A DNA stretch of 64,000 nucleotides from Pseudodonghicola xiamenensis DSM 18339 (GTDB taxonomy: Bacteria; Pseudomonadota; Alphaproteobacteria; Rhodobacterales; Rhodobacteraceae), in contig NZ_AUBS01000003.1 in the NCBI RefSeq assembly GCF_000429365.1, positions 1 through 64,000 on the forward strand, written 5' to 3'. How positions within the stretch are numbered: the first letter of the stretch is position 1; each line of letters starts with the position of its first letter. This document shows positions 1-64,000 of this stretch, one piece after another. A program made the position numbers and the translations under genes. Under the pieces are notes generated by a model. It did not search any database and was not told the origin of the DNA. It saw nothing but the letters and a program-made list of their open reading frames with translations.

Positions 1-398
1 GGCAGGATCACCGCAAAGGGTTCGTTGGCGATCAGCCGCCGCGCGCACCACACCGCATGGCCCAGCCCCAGCGGCTTGTTCTGGCGGATATAGGCGATCG
101 CGCCGGACTCCATATCCGTCGACCGCAGCAGCTCCAGGAGCTCGGTCTTGCCCTTGCGCTTCAGCTCCTGCTCCAGCACCGGCGAGTGATCGAAATAATC
201 CTCCAGCGCCGATTTGCCCCGCGACATCACGAAGATGAATTCCTTGATCCCCGCCGCCCGCGCCTCGTCGATCGCATATTGCACCAGCGGGCGGTCCACC
301 AGCGTCATGATCTCCTTCGGCACCGATTTCGTCGCCGGCAGAAACCGTGTTCCCATCCCTGCGACCGGAAAAATCGCCTTCGTTACTTTCCTACGCAT
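1..398 (-). CDS. galU: UTP--glucose-1-phosphate uridylyltransferase (partial, C-terminus outside window)
   Basis: Makes UDP-glucose from UTP and glucose-1-phosphate in the cytoplasm, a precursor for surface glycans. The visible N-terminal 132 residues begin MRRKVTKAIFPVAGMGTRF, with the nucleotide-binding GMGTRFLPATKSVPKE loop, then VDRPLVQYAIDEA and GLGHAVWCAR, all typical of GalU. The ATG at 398 has GAGGG a few bases upstream. It lies 99 bp downstream of a glycosyltransferase gene on the same strand, in a polysaccharide-flavoured cluster. The family is usually about 295 residues, so over half is cut off by the window edge. Confidence 0.95.
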   Translation of the reverse strand, partial: MRRKVTKAIFPVAGMGTRFLPATKSVPKEIMTLVDRPLVQYAIDEARAAGIKEFIFVMSRGKSALEDYFDHSPVLEQELKRKGKTELLELLRSTDMESGAIAYIRQNKPLGLGHAVWCARRLIANEPFAVIL

Positions 399-497
399 AA
401 TTCCCTCGACCTGAGTGGAGACAATTCAATCTCCGCTCCAAGCGATAGCACGGACGATCTGCCGGAAAACATGGCCATTGCGCGAAAAATTTCCCAC

Positions 498-1775
498 TCA
501 CGGCATTTCAGCACCACAAGAGAGAGCCGCCGCATCAGGCTCCATCAGCCCCCGGACGCCGGCAATCCGTGCAATCTCGACCCGGATCCGCGGTGCGAAC
601 CGCCACGGCCGGAACAACGGCTGCCCCCTGTCACTGCGCCCGAAAAGCCCGCCCGCCTGCTCCCAGATTCCTTCGGAAGTGAACCGTACACGATGATAGA
701 GTGCGGTCGGCGACAGGCGGATCAGCGTTGCCACATTGCCCGCCGCCACCGCCGCCCGGGCATCGGCGCGCAACCGTCGCCGGTTCCAGCTGCGTCCGGC
801 GAACACCAGGCTTCGAGCGTCAGCGCGGATCGGGTAGGGTCGAAATGCCTCTGGCGACACGACCAGGGGCGACAGCGGGGCGGCCCCCCGTGTCAGCCCC
901 TCGGCATGGCCGGCCTCGAGCCCGGCAAGCAGCCGCCTGACATCGCGCGGCTCCAGACGCCCGGCCACCATATGATCCAGCGCGCGCTGTCGTTCGGCCT
1001 GGCGAATATCGGCCCAGACCGCCGCGCGCCGGCCCTCGGGGCAATGATGCTGCAGAAACACCGCCCAGCTCGCCCCGATCTCGGTCAGATCGCGCGGCAC
1101 CCGATCGTGGCGTCGCCGGGCGCTGGCGGCAAAGCCATGGTGCACCTCGGCACGCGGCACGATCGCCGTAACGGCCCCCTCTTCCGCCAGCCGCAAGTTC
1201 AGATCGGTCTCGTCCAGAAAGAAACGATAGCGCGGATCGAAACCGCCGAGCCGCGCCAGCACCTCGCGACGGATCGCCATATTGGTGCCTTCCGTCTTGA
1301 TCCCGTGGCCGGGCCGCGCAGTGAGCACGGTGATCCGATCAGGATCGACATCGAGCGGCGTTTCATGCCCCGCCCAATCCACCGATGCGGCCTTCGACTG
1401 AAAGGTAATCCCGTTGCGCCCGCGCACGAAACCGCCCGCCGCCACCACCTGCGGATCGGCGAAAGCCATGGCCAGATGCGCCAGCCACAGCGGTTCGGGC
1501 ACGGCATCGTCATCAATGAAAGCGACGATCTCGCCCGCCGCCACGGCAACTCCGAGGTTGCGCGCCGACGAGATATTGGGCTGATCGAAAACCACCTGCT
1601 TGACCCGCTCTGCCAGCGGCAGGGCACGCAGCATGGCCATACCATCGGGGTCGGCCACCACAACCGTCTCGAAGGCGGGATAGCGCAGCTGCGCCACCCC
1701 AAGCAGGCAGCGGCGCAGCGCTTGCGGACGATGCCGGCTGACGATCACGACCGAGATCGTCAGCGGCGCGCTCAT
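498..1775 (-). CDS. Family 2 glycosyltransferase
   Basis: Inverting GT-A fold glycosyltransferase, probably acting on a surface polysaccharide; donor and acceptor are unknown. It is 425 residues long. The N-terminal ISVVIVSRHRP strand, the acidic triplet at D88-D90 (AFIDDDAVPEP) that would bind the metal-nucleotide sugar, and the later FFLDETDLNLRL motif fit the GT2 pattern. There is no signal peptide or membrane segment, so it should be cytosolic or peripheral. The roughly 200-residue C-terminal part is Arg-rich and I do not recognise it. The start overlaps the kdsB stop by 4 bp, so the two are translationally coupled in a likely cysQ-kdsB-GT2-galU transcript. Confidence 0.85.
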   Translation of the reverse strand: MSAPLTISVVIVSRHRPQALRRCLLGVAQLRYPAFETVVVADPDGMAMLRALPLAERVKQVVFDQPNISSARNLGVAVAAGEIVAFIDDDAVPEPLWLAHLAMAFADPQVVAAGGFVRGRNGITFQSKAASVDWAGHETPLDVDPDRITVLTARPGHGIKTEGTNMAIRREVLARLGGFDPRYRFFLDETDLNLRLAEEGAVTAIVPRAEVHHGFAASARRRHDRVPRDLTEIGASWAVFLQHHCPEGRRAAVWADIRQAERQRALDHMVAGRLEPRDVRRLLAGLEAGHAEGLTRGAAPLSPLVVSPEAFRPYPIRADARSLVFAGRSWNRRRLRADARAAVAAGNVATLIRLSPTALYHRVRFTSEGIWEQAGGLFGRSDRGQPLFRPWRFAPRIRVEIARIAGVRGLMEPDAAALSCGAEMP

Positions 1776-2572
1776 TCCACGCCCATCTCGCGCATCATGG
1801 TTTCCAGACGCGGAACATCCTCAGGGTTGTTCAGCTCCCAGAACTGGCGGCCGCGCGCCTCGACCTCGACGCAGAGGATACGGTGATCGTGTTCGAGAAA
1901 GCGGAGCTGTTCCAGCCCTTCGAGGCCCTCCAGCGGGCCCGCGTCCCAACGCGGATAGGCGCCCAGTGCCGAGGGGCGATAAGCATAGACGCCGACATGG
2001 TGGAACACCGGAGTCGGCGCGTCGTCCGCGTAGCGCTGCGCGGTATAGGGGATTACCTCTTTCGAAAAATAGAGCGCATGATTCTCCCGGGTAAAGACGG
2101 CAGTGGTTCCGCCCACCCTCCCGGCCTTGCGATCGTCGAGAAAACCGTTCAGCGCCCGACCGTCACAGCGCAGCACCGGGGTGGCGACCTCGGCCATAGG
2201 ATCGGCGCGAAGACCCGCGACCAGATCCTCGACGAACCAGGCCGGCGTCAGGGGCGCGTCGCCCTGCAGGTTGACCACGATGTCATAGCCACCGCCCAGG
2301 TTATCCAGCACCTCGGCACAGCGCTCGGTGCCATTGGCGCAGGAGGTCGAGGTCATCACCACCTCGGCGCCAAAGCTTTCCGCCGCCTCGCGGATACGAT
2401 CGTCATCCGTGGCGACGACCACCCGGTCGACCCCACGAACGGCGCTGGCCGCTTCCCAACTGCGCTGGATCAGGCTTTTGCCCTGACCCGAGGCGCCCTT
2501 AAGTTCCACCAACGGCTTGCCCGGATAGCGGGTAGAGGCGAAGCGCGCCGGAATCGCGACCAGGACGGACAT
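1772..2572 (-). CDS. kdsB: 3-deoxy-manno-octulosonate cytidylyltransferase (CMP-KDO synthetase)
   Basis: Activates KDO with CTP to CMP-KDO for lipid A core or KDO-linked capsule. It is 266 residues, close to the family length. The N-terminus VLVAIPARFASTRYPGKPL is the diagnostic nucleotide-binding motif, followed by VVVATDDDRI and NLQGDAPL. I chose the ATG at 2572 over the GTG at 2575 because GAAGGAAG sits at proper spacing; it shares one base with the cysQ stop (TGATG). With the KpsM-like permease nearby, a capsule role is as plausible as an LPS role. Confidence 0.93.
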   Translation of the reverse strand: MSVLVAIPARFASTRYPGKPLVELKGASGQGKSLIQRSWEAASAVRGVDRVVVATDDDRIREAAESFGAEVVMTSTSCANGTERCAEVLDNLGGGYDIVVNLQGDAPLTPAWFVEDLVAGLRADPMAEVATPVLRCDGRALNGFLDDRKAGRVGGTTAVFTRENHALYFSKEVIPYTAQRYADDAPTPVFHHVGVYAYRPSALGAYPRWDAGPLEGLEGLEQLRFLEHDHRILCVEVEARGRQFWELNNPEDVPRLETMMREMGVE

Positions 2573-3369
2573 CACGCTTCCTTCAGCTCAACGCCAGGGG
2601 CGTAGGCGATAAAGAAAGGGTTGGCATAGCCATCCTTGCCATAGGTCAGCGGCGTGTGATCGTCGAAACGCACCACCTTGCCGCCGGCGCCCAGCAGCAC
2701 GGCGTGACCGGCGGCCGTGTCCCACTCCATGGTACGGCCAACCCGCGGATAAAGATCGGCCTCGCCGGTGGCGACCAGGCAGAATTTTAGCGAAGAGCCT
2801 GCGCTCTTGCTGTCCTTAACCTTGTATTTGTTGATGTAATCGTCGGTCGCCTGATCGCGGTGCGATTTCGACGCAACCACCATCAGCGCGTCATTGTCGC
2901 TATCGGCCACGTGGATCGGAGTGATATCGCCCATCACGCCGGGATCGAAGGCGCCGGTCTCCTCCACCGAAGATCCATCGGCCAGAGTGAAGAACATACG
3001 GTTGCGCGCCGGCGCATAGACCACGCCCCGGGTCGGAACGCCGGCCTCGACCAGCGCGATGTTGACGGTGAAATCGCCGCGGCGGTTGACGAATTCCTTG
3101 GTCCCGTCCAGCGGATCGACGATCAGGAAGGTGTCGCCCTTCTGCTTGTGCGATCCGGCCTGTTCCTCGGTCACCAGCATGACATCAGGGAAGGCCGCGC
3201 GGAGCCCTGCGGAGATCAGTTCGTCCGCCGCCTCGTCTGCTTCGGTCACCGGACTGTCATCCGATTTTACCTTCACGGCGAAGTCGTCGGCGTTATAGAT
3301 CTCCATGATCTTCACCCCCGCCTCGATGGCGAGCTTGCGGATCACGGGAATTAAGGCATCATATTCCAC
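2572..3369 (-). CDS. cysQ: 3'(2'),5'-bisphosphate nucleotidase, CysQ family
   Basis: Inositol-monophosphatase-fold, Mg2+-dependent phosphatase that removes PAP/PAPS by-products of sulfate activation. The metal-binding motif IVDPLDGTKEFVNR and the later MEWDTAAGHAVL motif are present. Start: a GTG at 3369 with GGAG seven bases upstream gives VEYDALIPVIRKLAIEAG and 265 residues; an upstream extension in the same frame has no family resemblance. It is the first gene of the likely cysQ-kdsB-GT2-galU run and is divergent from the ABC permease. PAP recycling beside a polysaccharide locus could reflect sulfated glycans, but that is inference. Confidence 0.92.
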   Translation of the reverse strand: MEYDALIPVIRKLAIEAGVKIMEIYNADDFAVKVKSDDSPVTEADEAADELISAGLRAAFPDVMLVTEEQAGSHKQKGDTFLIVDPLDGTKEFVNRRGDFTVNIALVEAGVPTRGVVYAPARNRMFFTLADGSSVEETGAFDPGVMGDITPIHVADSDNDALMVVASKSHRDQATDDYINKYKVKDSKSAGSSLKFCLVATGEADLYPRVGRTMEWDTAAGHAVLLGAGGKVVRFDDHTPLTYGKDGYANPFFIAYAPGVELKEA

Positions 3370-3487
3370 AAAAAAGCTCCAATTTTGCGCTTGGTTCACA
3401 ATACATCTGCGGTCACTTATGCTGCGGGCCGGCCGGATCGGCAAGGTTTCCGTGGTCCCGCGGACAGTGCAACAGGACAGGGTGGCA

Positions 3488-4309
3488 ATGTTTCAATACC
3501 GGTCGAACAGTTCGAAGTTCTCCAGCGCCCTGACGATTCTGGAGCTGATCTTCCATTCTGTTGTCCGCCATGTTCGATCGGCACACAGCAACGCCTTCAT
3601 CGCCATTGGCAAGAACATGCTGCAAGTGGTGGTTTTCGTCCTGGCATTCTATCTGATGTTCTCCGTTCTCGGACTGCGCCGGTCTGCCGTGCGGGGCGAC
3701 TTCCTGCTGTACATGATGTCGGGGATTTTCCTCTTCATGTGCCACACCAAGGCGGTGGGCGCCGTCGTCAAGTCCGAGGGGCCCAACCACCCGATGATGC
3801 AGCACGCGCCGATGAATACGGTGATCTCGATTTCCGCTGCCGCGGTCGGATCGCTCTATATCCAGGTGCTGACGATGTTCGTGCTGTTGTTCGGCTATCA
3901 CGTCGCCATCAAGCCGATCACCATCGAGGACCCCGCCGGCGCCTTTGCAATGCTGATGCTGGCCTGGTTCAGCGGCTGCGCGGTCGGGCTGGTGCTGCTG
4001 GCGCTCAGGCCCTGGTTCCCGACGGCCGTCGGCCTGATCTCAACCATCTACCAGCGGGCCAATATGATCGCCTCGGGCAAGATGTTCCTGGCCAACAACT
4101 TGCCCGGCTACATGCTGCCGATCTTTTCCTGGAACCCGCTGTTTCACACCATCGACCAGGCGCGCGGCTATGTTTTCATCAACTACAATCCGATGAATAC
4201 CAATTGGCACTATACGCTCTGGGTCGGGATCGTGCTGACGATGATCGGGCTGATGGGCGAATTCTACACCCGCCGCCATGCCTCGCTGAGCTGGAGCGCG
4301 CGGCGCTGA
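3488..4309 (+). CDS. ABC-2 type permease, capsule/polysaccharide export (KpsM/Wzm-like)
   Basis: Membrane subunit of a polysaccharide ABC exporter. It is 273 residues with about six hydrophobic segments (for example VVFVLAFYLMFSVLG, FLLYMMSGIFLFM, YIQVLTMFVLLFGY, ACAVGLVLLAL-like, TLWVGIVLTMIGLMG). The C-terminal region contains SWNPLFHTIDQARGYVF, typical of ABC-2 permeases of capsule systems. The ATG at 3488 follows an AGGGTGG ribosome site. No ATP-binding partner is adjacent, so the KpsT/Wzt ATPase must be elsewhere. It is transcribed away from cysQ and ends 10 bp before the convergent alkB gene. Confidence 0.82.
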   Translation: MFQYRSNSSKFSSALTILELIFHSVVRHVRSAHSNAFIAIGKNMLQVVVFVLAFYLMFSVLGLRRSAVRGDFLLYMMSGIFLFMCHTKAVGAVVKSEGPNHPMMQHAPMNTVISISAAAVGSLYIQVLTMFVLLFGYHVAIKPITIEDPAGAFAMLMLAWFSGCAVGLVLLALRPWFPTAVGLISTIYQRANMIASGKMFLANNLPGYMLPIFSWNPLFHTIDQARGYVFINYNPMNTNWHYTLWVGIVLTMIGLMGEFYTRRHASLSWSARR

Positions 4310-4319
4310 GGCTGCGCCG

Positions 4320-4922
4320 CTACTCCACCACTCTGAGCGTCAGGTTCAACCGCCCCCCGCGCGGCAGCAGGCGCGAGGATTTGAAGCGGATCCGGTCCAC
4401 TCCGTGATAGGCCAGCCGCGCCGCCCCCCCCATCACCACCACGTCCCCGGAACTGAGCCAGATCGATTCCGTCTTGCCGCCTCGTGTCGGATTGCCCATG
4501 CGAAACAACCCGTCGTCGCCGAGCGACACCGAAACCACCGGCCAGGAAAAATCGGCTTCGTCCTTGTCCTGATGCAGGCCCATCCGGGCGCCTTCGCCAT
4601 AATAGTTGATCAGGCAACTGTCGGGCCGACGGTCCAGCCCGGTCACCTGATCCCAAAGCCGCAGGATCGGTTCCGGTATCTCCGGCCAGCCCATTCCCTT
4701 GGGGTGCTGCGCCTCATAGCGATACCCAGCCTTGTCCGATAGCCATCCCAGCCGTCCGGCCGAAGTCATCCGGACCGACATCGCCTTGCCCGACGGGGTC
4801 GTTGGATGAAACGGCGGCACGGCCTTCAGAACCGGGCGCAAGGCCTCGATCAACTCGGCCTGCCCGGCGGCGTCCAGCCAAGATTTCAACACCACGAAAT
4901 CGCGGATCACCAGCCGCGCCAT
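4320..4922 (-). CDS. alkB: AlkB-type alpha-ketoglutarate-dependent dioxygenase
   Basis: Fe(II)/2-oxoglutarate enzyme that removes methyl groups from alkylated bases (1-meA, 3-meC) in DNA or RNA. It is 200 residues, the bacterial AlkB size. The iron ligands are H117-x-D119 (GLHQDKDE) and H173 (LAYHGVDRI). The 2-oxoglutarate arginines are in the RLNLTLR signature (R191, R197), and [10 protein letters not shown] precedes the first ligand. It is convergent with the ABC permease and divergent from dnaK. No Ada box was recognised. Confidence 0.95.
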
Positions 4923-5006
4923 CGCCCAAAACTCCTACATCCCCAGAGCCTTGCAAAAAAACGCACGCGCCATCACGGATTCGTGAAATCCAGGGGGCAT
5001 GGATGG

Positions 5007-5035
5007 TTGCAGGCCCATTTCCCGCTTCCTATATA
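5007..5035 (+). promoter_or_regulatory. Candidate dnaK promoter
   Basis: TTGCAG at 5007-5012 and TATATA at 5030-5035 are separated by 17 bp. The -10 region reads CCTATAT, which also resembles the RpoH-type -10 of alphaproteobacteria. It is about 135 bp before the dnaK ATG and would give a long 5' untranslated leader. This is pattern reading only. No CIRCE palindrome was seen upstream of dnaK. Confidence 0.4.
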
Positions 5036-5170
5036 CGGCTGGACGCGCAATGGCACGCCCGGCATCAAGCCGCCGGAAGCAGGCCAGAGTGCACCGGAAT
5101 CGGGGTCAGGATGCCGAAACGGGTTCGGACCTCGGGTAATCGCCTTGAATGCAATAAGGGATCGAAACAC

Positions 5171-7090
5171 ATGAGCAAAGTTATCGGGATCGACCTTGGC
5201 ACCACCAACAGCTGTGTCGCCATCATGGACGGCTCGCAGCCCAAGGTCATTGAAAACTCCGAAGGGGCGCGTACCACCCCGTCGATCGTCGCCTTCACCG
5301 ATGAAGAGCGTCTGGTCGGTCAGGCCGCGAAACGTCAGGCCGTGACCAACCCCAACAACACCGTTTTCGGCGTCAAGCGCCTGATCGGTCGTCGGTTTGA
5401 CGACGCGGCGGTTGCCAGCGACAAGAACCACCTCCCCTACACGATTGTCGATGGCGGCAATGGTGACGCATGGGTCGAAGCGCATAGCGAGAAATATTCA
5501 CCGTCGCAAATCTCTGCCTTCATCCTAGGCAAGATGAAGGAAACCGCCGAAAGCTATCTCGGCGAGGAAGTGACGCAGGCCGTCATCACCGTGCCCGCCT
5601 ATTTCAACGATGCCCAGCGTCAGGCCACCAAGGACGCCGGCAAGATCGCCGGTCTGGAAGTGCTGCGGATCATCAACGAACCGACGGCTGCCGCGCTGGC
5701 CTACGGGCTCGACAAGGAAGAAAGCCACACCATCGCGGTCTATGACCTCGGCGGCGGTACTTTCGACGTCACCATCCTGGAAATCGACGACGGCCTGTTC
5801 GAAGTGAAATCCACCAACGGGGACACTTTCCTCGGCGGGGAAGACTTCGACATGCGGATCGTCAGCTATCTGGCCGACCAGTTCAAGAAAGAGCATGGCG
5901 TCGACCTGACCAAGGACAAGATGGCGTTGCAGCGTCTGAAGGAAGCTGCCGAAAAGGCCAAGATCGAGCTGTCTTCCAGCCAGCAAACCGAAATCAACCA
6001 GCCGTTCATTTCGATGGACGCCAAGACCGGCACCCCGTTGCACATGGTCATGAAACTGACCCGTGCCAAACTGGAATCTCTGGTCAGCGACCTGATCAAA
6101 CGGTCGATGGACCCCTGCAAAGCGGCCCTGAAAGACGCCGGCATCTCGGCCTCCGACGTGGACGAGGTGGTGCTGGTCGGTGGTATGACCCGGATGCCGA
6201 AGGTCGTCGAAGAGGTGACCAAGTTCTTCGGGAAAGAACCGCACAAAGGTGTGAACCCGGATGAAGTGGTTGCCATGGGCGCCGCAATCCAGGCCGGCGT
6301 GCTGCAAGGTGACGTCAAGGATGTGGTCCTGCTCGACGTGACCCCGCTGTCGCTGGGGATCGAAACCCTGGGTGGCGTGTTCACCCGGCTGATCGACCGT
6401 AACACCACGATCCCGACCAAGAAGTCTCAGGTCTTCTCGACCGCCGAGGACAATCAGTCGGCCGTGACCATCCGGGTGTTCCAGGGCGAACGCGAAATGG
6501 CAGCGGACAACAAGCTGCTGGGTCAGTTCAACCTTGAAAACATCCCGCCGGCCCCGCGCGGCATGCCGCAGATCGAAGTGACCTTCGACATCGACGCCAA
6601 CGGTATCGTGTCGGTCGGCGCCAAGGACAAGGGCACCGGCAAGGAACAGCAGATCACCATCCAGGCCTCGGGCGGTCTGTCCGACGATGACATCGAAAAG
6701 ATGGTCAAGGATGCCGAGGACAACGCCGAAGCCGACAAGGCGCGCCGCGAGCTGATCGAGGCCAAGAACCAGGCCGAAAGCCTGATCCATTCGACCGAGA
6801 AGTCGATCGAGGACCATGGCGACAAGGTCGATCCTTCGACCGTCGAGGCAATCGAACTGGCCCTGGCCGCGCTGAAGGACGATCTGGAAAAAGACAACGT
6901 CACCGCCGACAAGATCAAGTCGGGGATCCAGAACGTGACCGAAGTGGCAATGCGTCTGGGCGAGGCCATCTACAAGGCCAGCCAAGAGGAAGCCAGCGAC
7001 GAGCCTGCCGCCGCCGATGCCGGCCCCGGTGAAGACGATATCGTCGACGCCGAGTTCGAAGACCTCGGCGAGGACAAGAAACGGTCCTAA
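5171..7090 (+). CDS. dnaK: Hsp70 chaperone DnaK
   Basis: ATP-driven cytosolic chaperone that folds and refolds proteins with DnaJ and GrpE. It is 639 residues. The N-terminal ATPase has [29 protein letters not shown] and [12 protein letters not shown]; the substrate-binding domain has [16 protein letters not shown]; the tail [12 protein letters not shown] matches alphaproteobacterial DnaK. I chose the ATG at 5171 ([16 protein letters not shown] upstream); an in-frame extension upstream lacks DnaK character. dnaJ follows after 78 bp. grpE and hrcA lie about 50 kb away in this window. Confidence 0.99.
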
Positions 7091-7110
7091 GGCGTAACAC
7101 CGGACGAAGA

Positions 7111-7139
7111 CGGGCCGGTCCGGGACCCGGGCCGGCCCG
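7111..7139 (+). other. Strong GC hairpin between dnaK and dnaJ
   Basis: A near-perfect dyad centred at 7125: an 8-bp outer arm CGGGCCGG/CCGGCCCG, one T-G wobble position, and a CCGGG/CCCGG inner arm. No T-run follows, so it is not a classical terminator. It could lower read-through into dnaJ or protect the dnaK 3' end, but that is inference. Confidence 0.6.
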
Positions 7140-7168
7140 CTTACGTTCCGGGGAGAGGATAATGACCG

Positions 7169-8314
7169 ATGTCAAAACGTGACTATTACGACGTTCTCGG
7201 GGTCTCAAAAGGCGCATCGGCTGACGAGCTGAAAAAGGCGTATCGCAAAAAGGCCAAAGAGCTTCACCCCGACCGCAACAAGGATAACCCGGACGCCGAA
7301 TCCCTGTTCAAGGAAGTGAACGAGGCTTACGACGTTCTCAAAGACCCGGAGAAAAAGGCCGCTTACGACCGCTTCGGCCACGCTGCTTTCGAAGGTGGCA
7401 TGGGCGGCGGACCGCGCCCCGGTGCCGGCGGCTTTGGTGGCGGCGGTGACTTTTCTTCCGCTTTTTCCGACGTCTTCGACGATCTCTTCGGGGATTTCAT
7501 GGGCGGTCAGCGGGGCCGGCAGCGTGCCACCCGCGGATCGGACCTGCGTTATAACCTGCGGGTGACCCTGGAAGAGGCCTATTCGGGCATTCAGAAGACG
7601 ATCAACGTGCCCACCTCGGTCTCCTGCTCGGCCTGCGACGGGACCGGTGCCGAAGGTGGCTCGGAACCCACTACCTGTCCCACCTGTTCGGGCATGGGCA
7701 AGGTGCGGGCGCAACAGGGGTTCTTTACCGTGGAACGCACCTGTCCTACCTGTAGCGGGACCGGGCAGATCATCCAGAACCCCTGCAAAGTCTGCGGTGG
7801 TGCCGGGCGGACCGAAAAGGATCGCGCGCTCAGCGTCAATATTCCCGCCGGCGTTGAAACCGGCACCCGGATCCGGCTTGCCGGTGAGGGCGAGGCAGGA
7901 ATGCGCGGTGGGCCGTCTGGCGATCTGTACATCTTCGTCGAAGTGGCGCCGCACAAGCTGTTCGAACGCGATGGCGTGAACCTCTATTGCCATGTCCCCG
8001 TCAGCATGACGACCGCAGCGCTTGGCGGCGCCATCGAGGTGCCAACGATCGACGGCGGCCGCGGTCGGGTGCAGATCCCGGCGGGCAGCCAGTCGGGCCG
8101 GCAAATGCGCTTGCGCAGCAAGGGCATGCCGGCGCTGCGCGGCGGCGGCAAGGGCGATATGTACATCGAATTGAAGGTGGAAACCCCGGTCAACCTGACC
8201 AGCAAGCAGAAGGAGCTGCTGAAGGAATTCGATGCGCTTTCCGAGGATAACAACCCCGAAAGCAAGAGCTTCTTTTCCTCGGTCAAATCCTTCTGGGACA
8301 GCATGAAAGGGTAA
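7169..8314 (+). CDS. dnaJ: Hsp40 co-chaperone DnaJ
   Basis: Type I J-protein that stimulates DnaK ATPase and delivers substrates. It is 381 residues. Domains in order: J-domain (residues 1-70) with HPD in [10 protein letters not shown]; Gly/Phe-rich linker (about 75-115); cysteine-rich zinc domain with four CxxCxGxG repeats ([32 protein letters not shown]); and the C-terminal substrate domain. Downstream of dnaK on the same strand. A six-codon frame (ATG at 7162, MTDVKT then stop) overlaps the start and has the better-spaced GAGAGGA, which may modulate initiation. Confidence 0.99.
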
Positions 8315-8326
8315 GCAAGCCTCTTG

Positions 8327-8349
8327 GAAACGCTCCGGTGGAGCGTTTC
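8327..8349 (+). other. Perfect hairpin just after dnaJ
   Basis: GAAACGCTCC, a GGT loop, then GGAGCGTTTC: ten perfect base pairs starting 12 bp after the dnaJ stop. The T-run is only three bases and part of it lies in the stem, so it may be a 3'-end stabiliser. A better terminator follows at 8395. Confidence 0.55.
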
Positions 8350-8394
8350 GCTTGCGAACGGGCAAAGCCCCGGAACACCCCCAGACCTGCCACA

Positions 8395-8422
8395 ACACCC
8401 GCCATCGCTGGCGGGTGTTTTT
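8395..8422 (+). terminator. Intrinsic terminator of dnaK-dnaJ
   Basis: AACACCCGCCA, a TCGC loop, then TGGCGGGTGTT, followed by more T residues: an 11-bp stem with a U-rich tail. It is placed 80 bp after the dnaJ stop and well before radC. Confidence 0.88.
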
Positions 8423-8486
8423 CTTTTCCAAAGACCTCCACCCAGAATCGGTAGAAGAAGAGCAGACAGACCTCCCCACCGAATTA

Positions 8487-8502
8487 TTAACCATACGTTT
8501 AC
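8487..8502 (+). promoter_or_regulatory. CtrA-like box upstream of radC
   Basis: TTAACCATACGTTTAC fits TTAA-N7-TTAAC with one mismatch in the second half. It is 25 bp before the radC ATG. The CtrA consensus is established for alphaproteobacteria; binding here is only a pattern match. Confidence 0.3.
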
Positions 8503-8526
8503 CTTGCGCGCGCATCCTCTCGGACC

Positions 8527-9294
8527 ATGAGCCCGCCCGATGCCTTTCAAGACGCCCGCACGTCGCTGTTCGCGCCGGATGAAGCACCGGAAGTCGCCCT
8601 GCCATCATCATCGGGGCGGCTGCCGTCCTATATCCGCGATCACCGTCAACGGCTGCGCGACCGCTTCCTGCAGGGCGGTGCCGCAGCAATGCCGGATTAC
8701 GAACTGCTGGAGCTTCTGCTGTTCCGCTCGATCCCCCGGCGCGACGTGAAGCCGCTGGCGCGCCCCCTTCTCGATCATTTCGGCGACATCAACCGGGTGC
8801 TTGCGGCACCGCCGGCACGGCTGGAAACGGTCGAGGGTATCGGGCCTGCCACCATCGCCGATCTGAAGATCGTCGAGGCCGTGGCCCACCGCATGGCCCG
8901 CGCCCGGGTGATGCAGCGGCATGTGATCTCAAGCTGGGACGCGGTTCTGGACTATTGCCACACCACGATGTCGCATCGTGAGACCGAGCAATTCCGTATC
9001 CTCTATCTCGACATCAAGAACACGCTGATCGCCGACGAGGAACAAGCGCACGGGACCGTCGACCATGTGCCGGTCTACCCGCGCGAGGTCGCCAAGCGCG
9101 CGTTGGAACTGAACGCCTCAGCGCTGATCTTGGTGCACAACCACCCCTCGGGCGACCCCAGCCCATCGCAATCCGACATCCGCATGACCGAGAAGATTCA
9201 CGATGCCTGCGCAACCCTGGGCATCACCTTGCACGACCATCTGATCGTCGGGAAATCCACCGAGCTCAGCTTTCGCGCCGAGGGGTATCTGTGA
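8527..9294 (+). CDS. radC: RadC/JAB-domain protein (DNA repair RadC family)
   Basis: The role of RadC is unsettled; the name comes from old E. coli repair genetics. It is 255 residues. The N-terminal helix-hairpin-helix-like part (YELLELLLFRSIPRRDVKPLA, VEGIGPATIADLK) precedes a C-terminal JAB/MPN metal-binding domain with the conserved HNHPSGDPSPSQSD motif (about residue 203 on). The ATG at 8527 is the only reasonable start. It stands alone between the dnaJ terminator and the convergent PBP-OmpA gene, ending 3 bp before that gene's stop. No mobile element was seen nearby. Confidence 0.93.
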   Translation: MSPPDAFQDARTSLFAPDEAPEVALPSSSGRLPSYIRDHRQRLRDRFLQGGAAAMPDYELLELLLFRSIPRRDVKPLARPLLDHFGDINRVLAAPPARLETVEGIGPATIADLKIVEAVAHRMARARVMQRHVISSWDAVLDYCHTTMSHRETEQFRILYLDIKNTLIADEEQAHGTVDHVPVYPREVAKRALELNASALILVHNHPSGDPSPSQSDIRMTEKIHDACATLGITLHDHLIVGKSTELSFRAEGYL

Positions 9295-9297
9295 CCC

Positions 9298-10857
9298 TCA
9301 GCGCAGCCAGACCTCGACCCGGCGGTTGACCTGTCGGCCCCAATCACTGTCATCGCAGGCCATCGGCAAAGCTTCTCCAAAGGCTTCCACCCCGATCTCG
9401 ACACGATCGAGATCCACTGTCTTGGCAGCGACCAGAACCGCATCGCGCACGGCTTCGGCCCGTTTCAACGCGATCGCCCGGTTGCCTTCGGCCGGTCCGT
9501 CACCGTCGCTGAATCCGACGAACAGCAATCTCTGCGCATCGAACGCGCCGATTTCAAGCGCCCGGGCAAGCTGGTCGATATTGGCGCGCGACTGAGCGTC
9601 AGGCCGGGTCGAACCGGTTTCAAAGCGGAACGAGGTGGAAAGCCGCGTCAGCGGTCGCAGGGTGGTGATCATCCGCTGCAGCTCTTCCAGCGGGACCTCA
9701 GCCCCGGCCGACGCAATCGCATTGGCCAGCCGGTCGCCCTGGGCATCGACGGTAATCCGCTCTGGCGCCTGATCGACGAATCCGGCGCGACGGATCACGA
9801 TCTGCGCTGCCGGGCTCTGCACGTAAAGCAGGAATTCCCGCGCCACCTTGGGCAACCGCCGCGCCGGCATATAAAGGAACATCGGCGCGACCAGCGGGTA
9901 ATCCTCGGTCTTGATACTGCGCCGGTTGGCCGCCAGCGAAAAGCCGCAGGCTCCGGTCAGTGGCAGCACCCGTGCCATCCCGGTTTCGGCGAAACTGGCA
10001 ATACCGATGGCAAAGGGATCCGCCACCACCGCGCGGGCCAGATCGCCACTGCGCGCGTGCCGCGCCACGCCTTCGGTCAATGTCAGCCCCGCCGGACGCA
10101 GCAGCCGGTCTTCCATCGCCTGCAATAGGCCGGACCCGGCCTCGGGCAGATGCAGCGCGATTGGCGCATCCGGACCGCCCAGATCGGCCCAGCTCAGAAT
10201 CTCGCCGGCAAAAATACGCGCCAGATCGCTTGTGGAAATCTGCCTGAGCGGATTGCCCGGCGCCACCACCGGCACCATCGCGTCAAGCGCCAGCACCTTG
10301 GACCGGTTGCGGTCGGTCATGTCCCCCATGCCCGCCTCGAAGGCCCGCTGGCGTTCATCAGGCCGGATTTCACGCAGCGCCAGCACCAGATCGGCCTCAT
10401 TGGCCAGAAGATCGGCAAAGCCCTCGTCAGTATTGCTGACCCGAAAATTGAACACCGCCATCCGCGCACCATTGTCGCCGCGTGACAGCTTGTAATCGAA
10501 ATCCCGCGGCCCCCTCGTTTCACGGGTGGCCCGCCAGCCATTGCGCAAAGCGAAACCTTCGATCAGGGCCGGCAACAGCACATCGGCCATGGTGGAAGAC
10601 CCCGACAGCGCCAGTTCAGCGACATAATCCGTCAGATTGGGGCAGCCCGGCCCAAGGCAGGATACACCAGAACCATCGACTGTCAGCTCCCCATATTTGG
10701 TATCCAGCCGGTAAAACTCGCCATCGAATCCCAAAAGCGTGCCCGAGACTTCGACCGCCCCATCAGGCGATGTCAGGGTAACATCCTGTGCCAGCAGGGG
10801 GCGGGCGGCGACAAAAAGAATGAGTGCGGCGAAAGCCGCCGCACGATGCCAAAACAT
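9298..10857 (-). CDS. Secreted phosphate-binding-like / OmpA fusion protein
   Basis: 519 residues. A Sec signal peptide (ALILFVAARPLLAQ) is followed by a PstS-like periplasmic binding region at about 90-370, including LSGSSTMADVLLPALIEGF and the phosphate-loop-like EAGSGLLQA. An OmpA peptidoglycan-binding domain lies at about 400-519 (STSFRFETGSTRPDA, LLFVGFSDGDG, NRRVEVWLR). Such a fusion would bind a ligand while anchored to peptidoglycan; the ligand is unknown. It runs in the same direction as the next upstream gene, 24 bp away. No Pst permease or ATPase is nearby, so a role as a phosphate transporter subunit is unlikely. Confidence 0.8.
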   Translation of the reverse strand: MFWHRAAAFAALILFVAARPLLAQDVTLTSPDGAVEVSGTLLGFDGEFYRLDTKYGELTVDGSGVSCLGPGCPNLTDYVAELALSGSSTMADVLLPALIEGFALRNGWRATRETRGPRDFDYKLSRGDNGARMAVFNFRVSNTDEGFADLLANEADLVLALREIRPDERQRAFEAGMGDMTDRNRSKVLALDAMVPVVAPGNPLRQISTSDLARIFAGEILSWADLGGPDAPIALHLPEAGSGLLQAMEDRLLRPAGLTLTEGVARHARSGDLARAVVADPFAIGIASFAETGMARVLPLTGACGFSLAANRRSIKTEDYPLVAPMFLYMPARRLPKVAREFLLYVQSPAAQIVIRRAGFVDQAPERITVDAQGDRLANAIASAGAEVPLEELQRMITTLRPLTRLSTSFRFETGSTRPDAQSRANIDQLARALEIGAFDAQRLLFVGFSDGDGPAEGNRAIALKRAEAVRDAVLVAAKTVDLDRVEIGVEAFGEALPMACDDSDWGRQVNRRVEVWLR

Positions 10858-10881
10858 ATCAAGCCTTAATTCAATCGCGGA

Positions 10882-11895
10882 TCATTTCGCCGCGATCTTC
10901 AGGTCATCCAACAGATTATTCAACACAAGAAAATCTCCGATCGCGTCGCAGTCGGGCACCGAAAGCTCAAGCTCGCGGGTTTTGACCCGATCCTCGGCCT
11001 GACGCTCAAGCAACTGGGCGGAAATGTCACGGCCACAATTTTGCGCGGTAATCTCGGCCTCGACAGTCAGGGCGATGGAACCAGCACGATCCGACTGGCC
11101 GGCAGGAAAGGAATAGACCTCGGCCGTCAGCGGGGCGAGCGCCATCGGCGCCCCTAGGCGAACCACGGCTCCATGAAGGGCGGGCTCCTGCTTCAACTCC
11201 GCCGCAGAAAGCCCCGACCAGATATGGCCCGGCTGCCCATAGGTGGCGCCGAATTCGCGGGCATGCAATTGAAACCCCTCGGCGCCGGCCCATTGCAGCG
11301 CGATACGGTCGAAATCGTTGATATCGGGCACCTGCGTCAGCGCGACCGCGCCATCCCCATTGTCGAAGGCTGCGATGAATACCGCCTTCTCGGCAAGGGC
11401 CGGGATCACCAGCTCAAGCCGGCCATCGTCGTCGGTCAGTTCGGCGAAGAACATGCCGTGATGATGAATCACCACCCGAGAAGCTGCCATGCAGGGCGCA
11501 TGGACCACAAGCTCGACCAGCGCACCGGGACGGGCCATTGCCTCCGCCGTCACCTCACAACCCGATGCCGGGGCATCGGACCCCGCCACATCGGCCGCGG
11601 TAGCCGGGGCTTCGGGCGGCGGGGCCGATGTCAGGGCGATCTTGCCGATCTCAAGTGGTTCTGCCGCCCGGGCAGGCGCTTTCAACGGCTGCGGAACAAC
11701 AGGGTCCGCAGGCGCGACGGGCGCGGCACCCCTCTGCACCGACGGCAGGCCTGTATCGGATGCGGATGCCTCGGCCATCCGGTTCGCCGGAAGCGACGCG
11801 GCGGGCAGCGGGACGAACCGCTGCATCGCATAGCCGATCCCCAGGGCACAGACCAACGTACCGCCGGCCAGCGCAATCAGACGAAGCTTGGACAT
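10882..11895 (-). CDS. Anchored hypothetical protein downstream of secA
   Basis: 337 residues, family not recognised. An N-terminal hydrophobic segment (LIALAGGTLVCALGIGYAM) looks like a signal anchor. A Pro/Ala-rich linker (about 35-110) follows, then a domain with Cys pairs (GCEVTAEAM, HAPCM, ITAQNCG, VPDCD) that could form disulfides in the periplasm. The ATG at 11895 has GGAGG nine bases upstream and is preferred to an in-frame codon six residues earlier. It lies between secA and the PBP-OmpA gene on the same strand; similar genes are sometimes called translocase only because of that position. Confidence 0.7.
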   Translation of the reverse strand: MSKLRLIALAGGTLVCALGIGYAMQRFVPLPAASLPANRMAEASASDTGLPSVQRGAAPVAPADPVVPQPLKAPARAAEPLEIGKIALTSAPPPEAPATAADVAGSDAPASGCEVTAEAMARPGALVELVVHAPCMAASRVVIHHHGMFFAELTDDDGRLELVIPALAEKAVFIAAFDNGDGAVALTQVPDINDFDRIALQWAGAEGFQLHAREFGATYGQPGHIWSGLSAAELKQEPALHGAVVRLGAPMALAPLTAEVYSFPAGQSDRAGSIALTVEAEITAQNCGRDISAQLLERQAEDRVKTRELELSVPDCDAIGDFLVLNNLLDDLKIAAK

Positions 11896-11940
11896 GAACG
11901 CATCCTCCACCACAAAACGGGTTGAGGAATATCTGCCCCC

Positions 11941-11965
11941 GAAAGGCGGCCATGATATGGCCGCC
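11941..11965 (-). terminator. Probable weak terminator after secA
   Basis: Read on the minus strand: GGCGGCCAT, ATC, ATGGCCGCC, then TTTC. The stem is nine perfect base pairs, but the T-run is short. It lies 40 bp beyond the secA stop and before the ribosome site of the next gene, so it may only partly stop read-through. Confidence 0.5.
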
Positions 11966-12004
11966 GGGAGGACTCATTCGGGCAGTTTCGTGACCCCGCC
12001 GGGA

Positions 12005-14725
<2,721 letters not shown>

Positions 14726-14900
14726 ATTGCCTCCGCGGCTCTAACTTGATCGTGTTCTGGTCAGGCTTGCCCGCCCTGCGCGCAACCCATAGATACCTGG
14801 GGAAACGGTCCTGACCTCGGCCCTAAGGCGATGTAAGGGGCAGTGGAAACAGTGTCAACGCCGCGCCCTGCCGCGGTTCCCCAAGGAATAGGAAGATTCA

Positions 14901-15794
14901 ATGTTCAAAGGTCTTACCACGCTGGCGCTGGCCGGCCTGATGGCGGTGCCCGCACTGGCGGAAACCAAGACGGAAGCCCCGGCCGAGACCGCCGCAGCCG
15001 AAACCCCGGCTGTCCCGGCCCCCACTGCCGAAACCGTCGTCGCCACCGTCAACGGACAGGATATCACCCTGGGCCAGGTCATCGTTGCGCGCACCACCTT
15101 GCCGCAACAGTACCAGCAACTGCCGCCCGACGTTCTCTATGACGCCATCCTGGAACAGCTGATCCAGCAAACCGTTCTGGCCGAAGAACATGGCCCCGAA
15201 CTGACGCTGCACGCCAAGATCGCCCTGGCCAATGAAACCCGCCAGCTTCTGGCCGGCGATCAGATCGAAAAGATCATGACCGCCGCCGCCAGCGAAGATG
15301 CCATCAAGGCCGCTTACGAGGCCAAATACGGCGCCGACTATCACGAGATGGAATATAACGCGGCGCATATTCTGGTTGAGACCGAAGATGAGGCCAAGGC
15401 AATCCGCAAGGAGCTGGAAGACGGCGCCGATTTCACCGAAATGGCGAAATCCAAATCCACCGGCCCGTCGGGTCCCAATGGCGGAGAACTGGGCTGGTTT
15501 TCCAAAGGCATGATGGTGCCGGAATTCGAAGATGCCGTGATGGCCATGAAACCCGGCGAGATTTCGCAACCGGTGAAAACCCAATTCGGCTGGCACCTGG
15601 TCAAGCTGAACGAGGAACGCGAGAAAGCGGCACCGTCCCTTGAAGAGGTGCACGATCAGCTTGCCGCCGAATTGCAGCAAAAAGCCGTAGCGGATCACGT
15701 CAAGGAACTGGTAGATAACGCCGAAGTCACACGGCCCGAAATCGAAGGGCTGAACCCGGCAATGATCCAGGATCTGGATCTGGTAAGGAAGTAA
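14901..15794 (+). CDS. Periplasmic parvulin-type peptidyl-prolyl isomerase
   Basis: Catalyses cis-trans isomerisation of prolyl bonds during folding of exported proteins. It is 297 residues. Signal peptide: LTTLALAGLMAVPALAETK. An Ala/Pro/Glu-rich spacer is followed by a SurA/PrsA-like N-terminal helical region, then a parvulin domain at about 150-255 with AAHILVETEDEAKAI, GPSGPNGGELGWFSKGMM and QTQFGWHLVKL-like elements. The start has AAGGAATAGGAAG upstream. argJ begins 3 bp after the stop, so the two are likely co-transcribed although functionally unrelated. Confidence 0.92.
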   Translation: MFKGLTTLALAGLMAVPALAETKTEAPAETAAAETPAVPAPTAETVVATVNGQDITLGQVIVARTTLPQQYQQLPPDVLYDAILEQLIQQTVLAEEHGPELTLHAKIALANETRQLLAGDQIEKIMTAAASEDAIKAAYEAKYGADYHEMEYNAAHILVETEDEAKAIRKELEDGADFTEMAKSKSTGPSGPNGGELGWFSKGMMVPEFEDAVMAMKPGEISQPVKTQFGWHLVKLNEEREKAAPSLEEVHDQLAAELQQKAVADHVKELVDNAEVTRPEIEGLNPAMIQDLDLVRK

Positions 15795-15797
15795 ATC

Positions 15798-17024
15798 TTG
15801 GCCACTATCTCGCATGTCTCACCGCTGGCACCTGCGTATTTTCCTGAACTGCCGCTGATCGGCGGCGTTCGCTTTGCCTCTGCCGCGGCGGGCGTGCGAT
15901 ATAAGGGCCGAACCGACGTCATGCTGGCGGTGCTGCAACCCGGCACCGCCATCGCCGGCGTCTTCACCAAATCTGCCACCCGCTCGGCTCCGGTGCTGGA
16001 CTGCCAGGCCAAACTTGGCCAACCCGCCGGCGGACCGGCGGCCATCCTGGTGAACTCCGGCAACTCCAACGCCTTTACCGGCCACTACGGCCAGGCCTCG
16101 GTCTCCGAGATCACCGCCGCCGTCGCCAAGGTGACCGGCGTCGACCAGTCCCGTGTGTTCACCGCCTCGACCGGGGTGATCGGCGAACCGCTACCGCACG
16201 AAAAGATCATCACCAAGCTCGAAGAGTTGAATGGCGCGCTGTCCGATGCGGCGATCGAAGACGCCGCCCGCGCCATCATGACCACCGACACCTTCGCCAA
16301 GGGTGCCACCGCCGAAATCGAGATCGACGGCAAACCGGTGAAAATCGCCGGTATCGCCAAGGGGTCGGGCATGATTGCACCGGATATGGCAACCATGCTG
16401 GTCTATATCTTCACAGATGCTGCCTATGATCAGGCTGCACTGCAGGCGCTGTTGTCGAAACTGACCGAGACCACGTTCAACTGCATAACGGTGGATAGCG
16501 ATACCTCGACCTCAGACAGCCTGATGCTGGCCGCCACCGGTGCCGCCGGCGTCGACGCCACCGGCAATGCCGCTTTCGAAACGGCGCTGAACAGCGTCAT
16601 GCTGGATCTGTCGCAACAAGTTGTTCGCGACGGCGAAGGCGCCACGAAATTCGTCGAAATCCGTGTCACCGGCGCGGCCAGCGATGCCGATGCCAAGATC
16701 CATGGCCTGGCGATTGCCAATTCGCCGCTGGTCAAGACCGCCATCGCCGGCGAGGATCCGAACTGGGGCCGCGTCGTCATGGCAATCGGCAAATCCGGAG
16801 CCGCAGCCGACCGCGATAGCCTGACCATCCGGTTCGGCGACATTCTGGTGGCCGAAAACGGCTGGGTCTCTCCCAACTATAGCGAGGATCAGGCCGCCGC
16901 CTATATGAAGGGGCAAGACCTGGTGATCGCCGTCGATCTGGGTCTCGGCTCCGGCAAGGCCACCGTCTGGACCTGCGACCTGACCCACGGGTATATCGAA
17001 ATCAACGCGGATTACCGGTCGTGA
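15798..17024 (+). CDS. argJ: Bifunctional glutamate N-acetyltransferase / amino-acid acetyltransferase
   Basis: Transfers acetyl from N-acetylornithine to glutamate in the cyclic arginine pathway, and may also acetylate glutamate from acetyl-CoA. It is 408 residues. The self-cleavage site is in GSGMIAPDMATML, where Thr199 becomes the new N-terminal nucleophile. Other conserved blocks are GVFTKSATRSAPV and GEDPNWGRVVMAIG. The start is a TTG at 15798 with AAGGAAG upstream. It follows the isomerase gene by 3 bp and overlaps mutT by 4 bp. argG, another arginine gene, lies 30 kb away. Confidence 0.97.
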   Translation: MATISHVSPLAPAYFPELPLIGGVRFASAAAGVRYKGRTDVMLAVLQPGTAIAGVFTKSATRSAPVLDCQAKLGQPAGGPAAILVNSGNSNAFTGHYGQASVSEITAAVAKVTGVDQSRVFTASTGVIGEPLPHEKIITKLEELNGALSDAAIEDAARAIMTTDTFAKGATAEIEIDGKPVKIAGIAKGSGMIAPDMATMLVYIFTDAAYDQAALQALLSKLTETTFNCITVDSDTSTSDSLMLAATGAAGVDATGNAAFETALNSVMLDLSQQVVRDGEGATKFVEIRVTGAASDADAKIHGLAIANSPLVKTAIAGEDPNWGRVVMAIGKSGAAADRDSLTIRFGDILVAENGWVSPNYSEDQAAAYMKGQDLVIAVDLGLGSGKATVWTCDLTHGYIEINADYRS

Positions 17025-17419
17025 AAGTCGTCCTGGTTTCCGCCGTCGCGCTGATCGACCCGGACGGGCGCGTGCTTCTGGCACAGCGCCCGGCAGGCAA
17101 ATCTCTGGCCGGCCTGTGGGAATTTCCCGGCGGCAAGGTGGAGCCGGGCGAATCGCCCGAAGCGGCGCTGATCCGTGAATTGCAGGAGGAACTGGGCATC
17201 GACACCTGGTCCTCCTGCCTGGCACCCCTGACCTTTGCCAGCCACGGCTATGAGGATTTCCACCTGCTGATGCCGCTCTTTGCCTGCCGCAAGTGGAGCG
17301 GTATTCCGCAGGCCCGCGAAGGGCAGGTGTTGAAGTGGGTCAAACCGGCCGAGTTGCGCGATTACCCGATGCCGCCAGCCGACATCCCACTGATCCCGAT
17401 CCTGCGCGACTGGCTATAA
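17021..17419 (+). CDS. mutT: 8-oxo-dGTP pyrophosphatase MutT
   Basis: Nudix hydrolase that cleans 8-oxo-dGTP from the nucleotide pool. It is 132 residues. The complete Nudix box is GGKVEPGESPEAALIRELQ followed by EELGI, and the family-typical N-terminus VVLVSAVALIDPDGRVLLAQRP precedes it. GTG start at 17021 inside the argJ stop (GTGA overlap). The position after argJ suggests translational coupling. The short length and MutT-like sequence favour MutT over other Nudix classes. Confidence 0.93.
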   Translation: MKVVLVSAVALIDPDGRVLLAQRPAGKSLAGLWEFPGGKVEPGESPEAALIRELQEELGIDTWSSCLAPLTFASHGYEDFHLLMPLFACRKWSGIPQAREGQVLKWVKPAELRDYPMPPADIPLIPILRDWL

Positions 17420-17571
17420 CGCCGGTATTCCAAGCGCCGGCATCGTCATGAGCTACCCAGATCTTGTGAAACAAGACGAATTTCGGACGGTTTTTTCATC
17501 ATTTTGTGTATAGGGCGAAATACACCTTTTGATGTATTCTCAGCATGTCATTTCTTGAGGGAGGAGTTGAC

Positions 17572-17706
17572 GTGCTTCGCACCATCATCGTGAGCAGTTG
17601 CATCTCTGTGCAGGGGGTTTTCGTTCGCGCCCTGCCGAACGGCCGCATCGCCGTTCGCGTTGGTCAGAAGGTGTACGAAGGACAACCGGTTAAGGCCTGC
17701 GCCTGA
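17572..17706 (+). CDS. 44-residue conserved-looking small protein
   Basis: Starts at a GTG with an excellent ribosome site (GGGAGGAG, five bases before). Reads MLRTIIVSSCISVQGVFVRA then LPNGRIAVRVGQKVYEGQPV and a short end. The alternating hydrophobic and charged pattern suggests a small beta-rich fold. No signal peptide, function unknown. An in-frame ATG at 17545 would put the ribosome site inside the gene, so the GTG is preferred. The AT-rich stretch 17460-17545 before it, including TGTAT-N8-ATACA at about 17505, probably holds its promoter. A strong terminator follows. Confidence 0.65.
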   Translation: MLRTIIVSSCISVQGVFVRALPNGRIAVRVGQKVYEGQPVKACA

Positions 17707-17731
17707 CACCGCAGACCGATAGGTCGAAAAC

Positions 17732-17773
17732 AAAAAACGGGGCAGCGCACTTCCACGCTGCCCCGTTTTGTTT
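17732..17773. terminator. Bidirectional intrinsic terminator
   Basis: CGGGGCAGCG, an 8-base loop, CGCTGCCCCG, flanked by A-run and T-run (AAAAAA on the left, TTTTGTTT on the right). It serves both the 44-residue gene from the left and infB from the right. It means infB ends its operon here, without rbfA or truB. Confidence 0.92.
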
Positions 17774-17793
17774 GATCCTGATCGCCCGGTGGA

Positions 17794-20313
17794 TCAGTCG
17801 AGATTACGCTCGACTTCCTCACGCTCGAAGATTTCGATGACATCGCCGGGGCGAATATCGTCGTAATTCTCGAAGGCCATGCCGCATTCCTGCCCGGACT
17901 GAACTTCAGCCACTTCGTCCTTGAAGCGCTTGAGTGTCTTCAGCGTGCCTTCGTGGATCACCACGTTGTCGCGCAGCAAACGCACCCCGGCAGAGCGACG
18001 CGCCACACCTTCGGTGACCAGACAGCCGGCGACCTTGCCAACGTTGGAAACCTTGAAAACTTCCTTGATCTGGGCGTAACCGATGAAGTTCTCGCGGATC
18101 TCGTTCGACAACAGACCGGAAGCCGCCGCTTTCACGTCATCCACAAGATCGTAGATCACCGAATAATAGCGGATCTCCACACCCTTCTGGTTCGCCGCGC
18201 TGCGTGCCGGCGCATTGGCCCGCACGTTGAAGCCGATGACCGGGGCGCCCGATGCTTCTGCCAGGCCGATATCGGTTTCGGTGATGGCACCAACTCCCGA
18301 ATGCAGCACGCGCACACGCACCTCGTCGTTGCCGACCTTTTCCAGCGCCTGAACGATCGCCTCGGCCGACCCCTGCACATCCGCCTTCACCAGAACCGGA
18401 AGCTCAGAGACGTTTTCGTCGTCCTTGGCCTTCTTCATCAACTGTTCCAGCGTCGTGGCGGCACCGGCGGCAGCGCGTTTTTCCTTGGCCAGGTTTTCGC
18501 GATATTCCGCGATCTCACGGGCCTGCGCCTCGGTATCGACCACGTTCAGAACGTCGCCGGCCTCGGGTGTGCCATTCAGGCCCAGCACCTCGACCGGAAC
18601 CGACGGACCAGCCTCCTGCACTCGATCGCCCTTGTCGTTCACCAACGCCCGAACCTTGCCGTATTGTTCGCCCACGACAAAGATATCGCCTTGGCGCAGC
18701 GTACCGTTCTGCACCAGAACGGTGGCAACCGGACCACGGCCGACGTCAAGCTGCGCCTCGATCACTGCGCCTTCGGCTGCCCGCTTGGGGTTGGCCTTGA
18801 GCTCAAGGATTTCCGCCTGCAGCGCGATGGCCTCCAGCAGGTTGTCCAGCCCCTGGCCGGTGATGGCCGAAACTTCGACATCCTGCACCTCGCCGGACAT
18901 CTTTTCGACCACGACCTCGTATTGCAGCAGCTCGGTGCGCACCTTGTCAGGGTTGGCTTCGGGCTTGTCGACCTTGTTGATCGCCACGATCATCGGCACT
19001 CCGGCCGCCTTGGCGTGGTTGATCGCCTCGATCGTCTGCGGCATGACCGAGTCGTCGGCAGCCACGACCAGAACCACGATATCCGTCACCTGAGCCCCGC
19101 GCGAACGCATCGAGGTAAAGGCGGCGTGGCCCGGCGTATCGAGGAAGGTCAGCACCGCACCACTGTCGGTCTTCACCTGATAGGCGCCGATATGCTGGGT
19201 AATCCCGCCGGCCTCGCCCGTGGTCACGCTGGTGTTGCGAATCGCATCCAGCAACGAGGTCTTGCCGTGGTCGACGTGGCCCATGATGGTAATGACCGGC
19301 GGCCGCGGCTGCAGATCCTCGGGCTTGTCCGCTTCGTGCTGGATCACGTCTTCGACGTCGGCATCCGAAACACGGACGACCTTATGGCCGAATTCCTCGA
19401 TGATCAGCTCGGCGGTATCCGCGTCGATGGACTGGTTTTGCGTGACCATCATGCCCATGTTCATCAGGGCCTTGACCACGTCGGCAACGCGTTCAGCCAT
19501 CCGGTTCGCCAGTTCGCTGACGACGATCGTCTCGGGCAGTTGAACCTCGCGGATGATCTTTTCACGCTCTTGCGTGCCCATGGCCTTCTGCCGCGCCCGC
19601 TCTTGCTTGCGCTTCATCGCGGCCATCGACCGTTGCCGCCCACCTTCGCCACCCGTCAGGGCCTGGTTCAGGGTCAGCTTGCCCGAGCGGCGACCTTCGT
19701 CGCGGGTCTTGCTGCGCGGGGTGCGCGCCTGCTGTTCACGCTCGCGTTCGGACTTGCGCTGCACCGGTTGCTGCGCGGAGGCCGGGGCCTGCTTGGCCGC
19801 GCCCCCACGCGCGCCGTCCGCCTTGCGTTCGGCCGGCTGCTCGGCGGCAGCCGCTGCAGCGGCCGCGGCACGCTTCGCGGCGGCCTCTTCCTCAGCACGC
19901 CGGCGTTCTTCCTCTTCGGCCTTGGCGCGGGCGCGCTCTTCAGCCTCGCGCTGTTCGCGCTCTTTCTGTTCCTTCTCGGCCCGCAGGCGCTCGCGCTCTT
20001 CGGCACGGCGGCGTTCCTCGGCCTCGCGCTCGCGGGCTTCCTCGACCTCACGGGCCTTGGCGGCCTGCAGGGCCTTCAGACGGCGCTCCATCTCCGCATC
20101 GGAGATGCCGGCAGGACGGCGCGACGGATCGCCCGTCCGGGCAGACCCACCGCCGGACGACTTGCCCGCACCCTGCTTGGGCACGACCACACGCTTGCGC
20201 TTGGTCTCCACCACAACGTTCTTGGTCCGCCCGTGGCTGAAGCTCTGTTTCACGTTCCCCGAATGGGAACCCCCACGCAGACCCAGGGTCTTTTTGCCGT
20301 CACTATCGCTCAT
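17794..20313 (-). CDS. infB: Translation initiation factor IF-2
   Basis: GTPase that brings initiator tRNA to the small ribosomal subunit and promotes subunit joining. It is 839 residues. The N-terminal basic region ([20 protein letters not shown]) and the long Ala/Glu/Arg-rich coil at about 75-215 precede the IF2N domain. The G-domain has [12 protein letters not shown] (G1), [11 protein letters not shown] (G3) and [10 protein letters not shown] (G4), followed by beta-barrel and C-terminal domains ending [16 protein letters not shown]. Last gene of rimP-nusA-ylxR-infB; its start is 8 bp after the ylxR stop. Confidence 0.99.
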
Positions 20314-20321
20314 AAAGCTAC

Positions 20322-20942
20322 TTATCCTTCCCGGCGGCCCCTGCCGCCGTCCGTTTCGCGCAACCCGCGCAAGCGTTGCGCTTCCTCTACAACACGTTTG
20401 TCGAGTCCACCAGAGGCGAGCGCCGCATGTATCACAGTTTCACGACCAAAGGCCATGCCTAGTTCGTCTGCGGTAAGCCAACCGATATAATGGCCACGGT
20501 GGGGGGTGGACAGTTTCGACTTCCCCCGCCCGGAGCCGTCAGACGCCTGGATCAACGTCTGAGCTTCTTCCTTGTCGAGCCAGGTCTTGACCTTCTCATA
20601 GCCAGCGACCGCATCCCCCGACTTGCGCGCCATACTGATCAGATCGACCACCCGCCGCGCCAACAATTGCTCGACCTGCCCGGGCAAATCCTCGGGCAGG
20701 TCGACTTTCTGCTTCAGACCGCGCGCGAAAAGGTTCTTCGCCACCGCCTGTTCCAGCGCCGCGCGGGTCGAGGCCACATAGACCCCCCGACCCGGCAACT
20801 TTCCAGCAAGGTCCGGCACCACCTGGCCACCGGGACCTGCCACGAAACGGATCAGCCCATATTTCGGCTGTACCTCGCCCGTGGCGATGCATTTCCGTTC
20901 AGGACCGTCTTCGCGGTCTTTCAAGACGCCACCGCGACCCAT
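20322..20942 (-). CDS. ylxR: YlxR-family RNA-binding protein (DUF448) with L7Ae-like C-terminal domain
   Basis: 206 residues. The N-terminal YlxR domain carries the [19 protein letters not shown] and [12 protein letters not shown] motifs. The C-terminal half ([19 protein letters not shown] onward) looks like the L7Ae/L30e fold often fused to it in alphaproteobacteria. YlxR proteins bind RNA, and one Gram-positive member modulates RNase P; the role here is not known. I chose the ATG at 20942 ([15 protein letters not shown] upstream); a GTG 12 bases earlier is the alternative. Lies between nusA and infB, a conserved arrangement. Confidence 0.9.
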
Positions 20943-20965
20943 GTCAATCCCCACGGGACCGGAGC

Positions 20966-22606
20966 TCAGGCTCCGGCCTCCTCGTTGCCAGCCACTGAGG
21001 CCGGTCCGCCTTCGGCATCTTCCGAGACCTCTTCTTCGGTCTCAAGTTCGGCCGGGTCGACCCACCCAAGCTGAATGCGCGCCGACATGACCATGTTCTG
21101 CGCTTCTTCCAGCGACATGTCGAAGGGCTCCAGAATACCTTCGTCCTTGATCCGTTCGCCGTTCGAAGTGGTCCAGCCACCGGCCAGCTCCCAGTCGGCG
21201 CAGGTGGCGAAGTCTTCCAGCGTCTTGATGCCGTCCTTGGCCAACGCCTCCACCATCTGGGGTGTCAGCCCCTCGAAATCAATGAGGCTGTCCTCGGCCC
21301 CCAGGCTGCGCGCGTTTTCAAGCGCGGCTTTTGCCTGCGCTTCCAGATAATCACGGGCCCGCGCCTGCAGCTCTTCCGCAGTATCCTCGTCCACGCCGTC
21401 GATCACCAGCAGTTCGTCGAGATCGACATAGGCGACCTCCTCAAGGCTGGTGAAGCCTTCCGAAACCAGAAGCTGTGCGAAGAATTCGTCCAGATCGAGC
21501 GTGTCGATGAACAGCTTGGTGCGTGCCTCGAATTCCTTCTGGCGGCGGGCGCTTTCTTCTTCCTCGGTCATGATGTCGATGTCCAGACCGGTCAACTGGC
21601 TGGCCAGACGCACGTTCTGACCGCGACGACCGATTGCCAGCGAAAGCTGTTCCTCGGGCACCACGACCTCGATCTTACCGGCTTCCTCGTCCAGCACAAC
21701 TTTCGACACTTCGGCCGGCTGCAGCGCGTTGACCAGGAAGGTCGGCATATCGTCCGACCACGGAATGATGTCGATCTTTTCGCCTTGCAGTTCGTTCACC
21801 ACGGCCTGCACGCGGCTGCCGCGCATCCCGACACAGGCACCGACCGGGTCGATCGAGTTGTCATAGGACACCACGGCGATCTTGGCGCGCGATCCCGGAT
21901 CACGGGCCACCGCCTTGATCTCGATGATACCGTCATAGATTTCCGGCACTTCCATCTTAAACAGCTCGGCCATGAATTCCGGCGCGGTGCGGCTGAGGAA
22001 GATCTGCGGGCCACGCGGTTCGCGACGCACATCCTTGATGTAGCAACGGATGCGGTCGTTCGGGCGATAGCTTTCGCGGCCGATCTTCTCGTTGCGGCGC
22101 AGGATCGCCTCGCCGGCACCCACGTCGACGATGACGTTGCCGTATTCCTCACGCTTGACGACACCGTTGATGATGCTGCCCTTGCGGTCCTTGAATTCCT
22201 CGTATTGGCGATCACGCTCGGCCTCGCGCACCTTCTGCAGGATCACCTGCTTGGCGCTTTGAGCAGCGATCCGGCCCATTTCAACCGGGGGAACCTCTTC
22301 GACGAATTGATCGCCCACCTGCGGATCGGCCATATATTGCTTGGCCTGCTTGACGGTCATTTCCGCCTGGTAATTCTCCAGGTCGTCATCCTCGACAACG
22401 GTCCGGACCCGAGTGAACGTGGCCTTGCCGGTCTTGCGGTCGATACTGACACGGATGTCCATCTCCGAGCCGTACCGGCTCTTGGCCGCACGCGCGAGCG
22501 ACTCCTCCATCGCCTCAATCACCAGCGACGGGTCGATCATCTTTTCGCGGGCAACCGCCTCGGCGGTTTGCAGCAGCTCAAGCTGGTTTGCGGAAGTGAT
22601 TGCCAT
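20966..22606 (-). CDS. nusA: Transcription termination/antitermination factor NusA
   Basis: RNA-polymerase-binding protein that enhances pausing and intrinsic termination and joins antitermination complexes. It is 546 residues. The N-terminal polymerase-binding domain is followed by S1 (KGSIINGVVKREEYGNVIVD), two KH domains (VGACVGMRGSRVQAVVNEL, LAIGRRGQNVRLASQL) and C-terminal helix-hairpin-helix repeats. ATG at 22606 with AGGAGG seven bases upstream. It shares one base with the rimP stop (TGATG), implying coupling. Confidence 0.98.
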   Translation of the reverse strand: MAITSANQLELLQTAEAVAREKMIDPSLVIEAMEESLARAAKSRYGSEMDIRVSIDRKTGKATFTRVRTVVEDDDLENYQAEMTVKQAKQYMADPQVGDQFVEEVPPVEMGRIAAQSAKQVILQKVREAERDRQYEEFKDRKGSIINGVVKREEYGNVIVDVGAGEAILRRNEKIGRESYRPNDRIRCYIKDVRREPRGPQIFLSRTAPEFMAELFKMEVPEIYDGIIEIKAVARDPGSRAKIAVVSYDNSIDPVGACVGMRGSRVQAVVNELQGEKIDIIPWSDDMPTFLVNALQPAEVSKVVLDEEAGKIEVVVPEEQLSLAIGRRGQNVRLASQLTGLDIDIMTEEEESARRQKEFEARTKLFIDTLDLDEFFAQLLVSEGFTSLEEVAYVDLDELLVIDGVDEDTAEELQARARDYLEAQAKAALENARSLGAEDSLIDFEGLTPQMVEALAKDGIKTLEDFATCADWELAGGWTTSNGERIKDEGILEPFDMSLEEAQNMVMSARIQLGWVDPAELETEEEVSEDAEGGPASVAGNEEAGA

Positions 22607-23196
22607 CACATGTCCTCCTGCGCGGACCCTTCGGTCTCGATTTCGTCAAACTTGTCTTCGTCAAGCTGCCCCGCAGCCTTGCGCTGGCGCAGCATTTCCT
22701 TGATCAGCTCATCGGTCAGCACCAGCTTGGCGTCGCTCAGCCAGTCGAAGTCGAGCCCGATGGTGACCTCCTCGCCATCCTGTTCGAGGTTGATCAGCAC
22801 CTCGTTGCCCTCGATCCCGGCCAGCACCCCCTTGAACCGGCGACGCCCGTCAATCAGCTCAGAGGTCTCAAGCTTGGCCTCATAGCCTTCGAACATGTCG
22901 AAATCCTTCAGCCGGGTCAGCGGCCGGTCGATGCCGGGGCTGGAAACCTCCAGCGTATAGGCATCAATAAGCGGGTCCTCGACATCGAGAACCGCGCTCA
23001 CGGCGTTCGAGATGGCGGCGCAATCGTCCACCTCGATCCCACCCTCGGGGCGGTCGGCCATGATCTGCAGAACGGTGCTCTTGCCGGACATCAGCCGGAT
23101 CCGCACCAGCTCGAACCCCAGATCCTCGATCACCGGGGTGATGATCTCGGCCAGGCGACGGTCGATGGCGGCCTTTGCTATCAGATCGTTGGTCAT
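22606..23196 (-). CDS. rimP: Ribosome maturation factor RimP
   Basis: Assists 30S subunit assembly. It is 196 residues, slightly long through a charged C-terminal tail. The conserved core includes [37 protein letters not shown] and the C-terminal SH3-like [13 protein letters not shown]. The ATG at 23196 gives [14 protein letters not shown] with GGA five bases upstream. The frame is open upstream but carries a terminator-like hairpin, so the longer reading is not real. First gene of the nusA-infB operon. Confidence 0.95.
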
Positions 23197-23208
23197 ATCA
23201 TCCAAACA

Positions 23209-23232
23209 CAAAAAAACGGGCGCGCGGCCCGT
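23209..23232 (-). terminator. Terminator/attenuator immediately before rimP
   Basis: Minus-strand reading: ACGGGC, loop CGCGC, GCCCGT, then a run of T (seven in all counting the stem T). It ends 13 bases before the rimP ATG, leaving no room for a promoter after it. It may end the pip-SBP transcript or act as an attenuator. An upstream GGCGCG (complement of 23272-23277) could pair with CGCGCC of the stem as an antiterminator. Confidence 0.6.
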
Positions 23233-23349
23233 CAGAATTATCCGGTGGTGCCCCGAGCCCAGAGAGCCCGACGCGCCGCTGTTGAGGGGCATATACGCCC
23301 ATAGAGGCGAATCTTCAAGCCCCAAGTCCAGACGCAGGCAGCGGGTGGC

Positions 23350-24186
23350 TTAAGCGAGCCACCAGCGTTCGGCGATGCGGCCATCGTCCAGCGGCGCGCG
23401 CATGCCGATCTTGCGGGGAATACCGACCCCCCGGCGGGCCGCCAGCGCCATATCCTGGGCCGAGGGATGATAGAGGAAATCACCGCGCTCAAGCAACCCG
23501 TCGGGCGCCGGCAGCGCCGCGACATCGACAAAACCGTCGCGCAGGGCCTCGGCGCGCACGGCGGCATCCGGGATCACGATGATTTCAACGCTGTCGGCCC
23601 AGCCGGCCTGCCCTTGCTTGTAATGACCGTCCACCCGGGTGGCCCGGAAATGCCGCCCCTCCTGCGCCCGCTCGACGCGATAGGCGCCGGTGCCGACTGC
23701 CTCGGCCAGGGGCAGATCCAGCGCACCGGCCCGGGCCACGATCCGCTCTGCCGCGGCCAAGCGATAAGGCAGATCGGGATCGCCCTTGACCAGCTCGACC
23801 ACCAGGGTCCGGGGCCGCTCCGCCTCGATCCGGGTGACGCCCGGCACCTCCCAGGCGCGGAAGGAGGCAACGGCATCCTCGATACCCAGCGCACGGCCGT
23901 CGTGAAACGCAACGCCTTCGCGCAGTTCGAACCGCCAACGACGGGCATCGGAACTACCGGTCCAGCTTGCAGCCAGTTCAGGGCGCAGGGCACCGTCGGG
24001 GCCGATTTCGGTCAAGCCGTCGAACATGGCCCCGCGCGCCACCCGATCCAGCGACCCGTCGCGCGGCACCGCCAGGCGCAGATGCCCCCCGGGGCGCGGC
24101 GCCGCGGCCAGAGACACGCCGGAGGCCGCCAGCAACGCGGCAGCGGCACCCGAGGTGAAAAGCGCGCGGCGGTCGATCCGGGTCAT
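23350..24186 (-). CDS. Short SBP_bac_5-type extracellular solute-binding protein
   Basis: Related to peptide/nickel ABC transporter binding proteins but only 278 residues against about 500. A Tat-like signal (RIDRRALFTSGAAAALLAAS) precedes RPGGHLRLAVPRDGSLDRVA, the usual family N-terminus. WRFELREGVAFHDGRALGIE is also typical. The C-terminal lobe is mostly missing, so ligand closure is doubtful. No permease genes are adjacent. The start overlaps the pip stop by 4 bp (ATGA). Whether this is a conserved short form or a truncated gene cannot be told from one sequence. Confidence 0.78.
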   Translation of the reverse strand: MTRIDRRALFTSGAAAALLAASGVSLAAAPRPGGHLRLAVPRDGSLDRVARGAMFDGLTEIGPDGALRPELAASWTGSSDARRWRFELREGVAFHDGRALGIEDAVASFRAWEVPGVTRIEAERPRTLVVELVKGDPDLPYRLAAAERIVARAGALDLPLAEAVGTGAYRVERAQEGRHFRATRVDGHYKQGQAGWADSVEIIVIPDAAVRAEALRDGFVDVAALPAPDGLLERGDFLYHPSAQDMALAARRGVGIPRKIGMRAPLDDGRIAERWWLA

Positions 24187-25160
24187 CGCAGATCCTCGGC
24201 GATGCGGTCCATCGCGCGCACCAGCTCGGCACTGATCCCGGGTTCGGACAGCGCATGGCCGGCGTGGCGCACCATGGTCAGATCGCACGCCGGCCAAAGC
24301 TCGCTCACCCGCCAGGCGGCGGTGGGCGGACAGATCATGTCATAGCGGCCCTGGACGATCACACCCGGGATATGGGAAATCCGCCCCATGTTGGCCAGGA
24401 TCTGGCCGTCGAATTCAAGGAACCCGCCGTTGACGAAATAGTGATTCTCAAGCCGAGCAAAGGCGCGGGCGTAATCCCCCGGCGTCTCGCCGGGATGGCC
24501 GTGCGAATGGATCGAGGCCAGCGCGTTTTCCCAAGACGCCCAAGCGCGGGCATAGGTGATCTCTTCCGAGATATTTCCGGAAAACAACCGCTTGTGATAA
24601 GCCGCGATCATATCGCCACGCTCTTCGTCCGGGATCAGCGCGACGAAACGCGCCCAGACCTCGGGCCAGAACTTGCCGGCACCACCGCCATAGAACCAAT
24701 CCAGCTCTGCCTGGGTCATCAAGAAGACGCCGCGCAGGATCAGATGAGTAACCCGGCCGGGGTGGGTCTGGGCGTAGATCAACGACAGGGTGGCGCCCCA
24801 ACTTCCACCGAAGACGGCCCAGGCCTCGATCCCCAGCAGGGTCCGGATGCGTTCGATATCGGCGACCAGATGCCAGGTGGTGTTGTCCTTGACCGAGGCA
24901 TGTGGCCGCGACCGGCCGCAACCGCGCTGGTCGAACATGATCACCCGATACATCTTCGGATCGAAATAGCGCCGCATCGCCGGGCTGCAGCCGCCGCCGG
25001 GGCCGCCGTGCAGCACCACCACTGGGATGCCATCTGGATTGCCGCTCTGCTCCATATAGACCGTATGGCCCTGGCCCACGTCGAGCATGCGCTGATCGAA
25101 CGCATCGACCGGCGGGTAGAGATACTGCACTGCGCGCTTTTGATCCGGGAATTTGTCCAT
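24183..25160 (-). CDS. pip: Proline iminopeptidase
   Basis: Alpha/beta-hydrolase (peptidase S33) that releases N-terminal proline from peptides; cytoplasmic, no signal. It is 325 residues, standard length. The oxyanion motif HGGPGGGCSP is at residues 51-60 and the nucleophile Ser120 is in GGSWGATLSL. The ATG at 25160 (MDKFPDQKRAVQYLYPP) is preferred because the upstream in-frame sequence has no similarity. It is divergent from ubiG and coupled to the short solute-binding protein gene; together they hint at peptide salvage, which is inference. Confidence 0.95.
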   Translation of the reverse strand: MDKFPDQKRAVQYLYPPVDAFDQRMLDVGQGHTVYMEQSGNPDGIPVVVLHGGPGGGCSPAMRRYFDPKMYRVIMFDQRGCGRSRPHASVKDNTTWHLVADIERIRTLLGIEAWAVFGGSWGATLSLIYAQTHPGRVTHLILRGVFLMTQAELDWFYGGGAGKFWPEVWARFVALIPDEERGDMIAAYHKRLFSGNISEEITYARAWASWENALASIHSHGHPGETPGDYARAFARLENHYFVNGGFLEFDGQILANMGRISHIPGVIVQGRYDMICPPTAAWRVSELWPACDLTMVRHAGHALSEPGISAELVRAMDRIAEDLR

Positions 25161-25199
25161 TACTGACCTATATACCTTCAACGGATAAAAGAGCGAACG

Positions 25200-25955
25200 G
25201 TGAACGGAATGCAAGCGTCTGAATCCACGGTCGACCCTTCGGAAATCGCCAAATTCGAGGCGATGGCGGCGGAATGGTGGGATCCGTCCGGCAAATTCAA
25301 GCCGCTGCACATGCTGAATCCCTGCCGGCTGGACTATATCACCGGCCAGATCGCCGGCCAATTCGACCGCGACCTGACTGTCCCCGCCCCCTTTGCCGGC
25401 TTGCGCCTTCTGGATATCGGCTGCGGCGGCGGGCTGCTGTCGGAACCGATGGCGCGCCTAGGGGCCGAGGTGATCGGTGCCGACGCCGCCGAGAAGAACC
25501 TGCCAGTGGCCCGAATTCACGCCGAACAATCAGGGCTTGAGATCGACTATCGCCACACCACGGCCGAGGCGCTGGCGGCCGCCGGCGAACAATTCGACGT
25601 GGTGCTGAACATGGAGGTGGTCGAACATGTGGCCGATCCGCTGTCCTATCTCACCGCCTGCCGCGACCTGCTGAAGCCGGGCGGGCTGCACATCTGTTCG
25701 ACCATCAACCGCAATCCGAAATCCTATGCAATGACCATCATCGGCGCCGAAGTGATCATGCGCTGGCTGCCCAGGGGCACGCATGAATGGTCAAAATTCA
25801 TCACGCCGGACGAGCTGATTGCGCTCTTGCAGCAATCCGGGGTGGAGCCGGTCGACCGCAAGGGCTTCGTGTTCAATCCACTGAGCTGGAGCTGGTCGAT
25901 CTCGGCCCGCGACCTCAGCGTGAACTATGTGACCGCTAGTGTGAAACGCGGGTAA
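25200..25955 (+). CDS. ubiG: Ubiquinone biosynthesis O-methyltransferase
   Basis: SAM-dependent methyltransferase acting at two O-methylation steps of ubiquinone synthesis. 251 residues from the GTG at 25200; the ATG at 25209 ([20 protein letters not shown]) is an equally good start and fits relatives slightly better. The motif I glycine loop is [16 protein letters not shown], with [17 protein letters not shown] and [18 protein letters not shown] after it. The [18 protein letters not shown] segment is UbiG-specific. Divergent from pip with 39 bp between starts. Confidence 0.95.
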
Positions 25956-26128
25956 GGCATTGTTTTCAGGGCAACTGGGCGCGAAGGGCCGCGCCCGGCC
26001 CTGGGTGGGTGCGCTCGCCGATCTGAGCGGAGCGAAACAGCCCCATCTTGCTTTTCATCGGTTCGGCGCAAGACGCTGAGATGGCGCCCTCCCAGGGGGC
26101 GGGCAAACCCTTGATCCAAGAGACGCCC

Positions 26129-26575
26129 CTAGCCTTCCTTCTCCAACCGCCCGCGCAGATCGCGTAGCACCGGCAACGCCGATCGCACCTTGTCGACGCC
26201 CAATTCCCCCACCATCTGGCTGATCATCGGCGCAATCGCGGAAATCGCCTGATCCCGGGCCCGCCGGCCGGCCGGGCTGATTGCCACCATTTTGCGCCGG
26301 GCATCATCCCAGTCCGGACGGATATGGACGTAACCCGCCCATTCCAGCTTGCTCAGGGTATTGGTGATCGCCCCGCGCGTCACATGGAAGGTATCCGCCA
26401 ACTGTGCCGGAGTGCGTTCGTCCTGCACGAAAGCCAGATGATTGAGGACGGAGAAATGCGAAATCTCCATCCCCTTCGGCAACACCCGGCCAAGGCGGTT
26501 GCGCAGCAGCTGATCAGCGATCAGCAGCTCACTGAACAGGGCCACGGCCAGGGGCGTGTTGGGATCTTCACTCAT
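26129..26575 (-). CDS. MarR-family transcriptional regulator
   Basis: 148 residues, standard MarR size. The winged helix-turn-helix lies at about 38-100: LNHLAFVQDERTPAQLAD, HVTRGAITNTLSKLEWAGYV (recognition helix) and the wing DDARRKMVAISPAGR. No ligand can be inferred. It sits at the end of a comF-grxC-nitrilase run on the same strand, 27 bp beyond the nitrilase stop, so it may respond to thiol or nitrogen state. The 173 bp between it and ubiG show nothing clear beyond a GCGCCC/GGGGGC hairpin near 26080. Confidence 0.9.
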   Translation of the reverse strand: MSEDPNTPLAVALFSELLIADQLLRNRLGRVLPKGMEISHFSVLNHLAFVQDERTPAQLADTFHVTRGAITNTLSKLEWAGYVHIRPDWDDARRKMVAISPAGRRARDQAISAIAPMISQMVGELGVDKVRSALPVLRDLRGRLEKEG

Positions 26576-26602
26576 GCGCGCTCGCTGGGCAACAGGGCCG
26601 AA

Positions 26603-27433
26603 TCACGGCCCGTCGAAGGCCCGGATATGGGACAGGGACGGCACCTTGCGGCGTGCTTCCTCGACCTGATCCAGCTCGATGTCGAAGACATGCAGCCCCA
26701 CCTCGGTCCCGCCATCGACCAGCACCTCGCCCCAGGGGGAAATCGCCATGCTGTGCCCATAGGTGGCACGCGGCTTGCCCGCGGTCGCCGGATGCATCCC
26801 GGTCTGGCCCGGGGCGAGCACGAAACAACCGGTCTCGATCGCCCTGGCCCGCAACAGCGCTTCCCAATGCGCGGCACCGGTGACCGGGGAAAAGGCCGCC
26901 GGAATCGTCAGCACCCTGGCCCCAGCCAGCGCCAGTTTCTGATAGAGATGCGGAAAGCGGATGTCATAGCAGATCGTCATCCCCACCGGCGCGAAATCGG
27001 TCTGCGCCAGCACGGCGCGATCACCGGGCCGATAGGCGGCTGATTCGCGATAGGTCTCCTCAGGCGTAACCTGCACGTCGAACATGTGGATCTTGTCATA
27101 ACGCGCCCGGATGCCGCCATCGGGCCCGATCAGGAACGACCGGTTGGCGAACCGCCCGTCGGCATCCCCGGTCTTGAGCCCGAGCGATCCGATCAGCAGC
27201 CAGATGCCCAGCTCCTCCGCCTGCTGACGCAGGGCAGGCAGGGTTTCATCCTCTTCCTCGGTCCGCAGCATGCTACGCTGATGATCCCGGTTCGGCGAAA
27301 AGCAATTCGTTACCTCAGGCGTCAGGGCGAATTTCACCCCCTCCGCCGCGGCCTCGGCCAGCATCCACTGAACCTGGCGCAGATTGTCCGCCGGATCATC
27401 CCCGGAACAGAGCTGCAGCAGCGCCGTCTTCAT
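26603..27433 (-). CDS. Carbon-nitrogen hydrolase, deaminated-glutathione amidase (Nit) type
   Basis: 276 residues with the complete nitrilase triad: Glu40 (LTPEVTN), Lys114 (RYDKIHMFDV) and Cys155 (ICYDIRFPHLY). The sequence is closest to Nit1/YbeM amidases, which repair deaminated glutathione, rather than true nitrilases. The position next to glutaredoxin (4-bp ATGA overlap with grxC) supports a glutathione link. Cytoplasmic, no signal peptide. Substrate remains an inference. Confidence 0.88.
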   Translation of the reverse strand: MKTALLQLCSGDDPADNLRQVQWMLAEAAAEGVKFALTPEVTNCFSPNRDHQRSMLRTEEEDETLPALRQQAEELGIWLLIGSLGLKTGDADGRFANRSFLIGPDGGIRARYDKIHMFDVQVTPEETYRESAAYRPGDRAVLAQTDFAPVGMTICYDIRFPHLYQKLALAGARVLTIPAAFSPVTGAAHWEALLRARAIETGCFVLAPGQTGMHPATAGKPRATYGHSMAISPWGEVLVDGGTEVGLHVFDIELDQVEEARRKVPSLSHIRAFDGP

Positions 27434-27690
27434 TGGTCCGCCAACAGCGGGTCGAGTTTGCCGTCCTGCTCCAGTTCATAAAGATCATCGCAGCCGCCCA
27501 CATGGGTATCGCCGATAAAGATTTGCGGCACAGTCCGGCGCCCGTTGGCCCGCTGGATCATCTCCGGCTTGCGATCGGGATGGGCGAAGATGTCAACTTC
27601 GGAATATTCGACGCCCTTCTGGTTCAGCAGCCGCTTGGCCGCGTGACAATAGCCGCAGATCGGCGAGGTATAGATTTCGACGGGTTTCAT
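27430..27690 (-). CDS. grxC: Glutaredoxin 3
   Basis: Glutathione-dependent thiol-disulfide oxidoreductase. It is 86 residues. The active site CGYC is at Cys12-Cys15 (IYTSPICGYCHAAKRLL), followed by the cis-Pro region RRTVPQIFIG and GGCDDLYELE, all typical of GrxC. The ATG at 27690 has AGAGGG upstream. Lies between comF (37 bp) and the nitrilase-family gene (overlapping), so probably one transcript. Confidence 0.96.
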   Translation of the reverse strand: MKPVEIYTSPICGYCHAAKRLLNQKGVEYSEVDIFAHPDRKPEMIQRANGRRTVPQIFIGDTHVGGCDDLYELEQDGKLDPLLADQ

Positions 27691-27727
27691 ATGCGTGCCC
27701 TCTGGATGCCCTCCCTTTCTCGGGGAT

Positions 27728-28486
27728 TTAGTCATCCAATGCAACGCGTGCCAGTGTCACCACATCGACAACGGCGGCACCGGCCTCGCGACAGGCTATC
27801 GCACAGGCCGAAAGCGTCGCACCCGAGGTCATCACGTCATCGACCAGCAGCACCGCCCGCCCGGCGATCCGCCGGGCGCGGCCCGGATGCACCCGAATGG
27901 CGCTGGCCAATGCGGCAAAACGTTCCTCCGCCGACGCCTCCTCGAGCTTTCTGGTACGGCGATGCCGATGCAGCAGATCGGGGCAATGCTCCAATCCCGT
28001 CTGCGCCGCCAGACCCCGCGCCAACAGTGCCGCCTGATTATACCGCCGCCGCAACAGCCGGGTCCAATGCAGTGGCACCGGGACGATCAACGCCCCCTCG
28101 CGCAGGATTGGCCGGACAGCCCGGGCCATCCAGCGGGCGGCTGGACCTACAACATCTTGGCGATCTCCATGTTTCAAACCCAATATAAGAGATCGCGACT
28201 GATCAGAGTATAACAGCGCCGCCCGACCGTTCTGCCAGGGGCGAGGGTGATCCAGACAATGGTCGCAGTCGATCCGATGCCCGTCAGGCGCCCCCATCAA
28301 CGGGATGCCGCAGCTTTCGCAGACCGTGCCGCCGATAAACGGCGTGTCACGCCAACAGGCACTGCACAGGCCGAAATCGCTGTCGACCAGGGTGCCGCAG
28401 CCCAGACAGCGCGGCGGATAAATCAACGAAACTGCCGTTTGAAACACCGGGCGCAAAGGCTTAATTACCGCACATGACAGCCGCAT
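27728..28486 (-). CDS. ComF-family phosphoribosyltransferase-like protein
   Basis: 252 residues. The N-terminus has paired cysteines forming a zinc-finger-like part (PPRCLGCGTLVD, LCSACWRD, CESCGIPL, CDHCLDH). The C-terminus has the PRPP loop RAVLLVDDVMTSGATLSAC. ComF proteins take part in DNA uptake in naturally competent bacteria; in alphaproteobacteria the role is not settled and it may be linked to gene-transfer-agent uptake. The coding start overlaps the divergent methyltransferase start by 13 bp. Confidence 0.9.
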   Translation of the reverse strand: MRLSCAVIKPLRPVFQTAVSLIYPPRCLGCGTLVDSDFGLCSACWRDTPFIGGTVCESCGIPLMGAPDGHRIDCDHCLDHPRPWQNGRAALLYSDQSRSLILGLKHGDRQDVVGPAARWMARAVRPILREGALIVPVPLHWTRLLRRRYNQAALLARGLAAQTGLEHCPDLLHRHRRTRKLEEASAEERFAALASAIRVHPGRARRIAGRAVLLVDDVMTSGATLSACAIACREAGAAVVDVVTLARVALDD

Positions 28487-29298
28487 CCGCTCCCCCCCTG
28501 TTCGATCGCGCCGCCCTGACGGCCCGCCGGGCCCGCGCCAATGACGACAGCCTGTTCCTGCACCGTGCCGCGGTGGAGGAGGTTCAGGATCGCCTTTCTA
28601 TGGTTAAGAGAGTCTTTACCGCTCCGGTTATCGTCACGCCCTTCGCTGAAATCTGGCGCGAGGCCTTCCCCCAAGCGCGGATTATCAGCGATGACGACAC
28701 GTTGGATCTGGAGCCCGGCCAGCACGATCTGGCGATTCATGCCATGTGCCTGCATGTCGCCAACGATCCGGTCGGACAGATCATCCAATGCCGCAGGGCA
28801 TTGAAACCCGACGGGTTCCTGCTGGTGCTGATGCTGGGCGGCGAAACACTGAGCGAGCTGCGCGCCGTTCTGGGCCAGGCCGAAAGCGAAGTGACCGGCG
28901 GCCTGTCGCCCCGGGTTGCCCCGATGGGCGAAATCCGGGATCTGGGCGCGCTTCTGCAACGCGCTGGCCTGGCGTTGCCGGTGGCCGACAGCCTGACGCT
29001 GACCGCGGAATATCGCGACCTTGCGCACCTGATGCATGATCTGCGCGGCATGGCGGAAACCAATGTCATGACGGCCCGCCTGCATCACCCGACCCGGCGC
29101 GCTGTTTTCGACCGTGCCAACCAGCTTTATGCAGACCATTTCACCGCCGGCTCGGGCCGGTTGCGTGCCAGCTTTGAAATGGTCTGCCTCACCGGCTGGG
29201 CACCGGACGAAAGCCAACCAAAGCCGCTGCGCCCGGGATCGGCAAAGGCCCGGCTGGCCGATGCGCTGCAGGCGATGGAATTCAAGCTGCCGGATTGA
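28474..29298 (+). CDS. SAM-dependent methyltransferase, NDUFAF5/BioC-like
   Basis: 274 residues. The N-terminus PPLFDRAALTARRARAND is characteristic of bacterial relatives of mitochondrial NDUFAF5, a complex I assembly factor that hydroxylates a subunit arginine. The methyltransferase core is visible in HDLAIHAMCLHVANDPVGQI and LKPDGFLLVLMLGGETLSEL, but the glycine-rich motif I is weak. It begins inside the comF start region on the opposite strand. hemH follows 59 bp downstream. Function inferred from family only. Confidence 0.8.
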   Translation: MTAASAPPLFDRAALTARRARANDDSLFLHRAAVEEVQDRLSMVKRVFTAPVIVTPFAEIWREAFPQARIISDDDTLDLEPGQHDLAIHAMCLHVANDPVGQIIQCRRALKPDGFLLVLMLGGETLSELRAVLGQAESEVTGGLSPRVAPMGEIRDLGALLQRAGLALPVADSLTLTAEYRDLAHLMHDLRGMAETNVMTARLHHPTRRAVFDRANQLYADHFTAGSGRLRASFEMVCLTGWAPDESQPKPLRPGSAKARLADALQAMEFKLPD

Positions 29299-29357
29299 CC
29301 CGACCGGCCCCACACCTATTTGCCAGACAGTCCCATAGCGAGCAGGAAGACCGAGCC

Positions 29358-30410
29358 ATGACCGACACCGCCCGCCCCGCCCATGCCCCCGCCGATCACC
29401 CCGCGTTTCCCAGCCGCAAGGTCGGGGTGCTTCTGGCCAATCTCGGCACACCGGATCATTATTCCTATGGGCCGATGCGGCGTTATCTGAGCGAATTCCT
29501 GTCCGACAAGCGGGTCATCGACTATCCGGCCTGGAAATGGCAGCCGCTGCTGCAACTGATCATCCTGACCAAACGACCGTTCTCCAGCGGTGCCGCCTAT
29601 AAGTCGATCTGGAACGAAGAGCTGAACGAAAGCCCGTTGATGACCATCACGAGGGCACAGACGACCAAGATCTCCGCTGCGCTGTCAGAGCGTTATGGTG
29701 ATCGGGTGATGGTTGATTTCTGCATGCGCTACGGCAACCCCTCGACCCCGTCGAAGGTGCGCGAGATGGTCAAGGCCGGCTGCGACCGCATCCTGTTCTT
29801 TCCGCTCTATCCGCAATATGCGGGCGCCACCACCGCAACGGCGAACGACCAGTTCTTTCGCGCCTTGATGCAGGAAGCCTGGCAACCTGCCAGCCGCACG
29901 GTGCCCGCCTATTTCGACCATCCCGCCTATATCGACACCCTGGCGCAATCGGTCGAACGCGCCTATTCCAAGGCCGAAGTGCGGCCCGACGTTCTGGTTT
30001 GTTCCTATCACGGTATGCCGGAACGCTATCTCAGGGAACTGGGCGACCCCTATCATTGCCAGTGCCAGAAAACGACTCGGCTGTTGAAAGAACGGCTGGG
30101 CTGGGGCGATGGCGATCTGGTCACCACCTTCCAGTCGAAATTCGGACCCGAGGAATGGCTGAAACCCTATACCGTCGAACATGTGGCCGAACTGGCCCGG
30201 CAGGGGAAGAAACGCATCGCGGTGATCGCGCCGGCGTTTTCGGCCGACTGCATCGAGACGCTGGAAGAGATCAACGAAGAGATCAAGCACAGCTTTACCG
30301 GCGCCGGCGGTGAAAGCTTTACCTATATCCCCTGCCTTAACGACGACGCGGCCCATGTCGCCGCGCTGAGCACGGTGATCGGCGAGAATCTGGCCGGCTG
30401 GCTGGACTAA
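29358..30410 (+). CDS. hemH: Ferrochelatase
   Basis: Inserts Fe2+ into protoporphyrin IX, the last step of heme synthesis. It is 350 residues. Family blocks: KVGVLLANLGTPD, FPLYPQYAGATTA, CSYHGMPERYLRELGDPY (His ligand region), CQCQKTTRLL and the active-site segment APAFSADCIETLEEI. The ATG at 29358 is preceded by GGAAG; an in-frame upstream start gives an unrelated extension. A small membrane protein gene lies convergently downstream. Confidence 0.97.
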   Translation: MTDTARPAHAPADHPAFPSRKVGVLLANLGTPDHYSYGPMRRYLSEFLSDKRVIDYPAWKWQPLLQLIILTKRPFSSGAAYKSIWNEELNESPLMTITRAQTTKISAALSERYGDRVMVDFCMRYGNPSTPSKVREMVKAGCDRILFFPLYPQYAGATTATANDQFFRALMQEAWQPASRTVPAYFDHPAYIDTLAQSVERAYSKAEVRPDVLVCSYHGMPERYLRELGDPYHCQCQKTTRLLKERLGWGDGDLVTTFQSKFGPEEWLKPYTVEHVAELARQGKKRIAVIAPAFSADCIETLEEINEEIKHSFTGAGGESFTYIPCLNDDAAHVAALSTVIGENLAGWLD

Positions 30411-30432
30411 GACGCCGGTTGCCACCCCTCAT

Positions 30433-30449
30433 CGGGCCCGTACGGGCCC
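30433..30449 (+). other. GC palindrome after hemH
   Basis: GGGCCCGTACGGGCCC, a perfect palindrome 23 bp after the hemH stop. It can form a six-pair stem with a GTAC loop, but only CT-rich sequence follows, so a role in ending hemH transcription is possible rather than clear. Confidence 0.45.
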
Positions 30450-30472
30450 TCTTCGTCCCGGCTGAAGACAAC

Positions 30473-30503
30473 AAAAAAGGCGATGGGAAACCCACCGCCT
30501 TTT
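30473..30503. terminator. Bidirectional terminator between hemH and small membrane protein
   Basis: AAAAAAGGCG, TGGG, AAA loop, CCCA, CGCCTTTT with one internal mismatch (A-C on the plus strand, G-U on the minus strand). The minus strand has both better pairing and a six-T tail, so it mainly serves the small gene at 30525; it can also end hemH transcripts. Confidence 0.8.
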
Positions 30504-30524
30504 CTGAATCCTGTTGTACAGCGA

Positions 30525-30707
30525 TTAGCTGCTTGCAACAGCGGCGCCAACCAGCACCAGCAGGAGCAGGGGCACCAGGATGCCGCTGGACGAGCTAGTG
30601 GTTTGTTCGACGACCACGGGAGCTTCCACGATGGGCTCGGCCAGGTTGCCGGCCGAAGCAGTCGAAGCAGCAGCAGCCAGAGCGGCGGCGAGAACGAGTT
30701 TCTTCAT
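30525..30707 (-). CDS. Small exported membrane protein near hemH
   Basis: 60 residues, function unknown. Signal peptide MKKLVLAAALAAAASTASAG, a short Pro/Val-rich linker (EPIVEAPVVVEQ), a Ser run (TTSSSSG), then one hydrophobic helix ILVPLLLLVLVGAAVA near the C-terminus. A strong ribosome site GGAGGT lies four bases before the ATG. Similar small proteins sit next to ferrochelatase in relatives and are sometimes misnamed ferrochelatase. Its own promoter may be TTGCAA-N17-TTAGAA at about 30770-30800 (minus strand). A terminator follows. Confidence 0.75.
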   Translation of the reverse strand: MKKLVLAAALAAAASTASAGNLAEPIVEAPVVVEQTTSSSSGILVPLLLLVLVGAAVASS

Positions 30708-30845
30708 GTTGACCTCCAGAGTTCGCGCGGGCGGTTTCCCGGAACCACGCACCAAAGACTTACCTCGTGCGTTTTTCTAAGCAGCTATCCGGCTGAATTG
30801 CAAACGCTTGTTAGAGAAAACGCCCCTCTCGGCAGCGTGATGTCG

Positions 30846-31457
30846 TCAAATTAGCAACACCTGCGTTCCGACCTTGGCCCGGGCGAACAGCGCGGCGATA
30901 TGCGCGTTATAAAGCCCGATACAACCATTCGACGACCGCCGCCCGATCTTGCGCGTATCATGGGTGCCGTGGATGCGATAATACTTCCACCCGAGATAAA
31001 GCGCATGCGTCCCCAGCGGATTGTCCGGCCCCGGAGGGATATAATCCGGCCACTCGGGATTGCGCTTTTTCATCGAAGGGGTCGGCGCCCAGCCCGGCCC
31101 TTCGACCTTGCGCACCACATTGGTCCGCCCCCGTCGTGTCATCTCTTCGGACAGGGGCACGCTGGACGGAAACAGCAGATAGGTCTGATGATCCTGCGAC
31201 CAGAAATGCAAGGCGCGAGACTGGGTGTCGACCAGAATGGCACCATTGTTCAGATTGCTGAAATAAGGCTGCCAATGCTTGGCACGGAAGCTGGAAATAT
31301 TGTGGCGCACCGGCGGTTCAGGTTCGGGCGGCGGGCGCAGCGGATCATAGTCCTGCCCCATATCCACCACCTGCACCGGCTGGGTGGCCAATGCGGGCGT
31401 TCCGATCAAGGCGGCCGCTCCGGCAAGAAACCCGCGACGAGAAGAGGATTTCGACAT
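30846..31457 (-). CDS. L,D-transpeptidase (YkuD) with Tat-type signal
   Basis: 203 residues. Periplasmic enzyme that makes 3-3 peptidoglycan crosslinks or attaches proteins to peptidoglycan. A twin-arginine signal SSSRRGFLAGAAALIG opens the protein. The YkuD active site has His163 (YYRIHGTHD) and Cys179 (SSNGCIGLYN). The ATG at 31457 puts the twin arginines at residues 7-8; a TTG seven codons earlier is the alternative. Another transpeptidase gene lies 0.8 kb away with a CAP lipoprotein between them, making a small envelope cluster. Confidence 0.92.
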   Translation of the reverse strand: MSKSSSRRGFLAGAAALIGTPALATQPVQVVDMGQDYDPLRPPPEPEPPVRHNISSFRAKHWQPYFSNLNNGAILVDTQSRALHFWSQDHQTYLLFPSSVPLSEEMTRRGRTNVVRKVEGPGWAPTPSMKKRNPEWPDYIPPGPDNPLGTHALYLGWKYYRIHGTHDTRKIGRRSSNGCIGLYNAHIAALFARAKVGTQVLLI

Positions 31458-31631
31458 AACGGTATACCCTTTGTACAAATGTCCCCGACATCCGGCATGA
31501 TATGACCAGAAAGCCGCAGTCGCAAATCAAACCGCGTGCGGCCGCCCCTCCTCACGATCAGGAGATTTGCCTGCGCTGCACAGGCGCGCTAATTGCAGGG
31601 GATCAAGTTTCACAAACCGGGTAGGATTATC

Positions 31632-32165
31632 GTGCGCCTTCTTTCGCTTCTGCTTGTCAGCCTTCTGGCATTGGCCGCCTGTGATACGAGCAGCGGCATT
31701 CAGAGCACCGGCAGCAGTGCCAGTGGCTTGTCCACGAAAGTCTATCATATCCGCAACCGCGACGTATCGAAGATCCAGTACCGGATGCTGGATTCGGTCA
31801 ACTCCCTGCGTCAGGCCGCCGGGCTGCAGCCGGTCACGCTGAATGCGCAGCTCACCGCCGCCGCCGCGACGCATTCGCGCGATATGTCGGTCCAAAACCG
31901 CCCCTGGCATTTCGGCTCTGACGGATCGTCGCCGCTCGACCGGGTCCGGCGTGCCGGCTACTACGGCGAGATGCTGGGAGAAAACATATCGGAGACCTAC
32001 GAGACCGAGCTGGAAACCCTGGCCGCCTGGATGGACGAGCCCGGGACCCGTGCCGTTCTGCTGGACAAGAACGCCCGAGATCTGGGCTTTGCCTGGTATC
32101 AGGAACCTGCCGGCAAGATCTGGTGGACGCTGCTGATGGGCAGCGGGCGGGCGCCGGTTCTGTAA
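31632..32165 (+). CDS. CAP/SCP-domain lipoprotein
   Basis: 177 residues. A lipoprotein signal MRLLSLLLVSLLALAAC ends in the lipobox LAAC. The mature part contains a CAP (SCP/PR-1-like, DUF1505-type) domain: LDSVNSLRQAAGLQPVTLN, ATHSRDMSVQNRPWHFG (conserved His), MLGENISETYE and GFAWYQEP. CAP proteins are secreted or surface proteins of varied function. The GTG at 31632 has AGGA six bases upstream and places the signal correctly; a TTG at 31593 would add an unsuitable basic extension. Confidence 0.88.
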   Translation: MRLLSLLLVSLLALAACDTSSGIQSTGSSASGLSTKVYHIRNRDVSKIQYRMLDSVNSLRQAAGLQPVTLNAQLTAAAATHSRDMSVQNRPWHFGSDGSSPLDRVRRAGYYGEMLGENISETYETELETLAAWMDEPGTRAVLLDKNARDLGFAWYQEPAGKIWWTLLMGSGRAPVL

Positions 32166-32221
32166 CCCGCCACCCGCGCCCCGGGACATTTCCGTCCGGT
32201 CAGACCATTCTCCCCTGCGGG

Positions 32222-32722
32222 TCAGGCCCGCAGGGTGATCGCGGTGCCATCACGCACCATTGCATAGATCTCTTCGATCTCTTCATTCTTCACCGCGATG
32301 CAGCCGGCGGTCCAGTCCTGCTTTTTCGGCTGATAGGTCAGCGGTTGACCGTGGATGAAGATATCGCCGCCCGGGCTTTTGCCCATCGCCGCGGCCCGCG
32401 CCCGATCCTGAGTATTCGGATAGGAAATTCCCACCGACAGATAGAATTCGCTGCGCGGGTTGCGGCGGTCGATCCGGTAGGTGCCTTCCGGCGTCCGGCC
32501 ATCGCCTTCGAACATCTTGTGCCCCACCGGAGCGAATCCCAGCCCGACCTGATAATCGCGCAGGACCTCTTCTCCATGCAGAAGATAAAGCTTGCGGGCG
32601 CCCTTGTTGACCACAATCGAAGTCACATCGGGCCCATTATACTGCTGGAACTTGCTGCGCGAGGCACAGCCTGCCAACGCCACAGTTGCAAGGGCCCCGA
32701 CGGTGAAAAGACGACGTTTCAT
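32222..32722 (-). CDS. L,D-transpeptidase lipoprotein (YkuD)
   Basis: 166 residues. Lipoprotein signal with lipobox LAGC (Cys19). YkuD core: VNKGARKLYLLHGEEVLRDY, GRTPEGTYRIDRRNP, His124 (IFIHGQPL) and catalytic Cys141 (WTAGCIAVKNEEIEE). Acts on peptidoglycan at the inner face of the outer membrane. It lies between the CAP lipoprotein (convergent) and the sodium channel gene (upstream, same strand, 90 bp), possibly co-transcribed with the latter. Confidence 0.93.
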   Translation of the reverse strand: MKRRLFTVGALATVALAGCASRSKFQQYNGPDVTSIVVNKGARKLYLLHGEEVLRDYQVGLGFAPVGHKMFEGDGRTPEGTYRIDRRNPRSEFYLSVGISYPNTQDRARAAAMGKSPGGDIFIHGQPLTYQPKKQDWTAGCIAVKNEEIEEIYAMVRDGTAITLRA

Positions 32723-32812
32723 TGGTGAAATCTCTGCCTGTATGTACGGATTCGGTCGTTCCGAACCCGGCTGCTCAGCCCGGAAAATACCGCTGTGGCA
32801 CCAAGTTTGAAA

Positions 32813-33604
32813 TCAATTTTTGTCGGGGCCGGCGCTGGAAGCCTGCAACCGCTGCTCGATCGCCTCAAGCCGCGACAACACTTCATCGCGATAGGCATCG
32901 GTGCGCAGATTATCCTCTTCCTGATGGGCATCCTGCATCGAATTCACGATCAACCCCACCAGAAGGTTCACCACCGCAAAGGTGGTCACCACGATGAAGG
33001 GCACGAAGAAAATCCAGGCCTGCGGATGTACATCCATCACCGGACGAACAATGCCCATTGACCAGCTTTCCAGCGTCATCACCTGGAACAGCGTGTAGGC
33101 GCTGCGGCCCAGCGTGCCGAACCAATCGGGAAAGCTGGCGGCAAAGAGCTGAGTCGAAATCACCGCACCGATATAGAAGATGATCCCCATCAGCAGGAAC
33201 ACGCTGCCCATGCCCGGCAGGGCGGTGATGAACCCTTCGACCACCCGGCGCAGGCGCGGCGCGACCGAGATCACCCGCAGCACCCGCAAAATCCTGAGCG
33301 CCCGCAGCACCGACAGCCCCTGCGCCCCGGGCACCAGCGAAATCCCCACGATGGTGAAATCAAAGAGGTTCCAACCCTGGGTGAAGAATCGCCAGCCCCG
33401 CGCAGTGATCTTCAACGCGATTTCCACCACGAAGATCGTCAGGCAGATCCAATCGAGCAGCACGATCAGATCGCCGGCCTGCGCCATGATCTGATCCGAG
33501 GTTTCCATCCCTAACAGCACCGCATTGACCAGAATCACCCCTGTGATGAAACGGCCAAAGGCCGGATGGTCGAGAAACCCTTTCAGGCGGGGGGCGGTGA
33601 TCAT
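32813..33604 (-). CDS. Bacterial voltage-gated sodium channel (NavAb/NavSp/NaChBac family)
   Basis: 263 residues, one six-helix domain that would form homotetramers. Voltage sensor S4 carries arginines at every third place (R101, R104, R107, R110 in RALRILRVLRVISV). The pore has the selectivity filter T177-L-E-S-W-S-M183, identical to the NavAb filter, with E179 as the Na+ site. S6 (FAVVNLLVGLIVNSM) leads into a charged coiled-coil tail at about 228-256. RBS AAGGAG at 10 bases. Related channels are characterised from Silicibacter and Roseobacter. Likely roles in motility, pH or osmotic response are known for others, not shown here. Confidence 0.94.
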   Translation of the reverse strand: MITAPRLKGFLDHPAFGRFITGVILVNAVLLGMETSDQIMAQAGDLIVLLDWICLTIFVVEIALKITARGWRFFTQGWNLFDFTIVGISLVPGAQGLSVLRALRILRVLRVISVAPRLRRVVEGFITALPGMGSVFLLMGIIFYIGAVISTQLFAASFPDWFGTLGRSAYTLFQVMTLESWSMGIVRPVMDVHPQAWIFFVPFIVVTTFAVVNLLVGLIVNSMQDAHQEEDNLRTDAYRDEVLSRLEAIEQRLQASSAGPDKN

Positions 33605-33646
33605 GCCAAAACGCTCCTTGAAATCAGTCTGTTGCTGTTGGTCGGC

Positions 33647-34870
33647 TCACATATCGGTGCGGGTGAAGCTGCCGACAAGCTCCACATGGGTTGACCAGCG
33701 GAACTGATCCACCACCTGTACCCAGCTCAGGCGATATCCCGCCGCGATCAGCCGCGCGGCATCCCGCGCAAAGGTGACCGGATTGCACGAAACATAGGCA
33801 ATCACCGGCGGCTTGGCCTCGGCCAGCTCCTCAACCTGCGCCTCGGCGCCTGCGCGCGGCGGGTCGAGCACGACGGCATCGAATCGTTTCAGCTCGTCCG
33901 GCATCAACGGCCGGCGAAACAGATCGCGTGCCTCGGTCGTCACCCGCTTCAGCCCCTGCGCCTTGCGCCATCCGGCCTCCAACGCCGCGGTCATCGCCCG
34001 GTCGCCCTCGACCGCGTGCACCTCGGCCCGCTCGGCCAACGGCAGGGAAAAGGTGCCGCAACCGGCGAACAGATCGACCACCCGGCGGGCATTGCCGACG
34101 ATCTCTTGCGTCGCCGCCCACAGCGCCGCCTCGCCTTCCTCCGTCGCCTGCAGGAAGGCGCCCGGCGGCGGCACCACTTGCGCGGCACCAAAACGCTGCG
34201 CCGGCGGTACGCGCAGGGCGATCACTTCCCCCTCCCAGGTCAACCGGGCCAGCCGATGCGCTTCGGTCAATTGCGCCAGCACCATCTGCAGTGGTCCGTC
34301 GAGCGGTTTGCCCCCGGTCACCGCGACATCGAGCCCGACCACAGACAGCGTAACCGTCACCGCCAGCGTGCCCTTGCGGCTGGCGGCTTCGGTCAGGAAC
34401 GCCTCGATCACCGGCAGGGCGGCCATCAGTTCGGGACGCAGCAACTGGCAATCGGGAATCTCGACGATGGTATCCGAGGCGCGGCCATGAAAACCCACCA
34501 GCGTGCCCTTCTTGGTCCGCCGCGCGGCGAAGGTGGCGCGCCGGCGCGACTGGCGCGGCGAGGTTTCGATGGGCCGGAAATCGGTGCCGACCCCCTGCGC
34601 GCCCAGCGCCTTGCGCACCACATCGACCTTCCAGCCGGCGACGAAATCGTCGCTCGCATGCTGAAGCGTGCAGCCGCCGCAGAATTTCGCGTGCCGGCAG
34701 GGTGGTTTCACCCGCGTCTCCGCTGGCGTCACGATCTTCGGCGCGGTCATCACCCCGCCCGAGATCTCGCCTTCCACCACCTCACCGGGGAGGGTTCCGG
34801 GCACGAAAACGGGGCCCGGCGCGATGCCGTCCCCCTGATGCCCCAGCCGTTCAATCGTGACCTGTTCCAT
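33647..34870 (-). CDS. 23S rRNA (uracil-C5)-methyltransferase, RlmD/RumA family
   Basis: 407 residues. An N-terminal TRAM-like domain (VTIERLGHQGDGIAPGPVFV) precedes the [4Fe-4S] cysteine cluster (PPCRHAKFCGGCTLQHAS, with a further Cys downstream). The methyltransferase has VVDLFAGCGTFSLPLAE and VVLDPPRAGAEAQ; the catalytic Cys is in AYVSCNPVTFARD. The exact target uridine is not certain without alignment. The start overlaps the upstream P-loop gene by 20 bp, so the two are coupled. Confidence 0.9.
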   Translation of the reverse strand: MEQVTIERLGHQGDGIAPGPVFVPGTLPGEVVEGEISGGVMTAPKIVTPAETRVKPPCRHAKFCGGCTLQHASDDFVAGWKVDVVRKALGAQGVGTDFRPIETSPRQSRRRATFAARRTKKGTLVGFHGRASDTIVEIPDCQLLRPELMAALPVIEAFLTEAASRKGTLAVTVTLSVVGLDVAVTGGKPLDGPLQMVLAQLTEAHRLARLTWEGEVIALRVPPAQRFGAAQVVPPPGAFLQATEEGEAALWAATQEIVGNARRVVDLFAGCGTFSLPLAERAEVHAVEGDRAMTAALEAGWRKAQGLKRVTTEARDLFRRPLMPDELKRFDAVVLDPPRAGAEAQVEELAEAKPPVIAYVSCNPVTFARDAARLIAAGYRLSWVQVVDQFRWSTHVELVGSFTRTDM

Positions 34871-35405
34871 GTCGCGCCTTCTGCCCCGATTTGCGCCCGG
34901 CGTCGAGAGTTGACAGGAACCGGCGCACCGCGCGCGGGCCGGTCAGGTGATGCACTGCAACCCCCGGCCCCACCTGGCCGATCAGCGCCCGGTTCTTCAC
35001 CGCTGCCGTCTGCCGCGTGTCCCAGATCCAACGCCAGAACTCTGCATCAAACCGTTCCGGGCAATCGGCGGGCAGGTCCGGACGGGTCCGGCCATAATGG
35101 CGCAGGGTTCGCCGCAACACTCGCCAGGCGCGCAGCCAAAGCGGCAGGTCGAGCACGATCAGCGTATCGGCGCGGGACAGCCGGTGATCATAGGTCTCCG
35201 ACAGGCCACCTTCGAAAATCCATTCCGGCCCGCGTTCGACCGCCAGCGCCATCTCGACCCGCTCAGCGCGCGGGCGTTCGACCCAGCCGGACTGCCAATG
35301 GATGTGATCCACATGGGTAACGGGCAGGCCGCTCCGCGCCCCCAAGGCGCGGGCGAGCGTGGACTTGCCCGACCCGGGCTGGCCCACGATCATCACCCGT
35401 TTCAT
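34851..35405 (-). CDS. P-loop kinase-like protein (FlaR / adenylate-kinase-related)
   Basis: 184 residues. Walker A is in VMIVGQPGSGKSTLARALG at the N-terminus. It resembles proteins named topology modulation or FlaR, an adenylate-kinase-like group of unknown substrate: VTHVDHIHWQSGWVERP and WIFEGGLSETYDHRL are typical. The Arg-rich lid segment (RRTLRHYGRTRPDLP) fits a kinase lid. It overlaps the ABC exporter stop by 4 bp upstream and rlmD by 20 bp downstream, so it is inside a tight operon. Confidence 0.8.
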   Translation of the reverse strand: MKRVMIVGQPGSGKSTLARALGARSGLPVTHVDHIHWQSGWVERPRAERVEMALAVERGPEWIFEGGLSETYDHRLSRADTLIVLDLPLWLRAWRVLRRTLRHYGRTRPDLPADCPERFDAEFWRWIWDTRQTAAVKNRALIGQVGPGVAVHHLTGPRAVRRFLSTLDAGRKSGQKARHGTGHD

Positions 35406-37234
35406 TCCGCCGCCTCGGCCCCCAGGAACCCGCCCGACTGCCGCGCCCAGAACCCGGCATAGAGCCCGTTTTGCGCCAAAAGCTCCTCATGCGTGCCTTC
35501 CTCGGCGATCCGGCCCTGATCCAGCACGATGATCCGGTCCATTTCCGACAGGGTCGACAGCCGGTGTGCGATGGCAAGCACGGTCTTGCCCTGCATCACC
35601 CGGTCGAGCGCCACCTGAATCGCTGCCTCCACTTCGGAGTCGAGCGCCGAGGTCGCTTCGTCCAGCACCAGAATCGGCGCGTCCTTGAGGATGGCGCGGG
35701 CCAGCGCGATCCGCTGCCGCTGCCCGCCGGACAGCTTCACGCCACGTTCGCCCAGATGCGCCTTATACCCCTCGCGGCCCATGTGATCGCGCAGCTTGAG
35801 GATGAAATCATGCGCCTCTGCCTGTTCGGCGGCGCGGCTCACCTCTTCATCCGTGGCATCGGGCCGGCCATAGCGGATGTTATCCATCGCGGACCGGTTG
35901 AACATCGCGGTTTCCTGCGTGACCATGCCGATCTGGCGACGCAGGCTTTCCTGCGTTACGCTTTCGATCGGCTGGCCGTCGATCCGGATCTGCCCCTGTT
36001 CTGGTTGATAGAGCCTGAGAAGCAGAGACACCAAGGTCGATTTCCCAGCGCCGGAGGCGCCGACAATCCCCACCTTTTCACCGCCGCCAATGGTCAGTGC
36101 GATATCCGACACCCCGCCGGATTTCCGACCATAGGCAAAGCCCACGTGATCATAAACGATCTCCCCTGCCGGCACATTCAACTCGGTCGCGTCGGGCGCA
36201 TCGGCCAGCCGGGTGCGCGGGGTCAGGGTGCGCATGCCGTCCTCGATCTCGCCCACGTCGGAATAGACCCCCATCAGCGCGAAACTGACCCAGCCGGTCA
36301 TCTGCGACAGCCGGATCGCCACCGCCCCGGCGGCGACGATATTACCCTCGGTCGCCAGGCCCTGCCGCCACATCAGCAGGGTCACGCCGATCAGCAGCAC
36401 CGGCAGCAGCCCGGCCAGGCACATCAGGCAGAAGCGGAACAGCGCCGCCAGACGACCGAACCCGAGCGCCCGGTCGCGGAACCCTTCGAGCGCGCCCAGC
36501 GCGGCGCGATCTTCATGATCGGCATGGGCGAACAGCTTGACCGTCTTGATGTTGGTGATGGTGTCGACGATCTGGCCCGAGACCACCGCCCGCGCCCCGG
36601 CACGGCCCGCCGCACGGCTGCGCACCCGCGGCAAGAACCAGCGAATGGTCAGGATATAGGCCGCGAACCACAGCAGGAAAACAACCGTGACATGCCAACT
36701 GATCGCCGTCATCAGCACCAGCGACCCAACCACCGAGGCCAGCGCAAAGGCCACCACGTTGATCGATTCCACCGCCACATTGGTGACCGCCCCCGCCGCC
36801 TGCATCTGCTTTTGCGCAATGCGACCGGCGAAATCATCGTCGAAGAACTGAACCGATTGCCCCAGCGTCCAGCGGTGCAGCCGCGCCAGAACCATCGGAT
36901 TGACGTTCGGCCCCACCACGATGGAGTTCGCAGCCGAGGACATGCCAAAGAGGATCGGCCGCACCAGCAGGAAGAACCCCACTGCTGCCGCCAGTTTCAT
37001 CGCATTCGCCGAGGTAAAGAGCTTGTCCGGCCCAGCCCCCACCGCGGTATCGACCACGAAGCCCAGGATATAGGCGGTCCCCGCCTCCAACCCGCCGGCC
37101 AGACAGGACACCACGGTGGCGAAGATCAGCGCCGGCCAGGCACCTTTCAGACACCAGAGGATAAAGGCCAGCAGGGTCTGCGGCGGCGGACCGTCGGCGG
37201 GGCGGAAGGGGTCGATCCAGTTTGAAATTTTCAT
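35402..37234 (-). CDS. ABC exporter half-transporter (permease-ATPase fusion) 1
   Basis: 610 residues. The six-helix transmembrane region (about 30-330) contains LIFATVVSCLAGGLEAG and SLVLMTAISWHVTVVFLLW; the ATPase domain follows with Walker A GASGAGKST at 392-400, the signature LSGGQRQRIALARAIL, Walker B LVLDEATSALDSE and the H-loop AIAHRLSTL. All catalytic residues are present. The type resembles MsbA/multidrug or lipid exporters; substrate unknown. A very similar gene lies 22 bp upstream, so they may form a heterodimer. Confidence 0.92.
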   Translation of the reverse strand: MKISNWIDPFRPADGPPPQTLLAFILWCLKGAWPALIFATVVSCLAGGLEAGTAYILGFVVDTAVGAGPDKLFTSANAMKLAAAVGFFLLVRPILFGMSSAANSIVVGPNVNPMVLARLHRWTLGQSVQFFDDDFAGRIAQKQMQAAGAVTNVAVESINVVAFALASVVGSLVLMTAISWHVTVVFLLWFAAYILTIRWFLPRVRSRAAGRAGARAVVSGQIVDTITNIKTVKLFAHADHEDRAALGALEGFRDRALGFGRLAALFRFCLMCLAGLLPVLLIGVTLLMWRQGLATEGNIVAAGAVAIRLSQMTGWVSFALMGVYSDVGEIEDGMRTLTPRTRLADAPDATELNVPAGEIVYDHVGFAYGRKSGGVSDIALTIGGGEKVGIVGASGAGKSTLVSLLLRLYQPEQGQIRIDGQPIESVTQESLRRQIGMVTQETAMFNRSAMDNIRYGRPDATDEEVSRAAEQAEAHDFILKLRDHMGREGYKAHLGERGVKLSGGQRQRIALARAILKDAPILVLDEATSALDSEVEAAIQVALDRVMQGKTVLAIAHRLSTLSEMDRIIVLDQGRIAEEGTHEELLAQNGLYAGFWARQSGGFLGAEAAE

Positions 37235-37256
37235 AATCTCACCCTTCTCATCCCTC

Positions 37257-39095
37257 TCACTCGTCTGCTTCCGGGTTCAGGAAGCCCCCCGACTGCCGGG
37301 CCCAAAACTGGGCATAAAGCCCGCCCTTCGCCAGCAGATCGTCATGCGGCCCATCTTCGACGATGCGGCCGTGATCCATCACCAGGATACGGTCCATCTC
37401 TGCAATGGTAGAAAGCCTATGTGCGATGGCAATGACGGTCTTGCCCTGCATCATGCCATAGAGGGTTTCCTGAATCGCCGCCTCGACCTCGGAATCCAGC
37501 GCCGAGGTCGCCTCGTCCAGCAGCAGGATCGGCGCATTCTTCAGGATCACCCGCGCCAGCGTCACCCGCTGCCGCTGGCCGCCGGACAGTTTCACCCCAC
37601 GCTCGCCCACATGGGCGTCATAGCCACGCCGCCCCTGCGGGTCTTCCAGCGTCAGGATGAACTCATGCGCCTCCGCCTGCTTGGCCGCGGCGATCACCTC
37701 GGCCTCGGTCGCATCGGGACGGCCATAGAGGATGTTGTCGCGCACAGAGCGATGCAGAAGCGAGCTGTCCTGTTGCACCATGCCGATATGGCGGCGCAGG
37801 CTGTCTTGGGTGACCGCGCGGATGTCCTGCCCGTCGATCAGGATCTGCCCGGTTTCCACATCATAGAACCTGAGCAGCAGCTTGACCAAAGACGACTTGC
37901 CGGCGCCGGATCGACCGATCAGACCGATCTTTTCGCCCGGCAGGATCGTAAGGTCGATATGATCGAGCCCCCCCGATACCCGCCCATAGTGGTGGGAGAC
38001 ATCGCGGATCTCGATCTTGCCCTCGGTCAGTTTCAAATCGGTCGCGTTCGGCGCATCGACCAGGTCGATGGGCTGGGCGATGGTCTCCATCCCCTCCGCC
38101 ACCACGCCAAGCTGGCGGAAGAAGGTGGTCAGCGCCCACATGATCCAACCGGTCATCGCGTTCAGCCGCAGGGTCAGCGCGGTGGCAGCGGCGACCACGC
38201 CGACGGTGGCCTCGCCCATCATCCACAGCCAGATCGCCCAGCCGACCACGCCGATGATCAATACCCCGTTCAGCGCCACCAAGGTGCCGTCCATCACGGT
38301 GAAAATCCGCATCTCGGTCTGGAAGGTCCGGCGCGAGTCCTCGATCGCCTCCTTGGCATAGGTCAGCTCAAGATCATGATGCGCGAACATCTTGACCGAA
38401 TGGATGTTGGAATAGCTGTCGACCACCCGCCCGGTGATCGCCGAACGCGCGTCAGAGGCCGCCTTCGACGCCGGCTCTACCCGCGTGATGGTCCAGCGCA
38501 CCAGAAGACCGTAAAGCACCAGCCACCCCACCAGCGGCAGCAACAACCGCGGATCGGCCGCCATCAGCAGCACGCCGGCCCCAATGAAATAGGCGATCGA
38601 GAAGGAAATCGCGTCGAAGATCTGAAAGATCACCTCGCCCGCCGCCGGCGGGGTCTGCATGATCCGGTTGGCGATGCGGCCGGCGAAGTCATTCTCGAAC
38701 CAGCCGACCGACTGGCGCAGCACGTGCTTATGCGCCCGCCAGCGGATCAGCGTGCCGAAGTTCGGCAGGATCGCGTTGTTCAACAGCAGCACGTCGACCA
38801 ATTGGATCGCCGGGCGCAAGAACAGGATGAAGATCGCGACCGCGATCAGTTCCCACCCGTGATCGGCCCAGACCTGCGCCGGCTCGCCGCCCAGAATGTC
38901 GACGACACGGCCCATATAATAGATCAGCCAGACCTCGATCCCCGCGACGAGGATCGACAACAATGCGGTCCAGACGAAGACGCGATGGAACGGACGCGCA
39001 TAGACGCCAAGGAAGGGCCAGACGCGGGTCGGCGGACGGTCATCCTGCGCATAAGGACCATAGGGATCGACAAGATTTTCAAAGAAACGAAACAT
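37257..39095 (-). CDS. ABC exporter half-transporter (permease-ATPase fusion) 2
   Basis: 612 residues, same architecture as its neighbour: transmembrane part (FVWTALLSILVAGIEVWLIY, LIAVAIFILFLRPAIQ) and ATPase with Walker A GRSGAGKSSLVK, signature KLSGGQRQRVTLARVI, Walker B LLLDEATSALDSE and H-loop AIAHRLSTI. Both copies keep the catalytic Glu and so look active. The duplicated pair suggests ancient tandem duplication. A 209-bp gap before it holds a short open frame with a ribosome site (see 39180). Confidence 0.92.
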   Translation of the reverse strand: MFRFFENLVDPYGPYAQDDRPPTRVWPFLGVYARPFHRVFVWTALLSILVAGIEVWLIYYMGRVVDILGGEPAQVWADHGWELIAVAIFILFLRPAIQLVDVLLLNNAILPNFGTLIRWRAHKHVLRQSVGWFENDFAGRIANRIMQTPPAAGEVIFQIFDAISFSIAYFIGAGVLLMAADPRLLLPLVGWLVLYGLLVRWTITRVEPASKAASDARSAITGRVVDSYSNIHSVKMFAHHDLELTYAKEAIEDSRRTFQTEMRIFTVMDGTLVALNGVLIIGVVGWAIWLWMMGEATVGVVAAATALTLRLNAMTGWIMWALTTFFRQLGVVAEGMETIAQPIDLVDAPNATDLKLTEGKIEIRDVSHHYGRVSGGLDHIDLTILPGEKIGLIGRSGAGKSSLVKLLLRFYDVETGQILIDGQDIRAVTQDSLRRHIGMVQQDSSLLHRSVRDNILYGRPDATEAEVIAAAKQAEAHEFILTLEDPQGRRGYDAHVGERGVKLSGGQRQRVTLARVILKNAPILLLDEATSALDSEVEAAIQETLYGMMQGKTVIAIAHRLSTIAEMDRILVMDHGRIVEDGPHDDLLAKGGLYAQFWARQSGGFLNPEADE

Positions 39096-39179
39096 ATTGG
39101 AGGTGCTCCGAGAAGGGGCTTAGGGCATGCAGATGTATTGATGGCGGTGCTGATCACCGCGCACACGGGGGCCGGTGTC

Positions 39180-39218
39180 TCAGCTAAAGCTGTTCCAGAT
39201 CCCGTGATACATGTGCAT
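39180..39218 (-). other. Possible 10-12 codon leader peptide before the ABC exporters
   Basis: Reads MHMYHGIWNSFS then TGA. GGAG lies eight bases before the second ATG, which is good spacing. It sits about 85 bp upstream of the exporter start, where a leader peptide would act. Could be chance; no hairpin pair with a T-run was recognised after it. Confidence 0.25.
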
Positions 39219-39304
39219 CTCTCCAATAAGGTTATGACGGTTGCGTAGCGAATCGGGGCGCGCTTGTCACCCCGTTACATGTTCGCAGCACATAATTGTT
39301 GCCG

Positions 39305-40465
39305 CTAGCTGTTGCCCGAAAGCAACGCCGCCTTGTCCAGCGTGAAGCCCGAGGCGATCCACTGACCTTCCAGTTCGGCCAGACGGGCGCCCAGTGCGGC
39401 GCCCCGATAGGCCGGCATCAGGTCACGGGCAGTGACGGGAAAACGTGCCCCGGCGCCTGTCGCAAGCTGATCGTTCGCCGCCTCCGCCCAAGGCTGTTCG
39501 TTCCAGGCCTGCCGCAGCAACAGCGCATCGCGCGCATCCGGCAATTTCAGCCGATAGCCCAGTTCCGCGGGCGACAGCAGGCTGCTGGCCCCCTCGCGCA
39601 TCTGATCGAACCGCTTGGCCTGCGCCCGGCTCAGCCGCAAGCTTTCGGCCACATCGACCCCGCCCAGCACTGCAAGCCGGCGCAACCCGTCAGGGGCGGC
39701 GCCCGCCTGCCCTTCAAGATGCACCAGGGGCGCCAACGCCCGATCATCGGCTCCGGGCAGCAACTGCCCCAGCGCCCCCGTCGACCGCATCGCCGCCACC
39801 GACGGCGCCGGATCGGGCGCGGCAAGTAGTTTCAACAGCTCTGCCCCCACCCGTTCGCGGGAGAGTTTGGCAAGACCGTCCAGGTTTTCGGCAATCGCCG
39901 CCAGGGCATCCGGGTCGAACCCCGCCGCATCGTCGCCGTACCAGGCATGAAAGCGGAAATAGCGCAGGCTGCGCAGGTAGTCCTCGCGGATGCGATCGCG
40001 CGCCTCACCGATGAAACGCACCCGCCGCGCTTGCAAATCGGGCAGCCCGCCCAGCGGGTCCAGCACCGTGCCGTCGGAGCGGGCATAGATCGCGTTCATG
40101 GTGAAATCGCGCCGCGCCGCGTCTTCCTCAACCCGATCGGCGAAGGCGATCACCGCGCGGCGTCCGTCGGTTTCGACATCGCGGCGAAAGGTCGTCACCT
40201 CATGCGGGATACCGTCCTGAACCAGGGTAACCGTTCCGTGGTCGATGCCGGTGGGCACCGCCTTGATGCCCGCAGCCTCGGCCAGCCACATCACCCGTTC
40301 GGGCCGCGCGTCGGTCGAGATGTCGATATCGCTGACCGCCACCCCCATCAGCGTGTTGCGCACGCAGCCTCCAACGAACAGCGCCTGAGCGCCCCCCGCT
40401 TCAAGCGCGGCGCAAACCGCCTGCGTCGCCGGATTGGCCAGCCAGTCGGCACAGATCCGCATCAT
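39305..40465 (-). CDS. CCA tRNA nucleotidyltransferase / poly(A) polymerase family
   Basis: Adds or repairs the 3' CCA end of tRNAs. It is 386 residues. The class II nucleotidyltransferase head has LFVGGCVRNTLMGVAVSDID, the acidic pair in SDIDISTD, and RRDFTMNAIYARSDGTVLDP. The RIREDYLRSLRYFRFHAWYG neck follows. The C-terminal part is less conserved. ATG at 40465 overlaps the Nudix gene end by 4 bp (a second ATG at 40462 is possible). A bacterial tRNA-processing or poly(A) role is not separated by sequence alone. Confidence 0.93.
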   Translation of the reverse strand: MMRICADWLANPATQAVCAALEAGGAQALFVGGCVRNTLMGVAVSDIDISTDARPERVMWLAEAAGIKAVPTGIDHGTVTLVQDGIPHEVTTFRRDVETDGRRAVIAFADRVEEDAARRDFTMNAIYARSDGTVLDPLGGLPDLQARRVRFIGEARDRIREDYLRSLRYFRFHAWYGDDAAGFDPDALAAIAENLDGLAKLSRERVGAELLKLLAAPDPAPSVAAMRSTGALGQLLPGADDRALAPLVHLEGQAGAAPDGLRRLAVLGGVDVAESLRLSRAQAKRFDQMREGASSLLSPAELGYRLKLPDARDALLLRQAWNEQPWAEAANDQLATGAGARFPVTARDLMPAYRGAALGARLAELEGQWIASGFTLDKAALLSGNS

Positions 40466-41070
40466 GCTTCAAGCCGCACTGCCAGTTGCCGCAGCATCCG
40501 AGCTGTGGCACCCCAGATGTAATAAGGCCCGTAAGGCACCGTGAAATAATGCCGCCGCATGCCGCGCCAAATACGGGCCTCGATCAGATAATTGTCCGGC
40601 TGCATCAGATGGCTCAACGGCACTTCGAAAACCTCCGCCACCTCAGACGGATCGGCGACCGGCGTGAACGGTTGGTCCAGCACCGCCAGCACCGGCGTCA
40701 CCTCGAACCCAGTGACGGTTTCGTGCGTAGGCAGACTGCCCAGAATGCGCGGCATGGCATGCGGCAGGCCGATCTCTTCCTCGGCCTCGCGCAATGCATT
40801 GGCGGCGGCATCAGCGTCATACTCTTCCCGCTTGCCGCCGGGAAAGGCGATCTGGCCGGGATGGTTCTTCAACGCCGAAGACCGCTTGGTCAGCACCACC
40901 TGGGGCACCCCGGTCGCCAAGGTAACAGTGATCAAAACCGCCGCCGGGCGCAGCTTGCGCCCGCCCGGCAGCCGAAATTCCGGGTTCAGATCGAAATCGG
41001 ACGAGGCCTGACCCGGCCGCTCCAGCGCCAGACGGAGCTGCGAAACCGGATCACGGGTCAGGTCAAGCAT
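40462..41070 (-). CDS. Nudix hydrolase, CoA-pyrophosphatase (NudL/YeaB) type
   Basis: 202 residues. Nudix box: GGKREEYDADAAANALRE followed by AEEEIGLP, with the UPF0035-type flanks LTKRSSALKNHPGQIAFPGG upstream, which is the NudL/PCD1 signature for cleaving CoA. It lies between hslO (8-bp overlap at its start) and the CCA enzyme (4-bp overlap at its end), so three genes are coupled. The ATG at 41070 gives MLDLTRDPVSQL; the upstream in-frame stretch is not family-like. Confidence 0.9.
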   Translation of the reverse strand: MLDLTRDPVSQLRLALERPGQASSDFDLNPEFRLPGGRKLRPAAVLITVTLATGVPQVVLTKRSSALKNHPGQIAFPGGKREEYDADAAANALREAEEEIGLPHAMPRILGSLPTHETVTGFEVTPVLAVLDQPFTPVADPSEVAEVFEVPLSHLMQPDNYLIEARIWRGMRRHYFTVPYGPYYIWGATARMLRQLAVRLEA

Positions 41071-42049
41071 CGTCCACCTCGCCGGCCTCGAACCCCAGCG
41101 TGGCGGGATCGAGCTCGTAATGCGCGCCGCAGAACTGGCAATCGGCGGTGACGATGCCATCCTCGGTCGTCATCGTGGCGATGTCTTTCGCCGAATAGAT
41201 CGACAGGCTCTGGCGCACGCGCTCTTCCGAACAGGTGCAGCCGAAGCGCACCGGCTGGGCGTCGAAGACCCGCGGCTGTTCCTCGTGAAACAGGCGAATC
41301 AGCAGATCGGTGGGCGACACCCGCGGCCCGATCAACTCCATCAGTTCGGCGGAGCCGAGCAGGATGTTCACCCGGTTCCAATCGTCGCCGTCCTCGTCCC
41401 GGATCAGATCGCTGGGACGCAGGATTTCACCGTGCCGCTCACCTTCGGCCATCAACGGCGAGGCCTTGGGCATGTGCTGGATCATCACCCCCCCGGCGCG
41501 CCAATGTTCGCTGCCGCCGGCTTCGGTCGATTTTCCGAAACTCAGCTTGAATGTGGTGGACAACTGTTCCGACTGGGCGAAATAGGCCTCGGCGCAGTCG
41601 GACAGAGACGTCCCATCCAGCGGCGTGATCCCCTGATAGGGCGCCGCGCCCGATCCCTGGTCAATCAGAATGGCGAAATACCCCGCGCCGATCTGATCGA
41701 AAGGCCGGTTGCCCTGCAACCGGTCGGCATCGAAGCTAGCATAGCCGCGAATCCGCGCCGGCGCGCCCTCTTCCTCCGGGGCGTAATAATCGGTGGCGAT
41801 CATCCGCACCGGTCCATTCGACTGCACCTGCAGCGACAATTTCCAGCGCAGCTTGATGGTCTGGCCGATCAGCGCCGTCAGCAACGCCATTTCAGCAACA
41901 AGCGCCTCGACCTGGGGCGGATAATCATGTTGTTTCAGGATACCGTCCAGCACCCCGTCCAACCGGGCGACCCGGCCGCGGATGTCCGAGACGTCAAGCT
42001 GGAAAGGCAGGACGGTATCGTCCCACGCGAGTTTCGATGCGATGGCCAT
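41063..42049 (-). CDS. hslO: Redox-regulated chaperonin Hsp33
   Basis: Cytosolic holdase switched on by oxidation. It is 328 residues. The C-terminal redox switch has the four zinc cysteines as CTC (GCTCSEERV) and CxxC (DCQFCGAHY). The N-terminal substrate-binding part is typical (VLDGILKQHDYPPQVEALVAEM). ATG at 42049. First gene of an hslO-Nudix-CCA run. Confidence 0.97.
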   Translation of the reverse strand: MAIASKLAWDDTVLPFQLDVSDIRGRVARLDGVLDGILKQHDYPPQVEALVAEMALLTALIGQTIKLRWKLSLQVQSNGPVRMIATDYYAPEEEGAPARIRGYASFDADRLQGNRPFDQIGAGYFAILIDQGSGAAPYQGITPLDGTSLSDCAEAYFAQSEQLSTTFKLSFGKSTEAGGSEHWRAGGVMIQHMPKASPLMAEGERHGEILRPSDLIRDEDGDDWNRVNILLGSAELMELIGPRVSPTDLLIRLFHEEQPRVFDAQPVRFGCTCSEERVRQSLSIYSAKDIATMTTEDGIVTADCQFCGAHYELDPATLGFEAGEVDDA

Positions 42050-42143
42050 GAGATGTCCTTATATGCCGTCAATTCGGCTGTTGCCCTGCAATATAGTCGG
42101 AAGTATCCGCGATGAAAGAGGCAGGACGGAAAGGGGCCAAGAC

Positions 42144-42596
42144 ATGATCAGACGGTTCGGAGAGCCACCCCACGCCAACCAGAGCTATCGCCGGCGGGTC
42201 GGGGCCTATGCGCTTTTGCCTAGGGCCGGGCGACTGCTGCTGACCGAACAGGCCAATCCCGCCCCCGATCTGCAATTGCCCGGCGGCGGCATAGACCCGG
42301 GCGAATCACCCTTTGCGGCGCTGCATCGCGAGGTGTTCGAGGAAACCGGCTGGCTGATCGGCCGCCCGCGTCGGGCAGGCGTTTTTCGCCGTTTCGCCTA
42401 TATGCCGGAATATGATCTCTGGGCCGAAAAGATCTGCCTGATCTTCATCGCCTCGCCAATCCGTCCCATGGGGCCCCCCAGCGAACCCGGTCACCGTGCG
42501 CTGTGGATGGATACCATCGAGGCGGCCGAACGCCTGGGCAACGCCGGAGACCGCCATTTCGCCGCCCGGCTGGCACTGGGGTTACTGAAAAACTAG
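42144..42596 (+). CDS. Nudix hydrolase
   Basis: 150 residues. Nudix box GGGIDPGESPFAALHREVF followed by EETGW, preceded by YRRRVGAYALLPRAGRLLLT. Substrate not identifiable. The ATG at 42144 has AAGGGG upstream, and upstream in-frame sequence overlaps hslO on the opposite strand and is not needed. It is divergent from hslO and convergent with the receiver-PP2C gene (79 bp between, with no clear terminator). Confidence 0.85.
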   Translation: MIRRFGEPPHANQSYRRRVGAYALLPRAGRLLLTEQANPAPDLQLPGGGIDPGESPFAALHREVFEETGWLIGRPRRAGVFRRFAYMPEYDLWAEKICLIFIASPIRPMGPPSEPGHRALWMDTIEAAERLGNAGDRHFAARLALGLLKN

Positions 42597-42675
42597 GGCA
42601 CAGTTGCAAAGGTCAACGCGCCCCGGCCCCATCCATCGCCCGGGGTCTTGCCCCATCGGGAACGGCATGCCCCCC

Positions 42676-43935
42676 CTATGGGCCGTTATATTCGAACAGG
42701 GTGGCGGAAATGTCGTCCTCCATCCCCTCGCCCGGCGCCATGATCTGGCGCAGTTCCCAGAACAGATCCTCAAGCAGCTCCTGCCCGGACTGGCCGACAT
42801 CGCAGCGGCGCACCAGCTTGAGCAGCCCCTCCTGCTGCAACATGCCGCCAGCGGCCAGCCGGCATTCGGTGAACCCGTCGGAATAGATCAGCAACCGGTC
42901 ACCGGGCAGAAGATCGGTCTCGAACTGCTGGTAATCCACATTCGGCAGCAATCCGACCGGCACCCCGCCCTCGCCCAGAAACTCGGCCCTGCCATCCGCG
43001 CGCAGAAGCAGCGGATAGGGATGGCCCGCCTGCACCATCTGCACCCGGCCCGTCTTCAGATCCGCGGTGGCATAGACCATGGTGAAATATTCATCGACCC
43101 CGGTGTCGGCGGTGACCCGATCGTTCAGGATACGCGCCACTTCGACCGGGGGGCGCAGCGCGTAAAAGCTTTCGTGCCGCTTTTCCATCGCCACATTCTG
43201 ATCGTTATAGGTGCTGGACAGATATCCCCCCAGCTTTGCAGTCATCATCGCCGAGGTGATGCCGTGACCAGATACATCAATACCGTAAAAGCCGACCCGT
43301 CCCGCCCCCGGCGAGAACATGCCAACCAGATCACCGCCAATATGGCCGCAGGGTTTCAACAACAGGCTGACCCGCGAGGCCCCGAAAACATGAGTGAACT
43401 CGGGCACCAGAGATTCCTGGATCTTGCGGGCCTGGATCAGATCCTTGTCGATCGCATCATGCGCCTTGCGCAGCTTGTCGAGCGTTTCGGAAATCACACG
43501 GTTCTTTTCCGACAGCTCCCGCTGCATGCTGAGAATCCGTGCACCCGCCGAGATCCGCGCCCTCAGCTCATGCGAATTGACCGGCTTTGTCAGAAAATCG
43601 TCGGCGCCCGCGTCCAGCCCCTTGGCGATATCGTTCTTGTCGCTCTTCGAGGTGAGCAGAATGAAATATCCGTACCCCTCCATTGGCAGGGTGCGGAAGG
43701 CGCGGCAGAAATCCAGACCGCTCATCCCCGGCATCATCCAATCGCTCAGGATCACATCGGGCGGGTCGTTGCGGCAGATGTCCATCGCCTGTTCGCCGCT
43801 CTCGGCCTCGATCACCTCAAACCCCCATTTTTTGAGGGAGCTCATGAGGATATGGCGCTGAAGGCGGCTGTCATCGACGACCAGAACCCGGCCGATCGTC
43901 CGCGATGCCTGCTGAATCTCGATATCACCCTTCAT
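42676..43935 (-). CDS. Response regulator with PP2C-type phosphatase output (RbaY-like)
   Basis: 419 residues. The receiver domain (about 15-130) has the acidic pair D21-D22, phospho-acceptor D65 (VILSDWMMPGMSG) and K117 (FLTKPVNS). A helical linker (about 135-185) leads to a SpoIIE-like PP2C domain with GGDLVGMF, YGIDVSGHGITSAMM and LLIYSDGFTE, keeping the metal-binding Asp residues. Such proteins dephosphorylate anti-anti-sigma factors in partner switching. RbaY of Rhodobacter capsulatus, which affects gene transfer agent production, has this layout. The ATG at 43935 is divergent from an Hpt gene. Confidence 0.88.
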   Translation of the reverse strand: MKGDIEIQQASRTIGRVLVVDDSRLQRHILMSSLKKWGFEVIEAESGEQAMDICRNDPPDVILSDWMMPGMSGLDFCRAFRTLPMEGYGYFILLTSKSDKNDIAKGLDAGADDFLTKPVNSHELRARISAGARILSMQRELSEKNRVISETLDKLRKAHDAIDKDLIQARKIQESLVPEFTHVFGASRVSLLLKPCGHIGGDLVGMFSPGAGRVGFYGIDVSGHGITSAMMTAKLGGYLSSTYNDQNVAMEKRHESFYALRPPVEVARILNDRVTADTGVDEYFTMVYATADLKTGRVQMVQAGHPYPLLLRADGRAEFLGEGGVPVGLLPNVDYQQFETDLLPGDRLLIYSDGFTECRLAAGGMLQQEGLLKLVRRCDVGQSGQELLEDLFWELRQIMAPGEGMEDDISATLFEYNGP

Positions 43936-44064
43936 GCGAAAACAGCACCCGCCTTGACCTATGATACACCACCGGCCCAAGACCGGTTCCCGCACTATTC
44001 ACCTTAGCCCTTAACATGGCGTGAAACGGCATGTCTTCGCCGCATACAACAGAACCACCCCTAC

Positions 44065-44080
44065 TTAACCAGTTATTTAC
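44065..44080 (+). promoter_or_regulatory. CtrA-like box between the PP2C regulator and Hpt genes
   Basis: TTAACCAGTTATTTAC matches TTAA-N7-TTAAC with one mismatch in the second half. Located 53 bp before the Hpt ATG and 130 bp before the divergent receiver-PP2C start, so it could act on both. An additional half-site-like TTAAC lies near 44012. Pattern evidence only. Confidence 0.38.
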
Positions 44081-44132
44081 CGCCACGCGATTAGGGTCCC
44101 TCCAGGTTGGGATATCAGATTTTGGGTGTATC

Positions 44133-44465
44133 ATGATTTTGTGGACACGCGTGAATGAACTACGCGACGAGGTTGGAGCTGACGATTTTCAGGAAGTGAT
44201 CGACCTTTTTCTGGAAGAGGTCGAAGGTGTGGTCACGCGGCTGCGCGATGAAGACGATCGCAGCCAACTGGAGCAGGATCTGCATTTCCTCAAGGGCAGC
44301 GCCCTGAACCTTGGCTTCGCCACTTTTTCGGATCTGTGCCAGGATGGCGAACGCATGGCAGCCGAAGGCAAGGCCGAACAGGTCGACCTCGCGGCCATCA
44401 TCGAGGGCTATGAAAAATCGAAGGCCGTCTTCTTCGATGGGCTGCGCGATCATCTCGCTGCTTGA
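44133..44465 (+). CDS. Histidine phosphotransfer (Hpt) protein
   Basis: 110 residues, one four-helix Hpt domain. The phosphorylated His51 is in HFLKGSALNLGF, the standard H-x-L-K-G-S/A-A signature. It is divergent from the receiver-PP2C gene with 197 bp between, making a likely phosphorelay pair. The ATG at 44133 has only a weak GGGTG ribosome site. An upstream in-frame stretch (from 44031) lacks similarity. Confidence 0.88.
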   Translation: MILWTRVNELRDEVGADDFQEVIDLFLEEVEGVVTRLRDEDDRSQLEQDLHFLKGSALNLGFATFSDLCQDGERMAAEGKAEQVDLAAIIEGYEKSKAVFFDGLRDHLAA

Positions 44466-44477
44466 CACTGCCCCGCG

Positions 44478-44500
44478 CTGACCGGCCCCAAGCCGGTCAG
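44478..44500. terminator. Perfect hairpin at the convergent end of Hpt and ilvA genes
   Basis: CTGACCGGC, loop CCCAA, GCCGGTCAG: nine base pairs, overlapping the ilvA stop codon. No T-run on either side, so Rho-independent termination is uncertain. Confidence 0.4.
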
Positions 44501-45735
44501 ATCACGAATTGCGCCAGCGTCTCGTCCGAGGTGATGTCTGTATAGGTATAGCCACCGGCATCCAGTCGTGCGAACAACTGGCCGAAATTCTCCGGCCGCA
44601 TCGTTTCGATACCGATCAGCACAGACCCGAAGTTCCGTGCCGATTTCTTCATGTATTCGAACCGGCTGATATCGTCCTCGGGGCCAAGAATCTCCAGAAA
44701 ATCCTTCAGCGCTCCGGGCCGTTGCGGCAGCCGCAGAATGAAATATTTCTTCAGCCCGGCATAGCGCTGCGCGCGCTCCTTGACCTCGGGCAGACGTTCG
44801 AAATCGAAATTCCCGCCCGACGTGACACAAACCACCGCCTTGCCGCGGATGTCATCTGCCACATCGGCCAGCGCATCCACCGCCAGCGCGCCGGCGGGTT
44901 CCAACACGATCCCTTCGAGGTTCAGCATCTCGATCATCGTAGTGCAGATGCGATCTTCCGGCGCGAACAGCACATCTTTCGGATCAACATCCGCCAGACG
45001 CGCGAAGGGCAACGCCCCAATTCGGGCCACAGCCGCCCCGTCAACGAAGGAATCCACCCGGTCCAGCATCACCGGCTCCCCTGCCGCCAGCGCCGCCGCC
45101 AGACTGCGGCCGCCAGCAGGTTCAACAAAGGAATAGCGACACCGCGGCCCGAAGAACCCGCGCACCCCCGAGGACAGACCGCCGCCACCGACCGGCAGGA
45201 TGACATGATCCGGCACCCGGCCCATCTGCACCGCGATCTCGACCGCGACGCTGGCCTGGCCTTCGATCACATCGGCATCATCGAAGGGGGCCAGGAAATG
45301 CCCCTCCTCCTGGACGCAGAACCGCTGCGCCTCGGCCAGGGTATCGTCGAAATAGTCGCCGATCAGCTTGATTTCGATCGCCTCGCCACCGAACACCTTG
45401 GTTTTCTGGATCTTCTGCTGCGGCGTGGTCACCGGCATGAAGATCACACCTTTGACGCCGAAATGCTGGCACATGTAGGCCACGCCCTGCGCGTGATTTC
45501 CGGCAGAGGCGCAGACGAACAGCATCTGTTCAGGGTGCTCCTCCAGCACCTTGCGCATGGCATTGAAGGCGCCGCGCAGCTTGTAACTGCGTACCGGGCT
45601 CAGATCCTCGCGCTTCAGCCAGATGTCTGCCCCGTATTTCTCCGACAGATGGGCATTGCGCTGCAGCGGGGTTTCGGGAAAGACCTCGCGCATCGCGCGC
45701 TCGGCAATCCGCGCCATATCCTGAAAACTGGTCAT
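44497..45735 (-). CDS. ilvA: Threonine ammonia-lyase (threonine deaminase)
   Basis: PLP enzyme converting threonine to 2-oxobutanoate for isoleucine synthesis. It is 412 residues, the short form. The PLP lysine is K52 (VRSYKLRGAFNAM), the Gly-rich phosphate loop is VGGGGLSSGV, and SAGNHAQGVAYMCQHFGVKG is typical. A single ACT-like C-terminal region (KYFILRLPQRPGALKDFLEI, FGSVLIGIET) could give feedback by isoleucine. The ATG at 45735 fits the family; the in-frame upstream part is not conserved-looking. Confidence 0.93.
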   Translation of the reverse strand: MTSFQDMARIAERAMREVFPETPLQRNAHLSEKYGADIWLKREDLSPVRSYKLRGAFNAMRKVLEEHPEQMLFVCASAGNHAQGVAYMCQHFGVKGVIFMPVTTPQQKIQKTKVFGGEAIEIKLIGDYFDDTLAEAQRFCVQEEGHFLAPFDDADVIEGQASVAVEIAVQMGRVPDHVILPVGGGGLSSGVRGFFGPRCRYSFVEPAGGRSLAAALAAGEPVMLDRVDSFVDGAAVARIGALPFARLADVDPKDVLFAPEDRICTTMIEMLNLEGIVLEPAGALAVDALADVADDIRGKAVVCVTSGGNFDFERLPEVKERAQRYAGLKKYFILRLPQRPGALKDFLEILGPEDDISRFEYMKKSARNFGSVLIGIETMRPENFGQLFARLDAGGYTYTDITSDETLAQFVI

Positions 45736-45799
45736 TCCATTTCCCTGCCGCAATGGCCGGGACAAGGCAAGCGCTAGATCGACATAGCCGCCCCATCCT

Positions 45800-46513
45800 T
45801 TAGTCCAAGGCGCGCCCTTCGACATAGACACCATAAAGCGTTGTCAGCACGCTGAGCGACAGCAAGGTACAGAACCACTGCACCACGATCGCGCCGGCGA
45901 TCCCGATGAAGACCGACGTCCCCAAGGAGACCAGCAAGACCGGAATGAACAACACGGCAGAGGTTAGCATGATCAGAAGAACAAGCCCGATCACCCCCAG
46001 CGAAATCGGTTGCGTGGCACGCCAGGCCGCGGCCATCGTCAACCGCCGGCCGATGGCCGCCGCAGGCAACAGCACCGACAGCCGCATCGTCACCCAGATC
46101 AGGACCAGGGCCAGAACGATCAACACCGCCACGCTCACCGGTTCCGGCGTGCCCACATTGAGGATCAGCGCGAAAACAACCCCAGCCGGCAAGACCGTGA
46201 TCGCGATCAACAACAGGGTCTTGGCGAAGTAGACCAGCATCTCGCGACTGCGAAACTCCGGCATCAAGCCTTGCGGATAGTGTTCCATCAGCACATAGCG
46301 GTGCCAGGCCACCGCCACCCAGAGAGAGGCGATCAGGTTGAAGATGTCGAGGGAGAATGCCCAGCCCGGGTTTTGATCCGCTTCGCTGTCCGTCATGGCG
46401 AAGACCAGCACCTGCACCACGAGCAGCACAATCATCGGAATGGAAATCCGCAGCGTAGCGCCCATGTCGCTGAAGATCATTTTCACCGCGTGGCGGAAAA
46501 TCGAAATAACCAT
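45800..46513 (-). CDS. Polytopic membrane protein of unknown function
   Basis: 237 residues with about six hydrophobic helices, among them IPMIVLLVVQVLVFAM, FAKTLLLIAITVLPAGVVFA, VAVLIVLALVLIWVTMRLSV, LGVIGLVLLIMLTSAVLFIP and FIGIAGAIVVQWFCTLLSLS. The two basic loops (HRYVLMEHYPQ, RRLTMAAAWRATQ) resemble DUF975-like or glycerophosphoryl-diesterase-associated membrane domains, but no family is certain. The ATG at 46513 has GAGAGAG upstream. Same strand as ilvA, 64 bp ahead of it, so possibly co-transcribed. Confidence 0.75.
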   Translation of the reverse strand: MVISIFRHAVKMIFSDMGATLRISIPMIVLLVVQVLVFAMTDSEADQNPGWAFSLDIFNLIASLWVAVAWHRYVLMEHYPQGLMPEFRSREMLVYFAKTLLLIAITVLPAGVVFALILNVGTPEPVSVAVLIVLALVLIWVTMRLSVLLPAAAIGRRLTMAAAWRATQPISLGVIGLVLLIMLTSAVLFIPVLLVSLGTSVFIGIAGAIVVQWFCTLLSLSVLTTLYGVYVEGRALD

Positions 46514-46665
46514 GGTCTCTCTCAATATCGCTATGGTTGTATCGGATAGAGCGCCCCACACCAGAGGTCAATGCAGCCGATCAATGCGGTCAACCCCGCC
46601 CTGCCTTGCCCCTTTGATGAAAAACAGCTACGCCCCATTCGTCATTCTATTACAGGGAACCCTCC

Positions 46666-47892
46666 ATGTCCGCGCCCAAGAAAGTCGTTCTGGCCTATTC
46701 CGGTGGCCTCGACACCTCGATCATCCTGAAATGGCTGCAAACCGAATACGGTTGCGAGGTGGTCACCTTCACCGCCGACCTCGGCCAGGGAGAAGAGCTG
46801 GAGCCCGCCCGCAAGAAGGCCGAGCTTCTGGGGATCAAACCCGAAAACATCTATATCGAGGATGTGCGTGAAGAGTTCGTCAAGGACTTCGTCTTCCCGA
46901 TGTTCCGCGCCAACGCGGTCTATGAAGGGCTCTATCTGCTGGGCACTTCGATCGCGCGGCCGCTGATCTCCAAACGTCTGGTCGAGATCGCCGAAGAAAC
47001 CGGCGCCGATGCCGTCGCCCACGGCGCGACCGGCAAGGGCAATGACCAGGTTCGCTTCGAACTGAGCGTCGCGGCGCTCGATCCTGCGATCAAGGTGATC
47101 GCACCTTGGCGCGAATGGAAGCTGAGCAGCCGGACCAAGCTTTTGGAATTCGCCGAGCAGAACCAAATCCCGATCGCCAAGAACAAACGTGGCGAGGCGC
47201 CGTTCTCGGTCGATGCCAACCTGCTGCACACCTCCTCTGAAGGTACGGTGCTGGAAGATCCGGCCGTTGAAGCGCCCGATTATGTCGCGCAGCGCATCGT
47301 ACCTGTCGAGGAGGCGCCGAACGAACCCGAATTCATCGAAGTGACCTTCGAAAAAGGCGACGCGGTGGCGATCAATGGCGAGGCAATGTCGCCCGCGACG
47401 ATCCTGACCAAGCTGAACGAACTTGGCGGCAAGCATGGCATCGGCCTTCTGGACTTCGTGGAAAACCGCTTCGTCGGTATGAAATCCCGCGGCGTCTATG
47501 AAACCCCGGGCGGCACCATCCTGCTGGAAGCCCACCGCGGCATCGAACAGATCACCATGGACAGCGGCGCCGGCCACCTGAAGGATTCGATCATGCCGCG
47601 CTATGCCGAGCTGATCTATAACGGCTTCTGGTTCAGCCCCGAACGCGAGGCGCTGCAGGCGCTGATCGACAAGACGCAAGAATATGTCACCGGCACCGTC
47701 AAGCTGAAGCTTTACAAGGGCTCGGCGCGCACCGTCGCCCGCTGGTCGGATTATTCGCTCTATTCCGAAAAGCACGTGACCTTCGAGGAAGACGCCGGCG
47801 CCTATGATCAGAAGGACGCGGCAGGCTTCATCAACCTGAACGCGCTGCGCCTGAAACTGATCGCGGTCCGCAACAAGCGGGTGAAGGGCTGA
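46666..47892 (+). CDS. argG: Argininosuccinate synthase
   Basis: Joins citrulline and aspartate with ATP in arginine synthesis. It is 408 residues. The N-terminal PP-loop [19 protein letters not shown] is the ATP-binding signature; [18 protein letters not shown] binds citrulline/aspartate. [12 protein letters not shown]-like elements appear as [23 protein letters not shown] at 46666. It is monocistronic with its own terminator downstream. Confidence 0.98.
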
Positions 47893-47929
47893 TCAGCCTC
47901 TCTCGACGTCATTCGTTGAGTTTTCCGGG

Positions 47930-47964
47930 AATGCCCGCCTTTGCTGAGGCGGGCATTTTCTTTT
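47930..47964 (+). terminator. Intrinsic terminator of argG
   Basis: AATGCCCGCCT, loop TTGCTG, AGGCGGGCATT, then TTCTTTT. Eleven perfect base pairs and a U-rich tail, 38 bp after the argG stop. Confidence 0.93.
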
Positions 47965-47990
47965 GAGGACGTCGGGCTGAGCGGCGCTCG

Positions 47991-48346
47991 GTGAACCTAG
48001 CCCGTCAAGACCAGAGGTTCGCGCCCGGCCCCGGGGATAAATCTGGCTGGCGCCCCACGACCGGAGACCGGAGGCCGGAGTTGCTGACCCAGATCGCCGA
48101 TGCCATCAGCGACTCCCTCGCCGGCAAGACATTCGACGGATCACTGAAATTCATCTGCGGTGCGCCGGCGCTAGCCGACAATTGCGCCAACACTGAGGAT
48201 CGCGACACTGATTGCACCATCCAGCTCAGCGCCGAGAACCTGAAGAAACTGCTCAAGGGCAAGCTGACCCCGATGACCGGGGGATTGGACAAAGCAGAAA
48301 TCCGGCGATGACAATGAAGCTGGAATCTGCGCTGGCTAGGATCTGA
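47991..48346 (+). pseudogene. Degenerate SCP2 sterol-carrier-like gene (frameshifted)
   Basis: One frame (to a stop at 48311) reads IADAISDSLAGKTFDGSLKF and later CTIQLSAENLKKLLKGKLTP, resembling the small SCP2 domain proteins common in this order. The expected ending, a met-gly-rich DMGMAMKLESALA-like helix, appears in another frame at 48308-48346 as MTMKLESALARI then stop. The middle (GAPALADNCANTEDRD) is also poor. Best read as a decaying gene with at least one indel between 48270 and 48310. An alternative is a short diverged protein or a sequencing error. No clean start codon with ribosome site is visible. Confidence 0.5.
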
Positions 48347-48352
48347 CAAGGG

Positions 48353-49060
48353 CTATCTGGGCAAAATCCGCTTATCCGCCAGTTCCTCGTAATAGGGCAG
48401 CGCCGCCTCGGCCAGGGCGGCGGCCGGGCCGTTCAGCCCGGGCAATGGCCCCTCGGCACCGGCAAAACCTGTCGACCGGTGCACCGCCCCATACCAATGC
48501 GCTGCCCAGACGCCATCTTCGGCGCGTGGCCCAGCCGGCCAATGCAGCATGGCGGGATCGAAACCCAGGCCGATCTCGGCACAAAGCGCGCGCAGCATGC
48601 CTTCGGGATCTTCCCGGATATCGGCGCTGTCGATCACCGGGCCGGGGAACCGTTGGAACAGCTCCACCTGCTGACGAAAGCCGATATCGTCCAGCGTCGG
48701 GTTCTCGCGCTTGGCCGCATAGCTCGCCACCACCCGGGCCGGATGCCGCAGAAGATGCACGTTCACACACCCCGCCGCCCAATCGAGCGGGAAACCTTCG
48801 ATCATGTGAAGCGGCATGTGCTTCATGTAGAAATGCGGCTTTCCCCCAGGAATAGAGCCGATGCAGCGCGCCGCCACCTTGTCTGGATCGGTCTCATGCG
48901 CCGCCAGGATCTCGGCCAGCATCGGGTGGTCGATCCCCGTCGTCGCCAGATAGGGGGCATAGAAGGGTTCATCCCAGATGGCGAAATCGGCGCGGTTGCC
49001 AAAGGCATACGTCATCGCGGTGGACAGGTTCCGCGGCCCGGACCACATGGCAATCCGCAT
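48353..49060 (-). CDS. Sulfotransferase-family P-loop protein
   Basis: 235 residues. The N-terminus MRIAMWSGPRNLSTAMTYAF matches the 5'-phosphosulfate-binding loop of PAPS-dependent sulfotransferases; later HLLRHPARVVASYAAKRENP resembles the 3'-phosphate region (R-x-P-x8-S). Real substrate unknown. Start ATG at 49060 shares one base with the upstream aminotransferase stop (TGATG), so the two proteins are translationally coupled and probably work together. Confidence 0.75.
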   Translation of the reverse strand: MRIAMWSGPRNLSTAMTYAFGNRADFAIWDEPFYAPYLATTGIDHPMLAEILAAHETDPDKVAARCIGSIPGGKPHFYMKHMPLHMIEGFPLDWAAGCVNVHLLRHPARVVASYAAKRENPTLDDIGFRQQVELFQRFPGPVIDSADIREDPEGMLRALCAEIGLGFDPAMLHWPAGPRAEDGVWAAHWYGAVHRSTGFAGAEGPLPGLNGPAAALAEAALPYYEELADKRILPR

Positions 49061-49968
49061 CAGGCACACTCCTTCTCGATCAATGCCTTGTAGAGCGCGC
49101 GAATGCGTTTGGTCATTGGCCCCATCTCTCCGCTGCCGATCTGGCGGCCGTCGATTGCCCCCACCGGTGTCTGGGCGCCGAAGGTGCCGGTCAGAAACGC
49201 CTCATCGGCGCCATAGGTATCAACCAGAGAGTAATTGCGTTCAAAGACCGGGATTCCATCGGCCTTGCAGACGTCGATCACCTTCTGGCGGGTGATGCCG
49301 TTCATGCAATAATCGCCGGTCGAAGTCCAAACTTCCCCCTTCCGCACGATGAAGAAGTTGCAGGCGTTGGTGGTGTTCACGAAACCATGCACGTCGAGCA
49401 TCAAGGCCTCGTCCGCGCCAGCCTTTTCGGCGGCGATACAGGCGAGGATGCAGTTCAGCTTGGAATGCGAATTCAGCTTGGGATCCTGGCTCATCGGCAG
49501 GCCACGGATATGCGGCACGGTCGCCAGGCGGATCGGCCGCGGGATCGAGGGTTTGGAATGTTCCATGATGATCGTCACCGTCGGCCCCTGTTGCGACAGC
49601 GCCGGATGCTGGAAGGGGCGCGTCTTGATCCCCCGCGTGACCATGAAACGCGCATGGGCGTCAGAGGTCATGCCATTGGCCTTTTGTGTCTCGAACAAGG
49701 CATTCTTGACCCCATTGCGATCCAGACCGATATCGAGGTCGATAGCCTTGGCGGCTTCGAACAGCCGGTCGAGGTGATCCTCGAGAAAGGCCCAGCAGCC
49801 GTCATAGAGCCTGAGCCCCTCCCACACCCCGTCCCCCATCATGAAGCCGCTGTCATAGACGCTGACCAGCGCCTCGGCCTTGGGAACGATGCGGCCGTTC
49901 AGATAGATCAGGATCATGTCGTTGCGCGCATCTTCCTGCGCCTGATGGGTGGTGATCTTGTCGGTCAT
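49060..49968 (-). CDS. Class IV aminotransferase-like PLP protein (BCAT/D-amino-acid type), atypical
   Basis: 302 residues. The PLP lysine is in PKLNSHSKLNCILACIAA, the standard fold-type IV signature position. Where active BCAT and D-amino-acid transaminases have a Glu near the PLP ring nitrogen (a V-x-E-x-x-x-x-N-x-F pattern), this protein reads HGFVNTTNACNFFIV, with no Glu there. The start MTDKITTHQAQED at 49968 has GGAGAG upstream; the in-frame extension is not conserved. Coupled to a sulfotransferase-like protein. Substrate unknown; often labelled D-amino-acid or branched-chain transaminase. Confidence 0.85.
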   Translation of the reverse strand: MTDKITTHQAQEDARNDMILIYLNGRIVPKAEALVSVYDSGFMMGDGVWEGLRLYDGCWAFLEDHLDRLFEAAKAIDLDIGLDRNGVKNALFETQKANGMTSDAHARFMVTRGIKTRPFQHPALSQQGPTVTIIMEHSKPSIPRPIRLATVPHIRGLPMSQDPKLNSHSKLNCILACIAAEKAGADEALMLDVHGFVNTTNACNFFIVRKGEVWTSTGDYCMNGITRQKVIDVCKADGIPVFERNYSLVDTYGADEAFLTGTFGAQTPVGAIDGRQIGSGEMGPMTKRIRALYKALIEKECA

Positions 49969-50068
49969 CGCGAACTCTCCTTCCTCCAGGACGCTAGACC
50001 GCGACCAGCGTGCGCGAAACCGGTTTTTCATGATGTCGCGCAGAGGCGCAGGATCTGCGGACAGATCA

Positions 50069-50121
50069 ACGCGCCCCGAGGGGCGCGTGCCTCCGGCGGG
50101 GATATTTGGAGCCAGAAAAAG
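50069..50121 (+). repeat. Dispersed intergenic repeat, copy A
   Basis: A palindrome ACGCGCCCC-GA-GGGGCGCGT followed by a 42-base unit (50080-50121) containing TGCCTCCGGCGGGGATAT and ending in GCCAGAAAAAG. 39 of 42 bases match copy B at 56420-56461 on the other strand. Here it lies between two divergent genes, so it is not acting as a terminator for either. Confidence 0.8.
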
Positions 50122-50253
50122 GGCACGGAAAAAACCCGGCGGCGGGGTAAACTTGGCTCACCTCCTCGTGACGATTGATTGCATCCCCTTGCGGGAACAC
50201 GCCACAGGCGTCAGCCTAGCGCAGGACTTCCGCGAAAGAAGGAGGGAGACGAC

Positions 50254-50445
50254 ATGAAACGAATCGAACTGCTGAAAACTCTGGCACTGGTGTTCTTCAT
50301 CGTGATCGGAGCCGTGGCCAGCCATGCCGCCAGCCATGACGCCGAGATCGCCCGTGCAGATCAGCCCTGTTCCCAAACCGTGATGTTCGTCACCGCCCGC
50401 CCCGACGCGCAAGCCTATACCCTGCCCCGCAGCCATCTGAGCTGA
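50254..50445 (+). CDS. Small exported hypothetical protein
   Basis: 63 residues. The signal peptide KTLALVFFIVIGAVASHAAS is followed by about 35 polar residues with one Cys (DQPCSQTVMFV). A good ribosome site (GGAGGGAG) lies five bases before the ATG. No family recognised. It is divergent from the aminotransferase gene and convergent with rbsK; the 285 bp upstream include repeat copy A. In-frame upstream sequence is unlikely to be coding. Confidence 0.6.
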   Translation: MKRIELLKTLALVFFIVIGAVASHAASHDAEIARADQPCSQTVMFVTARPDAQAYTLPRSHLS

Positions 50446-50470
50446 CCCATCGTCGCGAAGCGCGGAAGGT

Positions 50471-51346
50471 TCAGCCCAATCGGCTTTCCTGCACGTCCCG
50501 AAGGTCCGGAATGACATCGGCGGTGCCGTGTCGGGTGACCATGATGGCCGCTGCCCGCATCGCCTGAGATATCGCCTGCGGCAACGCCATGCCGCGATCG
50601 AGCCCGGCCAGCACATATCCGGTAAAGGTATCCCCTGCCCCGGTGGTGTCGACCGGGGTGACCGGGATCGCCGGATAATCGCGGATTTCGCCCGTTCCAG
50701 TGTCGATATGTCGGGCGCCGCGGGCGCCCAGGGTCACGATCACATCCCGCACCCGCAGCGCCTCGGGTGCCTGACCAGTGGCTTGCTGCAATTGCTGCGC
50801 CTCGATTTCGTTCAGGATCAGGAGATCGAGGAAAGCCAGCACCGCCAGCACCGCCGTTGCCTCAAAAGGAGCGGCGGCATAGGCGACGCGCAACCCCAGA
50901 TCGCGGCCGATCCGGGCCGCCATCGCCTGAGCATTGGTTTCGTTCTGGATCAGGAGCGTATCGCCGGCCGCAGCCTCGGCCAGAGCGGCCTGGATCGCCG
51001 TTTCGGGAATGGCACGATTGGCGCCGGGCAGGATGACGATCTGGTTTTCTCCGGTCGGATCGACGAAAACCAGTGCCTGGCCGGTCGGCTCAGGCACCTG
51101 GACGATATGGCGGGTATCCACGCCATATTCCATCAGCCGCCGGATCGACCAGCTGCCATCGGCCCCTACTGCACCGATATGTGCGACATGGGAACCGGCG
51201 CGGGCAGCGGCGACCGACATATTCGCGCCCTTGCCGCCTAGGAACCTGTCAAAGCCCGTCGCCGCCAAAGTCTCCCCCGCCGCGGGAAAATGCGGCAGGG
51301 AATAGACCATATCGGCGTTGATCGAGCCCAGGTTCCAGATCGCCAT
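50471..51346 (-). CDS. rbsK: Ribokinase
   Basis: PfkB-family sugar kinase; phosphorylates ribose. It is 291 residues. Conserved parts: NLGSINADMVYSLPHFPAAG, GGKGANMSVAAARAG, and the active-site anion hole DTTGAGDTFTGYVLAGLDRG with the catalytic Asp. The ATG at 51346 is 4 bp after the maeB stop, so it reads from the maeB transcript. No ribose transporter is adjacent, so the sugar specificity is by family only. Confidence 0.88.
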   Translation of the reverse strand: MAIWNLGSINADMVYSLPHFPAAGETLAATGFDRFLGGKGANMSVAAARAGSHVAHIGAVGADGSWSIRRLMEYGVDTRHIVQVPEPTGQALVFVDPTGENQIVILPGANRAIPETAIQAALAEAAAGDTLLIQNETNAQAMAARIGRDLGLRVAYAAAPFEATAVLAVLAFLDLLILNEIEAQQLQQATGQAPEALRVRDVIVTLGARGARHIDTGTGEIRDYPAIPVTPVDTTGAGDTFTGYVLAGLDRGMALPQAISQAMRAAAIMVTRHGTADVIPDLRDVQESRLG

Positions 51347-51350
51347 TGGA

Positions 51351-53606
51351 TCAGCCGATGCCGCAGGCCGCAAGCACCGCCATGTTCAGGATGTCATTGG
51401 CAGTGGACACCGTCGAACAGATCTGGATCGGCTTGTCGACACCGGTCAGGATCGGGCCGATCACCGTGGCGCCGGCCATTTCCTGCATCAGCTTGACCGA
51501 GATGCTCGCCGAATGCCGCGCCGGCACGATCAGGATGTTCGCAGGTCCGGTCAGACGCTGGAACGGATAGGCCTTTTGCACATTGGCGTTCAGGGCCACA
51601 TCCACTGTCATCTCGCCCTCGTATTCGAAATCGACCCGGCGCTGGTCGAGCACGTCGGAGGCGAGATGCATCTTTTCGGCCCGTTCCGACACCGGATAGC
51701 CGAAGGTCGAGAACGACACGAAGGCAACCCGGGGATCGACCCCCATATGGCGGGCCACACCGGCGGCCCGGGTGGCGATATCGGCCAGATCCTCTTCGTC
51801 CGGCCATTCATGCACCAGGGTGTCCCCGATCAGGACAATACGGTTCTTGTGCAACACGGCGGTGATCCCGGCGGCACCATGGGCGGCATCGGCGTCGAAC
51901 ACATGATTGATGCGTTCCAGGACATGGGCCGATTTCCGCGTCGCCCCCGACACCAGCGCATCGCCGTGTCCATGGGCCAGCATCAGCGCAGCGAAAACAT
52001 GGCGGTCGCGCGCTGCCAGCCGGTGCACGTCCTTCTGGTCGAACCCCTTGCGCTGCAGCCGCTCGTAGAGAAAATCCTTATAGGCCTGCAGATGCGTGGT
52101 GTTCGCGGCGTTCACCACCTCGAGCTCGCGCACCGCATCGCCCAAGCCAGCGGCCTCGAGCTTGGCCTTCACATCGTCTGCGCGGCCAACTACCAGCGCC
52201 TTGCCGAAGCCCGAACGTTGATAGGTGACAGCGGCACGCAACACCCGGGGATCGTCGCCCTCGGCAAAGATCATGCGCGATTGCGCCGCGCGGGCGCGGG
52301 TGTTCAGGCTGCGCAGGATGCTAGCCGTCGGATCCATCCGGGACTTCAGGCTCAGCTCATAGGCATCCATGTCGATGATCGGCCGCCGCGCAGCGCCGGT
52401 GTCCATCCCGGCCCGCGCCACGGCAACCGGAATCCGATGGATCAGACGCGGATCGAAAGGCGTCGGGATGATGTAATCGCGGCCGAAACTCAGCGCCTTG
52501 CCATAGGCCAGCGCCACCTCGTCCGGCACATCCTCGCGCGCGAGTTCGGCCAGCGCATGGGCGCAGGCGATCTTCATCTCGTCATTGATGGCGCGCGCAT
52601 GGATGTCGAGCGCACCGCGGAACAGATAGGGAAAGCCCAGAACGTTGTTCACCTGGTTCGGATAATCGCTGCGCCCGGTGGCGACAATCGCGTCCATCCG
52701 CACCTCATGCGCCTCTTCCGGGGTGATCTCCGGATCCGGGTTGGCCATGGCGAAGATCACCGGATTGTCAGCCATCGAGGCGACCATCTCCTGGGTCACC
52801 GCCCCCTTGGCCGACACCCCAAGGAAGACATCGGCACCCACCATCGCCTCTTCCAGCGTCCGCAGTTCGGTCTTTGCCGCATGGGCAGACTTCCACTGGT
52901 TCATGCCTTCGGTACGGCCCTGATAGATCACGCCCTTGGTGTCGCACATGATGCAATTGTCATGCTGCGCCCCCATTCGCTTGAGCAGCTCAAGACAGGC
53001 GATCCCGGCGGCACCGGCGCCATTGAGGACGATCTTAACATCCTCAATCTTCTTGCCGGAGATATGCAGCGCATTGATCAGACCCGCGGCACAGATCACC
53101 GCTGTCCCATGCTGATCGTCATGGAAGACCGGGATATCCATCTCTTCCTTCAGACGCTGTTCGATGATGAAGCATTCCGGCGCCTTGATATCCTCGAGGT
53201 TGATACCGCCGAAGGTCGGGCCCATCAGCTTGACCGCGCGGATGATCTCTTCCGGGTCCTCTGTGTCGAGCTCGAGGTCAATGGCGTTGACGTCGGCGAA
53301 GCGCTTGAACAGCACTGCCTTGCCCTCCATCACCGGTTTCGAGGCCAGCGCGCCCAGATTGCCCAGGCCAAGAACTGCGGTACCGTTCGAGATCACCGCC
53401 ACCAGGTTGCCCTTGTTGGTGTAATCATAAGCGGTTTCAGGGCTTTCCGCGATCGCCTCGCAGGGCACCGCCACTCCGGGAGAATAGGCCAGGCTCAAAT
53501 CCCGCTGCGTCGTCATCGGCACGGTCGCTCGGATCTCGAACTTGCCCGGGGTGGGCTCGAGATGGAAGGCAAGCGCCTCTTCTGCGGTGACTTTCGACTT
53601 GGCCAT
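51351..53606 (-). CDS. maeB: NADP-dependent malic enzyme with phosphotransacetylase-like domain
   Basis: Decarboxylates malate to pyruvate with NADP+. It is 751 residues, the long MaeB type: malic enzyme domain (1-430; SLAYSPGVAVPCEAI, FHDDQHGTAVICAAGLINAL, NAD(P) loop VLNGAGAAGIACL) and a PTA-like C-terminal domain (450-751; IFAEGDDPRVLRAA, PANILIVPARHSASIS), which is usually regulatory and binds acetyl-CoA rather than catalysing. ATG at 53606. Divergent from mutS. Confidence 0.97.
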   Translation of the reverse strand: MAKSKVTAEEALAFHLEPTPGKFEIRATVPMTTQRDLSLAYSPGVAVPCEAIAESPETAYDYTNKGNLVAVISNGTAVLGLGNLGALASKPVMEGKAVLFKRFADVNAIDLELDTEDPEEIIRAVKLMGPTFGGINLEDIKAPECFIIEQRLKEEMDIPVFHDDQHGTAVICAAGLINALHISGKKIEDVKIVLNGAGAAGIACLELLKRMGAQHDNCIMCDTKGVIYQGRTEGMNQWKSAHAAKTELRTLEEAMVGADVFLGVSAKGAVTQEMVASMADNPVIFAMANPDPEITPEEAHEVRMDAIVATGRSDYPNQVNNVLGFPYLFRGALDIHARAINDEMKIACAHALAELAREDVPDEVALAYGKALSFGRDYIIPTPFDPRLIHRIPVAVARAGMDTGAARRPIIDMDAYELSLKSRMDPTASILRSLNTRARAAQSRMIFAEGDDPRVLRAAVTYQRSGFGKALVVGRADDVKAKLEAAGLGDAVRELEVVNAANTTHLQAYKDFLYERLQRKGFDQKDVHRLAARDRHVFAALMLAHGHGDALVSGATRKSAHVLERINHVFDADAAHGAAGITAVLHKNRIVLIGDTLVHEWPDEEDLADIATRAAGVARHMGVDPRVAFVSFSTFGYPVSERAEKMHLASDVLDQRRVDFEYEGEMTVDVALNANVQKAYPFQRLTGPANILIVPARHSASISVKLMQEMAGATVIGPILTGVDKPIQICSTVSTANDILNMAVLAACGIG

Positions 53607-53743
53607 TCTGACACTCTCCTCGGTAGGTCGGGCTCTCTTATCCCAGCGCAAAGGGCATCTCAACGGCAATGCGTTTTCGCCTTTCGCCGCCCCGGACGCA
53701 TTTGTAAGGTCGCCCCCACTCGCAAACCAAGGGGGAAGTCACC

Positions 53744-56386
53744 TTGTCCACCGTCACGCCCATGATGGCACAATATCTCGAAATCAAGGAACAGCATGCC
53801 GATGCGTTGCTGTTCTATCGCATGGGCGATTTCTACGAGATGTTCTTCGACGATGCCGTCGCGGCATCCGAGGCGCTGGATATCGCCCTGACCAAACGCG
53901 GCAAGCATGCGGGCGACAATATCCCGATGTGCGGTGTGCCTGTCCATGCCGCCGAGGGCTACCTGCTGACCCTGATCCGCAAAGGGTTTCGCGTGGCTGT
54001 CTGCGAACAGATGGAAAGCCCGGCCGAGGCCAAGAAACGTGGCTCTAAGTCAGTGGTGCGGCGCGATGTGGTGCGGCTGGTCACTCCCGGCACGCTGACC
54101 GAGGATTCACTTCTCGAGGCGCGGCGGAACAATTTTCTTGCCGCCTATGCGGAAATTCGCGATCAGGCGGCGCTGGCTTGGGCCGATATCTCGACCGGCG
54201 ATTTTCATGTGATGCCGATCACCCCGGTGCGGCTGTCGCCCGAGCTGGCCCGCCTCGCCCCCTCGGAACTGATCCTGCCCGAAACCCTGGAACAGGAGAA
54301 ACATGGCCTGGTTTCCGATCTGGGGATCTCGATGACGCCACTGGCCCGCGCCAGTTTCGACAGCACCGCCGCCGAAAAGCGTATCTGCAGCCTCTACAAT
54401 GTCGGCACGACCGAAGCTTTCGGCACCTTCACCCGGGTCGAACTTTCGGCCATGGGCGCATTGATCGACTATCTGGAGATCACCCAGAAGGGCAAACTGC
54501 CGCTACTGCAAACGCCTGAACGCGAGGCACAGGACCGGATCGTCCAGATCGACGCCGCAACCAGGCGCAACCTTGAGTTGACAAGAAGCCTGTCCGGTGG
54601 CCGCGCAGGCTCTCTCCTGTCGGTCATGGATCGCACCGTCACCCCGGGCGGCGGCCGGCTGCTGGAACAGCGCCTGTCCAGCCCCAGCCGCGATCTGGCC
54701 ACCATCCATGCCCGGCAGGAAAGCGTCACACGCTTTGTCGATGACAATATGTTCGCAACCGATCTGCGCGACCGGCTCAGAAAAACCCCGGACATCGACC
54801 GTGCCCTGTCGCGCCTGTCGCTTGAACGCGGCGGACCGCGCGATCTGGCCGCAATCCGCAACGCCCTGGGTCAGGCCGCCGAGATCGCCGAGGCCTGCGG
54901 CACCTGCGACCTGCCCGATCATCTGCGCGACGCCGCCGACACGCTGTCCGGCTTTGACGATCTTTCCGCTCTGCTAGAGACTGCTTTGATCGCCGAACCG
55001 CCACTTCTCGCCCGCGACGGCGGGTTTATCGCCGAAGGCTACGATCCCGAGCTGGACGAGGCCCGCACCCTGCGCGATCAAGGCCGGTCCGTCATTGCCG
55101 GCCTGCAAAAGAAATATGCCGAACACAGCGGCGTTCAGACCCTGAAGATCAAGCATAACAACGTCCTGGGCTATTTCATCGAAACCACCACCACTCACGC
55201 GACCAAGATGCTGGCCGCACCGCTGTCGGAAACCTATATCCACCGCCAGACCACTGCGAACCAGATCCGTTTCACCACCGTCGAACTGTCGGAACTGGAA
55301 ACCCGCATTCTGAATGCCGGAAACCAGGCCCTGGAGATCGAAAAAAGGCTCTATCAAAGACTTTCCGACGCTGTTCTGGCCCAAGCCCCGCAGCTCAATG
55401 CCGCCGCCCGCGGCCTGGCCGAACTTGATCTCGCCACCAGTCTCGCCGATCTGGCCCGCGCCGAAAGCTGGACCCCACCGCGGATCGACAATTCCCGTGC
55501 ATTCGATATCAAGGGCGGTCGCCACCCGGTGGTGGAACAGGCTCTGCGTCAACAGAGTCAGGGCAGTTTTGTCGCCAACGATTGCGATCTCAGTGCCGAC
55601 GTCGATGCCGCAATCTGGTTGCTCACCGGCCCCAACATGGCCGGTAAATCAACCTTCCTGCGGCAAAACGCATTGATCGCATTGCTGGCGCAGATCGGCA
55701 GCTATGTGCCGGCGAACGCCGCCCATATCGGTCTGGTCAGCCAGATCTTCAGCCGCGTCGGCGCCTCCGACGATCTGGCCCGGGGCCGCTCGACCTTCAT
55801 GGTCGAAATGGTCGAAACCGCAGCCATCCTCAACCAGGCCGACGACCGCGCCCTGGTGATCCTGGATGAAATCGGCCGCGGCACCGCCACCTATGACGGG
55901 CTGTCCATCGCCTGGGCGACTCTCGAGCATCTGCACGACGTCAATAGCTGCCGCGCTCTCTTTGCCACCCATTACCACGAGCTGACCCAGCTCGCCGGCA
56001 AGCTCAGCGGCGTCGAAAATGCAACCGTCGCCGTCCGCGAATGGGAAGGCGAGGTGATCTTCCTGCACGAGGTTACCAAAGGCGCCGCTGACCGGTCCTA
56101 TGGGGTTCAGGTGGCGCAACTCGCGGGGCTTCCCCCTTCGGTCGTCGCCCGCGCGCGCACCGTGCTCGATGCGCTGGAAAAGGGAGATCGCGAAGGGGCC
56201 GCAAAGCCCAAGGCGCTGATCGACGATCTGCCGCTCTTCGCCGCCGCCCCACCACCGCCGACGCCCGCGCCGGTTGCTCAGGTCTCTGCCGTCGAAGAGA
56301 TGCTGCAAACCATCCGGCCGGACGACCTCTCCCCGCGCGAAGCGCTCGATTTGCTCTATCGGCTCAAGCAAACCGCCGAAGGTTGA
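53744..56386 (+). CDS. mutS: DNA mismatch repair protein MutS
   Basis: Recognises mismatches and recruits MutL. It is 880 residues. The mismatch-binding [11 protein letters not shown] (Phe-x-Glu) is at about residue 30; Walker [14 protein letters not shown] is at about 628; Walker B and downstream ATPase motifs [20 protein letters not shown] and [12 protein letters not shown] follow. The start is a TTG at 53744 with GGGGGAAG upstream; an ATG six codons later is an alternative. Divergent from maeB, so regulators lie in the 137-bp gap. A hairpin at 56393 with a downstream T-run ends it. Confidence 0.98.
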
Positions 56387-56412
56387 CAAAAAAGGCGCCC
56401 TGATGGGCGCCT
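56387..56412 (-). terminator. Terminator of grpE (also end of mutS)
   Basis: AGGCGCCC, loop ATCA, GGGCGCCT, then TTTTTT on the minus strand: a perfect 8-bp stem. On the plus strand the same stem follows mutS after 6 bp but its T-run starts nine bases later, so it is weaker for mutS. Confidence 0.85.
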
Positions 56413-56417
56413 ATCCT

Positions 56418-56473
56418 ATCTTTTTCTGGCTTTATATATCCCCGCCGGAGGCACGCGCCCCATCAGGGCGCGT
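56418..56473 (-). repeat. Dispersed intergenic repeat, copy B
   Basis: In grpE orientation: ACGCGCCC-TGATG-GGGCGCGT palindrome, then the 42-base unit (56420-56461) with TGCCTCCGGCGGGGATAT and GCCAGAAAAAG. 39/42 identity to copy A at 50080-50121; the three differences fall in the AT-rich middle. Starts 6 bp after the grpE stop. Confidence 0.8.
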
Positions 56474-56479
56474 TCGACC

Positions 56480-57043
56480 TCAGGCCCCGGGGTTCGACGA
56501 CACGCCAACCTGCGCCGGGCGCAACAGCCGATCGTGCAGCAAAAACCCTTCAGCCGCCACCTGGATGATATCCCCGGCCTTGGTACCAGGAACCGGCGCT
56601 TCGAACATCGCCTGATGCAGCTGCGGATCAAACTTGTCCCCGACCTGAGGCGCGACGAGCTGAATTCCATGCTTGCTGAAGACATTCAGCAGTTCGCGCA
56701 TGGTCAGTTCGATCCCCTCGATCAGCGCCGCAGCACCTTCACGCTGCTCATCGCTCGCCGCTTCCAGGGCGCGCTTCATGTTGTCATAGACCGGCAGCAT
56801 ATCCCGGGCCAGCTTCGACCCGCCGTATTGCTCCCCCTCGCGGCGCTGCTTGTCTGCCCGTTTGCGGGCGTTTTCGGCATCTGCCAAGGCGCGCATGAAT
56901 TTGTCGCGGAACGAATCCCGCTCCGCCCGCAGGGCATCGATCTCGGCAAGATCGGCGTCGATCTCGGCCATTTCCTCGGAAAGCTCCTCCGCCTCGGCGG
57001 CTTCGATGTCGTCCAGAAAATCGTCGTTCTTGGGCTCTGCCAT
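56480..57043 (-). CDS. grpE: Nucleotide exchange factor GrpE
   Basis: Releases ADP from DnaK. It is 187 residues. A charged coiled-coil N-terminus (LSEEMAEIDADLAEIDALRA) is followed by the core FRDKFMRALADAENARKRAD and the C-terminal beta part, with FDPQLHQAMFEAPVPG as the family signature. Start at 57043, 9 bp after the hrcA stop, so hrcA-grpE form one unit. Its partner genes dnaK-dnaJ are far away in this window. Confidence 0.97.
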   Translation of the reverse strand: MAEPKNDDFLDDIEAAEAEELSEEMAEIDADLAEIDALRAERDSFRDKFMRALADAENARKRADKQRREGEQYGGSKLARDMLPVYDNMKRALEAASDEQREGAAALIEGIELTMRELLNVFSKHGIQLVAPQVGDKFDPQLHQAMFEAPVPGTKAGDIIQVAAEGFLLHDRLLRPAQVGVSSNPGA

Positions 57044-57052
57044 ATTTCACCT

Positions 57053-58120
57053 CTAACTCCGGTCGGAAATCATCTTGCCGACCAGCTGTGCCGTATAGTC
57101 CACAATCGGAACGATACGCCCGTAGTTCAGACGCGTCGGGCCGATCACCCCCACCGCGCCAATAATTTTTCGATCAGCGTTCATATAAGGAGAGACCACC
57201 AAAGAGGAACCCGAAAGTGAGAAAAGTTTATTCTCCGACCCGATAAAAATCCGGACCCCTTCGCCCTCTTCCGTCAGATCGAGAAACTGTTCGATATCGC
57301 GCTTGCGCTCCAGATCGTCGAACAGCGTCCGGATCCGTTCCAACTCCTCACCGAATCCGTCCTCGGCCAGAAGGTTCGACCGCCCGCGCACGATCAGCCG
57401 CGCGGAATCGCCTGCCCCCTCGTCCCACACGGCAAAGCCGCTTTCCACCATCTCCCGGGCCAGGCTGTCGATCTCCTGACGCCGCGCGGCGATCTCGGTG
57501 CGGATCACCTCCCGCGCCTCGCTCAGAGTACGGCCTTCGATCAGCGTATTGAGAAAATTCGCAGCCTCACGCATCGAACTGGGCGTCTGGCCCGGCGGCG
57601 GCGTGAACAGCCGGTTTTCCACATGGCCGTCGGCCAGAACCAGCACCACAAGCGCCCGGTCCGCAGCTAGGGAAACGAATTCGATATGGCGGATCTCGGC
57701 CTCGTGCTTGGGTGCCAGCACCAGAGAGGCGCCATGCGTCACCCCCGACAGCGCGGCGCCGACCCGATCCAGCAGGCCGCCGACATCGGCGGAATTGCTA
57801 CGGCTCATGGTGGCGTCGATCTTTTCGCGATCCATCGGGTTCAGATCGCGCACCTCCAGAAATCCGTCGACGAACATCCGCAGCCCCATCTGCGTCGGCA
57901 CCCGGCCGGCGCTGATATGCGGGCTCCCCAGAAGACCCAGAAATTCCAGATCCTGCATCACATTGCGGATCGTCGCGGCGCTGACTTTCTCGCTCAGCGA
58001 TCGGGTCAAGGTCCGGCTTCCCACCGGCTCACCGCTGGCCAGATAGCTTTCGACCACCCGGCGGAAAACCTCCCGGGACCGGTCGTTCAGCTCTTCCAGC
58101 AATTTTGTCGCGTCATTCAT
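57053..58120 (-). CDS. hrcA: Heat-inducible transcription repressor HrcA
   Basis: Represses chaperonin genes by binding CIRCE elements. It is 355 residues. The N-terminal winged helix (SREVFRRVVESYLASGEPVG, VSAATIRNVMQDLEFLGLLG) is followed by HISAGRVPTQMGLRMFVDGF and the GAF-like C-terminal domain (VVSPYMNADRKIIGAVGVIG). The ATG at 58120 (MNDATKLLEEL) has GGGGTG at good spacing; an ATG six bases earlier lies too close to it. No CIRCE palindrome was found in this window, so its targets (probably groESL) lie elsewhere. Confidence 0.97.
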   Translation of the reverse strand: MNDATKLLEELNDRSREVFRRVVESYLASGEPVGSRTLTRSLSEKVSAATIRNVMQDLEFLGLLGSPHISAGRVPTQMGLRMFVDGFLEVRDLNPMDREKIDATMSRSNSADVGGLLDRVGAALSGVTHGASLVLAPKHEAEIRHIEFVSLAADRALVVLVLADGHVENRLFTPPPGQTPSSMREAANFLNTLIEGRTLSEAREVIRTEIAARRQEIDSLAREMVESGFAVWDEGAGDSARLIVRGRSNLLAEDGFGEELERIRTLFDDLERKRDIEQFLDLTEEGEGVRIFIGSENKLFSLSGSSLVVSPYMNADRKIIGAVGVIGPTRLNYGRIVPIVDYTAQLVGKMISDRS

Positions 58121-58245
58121 CTGCATCACCCCTGACGGTGGCATCCTTATGACCCACAGATCACGAAGGTCAATCACGGGTCAATCGGGCTTGCATACAG
58201 ACCCTGCCCGACGGTATCCCGACCCCGGCTAACAAAGGAATTCCC

Positions 58246-58959
58246 ATGCGACCCTCTGGACGAGATTTAAGCGAACTGCGCCCGGTTTCAATCGAGACGG
58301 GCGTGACAAAACACGCCGAAGGGTCCTGTCTGATCCGTATGGGCGACACCCATGTGCTGTGCACCGCGACAATCGAAGATCGGGTTCCCCCCTTCATCAA
58401 GGGCTCGGGCCTGGGCTGGGTGACCGCCGAATACGGCATGCTGCCGCGCTCGACCAACACCCGCATGCGTCGCGAGGCGGCAACCGGCAAACAGGGCGGC
58501 CGCACGGTGGAAATCCAGCGGTTGATCGGGCGTGCCCTGCGCGCCGGGGTCGACCGGGTCGCGCTGGGAGAACGCCAGATCACCGTTGATTGCGACGTGA
58601 TCCAGGCCGATGGCGGCACTCGCTGCGCCTCGATCACCGGCGGCTGGGTGGCGCTGCGCCTGGCTGTGAACAAACTGATGAAGGCCGGCGCCGTGCTTTC
58701 CGATCCTCTGATCGACCCGGTCGCCGCCGTCAGCTGTGGCATCTATGCCGGCCAACCGGTACTGGATCTGGACTACCCCGAGGATTCCGAGGCCGGCGTT
58801 GATGGCAACTTCATCATCACCGGCTCAGGCCGTCTGGTCGAAGTGCAGATGTCCGCTGAAGGCTCCACCTTCACCCGGGCACAGATGACCGAATTGCTCG
58901 ATTTGGCGGAAAAAGGCACGCAGCAACTCGTCGCCGCACAGAAGGCTGCCACCGAATGA
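58246..58959 (+). CDS. rph: Ribonuclease PH
   Basis: Phosphorolytic 3' exoribonuclease that trims tRNA ends. It is 237 residues. [57 protein letters not shown] and [18 protein letters not shown] are family blocks. ATG at 58246 with AAAGGA upstream. Divergent from hrcA. Its stop overlaps rdgB by 4 bp, so rph-rdgB-hemW-ybaN are one unit. Confidence 0.98.
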
Positions 58960-59567
58960 CCCGCAAGTTCACCGGCGACCGGCTGCTGATCGCCACTCAT
59001 AACGCCGGCAAGCTGGAGGAAATGCGTGAGCTGCTCTCTCCCTTCGGGGTGAGTGTGGTGGGCGCGGCAGAGATGAACCTGCCCGTACCGGAAGAGACCG
59101 AGAATACCTTTGTCGGCAATGCCCGGATCAAGGCTCATGCGGCGGCCAAGGCCACCGGCCTGCCGGCGCTGTCGGATGATTCCGGCATCACCATTGACGC
59201 GCTCGACGGTGCGCCCGGGGTCTATACCGCCGATTGGGCCGAAACCCCGAACGGGCGCGATTTCGTCATGGCGATGACCCGCGCGCATGATGAGCTGGAA
59301 GCGAGGAATGCGCCCCATCCCCGCACCGCGCAGTTCCGCTGCACTCTGGTTCTGGCCTGGCCTGATGGCCATGACGAGGTATTCGAAGGGGTCGTGCCTG
59401 GCCAGGTGACCTGGCCGATGCGCGGAGCCCAGGGCCATGGCTATGACCCGATCTTCGTGCCTGATGGTTATGACATCACCTTTGCCGAGATGCCGGCGGA
59501 GGAAAAGAACAAGATCAGCCATCGTGCCAAGGCCGTGGAGGCCTTCGTTGCCGGCTGTTTCAACTGA
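58956..59567 (+). CDS. rdgB: dITP/XTP pyrophosphatase (RdgB/HAM1)
   Basis: Removes non-canonical purine nucleotides. It is 203 residues. [17 protein letters not shown] at the start, [40 protein letters not shown] and the end [18 protein letters not shown] match the family. ATGA overlap with rph. Its 3' end overlaps the hemW start by 20 bp. Confidence 0.97.
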
Positions 59568-60717
59568 CGACTGGCGCAATGGGGGCTTTGGCCTCTATGT
59601 GCATTGGCCCTTCTGTCAGGCCAAATGCCCCTATTGCGATTTCAACAGCCATGTTTCACGTGAAATCGACCAGACGGCCTGGATCAGAGCCTATCTGAGC
59701 GAGCTGGAGAGATCGGCGCAGGAAACCCCGGGCCGCGTCCTGAACGCGATCTTCTTCGGCGGAGGCACGCCCAGCCTGATGGAGCCCGAAACCGTCGCCG
59801 CGGTGATCGAGGCAGCGCGGCGCCACTGGCCCTTTGCCAATGACATCGAAATCACGCTCGAGGCCAACCCCGGTTCGGTTGAGGCCGGGCGCTTTGCCGG
59901 CTATCGCGATGCCGGGGTCAACCGCATTTCCATGGGCGTGCAGGCGCTGAACGACACTGATCTGCGCCGTTTGGGGCGCATTCACACGGTGGCAGAGGCG
60001 CGTGCCGCCTTCGATATCGCCCGCAATTGCTTTGACCGGGTCAGTTTCGATTTGATCTATGCCCGACAGGATCAGACCCTCGCCGATTGGCGCGCCGAAC
60101 TGCACGAAGCGCTATCAATGGCGGTGGATCATCTGTCACTCTATCAGCTCACCATCGAACAGGGCACTGCCTTCGGCGATCGCTACAATGCCGGCAAGCT
60201 GCGGGGCCTGCCTGATGACGACCGCGCCGCCGATATGTATTTCGCCACGCAGGAGATCTGCGATGCCGCAGGCCTGCCCGCCTATGAGGTATCTAACCAC
60301 GCCCGCCCAGGCGCTGAATCCCGGCACAACCTGATCTATTGGCACTATGGTGATTACGTTGGTGTCGGCCCCGGGGCGCATGGACGGATCACGCTGCAAG
60401 GCCAGAAGCTGGCGACCGAAAGCCTGCGCAATCCCTCTGCCTGGTTGCAGGCGGCAGCCGCTGGTTCTGGAGAAACGGTTCGTGATCGCCTCACACCACA
60501 AGATCAGGCAAATGAATACCTTATGATGGGTCTTCGACTTACAGAAGGTCTAGATATGGGTCGATTCGCCGCGCTTTCCGGCCACCCCTTGCCTTCCGAA
60601 AGAATGGACTATCTGACAGATCTGGGCATGATCAGCCTTCAGGATCAGCGGCTGGTGGTCACCCCAGACGGCCGCCCGGTTCTGAACGCGATCATTCGGG
60701 AGCTGTTGGCGGAGTAA
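59548..60717 (+). CDS. hemW: Radical SAM heme chaperone HemW (formerly HemN-like)
   Basis: Heme-binding radical SAM protein that delivers heme to targets such as respiratory enzymes; not a coproporphyrinogen dehydrogenase, as classed by homology. It is 389 residues. The [4Fe-4S] CxxxCxxC is in HWPFCQAKCPYCDFNSH. A start at TTG 59548 with GGAGG six bases before fits; the upstream in-frame part is rdgB in another frame. An imperfect parS-like palindrome lies at 59652-59667 within this gene. Confidence 0.93.
   Translation: MPAVSTDDWRNGGFGLYVHWPFCQAKCPYCDFNSHVSREIDQTAWIRAYLSELERSAQETPGRVLNAIFFGGGTPSLMEPETVAAVIEAARRHWPFANDIEITLEANPGSVEAGRFAGYRDAGVNRISMGVQALNDTDLRRLGRIHTVAEARAAFDIARNCFDRVSFDLIYARQDQTLADWRAELHEALSMAVDHLSLYQLTIEQGTAFGDRYNAGKLRGLPDDDRAADMYFATQEICDAAGLPAYEVSNHARPGAESRHNLIYWHYGDYVGVGPGAHGRITLQGQKLATESLRNPSAWLQAAAAGSGETVRDRLTPQDQANEYLMMGLRLTEGLDMGRFAALSGHPLPSERMDYLTDLGMISLQDQRLVVTPDGRPVLNAIIRELLAE
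59652..59667. other. Imperfect parS-like site inside hemW
   Basis: TGTTTCACGTGAAATC shares 14 of 16 bases with the parS consensus, keeping the central TTTCACGTGAAA 12-bp palindrome. About 1.4 kb from the parB end. Possible ParB-binding site. Confidence 0.6.
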
Positions 60718-60720
60718 ATC

Positions 60721-61074
60721 ATGCGTTTTATTTGGGCTGGATTGGGCATCCTAAGCGTTGGTCTGGCCATCCTCGGGGCTGTCTTGCCTCTCCTCCCGAC
60801 CGTTCCTTTCTTGTTACTTGCGGCCTTCCTATTTTCGCAATCCTCACCACGATTGCACAATTGGATTCTGTCACATCGCCAGTTCGGCCCACTCATCGAG
60901 GATTGGAACCGATCCGGCGTGATCCGTCCCCGGGCCAAACGCCTCGCCACCCTGTCGATCGTGGCGGTCTTCGGGATTTCTCTGGCCCTCAATGTCAAAA
61001 CCACGGTCCTGATCATCCAGGCCGTGGTTCTGTCTTGCGTTCTGATCTTCCTCTGGACCCGTCCTAGCCGTTAA
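60721..61074 (+). CDS. DUF454 (YbaN-like) small membrane protein
   Basis: 117 residues. Hydrophobic N-terminus (WAGLGILSVGLAILGAVLPL) containing the DUF454 motif LPTVPFLLLAAFLFSQSSP, then RLHNWILSHRQFGPLIEDW, then a second hydrophobic pair (LSIVAVFGISLALNV, VLIIQAVVLSCVLIFLW). GGAG lies before the ATG, 3 bp after the hemW stop. Function of YbaN proteins is not established. Its end overlaps parB by 11 bp in convergent orientation. Confidence 0.9.
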   Translation: MRFIWAGLGILSVGLAILGAVLPLLPTVPFLLLAAFLFSQSSPRLHNWILSHRQFGPLIEDWNRSGVIRPRAKRLATLSIVAVFGISLALNVKTTVLIIQAVVLSCVLIFLWTRPSR

Positions 61075-61957
61075 GCCGGCCGCAGATCTCGTCCAATTGA
61101 TCCAGAGTGTCGTATTTTATGCTAATCTGCCCGGCTTCACCGCCGGGCTTATGGTCAATACTGACCTTCATGCCCAGCATAGCCGACAGATCTGCCTCTA
61201 GCGCCCTGGTATCAGCATCTTTTTCGGGTTTTGCCGGCTTGGGCTTTTCCATCGCCGGCTGATCGCCACGCTGCTGCTTTTTCACCAAGGCCTCGGTCGC
61301 CCGCACCGAAAGCCCGCCGCGCACCACCTGCTTGGCCAGTTCAGACGCATTTTCACAGGTGATCAGCGCCCGTGCATGACCGGCAGACAACTGCCCCTCT
61401 TTCACCAGCTCCTGCACATCCGCAGGCAGAGACAAAAGGCGCATCAGGTTGGCGATATGGCTGCGGCTCTTGCCCAGGGCATCCGACAGCTTTTCCTGCG
61501 TATGACCGAACTTATCCATAAGCTGACGGTAGCCCGCCGCTTCTTCCACCGCATTCAGATCAGACCGCTGGATGTTCTCGATGATAGCGATTTCAAGAAC
61601 TTCGGTATCGTCGAATTCCCTAACCAGCACCGGTACTTCATGAAGCTGCGCCTTCTGTGCCGCACGCCAGCGGCGTTCCCCGGCGACGATCTCGTAATCG
61701 CCCCCTTTCGGACGCACGATAAGAGGCTGAATAATCCCCTTTTCCTTAACCGACGCGGTCAAATCCTCAAGATCCGAGGGATCAAAGGTGCGCCGCGGCT
61801 GATCTGGGTTAGGTTTAAGCCGTTCGATCGGCACCAGCATGTCAGGCCGTCTCGTTCCCAGATCGCCCGTTGCCACCGGATCTGCCGTTACATCCGCCAT
61901 CAGGGCTGACAGCCCACGGCCCAGTCCACGGGGTTTGTTTCTTTTATTGTCCTGCAT
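61064..61957 (-). CDS. parB: Chromosome partitioning protein ParB
   Basis: CTP-dependent parS-binding clamp. It is 297 residues. The N-terminus RGLGRGLSALMAD is followed by LKPNPDQPRRTFDPSDLEDL, the CTPase motif GERRWRAAQ, ENIQRSDLNAVEEAAGYRQL, the helix-turn-helix (LSDALGKSRSHIANLMRLLS) and a C-terminal dimerisation domain. ATG at 61957 with GGAGGGG upstream. Follows parA by 19 bp. Confidence 0.97.
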   Translation of the reverse strand: MQDNKRNKPRGLGRGLSALMADVTADPVATGDLGTRRPDMLVPIERLKPNPDQPRRTFDPSDLEDLTASVKEKGIIQPLIVRPKGGDYEIVAGERRWRAAQKAQLHEVPVLVREFDDTEVLEIAIIENIQRSDLNAVEEAAGYRQLMDKFGHTQEKLSDALGKSRSHIANLMRLLSLPADVQELVKEGQLSAGHARALITCENASELAKQVVRGGLSVRATEALVKKQQRGDQPAMEKPKPAKPEKDADTRALEADLSAMLGMKVSIDHKPGGEAGQISIKYDTLDQLDEICGRLNG

Positions 61958-61976
61958 CAAGGCCCCTCCGCGCCGC

Positions 61977-62786
61977 TTAGGCGGCGATCTTTTCGTGTTT
62001 TCCAATCAATTCACGCGCCAATGCCCGATAAGCAACCGCGCCTTGCGAATTAGGATCATAGTTCAGAACCGGCATCGCATAAGATGGTGCCTCGCTCACC
62101 CGGACATTTCGGGGAATCATCGTCTTGAAGACCAGGTCGCCAAGATTGTCGCGCGCATCCTTTTCGACCTGCTGCGACAAGTTGTTGCGACGATCATACA
62201 TCGTCAGGATCACCCCTTCGATCCTGAGCTGAGGATTTGCCGCCTGCCGTACATCCCGAATGGTCAGCATCAATTGCGACAAGCCTTCCAGCGCGAAGAA
62301 TTCGCTTTGCAAAGGCACCAGAACCGAATGTGCCGCCACCATCGCGTTGACCGTCAACAAGTTGAGCGACGGAGGACAATCAATCAAGATATAGTCCCAC
62401 CCGAATTCGTCCATCGCTGACTGCCGCAAGGCATCATGCAAGAGAAAACTGCGCTTTTCATTTGCCATCAGTTCAATATCGGCCGAACTCAGGTCTATTG
62501 TCGCCGGAACAATGGAAAGCCCGTCGATGTCCGTCGGATGAATGACATCTTCCAGCGGAACGTCCTCGACCAGAAGCTCGTAAGTGGTCATTTCCCGATC
62601 TTCAGGCTCGATCCCCAAACCTGTCGAAGCATTCCCTTGCGGGTCGATATCCACCACAAGGACGCGTTTTCCGCATTCAACCAAAGCAGCGGCCAAATTG
62701 ATTGCAGTGGTTGTTTTCCCCACCCCGCCTTTCTGGTTGGCGACAGCGATGATTTTCGGCCCCTCCGGGCGGGACAGATCAGACAC
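61977..62786 (-). CDS. parA: Chromosome partitioning ATPase ParA (Soj)
   Basis: Deviant Walker ATPase that moves ParB-parS complexes. It is 269 residues. P-loop KGGVGKTTTAINLAAAL, signature lysine upstream, DIDPQGNASTGLGI and DYILIDCPPSLNLLT. Overlaps rsmG by 8 bp at its start. Neighbours rsmG and mnmG are typical origin-proximal partners. Confidence 0.98.
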   Translation of the reverse strand: MSDLSRPEGPKIIAVANQKGGVGKTTTAINLAAALVECGKRVLVVDIDPQGNASTGLGIEPEDREMTTYELLVEDVPLEDVIHPTDIDGLSIVPATIDLSSADIELMANEKRSFLLHDALRQSAMDEFGWDYILIDCPPSLNLLTVNAMVAAHSVLVPLQSEFFALEGLSQLMLTIRDVRQAANPQLRIEGVILTMYDRRNNLSQQVEKDARDNLGDLVFKTMIPRNVRVSEAPSYAMPVLNYDPNSQGAVAYRALARELIGKHEKIAA

Positions 62787-63399
62787 GCGACACTCCTTCG
62801 ATTTTCAAGATCACCGCATCGGGCTCAGTCCTACTGGTAATAGGCTCCGCCGAAAAATTCCATCTCAGCCGCGCTTGCTCGCATTCTTTTCCCCAGGAAA
62901 TTCCCTTGGGGAACAACGCAACGCCGTTTTTCTTCAAATGCCGTTCCGCAAACCCCAACAATGTGTCCAGATCTGCCAGGGCACGGGCAGACAGAATATC
63001 CGCGTCTTGAGGCTCTACCGTCTCGATTCGCTCAGACAGCACCTCAAGCTTTACTCCGCACTCCCGCGCTGCCGTTCGCAAAAAAGCTGATTTCCGCTGA
63101 TCGCTTTCAACCAAGGTGATCGTGAGTTCCGGAGCTTCCTCAGCGGCAAGGATACCCACGATAACCCCGGGAAATCCGCCACCGCTTCCCAGATCGACCC
63201 AATGTCCATTGGGTTTCACACAGCGAAAGACCTGAACCGAATCGATGATGTGCCGTGTCCATAGCTGTTCCAGGCTGGCGCGGGACACCAGATTGATCCG
63301 AGGATTCCATTTTTTGAGGATCTCGGCAAAATGCTCGAGGCGGCTCAATGTTTCACGTGAAACATCCAACTCTGCCAGAAGGGCATCGTCCGCACTCAT
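62779..63399 (-). CDS. rsmG: 16S rRNA (guanine-N7)-methyltransferase RsmG
   Basis: Methylates G527 of 16S rRNA (E. coli numbering). It is 206 residues. WVDLGSGGGFPGVIVGIL is the SAM-binding motif; ILKKWNPRINLVSRASLEQLWTRHIIDS is the family start. It overlaps mnmG by 4 bp and parA by 8 bp. A perfect parS palindrome lies within its N-terminal coding region (VSRET codons). Confidence 0.97.
   Translation of the reverse strand: MSADDALLAELDVSRETLSRLEHFAEILKKWNPRINLVSRASLEQLWTRHIIDSVQVFRCVKPNGHWVDLGSGGGFPGVIVGILAAEEAPELTITLVESDQRKSAFLRTAARECGVKLEVLSERIETVEPQDADILSARALADLDTLLGFAERHLKKNGVALFPKGISWGKECEQARLRWNFSAEPITSRTEPDAVILKIEGVSRV
63349..63364. other. Perfect parS site inside rsmG
   Basis: TGTTTCACGTGAAACA, the full 16-bp palindromic parS consensus, encoding part of VSRET near residue 13 of RsmG. 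Located 1.4 kb from the parB start, matching the usual placement of origin-proximal centromere sites. Confidence 0.93.
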
Positions 63400-64000
63400 G
63401 CTGATTTCACCTGAACATCCCGGCGGATTCGGGTCAGCAGCAATGCCAATGCCGCTGGCGTCATCCCGTCAACACGCGCCGCCTGAGCCAGATTTTCCGG
63501 TCGAGCACGCGAAAGCTTCAATTTCAGTTCGTTCGACAGGCCATCCATCACCGAATAATCAAACCCTGCTGGAATGACACGTTCTTCATCCCGCCGCAGC
63601 GCCTGAATATCCTTTTCCTGGCGAGAGATATAGTTCGCGTAAAGTGCTTCCCGTTCAAGCTGCTGCCGCATCTCGAGATCGACCGAAGAAAGCTCAGGGT
63701 CCAGCCCGAGAATGTCATCGAACCCAACATCTGGAAATGCCAGTATTTCCATCGCGGTCCTTCGAGTCCCGTCCTGGTTCACCCGAATTCCAGCCTCTGC
63801 CACCTGCTTGGGTGTATAGCTATCACCGATCATCCGCGCGCGTGCAGTATCCAGACGGTCCATCTTATCCAGAAAGGCAGATCTGCGCTGTTCATCCACA
63901 CATCCGATCTCAATCGCCAACGGCGTCAGCCGCTGATCGGCGTTATCCGCACGCAGCGAAAGCCGGAATTCAGCGCGCGAGGTAAACATACGATAGGGCT
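63396..64000 (-). CDS. mnmG: tRNA U34 carboxymethylaminomethyl synthase subunit MnmG (partial, N-terminus outside window)
   Basis: FAD-dependent enzyme that with MnmE modifies wobble uridines. Only the C-terminal 200 residues are here: MFTSRAEFRLSLRADNADQR, ALYANYISRQEKDIQALRRD and DGLSNELKLKLSRARPENLA, then MTPAALALLLTRIRRD near the end, which match the family. ATGA overlap with rsmG, so mnmG-rsmG-parA-parB form one unit. Confidence 0.95.
   Translation of the reverse strand, partial: PYRMFTSRAEFRLSLRADNADQRLTPLAIEIGCVDEQRRSAFLDKMDRLDTARARMIGDSYTPKQVAEAGIRVNQDGTRRTAMEILAFPDVGFDDILGLDPELSSVDLEMRQQLEREALYANYISRQEKDIQALRRDEERVIPAGFDYSVMDGLSNELKLKLSRARPENLAQAARVDGMTPAALALLLTRIRRDVQVKSA

Follow-up and report, generated by a model that had tools for sequence, protein, structure and literature searches.

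A probable transcription attenuator before rimP-nusA-infB, with a 5' hairpin kept across an alphaproteobacterial family

The leader of rimP has been termed the most ubiquitous transcription attenuator (PMC2965389). In the sections of that paper used here, Naville and Gautheret (2010) propose NusA as the regulator of the rimP-leader and place its terminator 4-130 nt before the gene; the general form is described there as having neither a visible antiterminator nor a larger conserved element. Some Gammaproteobacteria, with tandem terminators and a potential antiterminator, are the exception (PMC2965389). In B. subtilis, NusA is autoregulated through NusA-stimulated termination in the leader (Mondal et al. 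2016, as summarized in the review PMC12288461), and the E. coli protein represses its own operon (PMC6511841; PMC2965389), which is induced on cold shock (PMC6511841). Judging by the cited parts of these papers, the rimP-leader reading seems to have been little explored beyond these two species. Among the literature matches listed, which were largely titles and the starts of abstracts, there was no account of the leader described below in Rhodobacterales. A small RNA survey of R. pomeroyi, in the portion cited, left out regions resembling 5' UTRs (PMC4809877), so a product of this leader could have been missed there.

The present leader is a new, family-wide variant of this already known and little-studied attenuator. 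It is the 5' leader of a rimP-nusA-infB operon and shares with the rimP-leader, as outlined in PMC2965389, the GGGc...gCCC stem with its U-run and a distance between terminator and gene (13 nt) that falls within 4-130 nt. Unlike the published form, as far as it is described there, it comprises a leader of ~75 nt with a 5' hairpin (P1), plus a putative antiterminator formed by the 5' end in the core clade, and it is kept across an alphaproteobacterial family. Like the B. subtilis nusA leader, it places a terminator upstream of an operon that encodes NusA; in the account of B. subtilis cited above stimulation by NusA was demonstrated, whereas here the likeness is one of leader terminator and gene content alone, and the B. 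subtilis rimP leader is given as 180 nt (PMC2965389) against about 88 nt here. The layout also resembles that of E. coli metY-rimP-nusA-infB, where the terminators t1 and t2 stand upstream of rimP, although the E. coli leader, compared by its description in the cited part of PMC6511841, has the tRNA gene metY upstream, together with sites for RNase III. Rfam gave no family at the gathering score at this locus, the matches to suhB and P26 being at chance level (E above 5). The covariance model RF01770 (rimP), with which the leader shares family name and gene context, had no match at the locus and a single sub-threshold hit elsewhere in the genome (E 7.66). The leader thus supplies an RNA family that is absent from Rfam.

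In the window (the whole stretch of 64,000 nucleotides that was analysed), the minus strand carries an SBP-like gene that ends at 23350 and, after a gap of 153 nt, rimP (22606-23196), nusA (20966-22606, the start being 22609 with GTG in the open reading frame list), a ylxR-like gene (DUF448, 20322-20954), and infB (IF2, 17794-20313). Pfam domains identify rimP, the first gene of the operon (RimP_N, 4.2e-26; RimP C-terminal domain, 1.2e-10), nusA, the candidate feedback factor (NusA_N, 4e-34; KH_5, 5.2e-29), the ylxR-like gene (YlxR, 2.1e-23), and infB (IF-2, 2e-42). Two of the three upstream genes were scanned and matched SBP_bac_5 and alpha/beta hydrolase; pip and ubiG are candidate names for the upstream genes, in part taken over from the earlier note. 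The rimP frame stays open in the 5' direction over 23325-23197 (minus strand), up to a TTG at 23325, so that automatic annotation could wrongly run rimP through its own leader.

A terminator hairpin with the GGGC...GCCC signature is located at 23215-23233 on the minus strand. Read from 23233 to 23215, the stem is GACGGGC/GCCCGTT around the loop CGCGC; its 3' side reaches the first two bases of a run of seven T (23210-23216), and 13 bases (23209-23197) separate the T-run from the rimP ATG at 23196. A terminator scan is weak by itself, since it lists three sites of this shape in 2 kb where 1.2 (sd 1.0) would be expected; conservation decides. For this purpose an alignment, A1, of 79 columns was used, which holds 81 leaders, namely those of the 80 nearest of 518 rimP loci in the GTDB genome collection and that of the window. 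In the wider set of loci used further below, genome G022 is present twice (L089, L202), and L155 was left out as the leader pattern had no match there. The stem columns 54-59/65-70 are paired in 81/81 leaders, which confirms the intrinsic-terminator shape 13 bases before the ATG that had been reported in the earlier note. Except for its outermost pair the stem is invariant, which makes it uninformative on covariation. From the end of the T-run to the start codon used, the distance ranges from 10 to 101 nt across the 81 leaders, the 13 nt of the window included. Straight after the T-run, and thus beyond the terminator, a GTG (23209-23207, minus strand) is kept in nearly all 81 leaders; it may perhaps serve pausing or release at the terminator.

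The earlier note had seen no space for a promoter between terminator and rimP, which is correct; it had missed a promoter-like site upstream of the terminator, at 23290-23318 on the minus strand. This site consists of TTGAAG (23318-23313), a spacer of 17 nt, and TATATG (23295-23290). It has 8/12 consensus matches in the window and did not reach the cut-off of the consensus scan, which listed no promoter since the site does not have the T that the scan requires. The motif TTG[CA]-17-TATA is spaced by exactly 17 nt in 81/81 leaders (80 loci and the window), and its TATA begins 11-13 nt 5' of the first conserved leader base. Because this promoter-like site stands upstream and the leader is kept where the upstream genes differ, the comparison places the terminator within rimP's own leader, of roughly 88 nt from a start placed by inference.

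The conserved leader RNA extends over 23207-23284 (minus strand), through the T-run and the GTG, with its putative start within a few nt of 23284. This block is conserved before rimP in 80/80 loci of the relatives, and its order in A1 is CAACAGCGG, a variable hairpin, CCACCGG in most leaders, the terminator, and TTTTTTTGTG. Without constraint, RNAalifold folds the consensus of A1 into a pair of hairpins, of which P1 takes up columns 8-39 and the terminator columns 53-71. P1, of the form GG.GC.(stem)..GC.CC, lies at 23247-23277 (minus strand) and would act as an anti-antiterminator, as it occupies most of the antiterminator 5' strand. Identical leaders were collapsed for the covariation, duplex, shuffle, 5'-folding, and likelihood tests. 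P1 has 75 double-change cells against 35.3 (sd 5.3) after shuffling and 11-16 in slid controls. Eight of its pairs have a double change, against 6.6 after shuffling, a number reached in 74/500 shuffles. On a tree built from the downstream coding DNA, pairs 11-36, 15-31, 16-30, and 17-29 co-change (p<0.02), and the other four variable pairs have no excess. The folding of the first 44 nt is unimpressive when compared with shuffles (mean z -0.94, 126 distinct leaders), and P1 accordingly rests on covariation, not on stability. That covariation is clearly strong in the aligned leaders. Most leaders keep the ACCG and the 5' AACAGCGG, both of which are largely unpaired in the consensus fold; the ACCG is altered in L004-L009 and closes P1 in L177. 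In many leaders, L015, L173, and L180 among them, UCCA/CCA-type segments occur twice, in the P1 loop (GUCCAMA) and near CUCCACCGG, and may possibly represent a doubled protein-binding site.

The antiterminator would pair a 5' strand at 23268-23279 (A1 columns 6-17, mostly also part of P1) with a 3' strand at 23224-23235 (columns 51-62), both on the minus strand; the latter runs from the foot of the terminator through its ascending arm into the loop. Here, GCGGC.CGUCG of the 5' end faces CGACG.GCCGC in the ascending arm, interrupted by a single G/G mismatch at columns 11/57, and an invariant GCGG in the 5' strand is opposite an invariant CCGC in the terminator. Columns 6-7 have partners in the antiterminator alone, namely columns 61-62 in the loop of the terminator, while the 3' arm of P1 occupies columns 28-36. 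In A1, 91.4% of the cells of this helix pair. Double-change cells number 22 against 11.5 (sd 3.2) in shuffles, 20 of them at columns 15-53; there is no excess in the number of antiterminator pairs with a double change (2 vs 1.5; 243/500 shuffles) or in their pair types (8; 265/500 shuffles). Duplexes of cognate 5' ends and arms have a mean energy of -18.17 kcal/mol against -16.86 (sd 0.15) for reassorted ones (125 distinct pairs), and none of 2000 permutations had a mean below -17.36 kcal/mol. For the 5' end of the window, the cognate arm comes 47th among the 125, and the window therefore adds little to this case. When compared with shuffled 5' segments, the mean z is -2.33 and 57% of 136 distinct leaders have p<=0.05; the counts given so far for the antiterminator ignore ancestry.

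Tests on the tree focused on columns 15 and 53. Simple co-change amounted to 5 events, each of them from C-G to U-A, where 2.56 were expected (p=0.076); among the comparison columns, the unrelated pair 15 with 2 gave p=0.0475. A likelihood test of correlated evolution gave LR 17.6 (p=0.0015, 123 leaders); the four main combinations were C/G (46), U/A (34), U/G (27), and, as the rarest, C/A (9), which alone among them does not pair. Six comparison column pairs reached LR 2.2-10.2, two with p about 0.04, so this test is somewhat liberal. Columns 31 and 53 also co-change (8 vs 3.4, p=0.0065); column 15 has both as partners, 31 in P1 and 53 in the antiterminator, and such a co-change would follow if a single base took part in two helices that exclude each other. 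In divergent leaders, only 2/29 have p<=0.05 when 5' segment and arm are compared by the shuffle test, and the cognate ranks of L172, L180, L183, L188, L193, and L194 are 86-124 of 125. In several of them the terminator loop nevertheless complements the 5' end, as in L186 (ACAGCGG/CCGCUGU; cognate rank 1 of 125) and in L174, which has ACAGG/CCUGU, with both sides unlike the core form (rank 4 of 125). The comparison of leaders across Rhodobacterales that the earlier note had suggested thus yields strong covariation for P1, moderate covariation for the antiterminator, and an uninformative, invariant terminator stem. As the antiterminator is mostly weak in divergent family members, its family-wide presence is regarded as unproven; in the core clade it is supported, short of proof.

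The earlier note had proposed an attenuator with another alternative fold, in which GGCGCG, correctly identified as the complement of 23272-23277, pairs with CGCGCC in the terminator (columns 8-13 with 62-67). The anatomy of an attenuator is supported; the named pairing is not supported, and the helix between 5' end and ascending arm covaries in its place. In GGCGCG/CGCGCC, 93.3% of cells pair, but no cell is changed on both sides, there is no excess over shuffles, and pair 11/64 is broken in 15/75 distinct leaders. Forced folding of the 81 leaders gave means of -24.7 kcal/mol for the terminator state, -23.3 for the antiterminator, and -23.6 for GGCGCG/CGCGCC, which is thus energetically possible and was dropped for absent covariation. 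The antiterminator state lies below the terminator state in 31/81 leaders, the terminator being favoured in 50/81; GGCGCG/CGCGCC lies below it in 39/81. As long as the descending arm has yet to be transcribed, the antiterminator is favoured over P1 in 68/81 nascent leaders. By these model energies the leader is near balance, as expected of a switch. Ensemble energies favour the terminator state by a mean of 1.5 kcal/mol at 37 C, which rises to 3.7 kcal/mol at 4 C. Temperature switching was rejected, as cooling is predicted to move the balance slightly, and towards termination, which is opposite to the cold induction of E. coli.

A covariance model of the leader, R1, matches 381/390 genomes sampled from the order and 140/140 genera, all 390 genomes belonging to one family (f1). 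The genome of the window has one strong copy (E 9.5e-22; next 0.2). All 35 strong hits that were fetched adjoin rimP on its upstream side, and the second hits in 12 genomes are weak (22.7-26.3 bits vs 69.8-92.4 for the strong copy). For the nine genomes missed by R1 and 21 weak hits, rimP was fetched by protein and found in 30/30; by eye, all have a terminator and a CAACAGCGG-like 5' end (less so L194, L199, and L200), and among them 28 distinct leaders fold a hairpin within the first 44 nt. Among the genomes inspected, 5' hairpin and terminator are family-wide in sequence. Across the class, R1 matches 36/385 genomes, of which 5 belong to f1 and the 31 others are weak; 4/25 of the fetched weak loci outside f1 are at rimP. 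A mechanical scan finds a GC-rich terminator upstream of rimP at 23/28 loci of other alphaproteobacterial families, mostly of the type GTGGGCC...GGCCCAC. The antiterminator has no general excess in those families (26/28 loci, mean z -0.41, 19% at p<=0.05; in L218, one of these loci, the pattern picked the wrong arm). The terminator is therefore the general element, and the module of P1 and antiterminator seems to be an addition of f1. One rimP leader from another family, L207 (the same region as L096), has CUUCCACCGAAAA, reminiscent of CUCCACCGGAAA in f1, before a GTGGGCC terminator, and is a possible outgroup form.

The model that we prefer is as follows. RNA polymerase would start near 23284, and the first ~38 nt would fold as P1 and sequester the antiterminator 5' strand. 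The GGGC...GCCC hairpin would then form, and a share of the transcripts would end at the T-run; this closed fold probably halts transcription early. Where P1 is opened or outrun, covariation and energies suggest that the 5' end pairs with the ascending arm of the terminator and polymerase enters rimP. The terminator is most likely strengthened by NusA, itself a product of the operon: plentiful NusA would then close the leader and a shortage would open it, over a working range that P1 and the antiterminator would define. Termination would thus be partial, regulated, and driven by NusA. It is highly probable that the leader is a functional transcription attenuator of rimP, and reasonably likely that P1 competes with the antiterminator in the way outlined here. 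By analogy with the related systems, feedback of NusA on the leader is likely, and whether NusA is the main regulator seems to us evenly poised; the whole model, NusA feedback included, is the one that we would on balance choose. The earlier reading was right about the rimP-leader terminator and incomplete in that it overlooked the P1 hairpin and the fit to the published rimP-leader.

Several other explanations were weighed, and the likelihoods given to them are not mutually exclusive. The terminator could merely end the SBP/hydrolase transcript, with rimP reached by read-through or from a start elsewhere. In 48/80 loci the end of an SBP homologue lies no more than ~500 nt upstream of the leader, and the terminator would act as insulation. 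In a tblastn search (E<=1e-5) of ~2.4 kb upstream of the leader, however, 26/80 loci keep the leader without an SBP homologue and 16/80 without homologues of any of the three neighbours (SBP, hydrolase, and methyltransferase), the leader being retained in 80/80. The invariant spacing of the promoter-like site directly upstream (81/81) and the terminators before rimP in other families also argue against this, and the earlier note was justified in holding an upstream-gene-only terminator to be less likely; we consider it very improbable and discarded it on the promoter-like spacing and the neighbour-independent retention. That the leader is coding and rimP translation begins earlier is hardly credible, although the frame is open across the leader in 58/81 cases: leader lengths relative to rimP fall in all three frames (36, 26, 19), and a stop is present in 23/81, which ruled this out. 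A ribosome-mediated attenuator with an ATG-started leader peptide was rejected as well, as an ATG occurs before the terminator in 14/81 leaders only, counting ATG starts alone.

Foremost among the alternatives is an attenuator in which P1 has a role other than competing with an antiterminator. The antiterminator would not be real, P1 would bind a protein or stabilize the RNA, and NusA or another factor would act directly on the terminator. The support for P1 far exceeds that for the antiterminator, the latter is weak in divergent members, and the general rimP-leader is described by Naville and Gautheret (PMC2965389, in the part cited) without a visible antiterminator; the excess of cognate duplexes, the correlated evolution of columns 15 and 53, and the invariant GCGG opposite CCGC speak against it, and we judge it possible, on the unlikely side. 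Rather unlikely, and compatible with the preferred model, is a signal other than NusA (the state of ribosome assembly, RimP, a ribosomal protein, temperature, or a small molecule) that acts via P1 or ACCGG. It would account for the conserved, mostly unpaired ACCG and 5' AACAGCGG, and E. coli has its cold-shock induction (PMC6511841, in part) while the terminator state is more favoured in the cold here. That predicted shift has the opposite direction, however, no Rfam family matches, and ACCG conservation may partly reflect pairing, as in L177, with L004-L009 altering it. The terminated ~75-nt product could instead be a trans-acting small RNA with attenuation as a by-product. It is short, conserved, and terminator-ended, its 5' end is kept, and the genomes whose second hits were inspected have a single strong copy each; for the R. 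sphaeroides dcw cluster, an extended 5' leader with the small RNA UpsM is reported (PMC5089854, in part); the three pairing regions largely explain the conservation and all strong hits checked sit upstream of rimP, which makes this improbable.

A bolder and speculative idea is a bistable, family-wide RNA sensor, in which the 5' end of the transcript would choose between P1 and the terminator arm and a factor other than NusA, or additional to it, would read P1 and ACCGG. If true, it would tie ribosome assembly to the supply of transcription factor and initiation factor, and perhaps release a ~75-nt small RNA. A 75-nt leader with defined, probably competing helices, in a family that has tractable laboratory strains, makes the rimP-leader reading testable by a few point mutations. 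Elsewhere in the window, positions 4052-4204 (minus strand) gave a full-length match to Rfam RF02645 (Cis2_sRNA) at 105.9 bits, an RNA that in Ruegeria pomeroyi is described, in the cited portion of PMC4809877, as antisense to the permease gene of an ABC transporter.
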